38,526 bases of DNA from Gammaproteobacteria bacterium (lineage in GTDB: Bacteria > Pseudomonadota > Gammaproteobacteria > DSM-19610), in NCBI GenBank assembly GCA_011374975.1, contig DRNU01000069.1, positions 1 through 38,526 on the forward strand. Reading direction: 5' to 3'. The position numbers and the translations under genes were made by a program. Shown one piece after another: positions 1-38,526 of this stretch; position 1 is the first letter of the stretch, and each line of letters opens with the position of its first letter. The notes below the pieces were generated by a model. The model did not search any database. It saw only the letters and a list, made by a program, of their open reading frames with translations, and was not told where the DNA came from.

Positions 1-506
1 ATCTCTGCAAGATGCTGCAGGATGATCTCGTTCTCGACGAACCCAACGAGCTTCCGGACAGGTTGATCGATACCAGGCCACGTTGCTCCCCGGTGTCGCT
101 CGCGCACTGTTTCGACCACCAGGCGAAGGTGTTGCGCACCACCCATAGGTCAATTGATTCCATCAGGTTATAGCGTTCTGCCGCCGGTCTGATTCGCTGT
201 CCGCACGCTGGTAGACATGGACCTGGTTGCGTCCTCGAGTGAACAGTCCTCGAGAAGTACGCCGAACTCGTCGCCGCCCAGCCGTGCGAAAACATCACAC
301 TCTCTCAGCAGCGACGGGAGACCCTTCGCCAGACGGCGCAGCAGTTCATCGCCGGCCGCGTGTCCGCAGGTGTCATTGACGATTTTGAACTGGTCAAGAT
401 CCGCGTAGCAGACACCGTGCCGGGTGCCGTGCTTCTTCGCCGAGCGCAAGGCGGAGCTGACATAACGTTCGAATTCCATGCGGTTGATCAGGCCGGGCAG
501 CGCCGC
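1..506 (-). pseudogene. Decayed GGDEF-EAL (c-di-GMP) gene, runs off left edge
   Basis: Remnant of a diguanylate cyclase/phosphodiesterase, read in pieces. From about 506 to 231 one frame gives a GGDEF domain start (LPGLINRMEF, then DLDQFKIVNDTCGH, an RECD inhibitory site and RLGGDEFG). It then breaks. At 237-193 another frame gives the domain's C-terminal strand (RGRNQVHVYQRADSE). At 187 a third frame starts inside an EAL domain (PAAERYNLM, then VSINLSGSSLG near 60). A final slip near 45 is needed to read FVENEIILQHLAE. Against the intact paralogue at 30460-32943, about 58 and about 63 residues are missing at the two breaks. The second loss includes the EAL signature. The N-terminus is also gone: homology begins where the HD-GYP gene stops. 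The gene cannot make a working enzyme. It probably continues left of the window. Confidence 0.85.
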
Positions 507-507
507 G

Positions 508-1962
508 TTACCCGGGGTTGGCCTGGTAAATCGAATCCAGTTCCGCTTCGATTGCGACGAAAGCCTTCAGCAGGTCAGGATCGAAGTCATCGGGCCGGGT
601 GCGTCCATCCCCGCGCGTGATGATGTTCATGGTTTTTGCGTGGCTGAAAGCCTCCTTGTACACCCTTGGCTGGCGCAGGGCATCGTAAACGTCCGCGAGT
701 GCCACAATGCGTGCCGACAGGGGAATGGCCTTGCCTCTGAGGCCGTTCGGATAACCCCGGCCATTAAACTTTTCGTGATGGTGCTGGGCGATCTCCCGCG
801 CCATCTTGAGCCGGGGTGAGTCGCCGAGGATATGTGCACCATAGGTGCAATGTGCCTTCATCTGCTCGTATTCCTCGCTGCTCAGCGCGCCGGGTTTTTT
901 GAGAATGTCGGGATGAATGTGGATTTTCCCGACATCGTGCATTTGTGCCGAATAGTAAATGGTATCGATAAAGGTTTTGTCCATGCCCAGCCTGCTTGCC
1001 AGGGCCTTCGAGTACTCGTTGATGCGAACAATATGTGCCCCCGTGTCTTCATCATTGACCTCGGATGCGCGTGCCAGTGCATCGACCAGGTAGCGGAAGG
1101 CATGTTCCGTTTCCTGGCTCTCCATGGCTATCCTGTGCATAGATTGCGAGAAAGTCGTCAAACCCTTCAGCAGGATGGCATCATGCGAATCCAGCTTGCG
1201 ACCGCGGTAGAAGGCGATAACGGCAATATCCCCGCTACGGTAGGTGACGTAGCGCTCGATAGTTCCGACAATGCGCCGCACGGTCGGATGGAAACGGTTC
1301 TGGAATGCGGCGAGGCTGTCTCCCGTGTCTTCCCAGTTTTCCAGAACGACATCACGTGACCCCGAAAATATGGCGTAGTGGTTGTGCTCGATCGGGATCT
1401 CAATAGGTGACATGCTTCTGAATACTTCGCCTTCCTCAAGGTAGTACACGTAACCGGATACCCGGTCCTCCAGCCAGTTGACATGGAACAGGTGGCTCGG
1501 ACTGCTCTCGGGTGGACTCTGTTCCATCGAGAGCAGGGAGCGGAACATCAGCTGGTCATGCCGGGTGACGTCGAACGAGCGCGGGTCATACTGGCTGAAT
1601 GCCGTGTCAATCAGGTCGATCATGCCGGACAGCTGTTTCGAAATAAGGTCGAGGCGCCTCCGCCTGGGGCCTGGTTGTACAGGCTGAGAGATTTCGTTTG
1701 TCGGACCATGCCGCCGGCTGGCGTATTGGCTGGATTTGATGGCCAGTCCGGCTACCAGGTAGGGGATGGAAAAGTGAATAGAGGTAAAGACCGGTTCGGC
1801 GGAAAACGCCTCGGCCCATTTGTACATGGGGGACTGTGCGTGGGTCAGGAACTCACTCAGGCTGTTGACGCCATGCATCAGTGTGCCGACGAAAGCAGAA
1901 GCGGACAGTGGGTGTCTGAAGATGATGTGAAGTGTGTTCGACCCGATTTCCCGTATGCTCAT
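508..1962 (-). CDS. HD-GYP domain cyclic-di-GMP phosphodiesterase-like protein
   Basis: 484 residues. The C-terminal third is an HD-GYP phosphohydrolase domain: E305/DTGAH near 305-310, the HD pair at 342-343 (MHDVGK), H371-type TYGAHIL, HHHE at 394-397, NGRGYP around 400-405, and a PLSARIVALADVYDAL segment. All metal ligands expected for the family are visible, so c-di-GMP hydrolysis is likely. About residues 55-80 contain one membrane-like hydrophobic segment. Residues 100-280 form a central region I do not recognise (possibly GAF-like). I chose ATG at 1962 over a start 40 codons upstream because AGGGAG lies about 8 bases before it and the extra residues look non-conserved. It stops just before the broken GGDEF-EAL remnant, so two c-di-GMP genes may once have been neighbours. 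The signal input is unknown. Confidence 0.85.
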   Translation of the reverse strand: MSIREIGSNTLHIIFRHPLSASAFVGTLMHGVNSLSEFLTHAQSPMYKWAEAFSAEPVFTSIHFSIPYLVAGLAIKSSQYASRRHGPTNEISQPVQPGPRRRRLDLISKQLSGMIDLIDTAFSQYDPRSFDVTRHDQLMFRSLLSMEQSPPESSPSHLFHVNWLEDRVSGYVYYLEEGEVFRSMSPIEIPIEHNHYAIFSGSRDVVLENWEDTGDSLAAFQNRFHPTVRRIVGTIERYVTYRSGDIAVIAFYRGRKLDSHDAILLKGLTTFSQSMHRIAMESQETEHAFRYLVDALARASEVNDEDTGAHIVRINEYSKALASRLGMDKTFIDTIYYSAQMHDVGKIHIHPDILKKPGALSSEEYEQMKAHCTYGAHILGDSPRLKMAREIAQHHHEKFNGRGYPNGLRGKAIPLSARIVALADVYDALRQPRVYKEAFSHAKTMNIITRGDGRTRPDDFDPDLLKAFVAIEAELDSIYQANPG

Positions 1963-2340
1963 GGCATGCTCCCTGCGGTAGTAAAGGTATTCCGTAGCAG
2001 TCAAGGGTTGTATGGCGAACGCCCGGGTAGCTGCCCGCATGCCCTGAACGGGGGCTGGAGCCCGGTATGCCTCTCTGTGCAATTCCCGGTACCCGGCGTT
2101 CTACTGTTGACAGCATGGACAGGGGCCGGGTTCCCGTCCCGGGGTATTAAATCTGTGCCGGAGCGGGGATGTGTGACATGTGGCACAACGTTGTGTGCGT
2201 GAAGTTCTCTCTGGGCCTGCTGGACGCTGCGCATAGCGACATGCCATGAGTTGTTTTTCCACGAGCCCTGTCGCAGGACTTTTCTATTTTCGGTGTGCAC
2301 CCAGGAATGATTTAACCAGTGATGCGCAATACACCTGCGT
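1963..2340. other. Intergenic stretch upstream of the HD-GYP gene
   Basis: No convincing gene on either strand; open frames here are short and lack family resemblance or ribosome sites. A perfect 12-base palindrome, CACAACGTTGTG, lies at 2184-2195 and could be an operator for the minus-strand HD-GYP gene about 220 bases away. This is weak evidence. No clear promoter could be chosen. Confidence 0.4.
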
Positions 2341-2472
2341 TTACTGCATGGAGTAGTGTCCCGCATCTGTGATAAAGCGGAACTCGACGTTCGGGTACCA
2401 TTGCCCGAAGGTCTGCCGGTATTTCTTTTCACCGAAGAGTGTTAGGTCTGTGCCCGACAGGCCGAAAATGCT
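2341..2472 (-). pseudogene. Possible C-terminal scrap of an alpha/beta-hydrolase
   Basis: The minus strand, in frame with nosL and after its stop, reads about 43 residues ending at TAA (2343-2341). They include LFGEKKYRQTFGQWYPN and FITDAGHYSMQ. The GEK...PN...DAGHY pattern resembles the last strand and catalytic-His loop of alpha/beta-hydrolases (consensus like GAGHYPMQE). Nothing upstream encodes the nucleophile elbow, and nosL occupies that space, so only the tail of a gene remains. It is short and the assignment rests on motif memory alone; chance resemblance is possible. Confidence 0.35.
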
Positions 2473-2490
2473 GCCCCGGGCAGGGCAGGG

Positions 2491-2994
2491 CTAGTCCCCG
2501 GACTCCAGGATGCTGGTGCGTGGAATGTCAGTGAAAACATGGATTTCACCGCCATGTTGCTCGATAAACGACTGCGCATCCCGGCGTGTGGCGAAGGGTA
2601 CGATTTCCGGTGCCTGCATGCCGCCGAGACGGTCGCTGCCGATGACGTAATACGCCTTGCGGGCATTGATCCAGGTGCCGGGTTCGGGCTGGTCCCAGCT
2701 GGCGTGTCCGATGTCTGTGACATAGATTGCAGAGATATTTTTCGGTTCGCCCGGCAGCAGGGTAAAGGCGATGGTATCGCGCACCGAGGTAAACCACAGT
2801 GGCTGCTCCCGGTCGGTCAGGAAGACCTGTCCCTTGGGCCCGTTGTGATCCAGTACCGTCATCCCGCAGAAATAACCGACCGCATCCCGGGTCAGCTCCT
2901 GCGGTGCCGGGATAACTTCGGGTTGTTGGTCGCTGCACCCCCAGTTCAGGGTGGCGACAAGCAAAACAAGGGTGATGGGGTAAAAAGGTTTCAT
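2491..2994 (-). CDS. nosL: NosL copper-binding lipoprotein
   Basis: 167 residues with a lipoprotein signal ending in a cysteine near residue 20 (LNWGC). The GYFCGM motif is the conserved NosL Cys/Met copper site, and the DIGHASWDQPEPGTWINARKAYYV region is typical of the family. NosL proteins are outer- or inner-membrane anchored copper chaperones that deliver Cu(I) for assembly of the CuZ site of N2O reductase. The gene is last in nosRZDFYL. Its ATG directly follows the nosY stop (TAAATG), implying translational coupling. Length is usual for the family. Nothing looks damaged. Confidence 0.95.
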   Translation of the reverse strand: MKPFYPITLVLLVATLNWGCSDQQPEVIPAPQELTRDAVGYFCGMTVLDHNGPKGQVFLTDREQPLWFTSVRDTIAFTLLPGEPKNISAIYVTDIGHASWDQPEPGTWINARKAYYVIGSDRLGGMQAPEIVPFATRRDAQSFIEQHGGEIHVFTDIPRTSILESGD

Positions 2995-3822
2995 TTACAG
3001 CTCCCGCCGGTGAAATACTGCCATAGTCGCCGCCAGTGGCAGGACTACCCACGCGGTCATGAGTCCCACCAGTAGCGGCACGCCGAAGCCGGAACGGGCC
3101 GCGACACCGGCGATGCCGGCAACCTGGCCCACACTCTCGAAGGCGGTCAGGTTCAGCAGCCGGTAGGTGTCTGATGGACTGACCAGCATCAGGGTGGAAA
3201 ACAGGGCCTGGCCGATGCGCTGCTCATGGTCTGCCAGCAGCAGGCCGAGCAGGGCAAGGTCGTACAGCACCACAAAAATCAGCCATAACACGATGGCAGC
3301 GCCGGCCGCCGTGCTGCGTTCGCGGACCAGTACGCTCACCAGGTAGCCGAGAGCGATAAACACGGCGCCGAGCAGCAGAGAGCTGCCCATCATGGTGGCA
3401 TAGGCCTGCCAGCCCTCGATGCCGTTATCGGTAAACAGTACAGTGATTGCGGCAGCACCACCGTAGCCGACCGCAACAGCCGCCAGCAGGATCATCATGT
3501 GGCCGAAAAATTTGCCCATGATCACCTGCCAGCGCGCCACGGGGTAGGTCAGCAGCAACAGCATGGTGCCGCGTTCGAATTCACCGACCAGTGCGTCGAA
3601 TGACAGCAGCAGGGCAATCAGCGGCAGCAGGTAGACGCTCAGGCTGGTGAGGCTGACGACACTGACATCCAGTGCGCCGGCGCGCGTCGTGCCGGTGGGC
3701 GCGGAGCCGACCAGCAACAGGGCCAGTGCCGTGGCGCCGAGCAGGATGATGGCCGCTGCCACCCAGCGGTTGCGCAGCCCGTCGAGGAACTCGTTCATCG
3801 CCAGTATGCCGATGGCTTTCAT
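2995..3822 (-). CDS. nosY: NosY ABC transporter permease
   Basis: 275 residues, mostly hydrophobic, with about six membrane helices (first at 17-40, last near 250-270). It has the layout of NosY/ABC-2 permeases, including the EFERGTMLLLLTYPV segment that contacts the ATPase. With NosF it forms the inner-membrane transporter that works with periplasmic NosD in building the CuZ centre; the transported sulphur or copper species is not settled from sequence. Its ATG overlaps the end of nosF by four bases (ATGA), and its stop abuts nosL. It starts MKAIGILAMNEFLDGLRNRW, typical for the family. Confidence 0.95.
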   Translation of the reverse strand: MKAIGILAMNEFLDGLRNRWVAAAIILLGATALALLLVGSAPTGTTRAGALDVSVVSLTSLSVYLLPLIALLLSFDALVGEFERGTMLLLLTYPVARWQVIMGKFFGHMMILLAAVAVGYGGAAAITVLFTDNGIEGWQAYATMMGSSLLLGAVFIALGYLVSVLVRERSTAAGAAIVLWLIFVVLYDLALLGLLLADHEQRIGQALFSTLMLVSPSDTYRLLNLTAFESVGQVAGIAGVAARSGFGVPLLVGLMTAWVVLPLAATMAVFHRREL

Positions 3823-4754
3823 TGCGGTTGCTGGTTCTCCATGTAGTGATTGTAGATGTCGTCCAGCCGCGGCGGCAGTACATCCATGTCCTCGATGACC
3901 TCGCCCAGTCCGGCAACCTGCCGGAACAGTGCCATTTTTCCTGTTCCCAGGCAGGACAGCTCGATGCCGTGGTCATTGACCCGGTGAATATCTCCCATTG
4001 CTGCCAGTCGTTCGGCGACGGTGGATGCCTGGTTGGCCGTCACCCTGAGCCGGACCACGATAGGCAGGTCGGTCTGTTGTGACAGCTCCGCCAGTGTCCC
4101 GCAGGCCACGATGGCACCGCTTTTCATGATCGCAATGCGGTCGGCGCGCGCCTCGACTTCATTCAGGGAGTGTGATGAAGTCAGTGACGTGGTGCCCGAC
4201 AGGCTGAGGGTGTCGATCAGGTCGTAGAACTGCTTGCGCAATGAAGGATCGAGTCCGCTGGTCGGTTCGTCCAGGAACAGCAGCCGGGGTTTGCCGAGCA
4301 TGGCCTGGGCCAGGCCGAGCCGCTGGCGCATGCCCTTGGAATAGGTGCTCACGCGCCGGTCGGCGGCCTGGTCCAGGCCGACCTGCGCCAGGATGGAGCG
4401 GCATTCGTCCGCGCTGACGCCCTTGAGCCGGGCATAGAATGCCAGCACTTCCCGGCCCTGCATGGCACTGTGAAAGGCGACGCTTTCGGGCAGGTAGCCG
4501 ATCGCACGACGTTGTTCGGCGGCGGCTGTTGCAGGATTGCTGCCGAGCACGCGCACGCTGCCCGCATCGGGATGGGTCAGGCCCAGCATCAGCTTCATCA
4601 GTGTCGTCTTGCCGGCCCCGTTGTGGCCGATCAGCACCATGCGTTCGCCGGCACGGACGGAAAGATCGACGTCGCATACCACGGTCTTGTCGCCATAGCG
4701 CTTGACCACGCCCGTGACATCAATGGCCTTTTCCCCTGCTGTTCCTTCAGCCAT
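3819..4754 (-). CDS. nosF: NosF ABC transporter ATPase
   Basis: 311 residues. A complete ABC ATPase is visible: Walker A GHNGAGKTT near 44, the signature YSKGMRQRLGLAQAM near 138, Walker B RLLFLDEPTSGLDP near 158, and the switch His in LTSSHSLNEVEARA. The last roughly 90 residues form the small C-terminal domain found in NosF. It powers the NosFY transporter in the inner membrane. Its start overlaps nosD by eight bases and its end overlaps nosY by four, so the genes are translated as a coupled set. Confidence 0.96.
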   Translation of the reverse strand: MAEGTAGEKAIDVTGVVKRYGDKTVVCDVDLSVRAGERMVLIGHNGAGKTTLMKLMLGLTHPDAGSVRVLGSNPATAAAEQRRAIGYLPESVAFHSAMQGREVLAFYARLKGVSADECRSILAQVGLDQAADRRVSTYSKGMRQRLGLAQAMLGKPRLLFLDEPTSGLDPSLRKQFYDLIDTLSLSGTTSLTSSHSLNEVEARADRIAIMKSGAIVACGTLAELSQQTDLPIVVRLRVTANQASTVAERLAAMGDIHRVNDHGIELSCLGTGKMALFRQVAGLGEVIEDMDVLPPRLDDIYNHYMENQQPQ

Positions 4755-6036
4755 CGGAAAGCGCCTGTTGTTGCGGGATGTCCATCAACGGAGCGCTGTC
4801 ACTGACCCCGCCGGGGTAGAGCGCGGGAAATTCGGACTGTGCCCACCGGAGCACCTGTACCGCCGGGCTGTTGAGCAGCAGTTTTGCCATCGGGTGGCGC
4901 CAGACAATCTGGTCCACGAGGTCATTCGGGTGGTAGGGCTGATCCGCGATACCGTCATCGTTGAGATCAAACGCCGGGTTGTCGCTCCAGTAGTTGCCGC
5001 GTCCGTCGTGCGACCATTCGATATAACGGGTGCCGACATATTTTACCTGCGTACGGTTATTTACAAACGCATTGTCATACACCTGGTTGCGTTCCGAGCC
5101 GGCGGTAAAGTGAATACCTATCCGGCAGTCGGAGAAATAATTACCGTGGATACGGTTGATGTTGGCGTTGTAGATAAAAACGCACTTCTCCACGCCGCCC
5201 GTGACCCGGTTGCCTTTTATGTCGGAGCGGTTGGCGTAGTTGAAAAACAGGCCGCGGTCACGGTCGCCGTCGGATACATTGTCAAACACCTGTAAGCGGT
5301 CCGAATACATCAGCGCATAACCGACGTGGTTGCCGGTCGAACGGTTGGCGATGATGGCGCTGTTATTGGTGTACATATAGTGAATGGCAAAGCGCAGATC
5401 ACGCAGCCTGTTGCCACGAAAAACATTGTTGCGGCTGGTAGTCACAAAGATACCGTCACGGCCGTAGCGGATATCATTGTCCTCGACCACGGAACCGGGC
5501 GTGTTCCAGAGCTGGATGCCGTTGCCACGGTCGTTGACCCGGGGATTGGTGCTGCCGGTGATGGTGTTGTGCCGTACCAGCGCATCGTCCGGTCCCTTGA
5601 GATAAATGCCGATCAGGTTGTGTTCCAGGCGGTTGCTGTCGATCAGGGCGCGGTCAGCGTCACTGGTGACAAAAATGCCGCTGTCTTCGGTGGCCAGACT
5701 GGTGCCCGAGTTGCGCACTGTCAGCCCGCGTACGATAACATCCGGTGCCGCTACTGTAATGACCCGGCCTGTGCCCTGGCCATCGATAATACTGGCGCTT
5801 GAGCCGGTCAGTTCCAGTGGCCGGTCGATAATGATGGGCCCTGCATAAACACCGGTCTGGAGCAGCAGGCGGTCGCCGCCGGCGGCCTGTTCAATGGCCT
5901 GTTGCAGGGAACCGTTGCCCGGCGCTACCGTCCGGTCCTGTGCCTGAAGCGAAAGTGGCAGGTACGCCGTAAATAACAGCAGAAACCCGCCGGCCAGAAT
6001 GGCCGACGGGTTTCTGTGTTTCGAACAATGGAACAA
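4747..6036 (-). CDS. nosD: NosD periplasmic beta-helix maturation protein
   Basis: About 429 residues. An N-terminal signal peptide (hydrophobic 13-28, cleavage near LQAQ) precedes a right-handed beta-helix with many NxI/GNx turns (carbohydrate-binding CASH type) characteristic of NosD. The protein assists CuZ assembly in N2O reductase together with NosF and NosY. The best start is TTG at 6036, 12 bases after the nosZ stop; no ATG fits before the signal peptide and I see no clear Shine-Dalgarno sequence. A strong hairpin (5981-6015) lies over the signal-peptide codons. Both traits suggest low translation relative to nosZ. Confidence 0.93.
   Translation of the reverse strand: MFHCSKHRNPSAILAGGFLLLFTAYLPLSLQAQDRTVAPGNGSLQQAIEQAAGGDRLLLQTGVYAGPIIIDRPLELTGSSASIIDGQGTGRVITVAAPDVIVRGLTVRNSGTSLATEDSGIFVTSDADRALIDSNRLEHNLIGIYLKGPDDALVRHNTITGSTNPRVNDRGNGIQLWNTPGSVVEDNDIRYGRDGIFVTTSRNNVFRGNRLRDLRFAIHYMYTNNSAIIANRSTGNHVGYALMYSDRLQVFDNVSDGDRDRGLFFNYANRSDIKGNRVTGGVEKCVFIYNANINRIHGNYFSDCRIGIHFTAGSERNQVYDNAFVNNRTQVKYVGTRYIEWSHDGRGNYWSDNPAFDLNDDGIADQPYHPNDLVDQIVWRHPMAKLLLNSPAVQVLRWAQSEFPALYPGGVSDSAPLMDIPQQQALSDG
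5981..6015 (-). terminator. Hairpin inside the 5' end of nosD (possible attenuator)
   Basis: Inverted repeat AGAAACCCG ... CGGGTTTCT with inner arms GGCC/GGCC and a five-base loop. On the minus-strand transcript the 3' arm ends in GGGTTTCT followed by a T-rich stretch. It lies 34-68 bases after the nosZ stop. It could partly terminate transcription or protect the 3' end of a nosR-nosZ message. Confidence 0.5.
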
Positions 6037-6048
6037 AGTGCCGATGAT

Positions 6049-7959
6049 TTACGCCGGCTCCACCAGCATGCGGCCACGCATTTCCATGTGCAGCGCATGA
6101 CAGAACCACTGGCAGTAATACCAGTGCACGCCGGGGCGGTCCGCCGTGAAGGTCACCGAGGAGGTGGCTTGCGGCCCGATTTCCATGGCGATGCCGTAGT
6201 TGGCCAGCGTGAAGCCGTGCGTCAGGTCATCGATCTGGTCATTGTTGCTGACGTAGACGGTAACCTCGTCACCCTGTTTCACCGTGAACTTCTCCAGGCT
6301 GAAGCTGGGCGCGATCGACCAGATGTAGACGCGTACCTTGTTGCCGTCCCGGATCACCTTGCTTTCCGTGTACAGGGTTACGCCGTCCTTTTTGGCCTGT
6401 GCGGTTGCATCGGCCCACATCGGATCGTCTTTCTTCCACACGGAACGCGGGTTGACAATATCGGTGCGCACAATGATGCAGTCGTGCGGTTCGGCAAAGG
6501 TCGGACCGTCATGTACGATGGCCATCTTCTTGCCGGAAATGTCGATCAACTGGTCGTTCTCCGGTTTCAGCGGACCCACGTTGATGAAACGGTCCTTGGA
6601 GAACTTGTTGAGCGACACCAGCCACTTGCCATCGGCCTCTTTGGTTTCACCCATGGAGGTATGGTTATGGCCCGGTTGGTAGTGCACGTCGATCTTCTGG
6701 ATGATCGGGTCCACCTTCTTGCCGCTGTAGGCATCGACCGCTTTCTGGATGTTCCATTTCACGGCCTGGCTGTCGAGGAACAGGGTGGTAAAGGCGTTGC
6801 CCTTGCCGTCGAAGGCCGTATGCAGCGGCCCCAGGCCCAGTTCCGGCTCGGCGGCCACGACATCGCGCGGCTTGATCTTGTCGTTGAAGAGGTCAGGGAA
6901 GCGGCGCACGTCCAGGACAGTAACGGTCGGTGACAGCTTGCCGTTGATGACGACGTAGTGACCGTCCGGTGCAGTGTTGCAGCCGTGCGGGCTGTTGGAC
7001 ACGGGGACGTAGCGGGTATATTTCGAACCCTTGCGGCCGTCGATTACCGGCACGCCGTTGATCTTCTTGAAGTCGCCGTTCTTCACCGCGGCCTCGATAC
7101 GCTTGATATCGAAGATCACCACCCAGTCCTGCTCGTTGGCCGTCATCTCGGCCAGGTTGACGCCTTCCTCGCTGTTGTAGCAGGTCGAGAAGGCATACAG
7201 GCCCTGGTAGTCGGCGTCACAGTTGTCCAGGTTGCCGTCCACCATGACCTGCCAGGCGACTTCCATGGAGTCACCATCGACCGCGGTGAAGATGGCGTGG
7301 TATTTTTCCGGTTCATCGAGAATGCTGCCGTCGTTCGGGATCGGCACCCGGTGTTCGCCATTGGCGAAGACATAACCGGTGCGCGGGTACTTCTGCGGGC
7401 GCAGGCCATGAATGTCCGAGGCATTCGGGATTTCGATGATCTTGTCGCACTTCATGACATCGCAGCGTATGCGTGCGACACGCGTGTTGGCCTTGTCGTT
7501 CATGAACAGGTAACGGCCGTCATAGGTACCGTCGGTAAATGACATGTGCGGGTGGTGCAGGTCACCGTTCAACCACACGCCGCCCCGGCTTTCCAGGAAC
7601 TTTTTGGTGTCCGGCAGCAGTCCTTCGGTCAGAATTTTGCGGCTTTCGTTGGTTTCGCCCCAACCCGTGGCACTGTCACGGTTGAAAACCGGCACACGCA
7701 TCAGTTCACGCATGGAGGGCACGCCCATAATGCGCAGTTCGCCGGCCTGGCCACTACTCCAGAAACCGTAGTAGTCGTCCAGGTCGCCGGGGGCAACAGT
7801 GGCATCGCCGCCCGAGGCCTGTGCTGCGTCGGAATACAGCATGGAACCACCGGTAAGCCCGGCTACAGTACTTGCCCCGGCCAGTGCCGCCAGTTTGGCA
7901 GAACCACCCAGAAGCTCCCTGCGGGTAATACCCGACTTCTTGTCATCAGCTTTTGACAT
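6049..7959 (-). CDS. nosZ: Nitrous-oxide reductase NosZ (clade I, Tat-exported)
   Basis: 636 residues; reduces N2O to N2 in the periplasm. A Tat signal (ITRRELLGG near 11-19, followed by an Ala-rich segment) places it in clade I. The CuA site is complete near the C-terminus: C616, W618, C620, H624 and M627 in [12 protein letters not shown]. Histidine clusters for CuZ are present ([33 protein letters not shown]). Length agrees with the usual 630-640. GAGGAGA lies 7-8 bases before the ATG, the best ribosome site in the operon. It follows nosR after a 76-base gap containing a hairpin. Intact, with no missing ligand seen. Confidence 0.98.
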
Positions 7960-7995
7960 CTTATCTCTCCTCTTGATATTTCTGCTCTCGTTTTA

Positions 7996-8016
7996 CTGTA
8001 TCCCTGTGGGGTACAG
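7996..8016. promoter_or_regulatory. Inverted repeat in the nosR-nosZ gap
   Basis: CTGTATCCC-TGT-GGGGTACAG: a 9-base stem with one T/G position and a three-base loop, 37-57 bases upstream of the nosZ ATG and clear of its ribosome site. It may be an operator for an internal nosZ promoter or an mRNA processing/stability hairpin. It lacks a T-run, so it is not a standard terminator. Confidence 0.45.
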
Positions 8017-8035
8017 ATTATCAGCACAAGCCACT

Positions 8036-10345
8036 CTAGGCGGGGCTTTCTGAATCATCTCCAGCGGCCCTTCCGGCCCCTGTATCTATTGTTGTCTGTT
8101 TTTTGATTTCTTCCACTTTAAGGGCGACGCCTGATTTTCCGCCCTTCGACAGGTTGGCCTGGCGTTCGCGCTTGAGGCGTTTCTGGATCAGCACCGGGCA
8201 GGCGTGTTCATCCGAGTACACCACCTGGCAGTGCAGGCAGTACAGGCATTCGTTGACGTTGATATTGCCTTCCGGGTGGATGGCCTGGACCATGCACTCG
8301 TTGGCACAGCGCTGGCAGGGTGAGCCGCATTCCTTGTAGCGCTTGAGCCATTCGAACATGCGCATCCTGCCGGGGATCGCCAGTGCCGCACCGAGCGGGC
8401 ACAGGTAGCGACAATAGAAGCGTTCGATAAACAGGCCGGGCACCAGCACGGCGACGGCGAACAGCACAAACGGCCAGTCGCGCACGAATTTCAGGATAAT
8501 CGCGGTCTTGAACGGTTCGACCTCGGCGAGGCGTTCGGCGACGCCCAGGGAATGCAGGGAAAAGCCGAACAGCACCAGGAAAATCAGGTACTTCACCGGC
8601 CACAGGCGCTCGTGCAGGCCCCAGGGCAGGGGCAGCTGGGGGATTTTGACCAGCTTGGCGAGACGGTTGAGCAGTTCCTGCAAGGCGCCGAACGGGCACA
8701 GCCAGCCGCAATAGGCGCCGCGCCCCCAGAACAGCAGTGCCACTGCCACCGAACCCCACAGCAGGAAGACCAGCGGTTCCATGAGGAAGTAGCTCCAGTC
8801 GAAGCCGCTGATGAGGGCATTGAAGACGGCAAGGATGTTTACCACGGACAGTTGTGCATTCGCGTACCAGCCGATGCCGAACAGCGTGAATATCAGGAAA
8901 CCGACACGGATTCGGTCGGTCAGTCGCGGGTGTTTCACCAGCCAGTCCTGGAAGAAAAAGATCAGCGACAGCACGCCAAGCGCCATCAGCAGGACGATGA
9001 CCTCGGGTACTTTGACCACCCACATTTTCATCCACAGGGGGGCGTCCGGTGCATCGGCGTCAAACCAGCCCAGCAAGCCCTGTTGTGGGGGCACCTCGGG
9101 TTCGATGAAGGACAGGTATTTTTCCGGCGGGCTGTAGGACAGGTCAAACGTCAGGAAGGCCTTTTTGGTTGCGCCGACGGCACGTCCTACCAGCAGTTCC
9201 AGTTTCCAGGGCTGCGCCGGGTCAAAGCCCTGGTCGGGGGGGACCAGGAACAGGTCGACATCCTTGAGGTCAGGGGCGCCCTCGGCTGCAATATGACGCA
9301 GCCGCTTGTGCTGGAAGTCATGAAAACGGATCGAGGCATCACCCTGGGCGAGCTGGAAGCGGTCAAAAATACCGCCGCGCACATACCCCGAGCCCTTGAA
9401 GGAATAGCGGCCGCTGCCGGCCAGCAGGATGGCCTGCTGGCCGGGTTCCAGGCGTTGTGTCAGGTTCCGGTACTCTGCTTCACCCAGCAGACTGCGGCCG
9501 ATAGCGGGGATAGAGACCACCGCAGCGTACAGTTCGATAAACGACTCATCCGGGGCGCCTTGCTCGGGGCGTTCGGCTGCGAGCGGATCCCCCGAGGCTT
9601 CAAAAGCGGCGTTGACCTGTTCCAGGGTCAGTGCCAGTTGCCGCACCGAGCCGTCGGCCAGCAGTGTCGACCAGTCCTCGGTTTCAGCGGCCTCGGGATT
9701 GATTACAGCCCGGGGACCTGTTTTGGGGGGTTCCGGCTCCAGGCCGCCAAGACGCTGGTTGCGCGCCACTTTGATGGCGCTGCGCAGAATGGTGTCGTCC
9801 ATCACCATGACCGTGACGGTGGCACCGGTGACCACATCGACCTTTTGTTCCCCGATCTCGCCGCGTACCAGTGCACCGATGTCCAGGTTGTTATAGCCAT
9901 CCAGTACGGCGACGATGCGCTTTTCCGGGATACCGATGAGGACAATCGGCTCATGGTGCTCGACCAGCATGACCTTGCGGATGACACCCTTGAGGTCGAT
10001 GGCGACCAGCTGGTGGATGGGTTTCCCGGAATAGCCGGTGGTATTGGCGTAGTCGCTGGTGAGGAACACGTAGCCGATTTTCTCGCCGGCACTGAAGGCC
10101 GGCGCCACCGGCGGGTCGCCTTCCGGGTCGGCGATACGGTCCGCACCGGGAAAGACTTCCTGCGGGCCGATGTCGGTCAGAAAACGCGGCAGGTCGGCAG
10201 CAGCGGCGAAGCTGCCGGCCAGCAGCTGCATCAGCAGCACCAGCGTAAACAACATAAAGCCCACAGCAACGCCGTGCCCTCGCGCTCCCGCTGCACGACA
10301 GCCAGGACGCAGCCCTCCGGCACCACCAAGCTCTGTTCTATTCAC
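8036..10345 (-). CDS. nosR: NosR membrane flavo-iron-sulphur protein
   Basis: About 769 residues. A signal segment near 24-48 is followed by a periplasmic FMN-binding domain with the flavinylation motif TGATVT (173-178, flavin expected on T178). Several membrane helices follow, with two C-x3-CP motifs (CGWLCP, CRYLCP). A C-terminal cytoplasmic ferredoxin-like part carries CGSPCQRCANEC and CLYCLHC. NosR supplies electrons to NosZ and is needed for nos expression. The start taken is GTG at 10345 with a poor ribosome site; an internal ATG at 10255 would still leave a signal segment and cannot be excluded. First gene of the operon, downstream of an FNR/DNR box. No nosX/apbE for flavin loading is seen in this window. 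Confidence 0.96.
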   Translation of the reverse strand: MNRTELGGAGGLRPGCRAAGARGHGVAVGFMLFTLVLLMQLLAGSFAAAADLPRFLTDIGPQEVFPGADRIADPEGDPPVAPAFSAGEKIGYVFLTSDYANTTGYSGKPIHQLVAIDLKGVIRKVMLVEHHEPIVLIGIPEKRIVAVLDGYNNLDIGALVRGEIGEQKVDVVTGATVTVMVMDDTILRSAIKVARNQRLGGLEPEPPKTGPRAVINPEAAETEDWSTLLADGSVRQLALTLEQVNAAFEASGDPLAAERPEQGAPDESFIELYAAVVSIPAIGRSLLGEAEYRNLTQRLEPGQQAILLAGSGRYSFKGSGYVRGGIFDRFQLAQGDASIRFHDFQHKRLRHIAAEGAPDLKDVDLFLVPPDQGFDPAQPWKLELLVGRAVGATKKAFLTFDLSYSPPEKYLSFIEPEVPPQQGLLGWFDADAPDAPLWMKMWVVKVPEVIVLLMALGVLSLIFFFQDWLVKHPRLTDRIRVGFLIFTLFGIGWYANAQLSVVNILAVFNALISGFDWSYFLMEPLVFLLWGSVAVALLFWGRGAYCGWLCPFGALQELLNRLAKLVKIPQLPLPWGLHERLWPVKYLIFLVLFGFSLHSLGVAERLAEVEPFKTAIILKFVRDWPFVLFAVAVLVPGLFIERFYCRYLCPLGAALAIPGRMRMFEWLKRYKECGSPCQRCANECMVQAIHPEGNINVNECLYCLHCQVVYSDEHACPVLIQKRLKRERQANLSKGGKSGVALKVEEIKKQTTIDTGAGRAAGDDSESPA

Positions 10346-10383
10346 CTGAATTTTTTAAGAGTATCATCCAAAATTAGTGCGCC

Positions 10384-10389
10384 AGTATA
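10384..10389 (-). promoter_or_regulatory. -10 element of the nosR promoter
   Basis: TATACT on the minus strand, centred about 33 bases downstream of the FNR/DNR box centre. This is the spacing of a class II FNR-dependent promoter (box at -41.5) and predicts a start near 10378 with a leader of about 33 bases. Confidence 0.65.
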
Positions 10390-10412
10390 GCGAATCCCCA
10401 GCCGGGTTCTAC

Positions 10413-10426
10413 TTGATATGTATCAA
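10413..10426. promoter_or_regulatory. FNR/DNR-type operator between nosR and the rubrerythrin-like gene
   Basis: TTGATATGTATCAA is a perfect TTGAT-N4-ATCAA palindrome. It sits 68 bases before the nosR start and 53 bases before the plus-strand gene at 10479. Spacing to a good -10 is ideal on the nosR side. The plus side has only a weak -10 at the right distance, so two-way control is inferred. Confidence 0.85.
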
Positions 10427-10478
10427 GGCTTTCAGGATAGCTGTGCGGTGATTTTTTACGGTATGCGAAACGCCTGAA

Positions 10479-11414
10479 ATGCTGACAAGCGATGTACAAA
10501 CAGCCAGTGACCTTATGTCTATCGCCCTGTGCGCGGAGCACGAGGCGGTGCGGCGTTACGCCCGCCTGGCCGAGGCCATGCGCAAGCATGGCAACCAGGA
10601 CGCCGCAGCGCTGTTCGAACGCATGGTCGAGGAAGAGCGGGAACACGAAAACCTGATCGAGGAATGGGCAAAACTCGAAGGTATCCAGTTACGTACCGAT
10701 ATTGGCCCGGTGGTCTGGGAAGCACCACAGGTGCCGACCGACTATGACCGCGAGGCTGTCGAGCCGGCCTACAGCAGTCCCTACCGGGCGCTGGCCTTCG
10801 CGGTGCACAATGAAGAACGTGCCTTCCACTTTTATACCCAGGTGGCCGCCACGGCGGACGATGAGGTGGTGCGCGAGTACGCCGAAACCCTGGCCCGGGA
10901 AGAGCTCGGTCACGCCGCGCTGCTGCGCGCCATGCGCCGCCGCGCCTGGCGGCTGGAGCGTGGCAGCCGCCTTGATGAGCCGGATATTGAGCCTGCAACT
11001 ATCCTGACCCTGGCCGACCTGCTCGCGGTGGTGGCCAGCGCAGAGCGCTGTCTTGCTGATAATCTGGCGATGCTTGCCGACAGCCACCCCGAACTGGAGA
11101 AGGTCAGGGCCGTTACACACGGGATACTGGCGGATACCGAAGCGCGGCTGAATACTACCGGTAAACCGGGCAGGGACGCGGTCAGGGCGATTGAATCCAT
11201 AGAGCGGTACAAAAGAAAAGTCGCCTCAATAAGCGATGATCCGGAGACTTTGCTGGAACGCCTGCGCTCGGACAGTGATCGCTGTTTTGCGTTCTATGAC
11301 GCCGTAGTGACGCATGCCACAGATGAAGACGTCATGCTGGCGGCGCAGAAGCTGTCTGAATCGGTACTGGAGCGGATCGATTTACTGCGCGATATCGCCG
11401 TAACAGGAAGTTGA
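10479..11414 (+). CDS. Rubrerythrin-like multi-domain ferritin-family protein
   Basis: 311 residues, no signal peptide, probably cytoplasmic. Two helical-pair segments carry diiron-type ligands: EHEAVRRY and EEREH in the first (about 20-60), then NEERAFHFY and EELGH in the second (about 110-150). They fit the E...ExxH spacing of rubrerythrin/ferritin-like proteins. The remaining 150 residues are also helical; the DSDRCFAFYD segment near 265 looks like a degenerate third repeat with ligands lost. No rubredoxin CxxC domain is present. Likely roles are peroxide or NO handling, or iron storage, but substrate cannot be read from sequence. It is divergent from nosR and shares its FNR/DNR operator. 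The ribosome site before ATG 10479 is weak; ATG 10515 is an alternative. Confidence 0.75.
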   Translation: MLTSDVQTASDLMSIALCAEHEAVRRYARLAEAMRKHGNQDAAALFERMVEEEREHENLIEEWAKLEGIQLRTDIGPVVWEAPQVPTDYDREAVEPAYSSPYRALAFAVHNEERAFHFYTQVAATADDEVVREYAETLAREELGHAALLRAMRRRAWRLERGSRLDEPDIEPATILTLADLLAVVASAERCLADNLAMLADSHPELEKVRAVTHGILADTEARLNTTGKPGRDAVRAIESIERYKRKVASISDDPETLLERLRSDSDRCFAFYDAVVTHATDEDVMLAAQKLSESVLERIDLLRDIAVTGS

Positions 11415-11467
11415 CGGCCGACCCTTCTGGCCTGCAGGCACACACTGCGCCCACGGGCCGTGCCGAA

Positions 11468-11572
11468 TCAGTTGCAGGTGTGGTGATGCCTGCACCAGTG
11501 CAGTACATAGAGGAAAGCCACCATCGCCGTAACCATGACCAGGCCGGCTACTGTCAGTCCGTCGATTATCAT
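11468..11572 (-). CDS. Small 34-residue single-pass membrane peptide
   Basis: ATG at 11572 is preceded by AAGGAGA with an ideal six-base gap, and the frame ends in TGA at 11470-11468. The product is one hydrophobic helix (from about LTVAGLV at 6 to VLHW at 26) with a short tail rich in His and Cys (HWCRHHHTCN). Upstream lies a promoter-like box shared with the operon at 15584. The gene is divergent from the response-regulator gene and separate from the rubrerythrin-like gene. I do not recognise a family. The tail could bind metal, or the peptide could modulate the adjacent sensor kinase; both are guesses. Translation is likely from the ribosome site but unproven. Confidence 0.6.
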   Translation of the reverse strand: MIIDGLTVAGLVMVTAMVAFLYVLHWCRHHHTCN

Positions 11573-11620
11573 GACCTGTCTCCTTAACCCGGAAGGTTGT
11601 CCGTTTTTTCAGTGTTTAAC

Positions 11621-11652
11621 AGTTTACCCGCCGGTTGTTTCAGCGGGATTTC
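11621..11652 (-). promoter_or_regulatory. Promoter with shared box (copy 1), for the small peptide gene
   Basis: On the minus strand: GAAATCCCGCTGAAACA (11652-11636), nine bases, then TAAACT (11626-11621) as -10. GAAAT and GAAAC are direct half-sites 11 bases apart, as in OmpR-family operators overlapping -35. The same layout recurs at 15659-15690. The box lies 64 bases upstream of the peptide ATG and about 80 bases upstream of the response-regulator start on the other strand. Confidence 0.6.
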
Positions 11653-11654
11653 GG

Positions 11655-11685
11655 CTGTAACGCAATTTGTAACAAATTGTTACAG
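11655..11685. promoter_or_regulatory. TGTAAC repeat/palindrome upstream of the two-component genes
   Basis: Outer arms CTGTAAC (11655-11661) and GTTACAG (11679-11685), with a further TGTAAC at 11668-11673, 12 bases after the first. It adjoins the shared box and a related CTGTTACAG lies at 15705-15713 beside the second copy of that box. Candidate operator for the neighbouring response regulator. Confidence 0.5.
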
Positions 11686-11731
11686 TTGGCCGTGTGACGA
11701 AAACAGGCTGCGTCTGCTAGGCTTGTGCCGC

Positions 11732-12463
11732 ATGGACACCGACCCGATCAGTATTCTTGTTGTCGACGATGACCCGGAGCTGCGCGAATTGCTGGGGCAA
11801 TATCTGTCGGAGCAGGGATATGCGGTAAATGGCGTGGAAGATGCCACCGGCATGGACAGTTTCCTGGCGGAGGCTGTCCCGGACCTGGTTATTCTCGACC
11901 TGATGCTGCCGGGCGAGGACGGCCTGAGTATTGCCAAACGCCTGCGCGGCAGCCACGACATCCCGATTATCATGCTTTCCGCACGCGGCGAGGAAGTGGA
12001 CCGCATTGTCGGCCTGGAAGTCGGCGCCGATGACTATCTGCCGAAGCCTTTCAACCCGCGCGAGCTGCTTGCCCGTATCCGGGCAGTCTTGCGGCGGCCT
12101 GCCCTGGCCGCTGACCCTGACTCCCCGGGTGAACAGGTCTTCGAATTCGGGCCGTTCCAGTTAAACCCGGCCAGTTGCGAGCTGACCCGGGAGGGGGAAA
12201 AAGTGCCCCTGACCAGTGGTGAATTTGCGTTGCTGAACATTCTTGTCCAGCACCCGAACCGGGTTCTCAGCCGCGACCGGCTGATCGACATACTGAAGGG
12301 TTTCGAACGCTCGCCCTATGACCGCAGTATCGATGTGCGTATTACACGCCTGCGCCGCAAGATCGAGACAGACCCGGCGGCCCCTGTCTATATCCAGACA
12401 GTCTGGGGTGAGGGCTACCGTTTCACGCCCGGAGAGAAAGCACAGTCTGCGCACGGCTCATGA
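11732..12463 (+). CDS. OmpR-family response regulator
   Basis: 243 residues. The receiver domain (about 5-120) has the acidic pair VVDDD, the phosphorylated Asp in LVILDLMLPGEDG, the switch residue in IIMLSARGEE and the Lys in DDYLPKPFNPREL. The C-terminal winged-helix domain (about 140-235) ends with RSIDVRITRLRRKIE and VWGEGYRF, typical of OmpR. I chose ATG 11732 because MDTDPISILVVDDDPELREL aligns with OmpR starts; 45 extra in-frame upstream codons look like intergenic sequence. It overlaps the kinase gene by four bases (ATGA). Its likely target sites are the TGTAAC repeats and the GAAA(T/C) box just upstream, suggesting autoregulation. Confidence 0.93.
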   Translation: MDTDPISILVVDDDPELRELLGQYLSEQGYAVNGVEDATGMDSFLAEAVPDLVILDLMLPGEDGLSIAKRLRGSHDIPIIMLSARGEEVDRIVGLEVGADDYLPKPFNPRELLARIRAVLRRPALAADPDSPGEQVFEFGPFQLNPASCELTREGEKVPLTSGEFALLNILVQHPNRVLSRDRLIDILKGFERSPYDRSIDVRITRLRRKIETDPAAPVYIQTVWGEGYRFTPGEKAQSAHGS

Positions 12464-13773
12464 ATAACCCCCGCACGCTGTTCGCCAGGACCGGGATCAC
12501 GCTGGCCGTTGCGTTCGCCGTATTCCTGCTGTTCTCCGTGGCGGTGGTGGTCAACTTTATCCTGGTTCCGGTGGCCAGGCAGGGCGCTGAAGATCTTGCC
12601 GCCCTGATGATGCTGTCCGCCCAGACCTGGATCGAACTTCCCGCGGCAACACGCCCCATTTTTGAGCGCGACCTGCTTAAAGAGTATGAACTGAAAGTCG
12701 GCATAGCGGAGGGTGAGCTGCCGCCGAGAATAAACCCCTTGCCTTACCTGCGCTTTCTTGAAAATGAACTGGAAAGTCGCGCGGGCAAGCCTGTGACCAT
12801 TACCACGGAAGAACATGCCGGCACCTGGTACTGCGCGGATACCCACACGGGCGGGCGGCTGATCCGGGTCTGTTTTCCGCACTCGCGCCTCGGCGCCAGC
12901 CCGCCAATAGCGGCAGTGCTGGTTATTATCGCGGGCGCCATTGCCATCCTGCTCACATCATTGTTACTGGTGCGGCGCCTTATCGACCCGCTGGCGCGCC
13001 TGTCTGCAGCCACGTCACAGATCAAGCGCGGAGAGGTTCCTGCCCCCTTGCCGGAGAGCGGTCCCAGGGAACTGGTGGAACTCACCCGTAACTTCAACAC
13101 CATGGGGCGTGAACTGGGCGAACTGCTGGAAAACCGGACCACGCTGCTGGCCGGGATTTCACACGACCTGCGTACCCCCCTGACGCGCATGCGCCTGGCG
13201 CTGGAACTGCTCGAACCCGGCACGGAAAACAAGCCCTTGCTGGAGCGGATGCAACGTAATATGGAAGATATGGATCGCCTTATCAGTTATACCCTGGAGC
13301 TGGCGCGCGGCCTGGAATCGCGGGAGATGGAGGAGGTGGACCTGCGTGAGTTCGTCGACGGTGTCGTCGGCGAGTACCGACCCGCAGAAAAGACGATCGA
13401 CTGGGTGCCGGGGGACTGTTGCTACTGCACCATTGATCCCCTGGCGCTGCGCCGCATTCTGACCAACCTGATCGATAATGCCATCCGCTATGGCAGCCCT
13501 GAATCCGTATCGGTGCAGTGTCACTGCGACCCTGAGGCGGCGGTTATTGAAGTTCTGGATCGTGGAGAGGGAATCCCTGCGGGTGAAATCGAAGCCGTCT
13601 TCCGTCCTTTTCACCGCCTGGAATCATCGCGCAGCCGACGTACCGGTGGTAGCGGGCTGGGGCTGTCCATTGCCCGTCAGCTCGCCGATGCCCGTGGCTG
13701 GACTGTTGATCTTTCCCCGCGCGACGGCGGAGGCACCATCGCGCGGGTCCGGATCCCTCGTCAGCCTGCATAA
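12460..13773 (+). CDS. EnvZ-like sensor histidine kinase
   Basis: 437 residues. TM1 is about 13-36; a periplasmic sensor region follows (about 40-148); TM2 is about 150-171; then HAMP, and a dimerisation domain with the phosphoacceptor His235 in AGISHDLRTPLTRMRLALEL. The ATPase part shows the N box LIDNAIRYG, a DRGEGIP G1 box and GGSGLGLSIARQLA. The order matches EnvZ. The sensor region contains two cysteines (C125, C138) within WYCADTHTGGRLIRVCFPH, next to several His. That could point to metal or redox sensing, but it is inference. It pairs with the overlapping response-regulator gene, and ends two bases from the convergent beta-propeller gene. Confidence 0.93.
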   Translation: MNNPRTLFARTGITLAVAFAVFLLFSVAVVVNFILVPVARQGAEDLAALMMLSAQTWIELPAATRPIFERDLLKEYELKVGIAEGELPPRINPLPYLRFLENELESRAGKPVTITTEEHAGTWYCADTHTGGRLIRVCFPHSRLGASPPIAAVLVIIAGAIAILLTSLLLVRRLIDPLARLSAATSQIKRGEVPAPLPESGPRELVELTRNFNTMGRELGELLENRTTLLAGISHDLRTPLTRMRLALELLEPGTENKPLLERMQRNMEDMDRLISYTLELARGLESREMEEVDLREFVDGVVGEYRPAEKTIDWVPGDCCYCTIDPLALRRILTNLIDNAIRYGSPESVSVQCHCDPEAAVIEVLDRGEGIPAGEIEAVFRPFHRLESSRSRRTGGSGLGLSIARQLADARGWTVDLSPRDGGGTIARVRIPRQPA

Positions 13774-13775
13774 AC

Positions 13776-15140
13776 TTACATATTCACGCCGTCGCCATTC
13801 CAGACAAAGCTGCCCATCAGCACGTTGCCACCCAGGTAGAGGCGATCCGATACTTCCAGGGTATCCAGGTCGATACGAAAGAACACACCATCGTGGCTCG
13901 CTGCGCTGTAGAAATATTTCATATCCAGGCTGACACCGGAGGTATGCGCCTGTGACTTGTAGTCGGGCGATGCCGAGTCGGCAACCTCGATATTTTTCAG
14001 CCATTGATGTGTCGTGGTATCGATGACCGTCATATAGGTCGCATTGTGATTGGTGACAATGGCCAGGCCATGCATGGGGGCAAAGGTGGTATGCCCGGAG
14101 CCGGGGCCGGTGTCGACCATGGCCTCTACCGTCATCGTATCCTTGTTGACGACGAACAGGTGCCCCTCGGCCGAACCGATATAGATGTGCACGCCATCCG
14201 GGTGAAAATCAGCATGGTGTGCCCCCATCACGGCGGGATCCAGCAACTGGGGGGCATAGTCGGCCAGGATAACGCTGCCGGTCCTGACCAGGCGCTTGCC
14301 ACGTACTTCGAAACGCAGGATAGCGGGCGACAGGCCCTTATCCCGGTTACCCTCGGCAACGGCATAGAATACGAGCTCGTCACCGGCCTCCATGCTGTAG
14401 GCAGGCGGCTGGAACAGGTGGTGAACCGAAGTCGGTGCAGTCAGTGTCGACAACAGTTCGCCGCGCCGGCTCCACAGCTGGATCTGGCGTGCCGCACGAT
14501 CGAGCATGAAGAAACGCCGGTCATCCAGCCACAGGGGGTGTCCGGTTGCCAGTGAACCGCCAAAATCGGCGGGCTCACTGAGTTCGTCGTAGCCGACTAC
14601 TTTCATTACCCGGTCCCGGTCCACGCGGATGATGCTGGTCATGGGTTTGTCTCCGCCCGAGACCAGGGTCAGGCCGGTAGTGGCGTTGTAATTGGTCGAG
14701 CGGGGTTTGTGTTGCAGGGGGATCAGGCCCGCATTTTCGAAAGTCCTGTTGTCGACAATGGTCAGGGATTCGGTTTTGCGCGTCAGGGCGTATGCTTTGG
14801 TAACGCCTTCCTGGTCGATCCCGTAGGGACCGTCACCCGTGCCTTCAACAGTTGTGAGCAGCTGCATGGCATCCACATCGACAATAAATACCCGGTTGGA
14901 ATCCCAGTCGCCGTAGTAGGCAAGGTTATCCACGTTGTAGATATTGTCACTGGTATACCCATCCTGGTTCACGTAGCCCTGCTGCCTGTAGTGGTGCTTG
15001 ACGCTGTCATGCCGGGGATTGTTTCCGGCTGCCAGCGCGGACACTGAAACCAGTGTGCCGCCCAGCAGTACAAGGCAGGCGGCCAGCGCGGAAGGCCGGA
15101 AAGGGAAGAGGGCGCTGTTTATTTCATCTCGGGTTTGCAT
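13776..15140 (-). CDS. Secreted beta-propeller protein
   Basis: 454 residues from ATG 15140, chosen for AGGAG six bases upstream; an alternative start 20 codons earlier adds a Gln-rich stretch with no ribosome site. A signal peptide ends near SVSALAAG. The rest consists of repeating beta-strand units with VFIVDVDAMQLL, IYIGSAEGHLFVVNKDTMTVEA and YMTVIDTTTHQWLKNIEVAD blades, like YVTN/NirF-type propellers. Histidine clusters (GAHHADFHPDG, SGHTTFAPMHG, VTNHNATY) could hold metal or a cofactor. No heme motif. It is downstream of the Gly/Gln-rich gene (69-base gap) and probably in its operon, under the shared box at 15659-15690. Function unknown; a periplasmic binding or scaffold role is inferred. 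Confidence 0.75.
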   Translation of the reverse strand: MQTRDEINSALFPFRPSALAACLVLLGGTLVSVSALAAGNNPRHDSVKHHYRQQGYVNQDGYTSDNIYNVDNLAYYGDWDSNRVFIVDVDAMQLLTTVEGTGDGPYGIDQEGVTKAYALTRKTESLTIVDNRTFENAGLIPLQHKPRSTNYNATTGLTLVSGGDKPMTSIIRVDRDRVMKVVGYDELSEPADFGGSLATGHPLWLDDRRFFMLDRAARQIQLWSRRGELLSTLTAPTSVHHLFQPPAYSMEAGDELVFYAVAEGNRDKGLSPAILRFEVRGKRLVRTGSVILADYAPQLLDPAVMGAHHADFHPDGVHIYIGSAEGHLFVVNKDTMTVEAMVDTGPGSGHTTFAPMHGLAIVTNHNATYMTVIDTTTHQWLKNIEVADSASPDYKSQAHTSGVSLDMKYFYSAASHDGVFFRIDLDTLEVSDRLYLGGNVLMGSFVWNGDGVNM

Positions 15141-15209
15141 TGAAAACTCCTGTGGTGATTGCTGTGTTCCATGACTGTTCTGTTCGGGTTGATACTGCAC
15201 GGGTGGCGT

Positions 15210-15584
15210 TTAGCGACCACGGCCACCGCCACCGCCCTGTCCATAGCGATGACCCTGTCCGCCACCGCCGCCCTGTCCATAGCGATTACCCTGGCCACCG
15301 CTGTTACCCTGCCCGTAGCGATTGCCCTGCCCATAGTTGCCCTGTCCGCTGTTGCGGTTCTGCTCGCGCAGCTGGTTACGTTCCTCGGCACTCAGTGATT
15401 GATGGCGCGATTGCATTTCCGAGCGGAATGCATCACGATCCTCCGGTGACATATCACGCGCCTGTGAGCGCATCTGCATCATTTCTTCATTGGTGTAAGC
15501 GGAATAATCGGCCGCCATTGCGCCACTTGCCAGGCCCAGCGTGATAACCAGACCTGCACCATACCTGCGTAATTTATGTTTCAT
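15210..15584 (-). CDS. Secreted small protein with Gly/Gln-rich repeat tail
   Basis: 124 residues. Signal peptide 1-24 (ends GAMAADY). Residues 27-72 form a charged helical region (NEEMMQMRSQARDMSPEDRD and SLSAEERNQLREQN) reminiscent of Spy/LTxxQ-like periplasmic helices. From about 78 onward the tail is low complexity: repeated QGNRYGQG/GGQG units. GGAGA lies eight bases before ATG 15584. The tail is probably disordered. It is the first gene before the beta-propeller and is divergent from the cytochrome. The promoter-like box at 15659-15690 matches that of the small peptide gene. I cannot name a function; envelope-stress or metal binding are possible. Confidence 0.7.
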   Translation of the reverse strand: MKHKLRRYGAGLVITLGLASGAMAADYSAYTNEEMMQMRSQARDMSPEDRDAFRSEMQSRHQSLSAEERNQLREQNRNSGQGNYGQGNRYGQGNSGGQGNRYGQGGGGGQGHRYGQGGGGGRGR

Positions 15585-15658
15585 CGTTAGTCTCCATTGA
15601 ATTGATCGGGCACCTGGCGTGTGTGCCCCGGTGAGTGCACGCGCCAGCTGTGACAGGC

Positions 15659-15690
15659 AGGTTAGGGGGCGACTGTTTCACGGGGATTTC
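15659..15690 (-). promoter_or_regulatory. Promoter with shared box (copy 2), for the Gly/Gln-rich operon
   Basis: On the minus strand: GAAATCCCCGTGAAACA (15690-15674), nine bases, then TAACCT (15664-15659). It matches the promoter at 11621-11652 at 15 of 17 box positions with identical spacing to the -10. CTGTAACAG lies upstream at 15713-15705. It is 90 bases before the ATG of the Gly/Gln-rich gene. Confidence 0.6.
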
Positions 15691-15740
15691 CGTGCTGTGT
15701 AAAACTGTTACAGGGTGTTTCAGGGCCGGACGGAAACATC

Positions 15741-15776
15741 CTGTAACATTTTGCGTGGTCGCTGTTATGCCATAAT
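15741..15776 (+). promoter_or_regulatory. Possible promoter of the monoheme cytochrome gene
   Basis: Plus strand: TTTTGC at 15749-15754, a 16-base spacer, then CATAAT at 15771-15776 as -10. CTGTAAC at 15741-15747 overlaps the upstream edge and resembles the repeats near the two-component genes. The -35 is weak. Confidence 0.35.
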
Positions 15777-15851
15777 GCAGCAACCGGTTGCCACGGCTTT
15801 TACGGGAAAGCAGGGCAGCTGATTTTTATACTTTCGGGAGCAAACAGAATT

Positions 15852-16325
15852 ATGTGCAGATTTTGCTGGATACTTGTAGCGGCATTACTGGTGTCGACCG
15901 GCGCACTGGTCGGAAAATTTATTATCGTTGGCGAGACGCAGCCTGCTGCCGACGGGCGAACGGCTATCGTGCTGGAACCGGCTGAACGGGACATGATCCT
16001 TACCGAGATGCGGGCCTTCCTGGGCAGTGTGCAGGGTGTTTTGCTGTCTGCCAACGGCGATGACATGAAAACACTGGTTATCGCTGCACGGAAGTCAGGC
16101 ATGCCTCCCCCGGACCAGATTCCGGCCGCACTGGTGGGCAAGCTGCCGCTGGCATTCAAGAAGCTGGGTTTTGATACCCACAAGCGCTTTGACCAGCTGG
16201 CGCTGGATGCCGAGCAGTTGGGTGATAAAGAGCATGCCCTTGAGCAACTCGCGGAGCTGATGAACAACTGTATTGCCTGTCATGAGCAGTATCGCCTGGT
16301 AGGCAAGGCGGCGGCCCAAAAGTAG
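15852..16325 (+). CDS. Monoheme c-type cytochrome (cytochrome c'-like)
   Basis: 157 residues with an N-terminal membrane/signal segment (about 5-25). The middle is helical, and one heme site, CIACHEQYR, lies near the C-terminus. C-terminal CxxCH after a helical bundle is the cytochrome c'/c-556 arrangement; such proteins bind NO or transfer electrons in the periplasm. The start at 15852 has GGGAG 11 bases upstream, a little far. It is divergent from the Gly/Gln-rich gene and convergent with the diheme peroxidase, with a shared terminator between. The retained N-terminal MCRFCW cysteines are unusual for a signal peptide. Electron partner not known. Confidence 0.75.
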   Translation: MCRFCWILVAALLVSTGALVGKFIIVGETQPAADGRTAIVLEPAERDMILTEMRAFLGSVQGVLLSANGDDMKTLVIAARKSGMPPPDQIPAALVGKLPLAFKKLGFDTHKRFDQLALDAEQLGDKEHALEQLAELMNNCIACHEQYRLVGKAAAQK

Positions 16326-16331
16326 CAGGTA

Positions 16332-16371
16332 AAAAAGTGGCGGACTCATTTAAATGAGTCCGCCACTTTTT
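16332..16371. terminator. Bidirectional rho-independent terminator
   Basis: Perfect 40-base palindrome with GC-rich core arms GTGGCGGACTCATTT and AAATGAGTCCGCCAC, flanked by A-run and T-run. It lies between the convergent cytochrome and peroxidase genes, seven bases after one stop and 13 bases after the other. Confidence 0.93.
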
Positions 16372-16383
16372 CTTTTTTGCGGG

Positions 16384-17526
16384 TTACATATATCCGTCTG
16401 TCAGCGTTTTCATGAAGTTGACCAGGTCAGTTATCTCCTGGGGTGTCAGTCCCAGCCCCACGTCGGTAAACGGGTTGAGTTCCGCGGCAATGTTGTCATT
16501 GACTTCGGCCGTGTAGAAAGAATCCGCCACGATGATGTCGTAGTGCGTAATGACCTGCTCAAGCGTGTCGTAGGCTCCGTTGTGCATGTAGGGCGCGGTC
16601 AATTCGATATTCCGCAGGGTGGGAACCTTGAATTTTCCGCGTTCGGAGGCCACGTCGGCAGGGCTGATATTGGTATTGTCGGCCAGGCCGCCATCCCGGT
16701 ATGCATTGTTACTCACATAGGCCGGGTTCATGGTGTTCACGGGCGTACCGATATTAAAATACTTGAAGTTGGTGAATAGCGACGGCCCGCCGGTCGGGTT
16801 GTCCACGACATGACAGTTGGCGCATTTTGCCTTGTTGCCCTTGAATACAGTCAGCCCGTTCGCTTCCGAGGCCGTCATGGTGTATTGCCCGATTAACGAG
16901 GCATCATACTTTGAAGTAAACTGGTTGACCTCGGATGAGGTTTCAAAGGCAGCCAGTGCCTGGGCAATAAAGTCATAGGCAGTAGCCACATCATCCAGCG
17001 CGGTAGAGCCGAATGCACTCAGGAACGCATTTGCATAACTTGCGTTGCGGACCTTGTTCACCACTTCCGCTGCATCGGCATTATTCATTTCGACCGGGTT
17101 CAGGAAAGGATCCTTCGCCTGCGCTGCCAGGGTGCTGCGGCGCCCGTCGAGAAATTGCCCGCCTTCATATTTTGAGCCGTCTTCGGATGTCTGGGCCGTG
17201 CTTGTCAGGCGGAACGGGGGAGAGAAGGAGGCATAGGCCGCCGTTGGTGCATTCCGGTTGCCAAATGCACCGCCGACCGAGCCTTCTGAAACCGGTGCCA
17301 GGGCGTTCACACCGGGATCGGCAAAACCTGTTGCCGGGTCATGACAACTGGCACAGGATTGATTACTGTTGCTGGAAAGATTGGTGTCGAAAAATATGGC
17401 GCGACCGACACTTGCAATCGATACCGTGCCGGCCGGTGCGGTGCTTGACGATCCTCCGCCACCACCGCCACAGCCGCCCAGAAAAATAATGGCCAGTGAT
17501 AAAACCCTGATTCTGTTACCTCGCAT
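16384..17526 (-). CDS. Diheme cytochrome c peroxidase / MauG-family lipoprotein
   Basis: 380 residues. The signal ends in a lipobox (FLGGC, Cys19) followed by a Gly/Ser linker, so it is lipid-anchored rather than free in the periplasm. Two heme sites, CASCH near 60 and CANCH near 235, and conserved segments (GRAIFFDTNLS, KVPTLRNIELTAPYMHNGAYDTLEQVI) mark the bacterial diheme peroxidase/MauG family, which reduce H2O2 or oxidise protein partners. Family length is usually 320-380. An FNR/DNR box 79 bases upstream indicates anaerobic induction, as for E. coli and Pseudomonas peroxidases. The physiological donor could be the neighbouring monoheme cytochrome. Confidence 0.88.
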   Translation of the reverse strand: MRGNRIRVLSLAIIFLGGCGGGGGGSSSTAPAGTVSIASVGRAIFFDTNLSSNSNQSCASCHDPATGFADPGVNALAPVSEGSVGGAFGNRNAPTAAYASFSPPFRLTSTAQTSEDGSKYEGGQFLDGRRSTLAAQAKDPFLNPVEMNNADAAEVVNKVRNASYANAFLSAFGSTALDDVATAYDFIAQALAAFETSSEVNQFTSKYDASLIGQYTMTASEANGLTVFKGNKAKCANCHVVDNPTGGPSLFTNFKYFNIGTPVNTMNPAYVSNNAYRDGGLADNTNISPADVASERGKFKVPTLRNIELTAPYMHNGAYDTLEQVITHYDIIVADSFYTAEVNDNIAAELNPFTDVGLGLTPQEITDLVNFMKTLTDGYM

Positions 17527-17568
17527 AACTGCTCATCCTGCTATGTTGAAAACGGGCTCTACACTTTC

Positions 17569-17574
17569 ATAAAA
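17569..17574 (-). promoter_or_regulatory. -10 element of the diheme peroxidase promoter
   Basis: TTTTAT on the minus strand, centred 34 bases from the FNR/DNR box centre at 17605.5. This is class II spacing, as at nosR. Confidence 0.55.
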
Positions 17575-17598
17575 CCGGTACCGTCGCGACACTGAAAA

Positions 17599-17612
17599 TT
17601 GATCTGGATCAA
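17599..17612. promoter_or_regulatory. FNR/DNR-type operator upstream of the diheme peroxidase
   Basis: TTGATCTGGATCAA, a perfect TTGAT-N4-ATCAA palindrome, as upstream of nosR. It faces the peroxidase gene with correct class II spacing to TTTTAT. It is also about 105 bases before arsR, but the ArsR operator there is a better explanation for that gene. Confidence 0.85.
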
Positions 17613-17671
17613 TATTTAGTGCGCAAATATTGTCGCGATTTCTCATTCTGTGGAGGCGGTCACACTTTAAA

Positions 17672-17691
17672 ATATATGCTTGATCATATAT
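17672..17691. promoter_or_regulatory. Probable ArsR operator
   Basis: ATATATG-N6-CATATAT inverted repeat, with a further CATATAT at 17701-17707, immediately before the arsR ATG (17716). AT-rich inverted repeats at this position are typical binding sites for ArsR/SmtB repressors. Confidence 0.65.
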
Positions 17692-17715
17692 ATGAAGTGC
17701 CATATATTATGGCCC

Positions 17716-18069
17716 ATGCATACAGACCCGGAAATTTTCTTTCAGATGCTGGCGGACACGACAAGACTGCGCGTTTTGATGTTGTTACAGGGGCGCGGTG
17801 AACTCTGTGTCTGCGAGCTGACCCATGCCCTGTCACTGTCCCAGCCAAAGATCTCACGGCACCTCGGGCAGTTGCGCGAATCAGGCCTGGTCGAGGCGCG
17901 GCGCGCCGGTCGCTGGATGTATTACCGCATCCGGCCGGAGCTGCCGGCCTGGATGCAGACTGTTTTACACGCCACGTTTGACGGAGTGGCCGGGCTCTCG
18001 CCGTACCGGGAGAACGCCCTGTCTCTTGAACAGATGCCGAATCGACCCGGCGCCAGTTGCTGCGCCTGA
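17716..18069 (+). CDS. arsR: ArsR arsenite-responsive repressor
   Basis: 117 residues from ATG 17716 (MHTDPEIFFQMLADTTRLR); the 12 in-frame codons before it fall in the operator. A winged-helix fold spans about 10-90. The arsenite site ELCVCELTHAL contains the Cys-x-Cys pair of classical ArsR, next to the recognition helix (LSLSQPKISRHLGQLRESGLVEARRAGRWMYYRI). The C-terminus ends in another Cys pair (SCCA). It represses arsR-arsC-acr3 and releases DNA on As(III) binding. Seven bases separate it from arsC. Confidence 0.93.
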   Translation: MHTDPEIFFQMLADTTRLRVLMLLQGRGELCVCELTHALSLSQPKISRHLGQLRESGLVEARRAGRWMYYRIRPELPAWMQTVLHATFDGVAGLSPYRENALSLEQMPNRPGASCCA

Positions 18070-18076
18070 GCTGGTT

Positions 18077-18502
18077 GTGAATATCCTGTTTCTCTGTACC
18101 GGCAATGCCTGTCGCTCGCAAATGGCGGAGGGCTGGGCGCGTGCCCTGGCGGGCGACAGCGTGGTTATTCAATCAGCGGGCATCGAGGCGCATGGCAAGA
18201 ACCCGCGTGCTATTGCTGTTATGAAAGAAGCCGGTATTGATATTTCACAGCAGCAATCGACACGGGTCGACGACAGTATGCTGGAGGATGCGAATCTCGT
18301 GGTTACTGTGTGCGGTAACGCCGACGAGCATTGCCCGGTATTACCTGCCGGGACACACAGGGAGCACTGGCCACTCAGCGATCCGGCCAGGGCGGATGGC
18401 AGTGAGGAGCAGGTCATGCAGGTGTTTCGTGCCAGCCGGGACGATATCCGGCAGCGTGTCGAGGCTTTGCTGCAACGACTGGCAGGGGAAACACAGGCAT
18501 GA
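18077..18502 (+). CDS. arsC: Arsenate reductase (low-molecular-weight phosphatase type)
   Basis: 141 residues starting at GTG 18077. The P-loop C7-TGNAC-R13 and the Cys pair C79/C86 (VTVCGNADEHCP) match the three catalytic cysteines of the S. aureus pI258-type enzyme, offset by three. The conserved LSDPARADGSEEQ region is present. It reduces arsenate to arsenite in the cytoplasm using a Cys-Cys relay and thioredoxin. In-frame codons upstream belong to the arsR coding region and are not used. Its TGA overlaps the acr3 ATG. Confidence 0.93.
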   Translation: MNILFLCTGNACRSQMAEGWARALAGDSVVIQSAGIEAHGKNPRAIAVMKEAGIDISQQQSTRVDDSMLEDANLVVTVCGNADEHCPVLPAGTHREHWPLSDPARADGSEEQVMQVFRASRDDIRQRVEALLQRLAGETQA

Positions 18503-19554
18503 GTGCATCCATGGGTTTGTTTGAACGCTACCTCAGTATCTGGGTCCTGCTCTGTATAGCCACCGGTATTGCCCTGGGGCACTGGTTCCCGGGCGTCTTT
18601 CAGGCTATCGGGGCCATGGAAGCCGCGCACGTCAATCTTCCGGTGGCGGTCCTGGTCTGGCTGATGATTCTGCCGATGTTGCTCAAGATCGACTTCCATG
18701 CCCTGCATGAAGTACGCCGGCACTGGAAAGGGGTCGGTGTGACATTATTTGTGAACTGGGCGGTGAAGCCTTTTTCCATGGCGCTGCTCGGCTGGCTGTT
18801 TATCCGCGGCCTGTTTGCCGACTGGCTGCCGGCGGAACAGATCGACAGTTATATCGCCGGACTGATCCTGCTGGCTGCCGCGCCCTGCACGGCCATGGTG
18901 TTTGTCTGGAGCCACCTGTGCAACGGGCACCCCGGCTATACCCTGTCCCAGGTGGCGCTGAATGATGTGATCATGGTGTTTGCCTTCGCCCCCATTGTGG
19001 CCCTGTTACTGGGGATTTCGTCGCTGCATGTGCCCTGGGACACGCTGATGTTGTCGGTGGTGCTGTATATCGTGTTGCCGGTTGCCGTGGCCGCTGTCTG
19101 GCGGCGCCGGCTGCTGGCACATGCGCACGGGGTTGCAAGGCTGTCGCGCCTGTTACACCACCTGCAGCCGTTATCGTTGATTGCCTTGCTGACAACCCTG
19201 GTGTTGCTGTTCGGCTTCCAGGGCAAGGCGATTATCGACAAGCCGGTGATCATCCTGCTGCTGGCCGTGCCGATCCTGATACAGGTGTATTTCAATTCCG
19301 GTCTGGCCTACCTGCTGAGCCGGAAACTGGGCGTTGCCCACAGTGTGGCGGCACCGTCGGCGCTGATCGGTGCAAGTAATTTTTTCGAGCTGGCAGTGGC
19401 AACGGCGATCAGCCTCTACGGGCTGGAGTCCGGCGCGGCGCTGGCGACTGTGGTGGGTGTGCTGGTGGAGGTGCCGGTGATGCTGTCCGTGGTGCGTATC
19501 GTCAACCGCAGCCGTGGCTGGTATGAGCGCCCGCTCCATAACGGGTCCGGTTAG
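18499..19554 (+). CDS. acr3: Acr3 arsenite efflux carrier
   Basis: 351 residues with about ten hydrophobic helices. Family marks include APCTAMVFVWSHL (with the conserved Cys of Acr3), ALNDVIMVFAFAP and GASNFFELAVATAISLYG. It exports As(III)-type oxyanions across the inner membrane using the proton gradient. It is not the unrelated ArsB. ATG overlaps the arsC stop by four bases (ATGA). A strong terminator lies 41 bases after its stop, closing the ars operon. Confidence 0.94.
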   Translation: MSASMGLFERYLSIWVLLCIATGIALGHWFPGVFQAIGAMEAAHVNLPVAVLVWLMILPMLLKIDFHALHEVRRHWKGVGVTLFVNWAVKPFSMALLGWLFIRGLFADWLPAEQIDSYIAGLILLAAAPCTAMVFVWSHLCNGHPGYTLSQVALNDVIMVFAFAPIVALLLGISSLHVPWDTLMLSVVLYIVLPVAVAAVWRRRLLAHAHGVARLSRLLHHLQPLSLIALLTTLVLLFGFQGKAIIDKPVIILLLAVPILIQVYFNSGLAYLLSRKLGVAHSVAAPSALIGASNFFELAVATAISLYGLESGAALATVVGVLVEVPVMLSVVRIVNRSRGWYERPLHNGSG

Positions 19555-19594
19555 CCTGCAGGCAGCAGGAGAGGGTGTTTTGTTGTCCGGAAAT

Positions 19595-19624
19595 AAAGAA
19601 GGCCCGCTTTAGCGGGCCTTCTTT
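19595..19624. terminator. Bidirectional terminator between acr3 and the OmpA-domain gene
   Basis: Perfect 13-base stem AAAGAAGGCCCGC / GCGGGCCTTCTTT with a TTTA loop, A-run before and T-run after. It serves the convergent acr3 (plus) and OmpA-domain (minus) genes. Confidence 0.92.
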
Positions 19625-19648
19625 ACTGTCTTCAGTGGCGACGGGGTA

Positions 19649-20632
19649 TCAGAGGCTGCGGCCCAGTACCAGCACCTCGACACGGCGGTTTTCCGCACGG
19701 CCTTCAGGCGTGGTGTTACTGGCAATCGGCGCTGTTTCACCCGCACCGACCATGAGGATCTTGTTCGGGTCGATACCGGCTTCAACCAGGTACCTGCCAA
19801 CGGCTTCGGCACGCTGCTCGGACAGTTTCTGGTTGTAGTCGTTGTCACCGACATCATCGGTGTGGCCGACGACTTCGATATAGATGGCGCGCTTGAAGCG
19901 GGCCCGGCCTTCCTCGATGTTCTTCTTCAGCAGCTTTTCACCGGCCGGGGTGATTTCCGCACTGCGGCGTTCGAACAGGGCGACGCTGGGGAAGATCATG
20001 GCGTCGAGTGCACGCGGCTGACCGACGACAATGACTTCCACGCGGCGGTTCTGGGCGCGGCCCGCCTTGGTGTCATTCGAGGCAATCGGGTCATTCTCGC
20101 CACGGCCCAGGGTGCGCATCTTTTCCGCAGGTGCGCCGCCGGCAATGAGGTACTTGCTGACCGCTTCGGCACGGCGCTTGGAGAGGTCCAGGTTGTAGTT
20201 GGCATCGCCGGTGCTGTCGGTATAGCCGATGACGGTGATGGAGTAGGCCTTGGCCAGGTTGTCTCTCAGGTTGCCGCGGTGAGCGTCAATGTAGGCCTTG
20301 CCCGCATCGGTCATCTCGGCACTGTCAAAGGCAAACAGCTCGGCCTGCGGGAAGCTGATCAGAGTCACTGCGTCCATGCCCTTGCCCTTGATGATCTTGA
20401 CCTGGGCGTTGAGCACGTAACCGTCGCAGCCTACGATCGTGGCGTCACTCTTTTTAAATGAGCTGGTATGCACACAGTCGCCGGTACCGCTGCGTATAAT
20501 ATTGCCCCCGCTGTCACTGGGGTAGCCGGGTGCGCCGCCGCGTGAATCGGCAGAGGCCGTGCCGAAGGCCAGTATGCCTGCAGTCAGGCAGCCTGCCAGT
20601 AGAGCGGTCAATCGGGATTTGTTGAGAGTCAT
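19649..20632 (-). CDS. Periplasmic protein with two tandem OmpA peptidoglycan-binding domains
   Basis: 327 residues from ATG 20632, chosen for AAGGAGA six bases upstream. Signal peptide about 1-30. After a short region with two Cys, two OmpA-like domains follow: the first has VIGYTDSTGDANYNLDLSKRRAEAV and NRRVEVIVVG, the second VVGHTDDVGDNDYNQKLSEQRAEAV and NRRVEVLVLG. Both keep the TD...LS..RA...NRRVE pattern that binds peptidoglycan. There is no beta-barrel, so this is a periplasmic, probably soluble, wall-binding protein. Two copies in one chain are uncommon and look like an internal duplication. It stands alone, with the terminator at its 3' end. Confidence 0.85.
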   Translation of the reverse strand: MTLNKSRLTALLAGCLTAGILAFGTASADSRGGAPGYPSDSGGNIIRSGTGDCVHTSSFKKSDATIVGCDGYVLNAQVKIIKGKGMDAVTLISFPQAELFAFDSAEMTDAGKAYIDAHRGNLRDNLAKAYSITVIGYTDSTGDANYNLDLSKRRAEAVSKYLIAGGAPAEKMRTLGRGENDPIASNDTKAGRAQNRRVEVIVVGQPRALDAMIFPSVALFERRSAEITPAGEKLLKKNIEEGRARFKRAIYIEVVGHTDDVGDNDYNQKLSEQRAEAVGRYLVEAGIDPNKILMVGAGETAPIASNTTPEGRAENRRVEVLVLGRSL

Positions 20633-20909
20633 GCTTATCTCCTTTGTCTGCAAGTAAATCGCTTTAAGCCGGAAAACCGGAAAATCATATTCAGCCCTGT
20701 TGCCATCAATCTGGCGCGATATGTCGGGGGGCTGCCCTGATTCCATTCTGGCACGACTGTGTTGCCGGTAGGTCCGGCAGGTAAATCCAGCTGCGTAGGA
20801 TACAGTAAACACAGCGCTATGCCAGTGCCTGTCACGGTTTGCAGATCCTCCAGTTTCTATGGGGGACCACCGTGGTCCGGGTTGCCGGTGCTGTGTCCGG
20901 GGTGGTCAG
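20633..20909. other. Intergenic region between the OmpA-domain and P-type ATPase genes
   Basis: No gene seen. It contains an inverted repeat GGACCAC-C-GTGGTCC at 20864-20878, 32 bases after the ATPase stop on the minus strand; without a T-run it may be a weak terminator or transcript-end hairpin. A CCGG-AAAA-CCGG repeat lies near 20670-20690, upstream of the OmpA-domain gene. Confidence 0.4.
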
Positions 20910-23513
20910 CTACAGGAAGTGGTCGCGGTTTCTCAGCACCTTGTAGGCGGTGACTTTCACGGCATCGTTGATGACGAACCAGACCAGCGCATAGAGCCAT
21001 ATCCACAGGGCGTATTCCCAGCCGGTCGGTGTCACAAAGACCCCGTAGACGGCAATCAGCGTACCGACGATTTCCGTACCGAAGGTGGCGGCCATCAACA
21101 GCCCGGAAGGGAAGGGGCGTTGCCAGAACCAGCCGTCGATACGGGTGATATACAGCGTGCTGTGTCCGGCGACGATGAGCTTCAGGAACAGCAGGGTGCG
21201 GATCAGTTCCTCCGGGAAACCTTTTTCCTGCAGGAAATAGAACAGCAGGAAGGAAGAGATTACCCCGGTAATGCCCAGTATGCTGGAGACAGTGAGCAGT
21301 TCCGACATGTTCCAGCGTACCGGCTGCCGGCTGACCCGGGTGTTGTCGTAGGCGATAGCCAGGATGGGAATGTCATTGAGCAGGGCCAGCAGGATGATCA
21401 TCAGTGCCGTGATGGGGTAAAAATTGAACACCACGATGGACAGCGTCATGAACAGCACAATGCGGATGGTTTCGGCAATGCGGAACGTGGCATAGCTTTT
21501 CATGCGCTCGAAGGTGATGCGCGACTGTTTGACGGCATCGTTGATGACCGACAGGCCCGGCGCAGTAAGAATGATGTCGGCAGCTGCGCGCGCTGCATCG
21601 GTGGCATTGGAAACGGCAAACCCGCAGTCGGCTTTTTTCAGTGCCGGTGCATCGTTGACACCGTCACCGGTCATGGCCACGATATGACGGCCTTTCTGCA
21701 GGGTGTCGACGATGCGGTATTTATCCTCCGGTACCACCTCGGCAAACAGGTCGACATCCTCGATCATTTCCACGATGGCGGATTCGTGCGTATGAATAAA
21801 TTCCCGGTCCAGCAGGCGGGTGTCGTACTGTTCCCTGACTTTCGCCATCACGTCATCGGCAAAGCGCTGTGCTTCAGCACGGGTGACATCGCCCCTGAGG
21901 CGTTCGTAGATGGCCGATGCCATGGCGGCTGCCAGCGCCAGCAGCTCCTGGCTGCCGCTGCCGGTGAGCTGGTGGGAGCGGATGGCTTCGCCTTCCAACC
22001 CCATCAGGCGCCCCACCTCCCGGGCGATGGCAACATGGTCGCCGGTGACCATTTTGACCCTGACCCCGTAACTCTGCATATCGGTGATGACCTGGCGTGA
22101 ATCTTCACGCGGCGGGTCGTAGAGGGGGATCAGGCCGATCAGGACGGCCGGCCCGGTGGCGGTCTTGCGGCCCACTGCCAGGGTGCGGTAGCCCTTTGCC
22201 GCCAGCTGGTCGACCAGCTGGCGGACATTCAGCGCCTGGTCGTCGGGTAACTCGGTCATCTCGATGAGCACCTGGGCGGCGCCCTTGATTGCGGTAAACG
22301 GTTCGCCCGGACCCTCGATCTGTGCTTCGGTACGTTTCCGCACCGGGTCGAACGGGGTGAAGTGGGTCTGCCGGAAGTCGCCCAGGTCCAGGTCCGGCAG
22401 GTGCTCGTCGATGTAGTGAAAAATGGGTAACTCGATGGGGTCGTTGTTTTCCAGTTTCGAAGCCAGGGCAGCGACCTGGAACAGGTCGGCCTCCTGAAAA
22501 CCGTCCAGCACAATCGGTTCGGCGACCTGCATGCGGTTTTCGGTCAGGGTGCCGGTCTTGTCGGTGCAGAACACATCGACGCCGGCCAGTTCCTCGATGG
22601 CGGTGAGCTTGGCAACGATGGCCTTGCGGCGTGCCAGGTTGACGGCGCCGACCGCCATGGTGACCGACAGAACTGCGGGGAGGGCGACCGGGATGGCGGC
22701 GACTGTCAGCACCAGCGAGAAGCGCGCGATCTCGATAAAATTCTCATGGCGGAACAGCGAGACCATGATAATCAGCAGCACCAGCGCGATGGTAATCAGG
22801 ATCAGGAAATTCCCGATCTGGATAACCATCTTCTGGAAATGGCTGCGCTCTTCCAGCTGGGCCCGGGCCACCAGCGATACCACGCTGGAAAAACGCGTGT
22901 TGCTGCCGGTATTGACGACCACAGCCAGCATTTCGCCCTGCTTGACGATGGTGTTGGCGTAGGCGACTTCGTTGATCTTGCGACTCACCGGCAGCGATTC
23001 CCCCGTCAGCGAGGACTGGTCGATCATCAGGTAGTCGCCGGACAACAGCTGCACGTCGGCCGGGATGATGTCGCCGATTTTCAGCTTGACCAGATCGCCC
23101 GGCACCAGTTCGCGCGCCGCGACAAGTTTATACTGCCCGTCACGCAATACCGTGACCTGGCGTTGCATGCCTGCCTTGAGTGCGTTCAGCGCGTTCAGCG
23201 CGCGGTGTTCCTGGAAGAAGTCCAGCCCGGCGTTGACCAGCAGCATCACCAGGATGATGCCGAAATCCTCCCATTTCTGGACCAGTGCCGAGAGCACGGC
23301 CGCGGTTTCGATCATCCACGGGATCGGGCCCCAGAAACGGCGGAACACCCGGTGCCAGAGGGCTTCCTCCGTTTCCTCGATTTCGTTATAACCGTATTGT
23401 GCGCGGCGTTGGCCGACTTCGGCATCGCTCAGGCCATAGTCGGGCCTGACACGTAATGCGCCCAGCGTCGCGTCAACAGTCTGCTGCGTGTAGCTGTCGG
23501 TGTCCTGGTGCAT
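20910..23513 (-). CDS. P3A-type proton-translocating ATPase
   Basis: 867 residues. Actuator motif LTGES near 169, phosphorylation site CTDKTGTLTEN (Asp318), and GDGVNDAPALKKAD hinge are all present. The membrane helix AAIPVALPAVLSVTMAVGA and the downstream LLNDIPILAIAYDNTRV resemble plasma-membrane H+-ATPases (P3A) rather than Ca2+, Mg2+ or heavy-metal pumps. The start MHQDTDSYTQQ has a poor ribosome site. Such pumps expel protons to hold pH or membrane potential. It is divergent from an MgtC-type membrane protein gene. The specificity call is by motif resemblance only. Confidence 0.85.
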   Translation of the reverse strand: MHQDTDSYTQQTVDATLGALRVRPDYGLSDAEVGQRRAQYGYNEIEETEEALWHRVFRRFWGPIPWMIETAAVLSALVQKWEDFGIILVMLLVNAGLDFFQEHRALNALNALKAGMQRQVTVLRDGQYKLVAARELVPGDLVKLKIGDIIPADVQLLSGDYLMIDQSSLTGESLPVSRKINEVAYANTIVKQGEMLAVVVNTGSNTRFSSVVSLVARAQLEERSHFQKMVIQIGNFLILITIALVLLIIMVSLFRHENFIEIARFSLVLTVAAIPVALPAVLSVTMAVGAVNLARRKAIVAKLTAIEELAGVDVFCTDKTGTLTENRMQVAEPIVLDGFQEADLFQVAALASKLENNDPIELPIFHYIDEHLPDLDLGDFRQTHFTPFDPVRKRTEAQIEGPGEPFTAIKGAAQVLIEMTELPDDQALNVRQLVDQLAAKGYRTLAVGRKTATGPAVLIGLIPLYDPPREDSRQVITDMQSYGVRVKMVTGDHVAIAREVGRLMGLEGEAIRSHQLTGSGSQELLALAAAMASAIYERLRGDVTRAEAQRFADDVMAKVREQYDTRLLDREFIHTHESAIVEMIEDVDLFAEVVPEDKYRIVDTLQKGRHIVAMTGDGVNDAPALKKADCGFAVSNATDAARAAADIILTAPGLSVINDAVKQSRITFERMKSYATFRIAETIRIVLFMTLSIVVFNFYPITALMIILLALLNDIPILAIAYDNTRVSRQPVRWNMSELLTVSSILGITGVISSFLLFYFLQEKGFPEELIRTLLFLKLIVAGHSTLYITRIDGWFWQRPFPSGLLMAATFGTEIVGTLIAVYGVFVTPTGWEYALWIWLYALVWFVINDAVKVTAYKVLRNRDHFL

Positions 23514-23591
23514 GGCCGGGTTCCATCTCGGGTAACTGCCCTGTTACGCATTTTGTCATTGCGGGCGCAATGCGGCAATCGCGTGGAATCA

Positions 23592-23610
23592 GACGTCAGT
23601 TCCTGACGTC
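23592..23610. promoter_or_regulatory. Inverted repeat between the divergent P3A-ATPase and MgtC-like genes
   Basis: GACGTCAG-TTC-CTGACGTC, a perfect 8-base inverted repeat in a 178-base divergent promoter region; a second, GGTAAC-N6-GTTAC, lies near 23531-23547. They are plausible operators; no regulator is identified. Confidence 0.4.
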
Positions 23611-23691
23611 GATCATGCCGAAGTGTACGCTTGTCTGGCAGAATGGTAACTGACATGAATGAGACGGGTTACAGGGAGCCGGGTACAGGCT

Positions 23692-24933
23692 ATGGAAGAA
23701 CTGGTTGATCTGGGTATCGCCCTGGCGATCGGATTGCTGATCGGTATCGAGCGCGGCTGGGAAGAGCGTGCTGCGCAGGAAGGCAGCCGTATCGCCGGTA
23801 TCCGCACCTTTGGCCTGTTGGGCCTGCTGGGCGGGTTGTGGGGCCTGCTGGCGGCAGCCATGGGAGAACTGCTGCTGGCAAGCGCGTTCCTGGCCGTGAC
23901 TGCCGTGCTGATAACGGCCTACCTGCGTGACCGCCGTGCCGACCGCAACCTTGGCATCACCACGCTGGTCGCCGCGCTGCTGACCTTTGTGCTGGGCGCT
24001 TTTGCCGCGCGCGGACAGACATACATCGCTGTTACCGGTGCAGTTGCCAGCATCACCCTGTTGAGTCTCAAACCGGTCCTGCACCGCTGGCTATTCAAGC
24101 TGGAGCCGGGAGAGTTCTTTGCCATCCTGAAACTGCTGCTGATCTCCGTGGTGCTGTTGCCGGTGCTGCCGGACCAGGGTTACGGTCCCTGGGGGGCGTT
24201 CAACCCCTACCAGGTCTGGTGGCTGGTGGTACTGATCGCGGGCCTGTCGTTTATCGGTTACCTGGCCATGAAACTGGTCGGGACGGAGCGCGGTATCCTG
24301 CTGACCGGCCTGTTTGGCGGTGTGGTTTCCTCAACGGCGACCACGCTGACCTTTTCCCGCCTGGCCCGGCATCTCAGCGTGGGCCGGGTGCTCTCCGCCG
24401 GTGCACTGGTGGCGTCGATTACCATGTTCCCGCGTGTGCTGATTATTACCAGTGTTGTGAATGCGCAGCTGTTCGCCTATCTTCTGGCCCCCATGGCCCT
24501 GATAACCCTGGTTGCCACGGGATATGCGGTGTGGCTATGGCGCAATAGCGTCGGGAACCCGGACACGGGCGGGATGCTGCTGAAAAACCCTCTGCAGCTC
24601 AAATCGGCGTTGCTGTTCGGGGCACTGCTTGCTGTCATCATGCTGCTGGCCGAGGCGTTCCGGGCCTGGCTGGGAGATAGAGGTATCTACCTGCTTGCGG
24701 TCGTGTCCGGGCTGGCTGATGTGGACGCTATTTCCCTGTCCCTGGCGCACATGGCGCGGACTGACCTGGCTGTCGAGGTGGCTGCCCGCGCTATTCTGGT
24801 CGCGGCACTGGTCAATACGCTGGTGAAAGGCTTGCTGGTTTTTTTTATCGCCGGCGGCGCTATGGCGCGCAGTTTCGCACCGGGACTGGTGTTGATGCTG
24901 CTGGCCGGTGTTGCAGGACTGTTCCTGATCTGA
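23692..24933 (+). CDS. MgtC/SapB-family membrane protein with DUF4010
   Basis: 413 residues from ATG 23692, taken over an in-frame ATG 11 codons earlier since MEELVDLGIALAIGLLIGIERGWEE begins like the family. The first roughly 130 residues are the MgtC/SapB domain (GLLIGIERG, then RTFGLLGLLGG). The rest is a multi-helix DUF4010 region with GLFGGVVSSTATTLTF and SGLADVDAISLSLA. About 11-12 hydrophobic helices. Function of such two-part proteins is not established; links to Mg2+ homeostasis or pH are by family. Ends 25 bases before sbcB and may share transcription. Confidence 0.85.
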   Translation: MEELVDLGIALAIGLLIGIERGWEERAAQEGSRIAGIRTFGLLGLLGGLWGLLAAAMGELLLASAFLAVTAVLITAYLRDRRADRNLGITTLVAALLTFVLGAFAARGQTYIAVTGAVASITLLSLKPVLHRWLFKLEPGEFFAILKLLLISVVLLPVLPDQGYGPWGAFNPYQVWWLVVLIAGLSFIGYLAMKLVGTERGILLTGLFGGVVSSTATTLTFSRLARHLSVGRVLSAGALVASITMFPRVLIITSVVNAQLFAYLLAPMALITLVATGYAVWLWRNSVGNPDTGGMLLKNPLQLKSALLFGALLAVIMLLAEAFRAWLGDRGIYLLAVVSGLADVDAISLSLAHMARTDLAVEVAARAILVAALVNTLVKGLLVFFIAGGAMARSFAPGLVLMLLAGVAGLFLI

Positions 24934-24958
24934 GTCTGTTTGCGGAGAATGACAAGCT

Positions 24959-26386
24959 ATGCCCGTCACGCTTTACTGGCACGATTACGAGACCTTCGGC
25001 GTCGATCCCCGGCGTGACCGGGCGGCACAGTTTGCCGGGCTGCGCACCGATGAAGACCTGAACATCATCGGCGAACCGTTGCTGGTCTACTGCCGGCCGG
25101 CGAGCGATGTGCTGCCACACCCCGAGGCTTGCCTGCTGACCGGTATTACCCCGCAGCTGGCCGGCGAGCAGGGTATCCAGGAGCCGGAATTCATCGCGCA
25201 GATCCATGCCCAGCTGGCCCGGCCCGGCACCTGTGGCCTGGGTTATAACACCCTGCGCTTCGACGATGAGGTGACCCGCTTCACCCTGTACCGGAATTTC
25301 TATGACCCTTATGCCCGCGAGTGGCAGAACGGCAATTCGCGCTGGGATCTGATCGACCTGGCGCGGATGACTTATGCACTGCGTCCGGAAGGTATCGAAT
25401 GGCCTGTGCGCGACGACGGAAAGCCCGGCTTCAGGCTGGAGGATCTGGCTGCGGCCAACAGCATCGGCCACGAGTCCGCGCACGACGCCCTGTCCGATGT
25501 ACATGCCACCATCGGTCTGGCGCGCCTGATCCGGGAGCGTCAGCCGCGTCTGTATGACTGGCTGTTCCAGCTACGCAACAAGCACAAGGCCGGCGCGCAG
25601 CTGGACCTGGTCAGGCACACAGCGGTGTTGCACACCTCGCGTATGTACCCGTCAGAAACCGGTTGTACAACACTGGTCATGCCGCTGGTGTCCGAACCGG
25701 GAAATAACAACAGCGTGCTGGTCTATGATCTGCGCCATGACCCGGCGCCGTTCCTGGCACTGGATGAGGATGCGCTGCGTGCACGCCTGTTCGTGCGCAG
25801 TGATGAGTTGCCTGCCGGCGCAGAACGCCTCCCGGTAAAATCGGTAAAGATCAACAAGTGTCCGGCTCTCGCGCCACTCGGGACGCTGGATGCTGCGGCT
25901 GCCGCACGTATTGCAATCGATGTGGACAGCTGTACACGACACCGGCAGAGCATCCTGGAGGTTCCCGGCTTCATGCAGCGGGTTGCGAAAGCATTTTCAG
26001 GCCGGGAGTTCGCGCCTGCCGGCGATGTGGACGCGGCGCTGTACGAGGGCTTCTTCAGCGACGCAGACCGCGACCTCATGAGCGAGGTGCGCAACGCGGA
26101 CCCGCAACAGCTGGCGCAGAGCCAGTTCAGTTTTAAGGACCGGCGTCTGCCGGAACTGCTGTTCCGTTACCGTGCCCGCAACTGGCCGGAAACGCTGAAC
26201 GAGGACGAGGTACAGCGCTGGGAGGCGTTGCGCCGCCACCGCCTGCTGGACGAGGACGGCGGCGGCAGTATTACCCTGACCGCTTATTTCGAGCGCATCG
26301 CGCAATTAAGGCAGGAGCGCGGGGAGAGTGCGGATGCCGGCAAGATCCTCGATGCGCTGGAGGCCTGGGGCAGGGCTCTGCTGTAA
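24959..26386 (+). CDS. sbcB: Exonuclease I
   Basis: 475 residues, matching E. coli exonuclease I length. DEDDh catalytic residues are visible: D9/E11 in WHDYETFG, Asp in YNTLRFDDEVTRFTLYRNFYDPY, and His/Asp in HDALSDVHATIGLA. The C-terminal half holds the SH3-like and helical domains seen in the family. It digests single-stranded DNA 3'-5' in recombination and mismatch repair. GGAGA lies 12 bases before ATG 24959. No damage seen. Confidence 0.95.
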   Translation: MPVTLYWHDYETFGVDPRRDRAAQFAGLRTDEDLNIIGEPLLVYCRPASDVLPHPEACLLTGITPQLAGEQGIQEPEFIAQIHAQLARPGTCGLGYNTLRFDDEVTRFTLYRNFYDPYAREWQNGNSRWDLIDLARMTYALRPEGIEWPVRDDGKPGFRLEDLAAANSIGHESAHDALSDVHATIGLARLIRERQPRLYDWLFQLRNKHKAGAQLDLVRHTAVLHTSRMYPSETGCTTLVMPLVSEPGNNNSVLVYDLRHDPAPFLALDEDALRARLFVRSDELPAGAERLPVKSVKINKCPALAPLGTLDAAAAARIAIDVDSCTRHRQSILEVPGFMQRVAKAFSGREFAPAGDVDAALYEGFFSDADRDLMSEVRNADPQQLAQSQFSFKDRRLPELLFRYRARNWPETLNEDEVQRWEALRRHRLLDEDGGGSITLTAYFERIAQLRQERGESADAGKILDALEAWGRALL

Positions 26387-26515
26387 CAGCACACCAGGTT
26401 GTTATCAGGCGTGTCGGAAATCGTGTGCAGGGATGACTTTGGCAGCTTTTTCAGTCATATTTCCCGCACTGTGCCCCTCGCTTAATGCCGGGTGGATAAA
26501 TTAACAGAATGAGAC

Positions 26516-28639
26516 ATGGCCATTATTAAAATCACACCTTTCCAGCGGGTAGTCCTCAGCCTGGTGCTAGGCATCGTTTTCGGTGTCATCATCGGGGAGC
26601 CGGCAGGTAAACTGGATATTGTCGGCGACGCCTATATCCGCCTGCTGCAAATGACGGTGCTGCCCTATATCCTGTTTTCGCTGATTGGCGGGCTCGGACG
26701 GCTGGATATGGATATGGCCAGGCGTATCGGTGTTGCCGGGGCGGGGTTGATCCTGTTCCTGTGGGCGACCACCATGGTTGGCTTGCTGGCCATGCCGTTT
26801 GCCTTTCCCGACTGGACCTCGGCGTCCTTCTTCAGCAGCAGCCTGATTAGCCAGCCCGCCAGCTTCGATCCGCTTACGCTGTATATCCCGGCCAACCCGT
26901 TCCGCTCGCTCGCCAATACTACTGTGCCCGCCGTGGTGGTGTTCAGTATCGGCACCGGCGTCGCGCTGATCTCGGTCGCCAACAAGGACGGCCTGTTACT
27001 GATATTACAGAATGTCAGCGATGCCCTGATGCGCATTGCCTCCTTTGTTGCCAAACTTGCGCCGATCGGTATTTTTGCACTTTCCGCCGCTGCCGCCGGC
27101 ACGCTGGACATTCAGTCGCTGGCGCGCCTGCAGGTCTACCTGTGGGTCTACGCCGGCGCCTGGCTGGTGCTGACCTTTTTTACCCTGCCGATGTTTGTCG
27201 CCTGGGCGACACCCTTCAGTTACCGTGAGGTGATGAAGGATGCGCGCACTGCCATGGTGACGTCCTTTGCCGCGGGTACGGTGCTGGTGGTGCTGCCGAT
27301 GATTGTCGAACGCAGCAAGGCGTTACTGGCGAAACACGGTATGGATGACAGGGAAGCCTGCACCGCGGTCGATGTGCTGGTGCCGACGGCCTACAGTTTC
27401 CCCAGTGTCGGTACGCTGCTGGGTATCGGCTTTATCCTGTTTGCCGGCTGGTTCGTCGGCTCGCCGCTGGATATTGCGCAGTACCCCGGCTTTGTTGTGA
27501 CCGGTGCGGTTTCAGCCTTCGGCACCATGGCGGTTGCGCTGCCGTTCATGCTGGATTATTTCCACCTGCCCTCGGATATGTTCCAGCTCTACCTGCTGGG
27601 CAGTGTCATGACCGCACGCTTCGCGACGGTGCTGGCGACCATGCATGCCGTGGTTATCAGTCTGCTGGGTGCCAGTATGATGCTGGGCAAGGTCAGGAAA
27701 ATCGGCCTGCTCCAGGTGCTGTCGGCCACAGTAATGGTCATGACCTTGTTTATGTGGGGACTGGGCATACTTCTGACCAATGTCATTCCCTACAAATATA
27801 CCGGCTATGAATCGTTCGTCTCCATGCTGCCGATGGAACAGGTCACCCATGAGCGGGCTGTTGAAATGCCTGAAAAACTGTCCGGGGATCTGCTCGGGCA
27901 GCCGCGCCTGGCCGTAATCAAGGAACGGGGCACGCTGCGGGTTGGCTACCCGGCGGATGCCCTGCCGTTTGCATTCCGCGGCGAACAGGGGCACGTGGTG
28001 GGTTACGATATAGACCTGATGCGTGTGCTGGCCAGGAAGCTGGATGTCGGCCTGGACCTGGTGCGGGTGAAAAAGGCCCAGGCCGGGGCGGCCCTGAATG
28101 AGGGGCGCATCGATGTGTTTGTCGGTGCCCTGATCGTCACCACCCGGCGCGCCCAGGAGTGGAATTTCAGCCAGCCCTATCTGTATGAGCACATCGGCTT
28201 CGTGGTACAGGACTACCGCCGCACCGAATTCTCCAGCCTGGACAGAATACGGGCCACGCGGCAATTGCGTATCGGGGCCCTGCGTGCCCTGAATGACACC
28301 CTGTACGGGCCGCTTGTCCGCGAATACCTTGGCGATGATGTCGAAATTGTGCCGATCGATTCACCCAGGGACTATATGACCGGCAAGGTGGATGTCGATG
28401 CGATGGTGTATACCGCCGAATCAGGTTCGGCCTGGACACTGGTCTATCCCGACTATTCGGTCGTCGTCCCGCAGGGAATGTCGTCGAAGGTTGCGGTCGG
28501 ACTGGTGCTGCCGAACCGCCAGGCGGATTTCGAAAGTTTTATCAACCTGTGGCTTGAAGTCGAAGACACGGGCGGGTTGCTGGAGCGGCTGGAGAAATAC
28601 TGGATCTACGGCAATACGAAAAAGGGCGAGGGAAAATGA
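26516..28639 (+). CDS. Dicarboxylate/amino-acid symporter fused to a periplasmic binding-protein domain
   Basis: 707 residues. Residues 10-425 form a DAACS/SDF-type symporter: ITPFQRVVLSLVLGI, TVLPYILFSL, NPFRSLANTTVPAVVVFSIGTGVAL, SFAAGTVLVVLPMIVE. The NMDGT substrate motif of glutamate carriers is replaced by PTAYSFPSVGT (290-300). After the last helix (about 405-423), residues 463-697 are an extracytoplasmic solute-binding protein family 3 domain (GTLRVGYPADALPFAF, GYDIDLMRVLARKL, DVFVGALIVTTRRAQEWNFSQPY). The two halves are in one uninterrupted frame. A secondary transporter carrying its own binding domain is unusual. ATGA overlap with the amidohydrolase gene ties the two products together. 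Confidence 0.9.
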   Translation: MAIIKITPFQRVVLSLVLGIVFGVIIGEPAGKLDIVGDAYIRLLQMTVLPYILFSLIGGLGRLDMDMARRIGVAGAGLILFLWATTMVGLLAMPFAFPDWTSASFFSSSLISQPASFDPLTLYIPANPFRSLANTTVPAVVVFSIGTGVALISVANKDGLLLILQNVSDALMRIASFVAKLAPIGIFALSAAAAGTLDIQSLARLQVYLWVYAGAWLVLTFFTLPMFVAWATPFSYREVMKDARTAMVTSFAAGTVLVVLPMIVERSKALLAKHGMDDREACTAVDVLVPTAYSFPSVGTLLGIGFILFAGWFVGSPLDIAQYPGFVVTGAVSAFGTMAVALPFMLDYFHLPSDMFQLYLLGSVMTARFATVLATMHAVVISLLGASMMLGKVRKIGLLQVLSATVMVMTLFMWGLGILLTNVIPYKYTGYESFVSMLPMEQVTHERAVEMPEKLSGDLLGQPRLAVIKERGTLRVGYPADALPFAFRGEQGHVVGYDIDLMRVLARKLDVGLDLVRVKKAQAGAALNEGRIDVFVGALIVTTRRAQEWNFSQPYLYEHIGFVVQDYRRTEFSSLDRIRATRQLRIGALRALNDTLYGPLVREYLGDDVEIVPIDSPRDYMTGKVDVDAMVYTAESGSAWTLVYPDYSVVVPQGMSSKVAVGLVLPNRQADFESFINLWLEVEDTGGLLERLEKYWIYGNTKKGEGK

Positions 28640-29478
28640 CAGAAATGAGCATTGATGATTGCGTTGCGGCGATACGTGAACGCAAGACCTTTCATGCATC
28701 CGTCAATGACGGCGCGTTGTCCGTCAAGATCGAGGATTACACACACTTTGTATGCACTGCGATCCACAACGGGCACCGCCTGCGCTCCGGCCTGGCTGAA
28801 AAATGCGCCCTCAGCGAGGCGGAACGCCTGCGCGAAGAGGACCCCTATACCGCGGACATCGCCGCGAATATGCCGATCACGGTGGTCGGCAACGATTCCC
28901 GCTACGAGTATGACCTGAACCGGGCATCAGAGACCTGTGTCTACGAGGAGGCCTGGGGTCAGCAGGTCTGGCGTGAGCCGCTGAGCGAGGACGAAAAGGC
29001 GACCAGCCTGGCGAAGCACAGTGCGTTCTATACGGTGCTGGGCGCGCTCTATGAACGGCTCGAATCGATGCACCCGCAAGTGCTGGCCTATGACGTTCAT
29101 TCCTATAACTACCGCCGCCCGGGCATGGGTGATGTGCCGCTTTTCAATATCGGCACCGAGCAACTGGATACGCAGCGCTGGCAAGCTGTTATCGACAGCT
29201 GGGCCGACAGGCTGGACAGTATAAAGTTACCGGATATAGAGGTACGGGCAGCGATCAACGAAGTCTTTTACGGACGCGGCTACCAGGCGACGTTTGTCGG
29301 AAAATTTTTCCGCAATACCCTGGTGTTGCCGACCGAGCTGAAAAAGGTCTTCATGGATGAGTTGTCGGGTGAACCGTATCCGGACGTGCTGGAGGTGTTG
29401 CAGGCGGAGTTTGAGCAGGCCATCAGCGAACACGCGCAGTCTTTTGCCCGGGGAGGCGGCCGGGCAAGTTCTGGCTGA
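28636..29478 (+). CDS. N-formylglutamate amidohydrolase-like protein
   Basis: 280 residues, no signal peptide. Segments CTAIHNGHRLRSG, EEDPYTADIAAN, VVGNDSRYEYDLNRASE and YDVHSYNYRR follow the order of metal-binding residues in the N-formylglutamate amidohydrolase family (HNGH/H-x-G, DSRYEYDLNR, DxHS). These enzymes release formate from N-formyl amino acids or cleave related amides. ATG 28636 overlaps the transporter stop by four bases. I infer that the fused transporter imports the substrate this enzyme cleaves; the true substrate is not shown by sequence. Confidence 0.8.
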   Translation: MTEMSIDDCVAAIRERKTFHASVNDGALSVKIEDYTHFVCTAIHNGHRLRSGLAEKCALSEAERLREEDPYTADIAANMPITVVGNDSRYEYDLNRASETCVYEEAWGQQVWREPLSEDEKATSLAKHSAFYTVLGALYERLESMHPQVLAYDVHSYNYRRPGMGDVPLFNIGTEQLDTQRWQAVIDSWADRLDSIKLPDIEVRAAINEVFYGRGYQATFVGKFFRNTLVLPTELKKVFMDELSGEPYPDVLEVLQAEFEQAISEHAQSFARGGGRASSG

Positions 29479-29554
29479 TCCCGCTTCTGCGTCTATTGCC
29501 GCTCCCACAGAAAAGCCGCTGCCACTGGCAAGGCAAGAATCCCCATGACGGGTT

Positions 29555-30427
29555 TTACGCACCCCCCGCCAGTACCTCGCGCATGGCATTCTGGAAACGG
29601 CGGGTCTGTTCATGCGTGTCGCCCAGCAGGGAAAAGATGGCCAGCATGGCCCTGCGCGGCAGTTCATCGGCGTAGTAGCGGTCATGTCGGCAGGCTTCCA
29701 GTAACTGGGTCAGCGCGGTTTCATAATCATCCTGCAGCATGGCGAGTGCGGCGCGGCTGAGACGTGCTTCTATGGCGTCGGGTGTTTTCTCCAGCTCGCT
29801 TTCCAGTGCGTCGATCGCAGGCGCCTGTTGTGCCAGGTGCAGCATCTTTGCGTGTACCTGCAGGTTGCTGATCTCGGCCTGCGAACGGATATTGTGCGGC
29901 ATGCTCGCAATGCAGATCTCGATATCGGCGTAGCGCTTTTCACGCAGCAGTAACTTGATAGCGGTGCTGTACAGTTTCAGGTCATCCGGCCGTTCGGCAC
30001 TGGCCTCGGCCAGGATCTCCAGCGCGCCGCTCACGTTGCCGGACTGGTAACTGCGCAGGGCCTGGGCCAGGGCTGTGTCCTGTGCGGGCTGCACGTGCTT
30101 GTCAATAACACTGCGCAGGGCGCCTTCCGACTGGGCGCCATGGATCGATTCGACCACGTCACCCCGGTGATAGATTTTCACGGTTGGAACGCTGGTAATG
30201 CCATTGTCCCTGGCGAGGGATTTTTGCGCGTCGGTATTGATGTTGACCAGCAGGAAACGGCCCTGGTATTCCTCGCTGAGTTTCTCCAGTACCTGCCACA
30301 GCCTGAAGCAGGGTCCGGCGCCCGGAGTCCAGTAGTTGACCAGTACCGCGCCCCGGTGTGAGTTGTCGATCACCAGTTGCCGGAAATTCTCGCGTGTGCC
30401 GTCGAAGACGTGGTTCAGATTGCCCAT
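29555..30427 (-). CDS. CnoX-like thioredoxin-fold/TPR chaperone
   Basis: About 290 residues from ATG 30427; a TTG seven codons earlier is also possible, and neither has a clear ribosome site. Residues 1-110 are thioredoxin-fold (VNYWTPGAGPC at 30-40, GITSVPTVKIYHRGDVVE with the cis-Pro). The active site is A37-G-P-C40: the first cysteine of WCGPC is replaced by Ala, so no dithiol exchange. Residues 120-290 are TPR-type helices ending in DDYETALTQLLEACRHDRYYADELPRRAMLAIFSLLG. This matches CnoX/YbbN, a holdase chaperone passing clients to GroEL and DnaK. Stands downstream of the c-di-GMP operon without overlap. Confidence 0.88.
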   Translation of the reverse strand: MGNLNHVFDGTRENFRQLVIDNSHRGAVLVNYWTPGAGPCFRLWQVLEKLSEEYQGRFLLVNINTDAQKSLARDNGITSVPTVKIYHRGDVVESIHGAQSEGALRSVIDKHVQPAQDTALAQALRSYQSGNVSGALEILAEASAERPDDLKLYSTAIKLLLREKRYADIEICIASMPHNIRSQAEISNLQVHAKMLHLAQQAPAIDALESELEKTPDAIEARLSRAALAMLQDDYETALTQLLEACRHDRYYADELPRRAMLAIFSLLGDTHEQTRRFQNAMREVLAGGA

Positions 30428-30459
30428 GCGGGGTAGTTTACCAGCCAATGATTTTGGCT

Positions 30460-32943
30460 TCAGGTCGTTCTGGATAAATTAATTTCGGCCAGAATATCCT
30501 GCAACGGGCGTGGGCGCTCGATGCCGTAGCCCTGGGCAAAATCGATGCCGCAGTCACTGGCTTCCTGGAGGATGGCATCATTTTCCACGAATTCCGCAAT
30601 CGTTCTGAGTCCCATGACACGCCCGATCTGTGCAATGGATTCGACGATAGAGCGGCTGACAGGGTTATCGACGATATCGCGCACGAAATGGCCGTCGATC
30701 TTGATGTTGTCAACCGGCAGGTTGCTCAGGTAGCGGAATGAGCTCAGGCCGCTGCCGAAGTCATCCAGCGAAAAGCTGCACCCCAGGTGTTTCAGCTTCT
30801 CGATGACTTCTATCGCGCGGGTCAGGTTGCCTATGGCCGCAGTTTCGGTGATTTCGAAGGTGATGAGCCGGGGATTGAGGCCACTGCGCTCAAACTGCTC
30901 GATGACATAATCCAGGAACGTGCTGTCGCCCAGTGACTGGGCGGACAGGTTGAGGCCGAACCCGGGGATGTCAGGGCCGGCGCTGTCTTTTGCAAGCCCG
31001 GCTTCTGCAAGTGTCGCGAAAGTGTTTTTGATAACCCATTTATCGATGGCGGGCATTAACTGGTAGCGTTCGGCAGCAGGGATAAACCGGCCCGGCGGGA
31101 CCAGCTTGTCCGCGCCGTCTTGCATGCGGATCAGGATTTCATAGTGCCGGGCCAGGCCCTGTGTCTTGCTGATGGGGTCGATCAACTGGCTGAACAGGAC
31201 AAACCTGTTGTTCTCAAGGCTCTTGTTCAGTGTCTGCAGCCACTGCATATCCCCGCTGCGCTGGATGATGTCCTCGTCCGTGGGCTCATAGATATGAATC
31301 CGGTTCCTGCCCTTGTCCTTGGCGATGTAGCAGGCGGAATCCGCTGTCATCAGCAGGTCACTGGTTGTCGCATGGCCGTGCGTGATGGGAACCAGACCGA
31401 TACTGGCGCCGATTTCAAAGCTGTGTTGCTGCCAGTTGAAGCGGAAAGTACTGGTGGTGTCCTTGATGAGCATCGCCAGCTTCTCGGCGCTTTCCATCGA
31501 GCAGTCCTTCAGGATAATGCCGAATTCATCGCCGCCCAGGCGGGCGAACACGTCATGTTTGCGTATTTTCCCGTTGATCTGCACAGTCAGCTGCCTGAGC
31601 AGTTCATCGCCCGCCTTGTGGCCGCAGGTGTCGTTGACAATCTTGAACTGGTCGAGATCGATGTAGCACAGGGCATGCTCGGTGGCTTCATCATTGGCTT
31701 CGATCAGGGCCCTGGACAGCTGGGCCTCGAACTCGCGCCTGTTGAGCAGCCCGGTCAGGTCGTCGTGCGAGGCCTGGTAGGCCAGTTCCTCTGACATGCG
31801 GTGCAGTTTGGAAAAGTCGTGGAACACCAGCACCATGCCGATAATCTCGTTGCGGGTGTCCCGGATAGGCGTTGCCGTGTCCTGGATAATAAATTCCTTG
31901 CCATCGTGCCGGGTCAGCGTCAGCAGAAAGTCATGGTGTATGGTGTTGCCGCCATTGACACAGTCATAGATCGGGTACTCGATAGGTACGCGGGTATTCG
32001 ATGAGATGACCTTGAAGACTTCATGCAGCGGGCGCCGGTTGGCGCTGAAAAAAGTCCACCCGGTCAGTTTTTCCGCCGCCGGGTTGAGGTAGGTGATGGC
32101 GCCGGATGCATTGGTGGTAATCACGCCTTCACCCAGCGATTCAAGTGTTGTCTGGGCCTTGACCTTCTCGATGAACAGCTCGTCATTGGCGCGTTCCCTC
32201 TCCCGGGTGCGGGCCTGTTCCAGCGACGTGGCCATGGCATTGATGCTCTCCTGCAGTATGCCGATTTCCCCGCCCGCGTCCACCGCAATGCGTTTGTGCA
32301 GTTCGCCCTTGCTGATGGTGTCTGTAATCGAGGTAAGCGAGCGTATCGGGGAGGTCACGCTGCGGGCCATCAGGGAGGCGAAGTAGGCGGTGATCAGCAG
32401 TGCAACAGCCGTGATCAGGAAGCCGTTGATCAGGACCCGGGTCTGCTGTTCGATGGCATGCTCCCGGGTGAGGACCACCTGCACGTTGCCGATCAGTTCC
32501 GGGGCAAGGCCGGAGCTTTCTTCGGCTGAAGATGCGGATTCGTAATCATCCACGGCCAGGCTTGAGTAGAAAACCGGTGCCTTGAATACCCGGTACAGTC
32601 CGTCGTTGCCGGATTGAATGATGCTTTCCAGGTCGGCGCCGTCCGGGGCGTTGGTGTGTGCAATCGGCCGGCCCCCGGCATCCGACACAATAATGGCCGT
32701 GATATCGGGGTCGTGCGCCGAAGCATAGATCAGCTTGGTGAGTGCCGCTTCGTTACCGGACAGAACTCCGTACTCGGCAGCAGGAGACAGGAGGGCGGCA
32801 ACGGACTGCCCCTTGGTGTTGAGCGCGGCGTCTATATCGGATATCTGGCTCCAGATAAAGAATGAGGAGAGCAGGAGGCCGGTGATGGTCAGCGGCAGCA
32901 GTGTCACCAGAAAGACTTTGCTCTGGATTTTCAGACTATTCAT
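30460..32943 (-). CDS. Membrane sensor GGDEF-EAL protein (HAMP, PAS)
   Basis: 827 residues. TM1 about 11-32, periplasmic region 33-168, TM2 about 170-190, HAMP 190-245, PAS 260-380, GGDEF 390-555, EAL 565-815. The cyclase site GGDEF is at 470-474 with an upstream RKHD inhibitory site (461-464). The phosphodiesterase site reads E602-I-L with N665 (NLS), E697 (FEITE), D727-D728 (DDFGSG) and K748, so both activities look possible. The PAS domain (GEGVITTNASGAITYLNPAAEKLTGW) may bind a cofactor. It overlaps the binding-protein gene by eight bases. The output direction (make or degrade c-di-GMP) cannot be told from sequence. Confidence 0.92.
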   Translation of the reverse strand: MNSLKIQSKVFLVTLLPLTITGLLLSSFFIWSQISDIDAALNTKGQSVAALLSPAAEYGVLSGNEAALTKLIYASAHDPDITAIIVSDAGGRPIAHTNAPDGADLESIIQSGNDGLYRVFKAPVFYSSLAVDDYESASSAEESSGLAPELIGNVQVVLTREHAIEQQTRVLINGFLITAVALLITAYFASLMARSVTSPIRSLTSITDTISKGELHKRIAVDAGGEIGILQESINAMATSLEQARTRERERANDELFIEKVKAQTTLESLGEGVITTNASGAITYLNPAAEKLTGWTFFSANRRPLHEVFKVISSNTRVPIEYPIYDCVNGGNTIHHDFLLTLTRHDGKEFIIQDTATPIRDTRNEIIGMVLVFHDFSKLHRMSEELAYQASHDDLTGLLNRREFEAQLSRALIEANDEATEHALCYIDLDQFKIVNDTCGHKAGDELLRQLTVQINGKIRKHDVFARLGGDEFGIILKDCSMESAEKLAMLIKDTTSTFRFNWQQHSFEIGASIGLVPITHGHATTSDLLMTADSACYIAKDKGRNRIHIYEPTDEDIIQRSGDMQWLQTLNKSLENNRFVLFSQLIDPISKTQGLARHYEILIRMQDGADKLVPPGRFIPAAERYQLMPAIDKWVIKNTFATLAEAGLAKDSAGPDIPGFGLNLSAQSLGDSTFLDYVIEQFERSGLNPRLITFEITETAAIGNLTRAIEVIEKLKHLGCSFSLDDFGSGLSSFRYLSNLPVDNIKIDGHFVRDIVDNPVSRSIVESIAQIGRVMGLRTIAEFVENDAILQEASDCGIDFAQGYGIERPRPLQDILAEINLSRTT

Positions 32944-33937
32944 CGTCTGCTTCTTTTATGATTGACTGGAATTCGGGCTTGTTTTCAAAATCCAGGCCCA
33001 GGGAATCGGCAACATGCCGGTTGACGCGAATTTTGTAGTGTTCCGGGTACTGCGGTTGCGGCAGGCCCTGTTCATGGCTGCTGAAAAAATCCCTGATGAC
33101 TGAGGCCGTTTGCCTGGCAATCTGCCCTGGTGTCGAAAAGACAGACAGGGTGGCACCGGCATCGGCGTAGGCCCTGGAGTAGGCCACGACCGGCACCTTG
33201 TAGCGGTAGGTGGTCAGCAGGATGCTTTTGGCGGTGCGGCGGTTATAAACCACGGGGTCAGCCAGCGAGAGCAGCAGGTCCGATTGTTTCAGGATGCCGT
33301 CAAGCGCGGGTAACAGCTCGTCCCGTTCGTGGATTTTAACGGTATGCAGTGCGTAGCCTGTTTGGCCGGCCAGCTTGACAAGCGCATCCTGCTGCCACGA
33401 TGAAGCGGGGCCCAGCACCACGCCGAGGCGTTGTTGTTTGCCGAATGCGGCAGTCAGGATATGAAATATTCTTTGCAGGGGCTGGTCAATATAGATCGCC
33501 GTGCACTGCTTGCCGGGGCAGGCCAGGTCGCCGGATTTGCCCAGGCTGTCATACGTGGTCCTGGGAATAAGCGCATACAGGACAGGAACATCCGGTTGCC
33601 ACTGTTGTATGGCCCGGGCGGCCTGTTTGCCCAGGGCTACGATCATATCGGCGGAAGGCGTTGTCCCTGTGCTGCGCTCCTCGTCCAGCTGGCTGGCGGG
33701 CAGTGACAGGGTGTGTACCGGGAACCGGCTCCCGGCCTGGAGTTCCCGCTGTACTTTTTCAATGAAATTCAGGTAGGGCGCTGAAGTCTGGCTGTGCACG
33801 AAAACAAGATTGACCGTGCCATCGTCACGTGCAACACCCGGGTTTGCGAAGAGCAGCAAGGCGACCGAGGCAAGTGCCAGCAACCCTTTCAGAAGGATAT
33901 CACTGCGGTGTTTGTGAACTTCGAACAACAACTGCAT
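32936..33937 (-). CDS. Periplasmic ABC-type substrate-binding protein (ABC_sub_bind family)
   Basis: 333 residues from ATG 33937; a GTG directly before it is the alternative. Hydrophobic signal about 18-37 (ends ANPGVARDD). The body has the two-lobed pattern of the ABC_sub_bind family: VNLVFVHSQTSAPYLNFIEKVQREL, DMIVALGKQAARAI, PVLYALIPRTTYDSL, RLGVVLGPASSWQ, LLLSLADPVVYNRRTAKSILLTTYRYKVPVVAYSRAYADAGATLSVF. No permease or ATPase gene is nearby, so it likely signals rather than transports. It lies between the receptor and sensor genes, eight bases overlapping the sensor. Ligand unknown. Confidence 0.85.
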   Translation of the reverse strand: MQLLFEVHKHRSDILLKGLLALASVALLLFANPGVARDDGTVNLVFVHSQTSAPYLNFIEKVQRELQAGSRFPVHTLSLPASQLDEERSTGTTPSADMIVALGKQAARAIQQWQPDVPVLYALIPRTTYDSLGKSGDLACPGKQCTAIYIDQPLQRIFHILTAAFGKQQRLGVVLGPASSWQQDALVKLAGQTGYALHTVKIHERDELLPALDGILKQSDLLLSLADPVVYNRRTAKSILLTTYRYKVPVVAYSRAYADAGATLSVFSTPGQIARQTASVIRDFFSSHEQGLPQPQYPEHYKIRVNRHVADSLGLDFENKPEFQSIIKEADDE

Positions 33938-33942
33938 CACGG

Positions 33943-35961
33943 TTACTTGAAACTGACGGTAATGGAACCGTAGATGCGCCGGTTGATGTTGTTTTCGAGC
34001 CGGGTGTCCTCACTGTCATCAAACAGGTTCTGGACCACGCATGCAAAAGTGATGTCCTGCCGGGCGGCTGCAACGGTGCGGGCCACGCGGATATCCGTGC
34101 GGTTCTGTCCGGAGCGGATATCGTTGGTCGCCAGTTCTTTCATCTTCGACAGGTAGTAGTAGCCGATACTGGCCGTGTAGCCGCCGCCAAAATCGCGTAC
34201 GGCAAGGATATTCAGCATATCCGACGGGCCTGTATCCTCGTAACCGCCGCGCCGTGTTACATCCTCTCCGTTGATATCCTGGTGCGTGTAGCTGATATTG
34301 AGCCGGTTGCCATTGCCTGGCCGGTACTGGGCAGACACTTCAATGCCCTTGATCCTGGCATTGTTCAGGTTGCCGAAAAACTGGGCGGTGCCATCCAGGC
34401 CCAGCGGGTACGCTGTTTTGTCATAGGCAATCAGGTCGTCCAGCTCATCATAGAAATACCTGGCATCCAGTGAGGTGTGGATTTTCGGGAAGTTACCGAC
34501 GTAGCCGATCTCATAGGAGGTGATGCGCTCTGAATCGACGTTGCCTGCATCGAACAGCAGGACATTGTTGGGGATCGCCAGGGGGAAACGGTAGTCAGGC
34601 GATTCCTCGAAGACAAAGGGGTCCCGGTAGGCGCGTGATGCCGCCAGGCGCAGGGTATGGTTTTTGCGGAAGTGGTGATTGATCGATGCGCGTGGAGAGG
34701 TATTGGCGCCGCCGGTATCGCTGTCTTCATACATGACACCGATATTCAGCAGAGTTTTTCCGGTCAGGTAGTACTCCAGGTTGGAAAACACCCGCCAGGA
34801 GTCGTTATCGACGCCGTTGGTGGTGTTCAGGAACATGGGCGCGTTCACTTCGTCCTTGCGCGCGCCAAGCCCCCAGACCAGTCGCAGAGACTGCAGGGGT
34901 TTCAGGATATTCTGGAATTCCGCGTCCCAGCGGTCACTGGTGACTCTTTCATCCATATAGAGCTGGATGCCGCCCAGTGCCGGAACCGGTGTCGAGTAGA
35001 AGTCATTAATGTTTTTATTCTGGTTATGGTAGAACTGGAATGAAAACTCCTGGTCGGCGGACAGCGTGTGTGTCCATTTGACCTGCTGGAACTGGCTGTA
35101 GGTATTCTTGTTGTAGTCGGGTACCAGATCGTCAAAGACATTGTCGGCATCCTTCGATCCGCTGTTATGTCCCAGCTGCACCATGAAGGTGTTATCGAGG
35201 TCCAGCTGGTAGTCACCGCGCACGGAGATCAGCTTGACCTGCATGTCATCATGACGGTCTTCAAAACCGTTATTCTCGCGGTAGGCGGTGGATACCCGGT
35301 AATCCAGGTTCCCGTAGTTGCCCCCGTAGCGCAGGAAGCCCTCGCTCAGGCCGTCGCTGCCGAGGTTGGTTTTCAGCATCAGGCCGCGGTCGAGCACAGC
35401 GTTGCGGGTAATGATGTTGACGATGGAGGTGAAAGAGTTCGCGCCATAGCTGGAGGCATTCGGGCCGCGGATCACTTCGATGCGTTCGATATCGTCGATG
35501 GTCAGGGGTAAATCGGCCCAGGCGACACCGCCCAGCGCCGGTTCATAGACCGAGCGGCCATCGACCAGCATCTGCATCTGGCGTGAATAGCGGTCCACCA
35601 GCATGTGGTAACCGACCGCCTGGCGGTACCCGTTGTCGTAATTGACAATAAAACCGGGCGCCAGACGCAACAGGTCGGGGATTTCAGTAAAACCGGAAGC
35701 GACGATCATTTCCCGGTCAATAATGGTTGTCGCTATCGGGGCGTTGGCCAGGGACTGGGGCAGGCGGGAGGCGGAGAGCACCACCGGCAGGTCACCCAGG
35801 AAGGCCTCTTCCGATAGCAGCTCATCTTCGGTTTCAGCGCTCGCCAGTGGCGGGAATGCCAGCAATAAGAGCGCGAATCCCAGGGGTGCGAACAGCTGGC
35901 GCAACCCGGGCGCGAGGGCCCTGCGCTGCAAGACCCGGAAAAAGAGGCTCAAAATACCCAT
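33943..35961 (-). CDS. TonB-dependent outer-membrane receptor
   Basis: 672 residues. Signal about 1-43 (FPPLASAETED). Plug domain 55-175 with VVLSASRLPQSLANAPIATTIIDREMI, ADLPLTIDDIERIEVIRGPNASSYGANSFTSIVNIITR; then a beta-barrel ending in the aromatic YGSITVSFK typical of outer-membrane insertion. Substrate cannot be assigned; the plug resembles BtuB/CirA-type more than FecA. Within five bases upstream of the binding-protein gene, so operon TonB receptor - binding protein - c-di-GMP sensor. The 156-base region upstream has IRs CCCACA-AT-GTGGGG and CAACA-TTCT-TGTTG. Confidence 0.9.
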   Translation of the reverse strand: MGILSLFFRVLQRRALAPGLRQLFAPLGFALLLLAFPPLASAETEDELLSEEAFLGDLPVVLSASRLPQSLANAPIATTIIDREMIVASGFTEIPDLLRLAPGFIVNYDNGYRQAVGYHMLVDRYSRQMQMLVDGRSVYEPALGGVAWADLPLTIDDIERIEVIRGPNASSYGANSFTSIVNIITRNAVLDRGLMLKTNLGSDGLSEGFLRYGGNYGNLDYRVSTAYRENNGFEDRHDDMQVKLISVRGDYQLDLDNTFMVQLGHNSGSKDADNVFDDLVPDYNKNTYSQFQQVKWTHTLSADQEFSFQFYHNQNKNINDFYSTPVPALGGIQLYMDERVTSDRWDAEFQNILKPLQSLRLVWGLGARKDEVNAPMFLNTTNGVDNDSWRVFSNLEYYLTGKTLLNIGVMYEDSDTGGANTSPRASINHHFRKNHTLRLAASRAYRDPFVFEESPDYRFPLAIPNNVLLFDAGNVDSERITSYEIGYVGNFPKIHTSLDARYFYDELDDLIAYDKTAYPLGLDGTAQFFGNLNNARIKGIEVSAQYRPGNGNRLNISYTHQDINGEDVTRRGGYEDTGPSDMLNILAVRDFGGGYTASIGYYYLSKMKELATNDIRSGQNRTDIRVARTVAAARQDITFACVVQNLFDDSEDTRLENNINRRIYGSITVSFK

Positions 35962-36117
35962 GCTTGTTTTACAACATTCTTGTTGTCGTTACCCACAATG
36001 TGGGGATAAAAGGCCAGCTCCGTGGCAACCCCGAATCCACCTGCTTGTGTTGTCGGCTATTTTGAGGGGAATCTTTAGCAGAGGCAATGATTTACATGAG
36101 GAATATATTTAAGGTTC

Positions 36118-38013
36118 TCAGCCGCGGCCTGCGCGCAGGCCGTTGGCCACCGCCAGCAGTTCGCTGGCCTCATGCGCCAGTACCGCCACGGCAATGCTGA
36201 TGAAGCCGCCGACGCCGGCGGGGATCAATATCACCAGTACCAGGATAGCGAAGACGATATTCTGCAGGCTGACCTTGCGCGCCTTGCGGCCCAGGTGCAG
36301 GGCCTCTTCCAGCTTGCCGAGGTCGTCGGCCATCAGGGCGATGTCGGCCGCTTCGATAGCGGCGTCGGTGCCGGCCGCGCCCATGGCCACGCCGCAGGTC
36401 GCCACCGCCAGGGCGGGGGCGTCGTTGACGCCGTCGCCGACCATCAGCACCGGGCCGTCGGCCAGCAGTGCCGTAACAGCGTCAACCTTGTCCTCGGGTT
36501 TCAGGTCGGCGCGCACGTCGTCAATACCGAGTTGTTGCGCCACCCGTTGCGCGGTGCGCCGGTTATCGCCGGTGAGCATGACAGTACGGATGTGCATGGC
36601 GTGCAGGCGCGCGATGACCGCCTGCACGTCGTCGCGCAAGGTGTCCTGCAGGGCAATCAGGCCCTGTACCTGTGTCTGCGAGCCGACCAGTACCACGGTC
36701 TTGCCGGTCGTTTGCAGTTCGTTCAGGCGGGTTTCGACCTCAGCCAGTGACAGACCCATGTCGCGGAACAAGTCCGGTTTGCCGATGTAACGCAGCACGC
36801 CGTCGATTTCCGCCTGTGCGCCGGAGCCGGTGAGTGACAGGAATCCCTCGGGCTGCAGGGCCGCGATGCCGCGGTCGGCGACATGTTCGACGATGGCGCG
36901 TGCCAGCGGATGGCCGGAGGAGGATTCCAGTCCGGCTGCCACCGCCAGCAGCGCGGATTCGTCACCGTTGAGGACGATGACATCGGTGACCTGCGGCTTG
37001 CCGTGGGTGAGGGTGCCGGTCTTGTCGAAGGCAATGGTGTCAATTACACCCAGGTGTTCGAGGTGGGCGCCACCCTTGATCAGGATGCCGCGCTTGCCGG
37101 CGCCGGCGATGCCGGCGGCCATGGTGATGGGCAGGGAGATCACCAGCGCACAGGGGGCCGCGGCGACCAGCAGGATAACGGCTCGTTCGGCCCAGACCGT
37201 GCTATCGCCAAAACCCAGCCAGGGTGTCAGCAGGAACAGCGCCGAAGTCGCCAGCACGGCGGGACTGTAGCGCCGACCGAAGCGTTCCATCCAGACCTGT
37301 GCGCGGCCTTTCTGGTCCTGGGCGTTCTCTACCAGGTGGATGATGCGCGACAGGGTGTTGTCGGCGAAACCGGCGGTGACTTCGATGGTCAGCATACCCT
37401 GGCCGTTGATGCTGGCGGCGAATACCTTGTCGCCCGGCCCCTTGTCCACGGGTACCGATTCACCGGTTACCGGCGATTCGTCCAGGCCCGATTCGCCGCT
37501 GACGATCACGCCGTCGGTGGGCAGCGATTCACCCGGGCGTACCACGAAGCGGTTACCGGGTTGCAGGGATTCGGCCGGCACGGTGCTTTCCTCGCCGTCG
37601 CGCAACAGGCGGGCTTCCTTTGGCGCCAGGTCCAGTAACGCGCGTATCGCGGTGCGGGTCCGGGCGAAGGTGTATTCCTCGATGCCTTCAGCGGCGCCGT
37701 ACAGCACCACCAGCGCCGCGGCTTCTTCCCACAGGCCGAGAATACCGGAACCGGCCGTGGCCGCGATCATCAGCATCGAGATGCCGACTTCGTGTTCCTC
37801 GAACAGTTCCTCCAGGCCCTCCCGCGCCCAGATATAACCGCCGAGCGGGATCGCTATCCAGTACAACGCGGTTTCCAGCGTGGTACCGATAATGCCCGCC
37901 AGCATCAACAGCCAGGCGGAGAGCGCGATGACACCGGCCAGCAGCGCATTACGCAGTGGCGGGTATCGCCACCAGGGGCCGGTAAATCCGTCATCGCCAC
38001 CTGGGCATGCCAT
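36118..38013 (-). CDS. P1B-type heavy-metal ATPase (P1B-4-like variant)
   Basis: 631 residues, no N-terminal metal-binding domain. Motifs: TGES near 185, DKTGT (Asp330), GDGVNDAPALA, the ion-path motif APC at 286-288 in AAAPCALVISLP, and HEASELLAVANGLR from His614 in the last helix. The closest published signature is P1B-4 (SPC plus HEGxT), but both motifs differ: Ala replaces Ser, and HEAS replaces HEGS. Substrate (Co, Zn, Cd or Fe) is therefore unclear. GGGAG lies seven bases before ATG. It follows the RND pump gene after 12 bases and probably shares its operon. Confidence 0.87.
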   Translation of the reverse strand: MACPGGDDGFTGPWWRYPPLRNALLAGVIALSAWLLMLAGIIGTTLETALYWIAIPLGGYIWAREGLEELFEEHEVGISMLMIAATAGSGILGLWEEAAALVVLYGAAEGIEEYTFARTRTAIRALLDLAPKEARLLRDGEESTVPAESLQPGNRFVVRPGESLPTDGVIVSGESGLDESPVTGESVPVDKGPGDKVFAASINGQGMLTIEVTAGFADNTLSRIIHLVENAQDQKGRAQVWMERFGRRYSPAVLATSALFLLTPWLGFGDSTVWAERAVILLVAAAPCALVISLPITMAAGIAGAGKRGILIKGGAHLEHLGVIDTIAFDKTGTLTHGKPQVTDVIVLNGDESALLAVAAGLESSSGHPLARAIVEHVADRGIAALQPEGFLSLTGSGAQAEIDGVLRYIGKPDLFRDMGLSLAEVETRLNELQTTGKTVVLVGSQTQVQGLIALQDTLRDDVQAVIARLHAMHIRTVMLTGDNRRTAQRVAQQLGIDDVRADLKPEDKVDAVTALLADGPVLMVGDGVNDAPALAVATCGVAMGAAGTDAAIEAADIALMADDLGKLEEALHLGRKARKVSLQNIVFAILVLVILIPAGVGGFISIAVAVLAHEASELLAVANGLRAGRG

Positions 38014-38025
38014 ATCGATCTCCCG

Positions 38026-38526
38026 TCAGTTTTCGTCACTCATCGCCGGGCGTGAGAATACCTTGTACAGCACCGGCAACACGAACAGCGTCAGCAGGGT
38101 GGAGGAGAACAGGCCGCCGACCACGACTGTAGCGAGCGGTCGCTGTACCTCGGAGCCCACACCGCTGGAGAGCAGCATGGGTATCAGGCCGAGGGCCGCG
38201 ATCGATGCGGTCATCAGCACCGGCCGCAGGCGTGACATGGCGCCCTCGAACACCGCCTGGTCGGGTCCCACGCCATCGAACAGGCGCTGGTTGATGGCAT
38301 TCACCATCACCACGCCATTCAGCACCGCGACACCGAACAGCGCGATAAAGCCGATAGAGCCCGGTACCGACAGGTACTGCCCGGAGATGAACAGCGCCGC
38401 GATACCACCGATCAGCGCCAGCGGCACGTTGAGCATGATCAGCAATGCCTGGCCCACCGAGCTGAAGGCAAAATACAGCAGCAGGAAGATCAGCCCCAGC
38501 GACAGCGGTACCACGATCATCAGGCG
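38026..38526 (-). CDS. CzcA/CusA-type RND metal-efflux pump, C-terminal fragment
   Basis: About 166 residues visible before the window ends; the frame runs open to the edge. The sequence is the last four membrane helices of an HME-RND pump (VPLSLGLIFLLLYFAFSS, SVPGSIGFIALFGVAVLNGVVMVNAIN, SRLRPVLMTASIAALGLIPMLLSSGVGSEVQRPLATVVVGG, LPVLYKVF). The full protein would be about 1000 residues. The pump sits in the inner membrane of a tripartite exporter; the metal cannot be judged from this end. It is upstream of the P1B ATPase in the same operon. Confidence 0.9.
   Translation of the reverse strand, partial: RLMIVVPLSLGLIFLLLYFAFSSVGQALLIMLNVPLALIGGIAALFISGQYLSVPGSIGFIALFGVAVLNGVVMVNAINQRLFDGVGPDQAVFEGAMSRLRPVLMTASIAALGLIPMLLSSGVGSEVQRPLATVVVGGLFSSTLLTLFVLPVLYKVFSRPAMSDEN

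Follow-up and report, generated by a model that had tools for sequence, protein, structure and literature searches.

The stretch of DNA analysed, hereafter the window, spans 38,526 nucleotides. Within some 5 kb it encodes an OmpR-like response regulator and an EnvZ-like sensor kinase, flanked by a gene for a very short membrane peptide and by two genes for secreted proteins (table 1). We found two copies of a promoter-like box on the minus strand. Box 1 is predicted to drive the peptide gene, divergently from the regulator, and box 2 the gene of a Gly/Gln-rich protein and, presumably, that of the beta-propeller protein behind it.

Table 1. Genes and predicted promoter elements of the locus (positions in the window).
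Feature	Position	Strand	Remarks
34-residue single-TM peptide gene MIIDGLTVAGLVMVTAMVAFLYVLHWCRHHHTCN	11468..11572	-	AAGGAG ribosome site
Box 1 (predicted)	11621..11685	-	half-sites 11684-11678, 11674-11668; GAAATC 11652-11647; TGAAACA 11642-11636; -10 TAAACT 11626-11621
OmpR-family response regulator (receiver + winged helix)	11732..12463	+	
EnvZ-like sensor kinase (HAMP, HisKA, HATPase; AGISHDLRTPLTR around His235)	12460..13773	+	
Secreted beta-propeller protein	13776..15140	-	ATG 15140 behind AGGAG; listed ORF reaches GTG 15200; signal peptide by eye
Secreted Gly/Gln-rich protein (RYGQG repeats, MSPEDR-type N-terminal region)	15210..15584	-	first behind box 2; signal peptide by eye
Box 2 (predicted)	15659..15723	-	half-sites 15722-15716, 15712-15706; GAAATC 15690-15685; TGAAACA 15680-15674; -10 TAACCT 15664-15659
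Cytochrome c'-like neighbour	15852..16325	+	24.5 bits, under 26.5 cut-off; candidate regulon member

The regulator is a response regulator of the OmpR/PhoB type (PF00072, 102.3 bits; PF00486, 89.2 bits; both over the cut-off). It is the best match to the OmpR equivalog NF007005 in its own genome (308.5 bits, the next scoring 194.6), and the best match of the kinase among 82 families is the EnvZ equivalog NF007004 (237.2 bits). The pair resembles EnvZ/OmpR of E. coli, Yersinia and Acidithiobacillus caldus in domain order, in gene order and in a DNA-binding domain for which OmpR is the closest solved structure (PDB), and the boxes carry TGTAACA/TGAAACA half-sites in tandem 10-base sub-elements. 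It differs from EnvZ/OmpR in that both proteins stay under the NCBIfam cut-offs (331 and 415 bits, respectively) and in its putative targets, which are small envelope genes next to the pair, preceded by a 65-base promoter, with no porin among the annotated neighbours. Taken whole, the regulator has its best PDB matches in RegX3, MtrA and BaeR.

Both promoters fit one ungapped layout of 65 bases, CTGWAACA-N3-TGWWACA-N15-GAAATCCC-NN-TGAAACA-N9-TAAMCT. This pattern, which was composed from the two window copies themselves, matches the window exactly twice; in 100 dinucleotide shuffles it finds nothing, also when up to 3 mismatches are allowed. The inner 17-mer, GAAATCCC-NN-TGAAACA, is not rare when 3 mismatches are allowed (0.73 expected; two reached in 15 of 100 shuffles), but is exact in both copies (11636-11652 and 15674-15690, minus strand). 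The original prediction had described two minus-strand promoters of one layout, with half-sites 11 bases apart and exactly nine bases from TGAAACA to TAAACT or TAACCT. The spacing of nine is confirmed in both copies, the distance from NGAAATC to TGAAACA is about 11, and the observation as a whole is real and understated. Its offset of the upstream element, 33 versus 23 bases, was a misreading. In copy 1, CTGTAACA begins 33 bases ahead of GAAATC and the second half-site, at 23 bases, is TTGTTACA; in copy 2, CTGAAACA occupies the 33-base position and the second half-site, 23 bases ahead, reads CTGTAACA, which rules out a true helical offset between the copies. The composite element thus comprises an upstream pair of half-sites with a ten-base step, a second pair about eleven bases apart that straddles the -35 region, nine bases and a -10 element; the second and third half-sites are 22 bases apart.

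In PMC3050692 (in part), an OmpR site spans 20 bp and comprises a pair of 10-bp sub-elements, e.g. TTTACATTTTGTAACACATA. Compared by eye with the sites printed there, which have GTAACA-like cores, the upstream half-sites (TGTAACA-N3-TGTTACA and TGAAACA-N3-TGTAACA, in a 10-base step) agree with this description and are predicted to be OmpR-type sites. Together with the OmpR-like DNA-binding domain, this favours the earlier proposal that an OmpR-family activator would bind over the -35 region. Tandem half-sites also cover this region in the structural model of class-II promoters with PhoB at the pho box (PMC3348028, in part). The window promoters differ from that model, as far as the excerpt describes it, in the OmpR-like sequence of their half-sites and in the second pair further upstream.

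We then looked at the box in other genomes. Thirteen promoters excised by hand (12 of the same family and one of locus L059) align from half-site 1 to the -10 without gaps up to the last spacer, and are 65 bases long in 11 cases and 66 in two. A matrix of 10 same-family boxes gives 53.7 for box 1 and 60.0 for box 2 when each is left out of the training set. With this matrix, 34 of the 63 non-family loci proved to have a box ahead of the regulator (z > 4), always on the divergent strand, and each of the 34 scores above its own 60 shuffles. The 63 are the loci left from 80 after removal of seven family loci (L056, L057, L058, L060, L061, L062, L075), two with less than 200 bases upstream and eight with no regulator located beside the kinase; near-copies are included in all counts of loci, one box sequence being common to three Gallionella loci. 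Presence of the box varies with kinase identity: 33 of 38 loci at 42% or above have it, versus one of 25 below.

A wider matrix, whose training set includes six non-family boxes found with the first, gave 56 sites scoring over 14 in 50 of the 80 named loci, and none in the reversed sequence. Fifty-two of these sites lie at the regulator or kinase gene, expected places that were defined after the site list was seen. The other 30 loci have no site over 14; the absence results partly from one-base indels or cut contigs and is partly genuine. With the wider matrix, box 1 scores 64.9 and box 2 69.6, both being in its training set. From the consensus of the wider matrix we derived a 38-base pattern and scanned the DNA of 369 genomes without use of the kinase. 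This gave six sites, four of them outside the window, and three of these four are directly upstream of an OmpR/EnvZ-like pair; the reversed pattern gave none. The idea that the box always sits near these genes is thus borne out by these three sets of loci and sites, but 'always' fails because 29 of the 63 non-family loci show no box upstream of the regulator with the 10-box matrix, again partly through one-base indels or cut contigs and partly genuinely.

The half-sites and the kinase also tend to occur together. Of the 11 family genomes that have an orthologue of the kinase, nine contain an exact half-site pair (it was not found in G009 and G010); of the nine that lack one, none does. The search returned 17 rows for 15 places, two being palindromic, and four places lack the rest of the box (G005:C34, G012:C99, G014:C76, G015:C14). 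Since the boxless pair is the only one in G014 and G015, seven of the 11 genomes have a pair inside a box. On a tree of 66 kinases (of 81 rows, those with less than 370 residues or a stop in the cut sequence were dropped), the placement of the box follows the phylogeny, its three placements requiring two changes. We set the placement labels ourselves, in part by eye: L088 and L061 were taken as divergent despite off spacing, as does L056, where the region upstream of the regulator is cut and the box lies beyond the kinase, and so do L076, L087 and L123, which show both placements.

The box is mostly followed by genes for small envelope proteins. In 31 of the 34 box-bearing loci the gene behind it encodes a small secreted protein (24) or the peptide (7, that of L086 located by a separate search), where secretion was called from a crude score of hydrophobicity combined with a ribosome-site pattern. 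Neither was seen in L064 (contig end), L083 and L091, and in eight loci where the box follows the kinase gene no clear small secreted gene was found behind it. Products encoded behind the box in relatives include Gly-rich [YF]GxG[YF]ExR proteins, an EF-hand protein, a DUF2202 protein, di-haem peroxidases, HlyD-family efflux parts and a FadL-family outer-membrane protein; three [YF]GxG[YFL]E-type proteins tested against Pfam gave nothing over the cut-off. The Gly/Gln-rich protein of the window stays under the cut-offs of Metal_resist (PF13801, 21.5 of 29.2 bits) and DUF3106 (PF11304, 17.7 of 24.3), and the protein predicted to be box-driven in L069 passes the latter (30.1 bits). Box 2 with the Gly/Gln-rich gene is also present in G006 and G012. 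In G006 this gene directly faces the kinase gene. The cytochrome c'-like gene adjoins the Gly/Gln-rich gene in that genome too. Searches of Rfam gave no match at gathering scores.

The propeller passes only the repeat model TIGR02276 (34 bits, cut-off 27.85) and is below the cut-offs of TIGR03866 (33.8 of 287.3) and NF052280 (20.2 of 400). It had been called His-rich, but 18 His in 454 residues is not striking. A search starting from the propeller found it together with box and kinase in G290. Seven genomes carry it, and in four it lies away from any box or kinase. The original prediction placed sensor, regulator, peptide, Gly/Gln-rich protein and propeller in one regulon. The peptide and both secreted proteins each recur behind the box in other genomes, which is consistent with this, but the propeller is box-linked in only three of its seven carriers and is absent from G006 at E ≤ 0.001; we rejected it as an obligatory part.

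The 34-codon peptide gene was found as predicted. Its family is in neither Pfam nor NCBIfam: the window peptide gives nothing in Pfam at E ≤ 1, and its sole NCBIfam match at that threshold is CcoM (NF041600, 11.7 bits, under the cut-off of 40). In 23 sequences that we chose, leaving out L141 (no box seen) and L088 (weak match), M1, D4, T7 and G10 are invariant; seven of the 23 have no box. The dN/dS ratio is 0.13-0.64 in nine chosen pairs, some with silent change near saturation. The peptide profile matches 63 of 369 genomes at E ≤ 0.1, many of the matches lying inside longer frames and looking like chance. In G005 and G007, boxes away from the kinase lead to paralogues of the peptide.

These patterns are best explained by a two-component system whose target promoter is local and hard-wired. 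We are fairly confident that an EnvZ/OmpR-type system activates small envelope proteins from a class-II-like promoter, these being here the 34-residue peptide and the products of the Gly/Gln-rich and propeller operon. An envelope signal would lead the kinase to phosphorylate the regulator, which would bind the four half-sites as tandem dimers. So bound, it could recruit sigma-70 polymerase to a promoter with no clear -35 hexamer, by class-II activation as modelled for PhoB. The output, peptide from box 1 and secreted proteins from box 2, would then rise. In our reading, the system responds to envelope or redox stress.

The presence of two copies within 4 kb of each other could also be due to chance or to local duplication, box 2 having been copied from box 1 by recombination within the locus. 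This is extremely improbable: the spacers between half-sites differ freely while the half-sites match, box 2 accompanies the Gly/Gln-rich gene in two other genomes, the layout occurs in other gene orders, and the shuffles, the 63-locus matrix search and the scan of 369 genomes all disfavour it. Another OmpR-family regulator might serve both boxes, their closeness to the pair being incidental, as four further near-full-length matches to the OmpR model are present in the window genome. That box placement follows the kinase tree, and that family genomes lacking the kinase orthologue lack the half-site pair, makes this quite unlikely.

What the peptide does leaves more room for alternatives. It might be a regulator-controlled inner-membrane protein that touches the EnvZ-like kinase and modulates it by feedback, negatively like MgrB on PhoQ or positively like MzrA on EnvZ. 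The window, G017, G018, six loci of Thiohalocapsa and one of Chromatiaceae have a single-TM peptide behind the box, divergent from the regulator; in G005, G007 and G009 it belongs to the divergent operon, and in L121 it follows the kinase gene. Small membrane proteins tied to two-component systems have precedents in MgrB, of 47 residues (PMC2789325, in part), and MzrA (PMC2727453, in part). Ours has 34 residues, and its effect on a kinase is putative. We consider this role possible but doubtful, given that G004 and G011, which lack a close orthologue of the kinase, have boxless family members, and that in 24 of the 34 box-bearing loci the nearest gene encodes a secreted protein instead. The peptide might otherwise be a CcoM-like accessory of a haem-copper oxidase, through which the system would tune respiration. 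The best PDB match of its profile is 5djq_N (E = 0.01), which aligns in register with 26 residues of the profile from Met1 on, M1, D4 and G10 among them; its record is titled putative uncharacterized protein, and we take it to be CcoM. Length and single TM are also alike: CcoM, a subunit of the cbb3 oxidase of Pseudomonas stutzeri, has 36 residues (PMC10433244, in part). The window locus contains cytochrome c'-like and di-haem peroxidase genes, and L123 and L059 contain peroxidase genes. Nevertheless, the family cut-off is failed, the invariant T7 is V in 5djq_N, and NF041600 has no match at E ≤ 1 in the window genome and sub-cut-off matches in six of 14 control genomes. We thus rejected the resemblance as proof, and consider this role, too, possible but doubtful. 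Most likely the peptide is a small accessory of a membrane complex, either a respiratory oxidase or the kinase itself, though this last step is a guess.

A literature search, with most subscription papers outside its scope, gave no account of the promoter, the regulon or the peptide family. As a predicted element, the promoter layout is widely kept in other bacteria, beside relatives of the same sensor pair. For groups such as Gallionella, Sulfuricella and Thiohalocapsa it provides a ready signature of the regulon of an OmpR/EnvZ-type system. The putative target adjoins the regulator and the promoter is near-fixed in length; it is therefore simple to test experimentally. The results also point to a family of small membrane peptides that gene finders may miss. 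Tentatively, such single-TM peptides of about 29-50 residues (M..D..T..G) could be a dedicated output of OmpR-type systems, acting back on the system or on a respiratory complex, and in several proteobacterial lineages might thereby link membrane energetics with envelope sensing.

The two promoters of the window, aligned from their far upstream half-site, yielded a common ungapped pattern of 65 bases, CTGWAACA N3 TGWWACA N15 GAAATCCC NN TGAAACA N9 TAAMCT (hereafter the box). The pattern matches exactly at 11621-11685, ahead of the peptide gene, and at 15659-15723, ahead of the Gly/Gln-rich gene, both on the minus strand. Within it, an exact 17-mer is common to both promoters (two occurrences). 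With up to three mismatches, the 65-base pattern found no match in 100 dinucleotide shuffles. The shared promoter of the original prediction is real, and the prediction interpreted it well. Its offset of the upstream element (33 versus 23 bases) was wrong, because CTGTAACA had served as reference point in both copies. Copy 2 has CTGAAACA as its first half-site, again 33 bases away as in copy 1, and there CTGTAACA is the second half-site. The geometry is identical in both promoters.

Genes of the regulatory locus and its neighbourhood in the window.
Feature	Position	Strand	Remark
OmpR-family regulator gene	11732-12463	+	
EnvZ-like kinase gene	12460-13773	+	
34-residue peptide gene	11468-11572	-	divergent
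Gly/Gln-rich protein gene	15210-15584	-	convergent pair with propeller gene; signal-like N-terminus
Beta-propeller protein gene	13776-15140	-	convergent pair with Gly/Gln-rich gene; signal-like N-terminus

The window is contig 69 of 249 in a draft genome of 3.3 Mb. Among named relatives, those closest to the kinase come from metagenome assemblies whose labels include Gammaproteobacteria, Thiohalobacter and Thiogranum. The regulator has a -10-like TAGGCT of its own at 11718-11723, and its ATG lies 8 bases further on; the element is also present ahead of the regulator in genomes G012 and G017. The regulator mRNA may be leaderless (11718-11732). Elsewhere, the window encodes a TAT-dependent nitrous-oxide reductase NosZ (6049-7959, score well over cut-off), an arsenate reductase gene adjoining an ACR3 arsenite efflux gene (17825-19554), and a single frame joining a dicarboxylate/amino-acid symporter-like part to an amino-acid binding-protein-like part (26516-28639). 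At E ≤ 0.01, neither Pfam nor NCBIfam gave a match for an open frame of 612 residues (8552-10390).

The kinase search retrieved orthologues of at least 37% identity in 11 of the 20 family genomes, two of the 11 being cut by contig ends. The exact half-site pair TGWAACANNNTGWWACA occurs at 15 places, all in nine of these 11 genomes; the nine family genomes without a kinase orthologue lack it. Its reversed control matched once, in G015. Eight of the 15 places are at the regulator or the Gly/Gln-rich gene. Another two, at a distance from the kinase, are followed by peptide paralogues (G005:C116; G007:934396, locus L187). One, on contig C226 of the window's own genome, leads to the start of an apparent secreted protein, which the contig end truncates, and four are without the remainder of the box (G005:C34, G012:C99, G014:C76, G015:C14). 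Thirteen promoters align, 12 from the family and one from locus L059; as cut by hand, 11 are 65 bases long and two are 66. In G017, two contigs carry a regulator start (L044/L062 versus L137), with the peptide and box upstream only in C137; on C83 of this genome the regulator start is joined to unrelated sequence, which may be an assembly fault. In G010, the divergent neighbour of the regulator gene (L048:12345-13361) codes for another kind of propeller, from the virginiamycin B lyase family (Vgb_lyase).

The original prediction had proposed to scan related genomes for the box. Outside the family, we did so with a matrix of 10 family boxes, applied to at most 350 bases ahead of the regulator. 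It scored z > 4 in 34 of 63 loci (a count including some near-copies), always on the divergent strand (34/34), and every one beat all 60 of its own shuffles. Where kinase identity was 42% or more, 33 of 38 loci had the box, against 1 of 25 below this value. A second matrix, which also included six boxes that do not come from the training family, was run over whole loci and gave 56 sites above 14 bits, spread over 50 of the 80 named loci. Of these sites, 33 are oriented divergently to the regulator, 17 immediately follow the kinase gene on its strand, two precede the regulator operon and four lie elsewhere. In 965 kb of reversed sequence a single score exceeded 5 (13.4). On a tree of 66 kinases, the three box-placement labels, which are our own, need only two changes. 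Of all tests, the one that depended least on the kinase was a search of 369 genomes of the class for a 38-base DNA pattern from the consensus. It found six sites. Two of them belong to the window and one is within a long coding frame; the other three immediately precede an OmpR/EnvZ-like pair, in genomes with three different family labels (G155, G172, G352). The reversed pattern had no match in these genomes.

The nearest plausible gene behind the box encodes a small secreted protein (24) or the peptide (7) in 31 of the 34 box-bearing loci of the first matrix. The peptide cases comprise six loci of Thiohalocapsa and one of Chromatiaceae. Recurrent products are Gly/Arg-rich proteins with [YF]GxG[YF]ExR and Gln/Gly-rich proteins resembling that of the window. 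A second box lies ahead of a di-haem peroxidase gene (CCP_MauG) at L123:7392 and L059:8658, and ahead of an HlyD-family gene in L087; a gene nearly identical to the latter follows the box of L113. Other products are an EF-hand protein (L121), a DUF2202 protein in the G007 operon and a FadL-family outer-membrane protein (G155). No box over threshold was found for the window's MauG/MbnH-like di-haem gene (16384-17526). In eight loci of K189A/Pseudomonadales type (L102, L104, L105, L107, L108, L110, L118, L129), the box stands just after the kinase gene, and no clear small secreted gene was found behind it. The propeller is present in seven of the 369 genomes at E ≤ 1e-20, including the window's. 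Box, propeller and kinase occur together in the window, L121/G149 and G290, and not in the 6.6 to 11 kb around each propeller of G155, G116, G362 and G075. In G155 (L220:4883-6660), a small gene for a Gln/Gly/Arg-rich secreted protein comes after the propeller with no box, so this pairing also exists without the promoter.

Among 23 peptide relatives of our selection, M1, D4, T7 and G10 are invariant; the box precedes the peptide or its operon in 16 and is lacking in seven. Ratios of replacement to silent changes range from 0.13 to 0.64 in nine pairs, each with small counts, which fits a translated and constrained gene. The window peptide matches no Pfam family; its closest named resemblance, CcoM, fails the curated cut-off. 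The positive-inside rule would place the charged Cys/His tail on the cytoplasmic side. Contig 233 of the window's genome (L176:1720-4376) encodes a second family peptide, MIFDAFTISGIIVVVVFLAATVALKHCCNGQ, near a Gln/Arg-rich secreted gene and without a box; judged by eye, two further genes there resemble the two that adjoin the propeller in G155.

OmpR sites are reported to be 20 bp made of two 10-bp sub-elements, with sequences such as TTTACATTTTGTAACACATA (PMC3050692), and the boxes predicted in Acidithiobacillus caldus include GTTACAACTTGTTACATAAG (PMC9861516). The half-sites of the box fit these sites. Half-sites 3 and 4 span the -35 region, after which nine bases remain to the -10. In a PhoB model, the -35 region is common to a dimer and sigma (PMC3348028). 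The nearest PDB structure to the regulator's DNA-binding domain is OmpR; the whole protein best matches RegX3, MtrA and BaeR. Because of the OmpR-like half-sites, the -35 coverage as in the PhoB model and this DNA-binding domain, the adjacent regulator would act by class-II activation at the box promoters. As a system, it belongs to the known EnvZ/OmpR kind. As far as our searches reach, the novelty lies in the composite promoter conserved next to this system, in the local targets and in the peptide family. The secreted products, together with peroxidase and cytochrome neighbours, suggest a role in envelope or redox stress.
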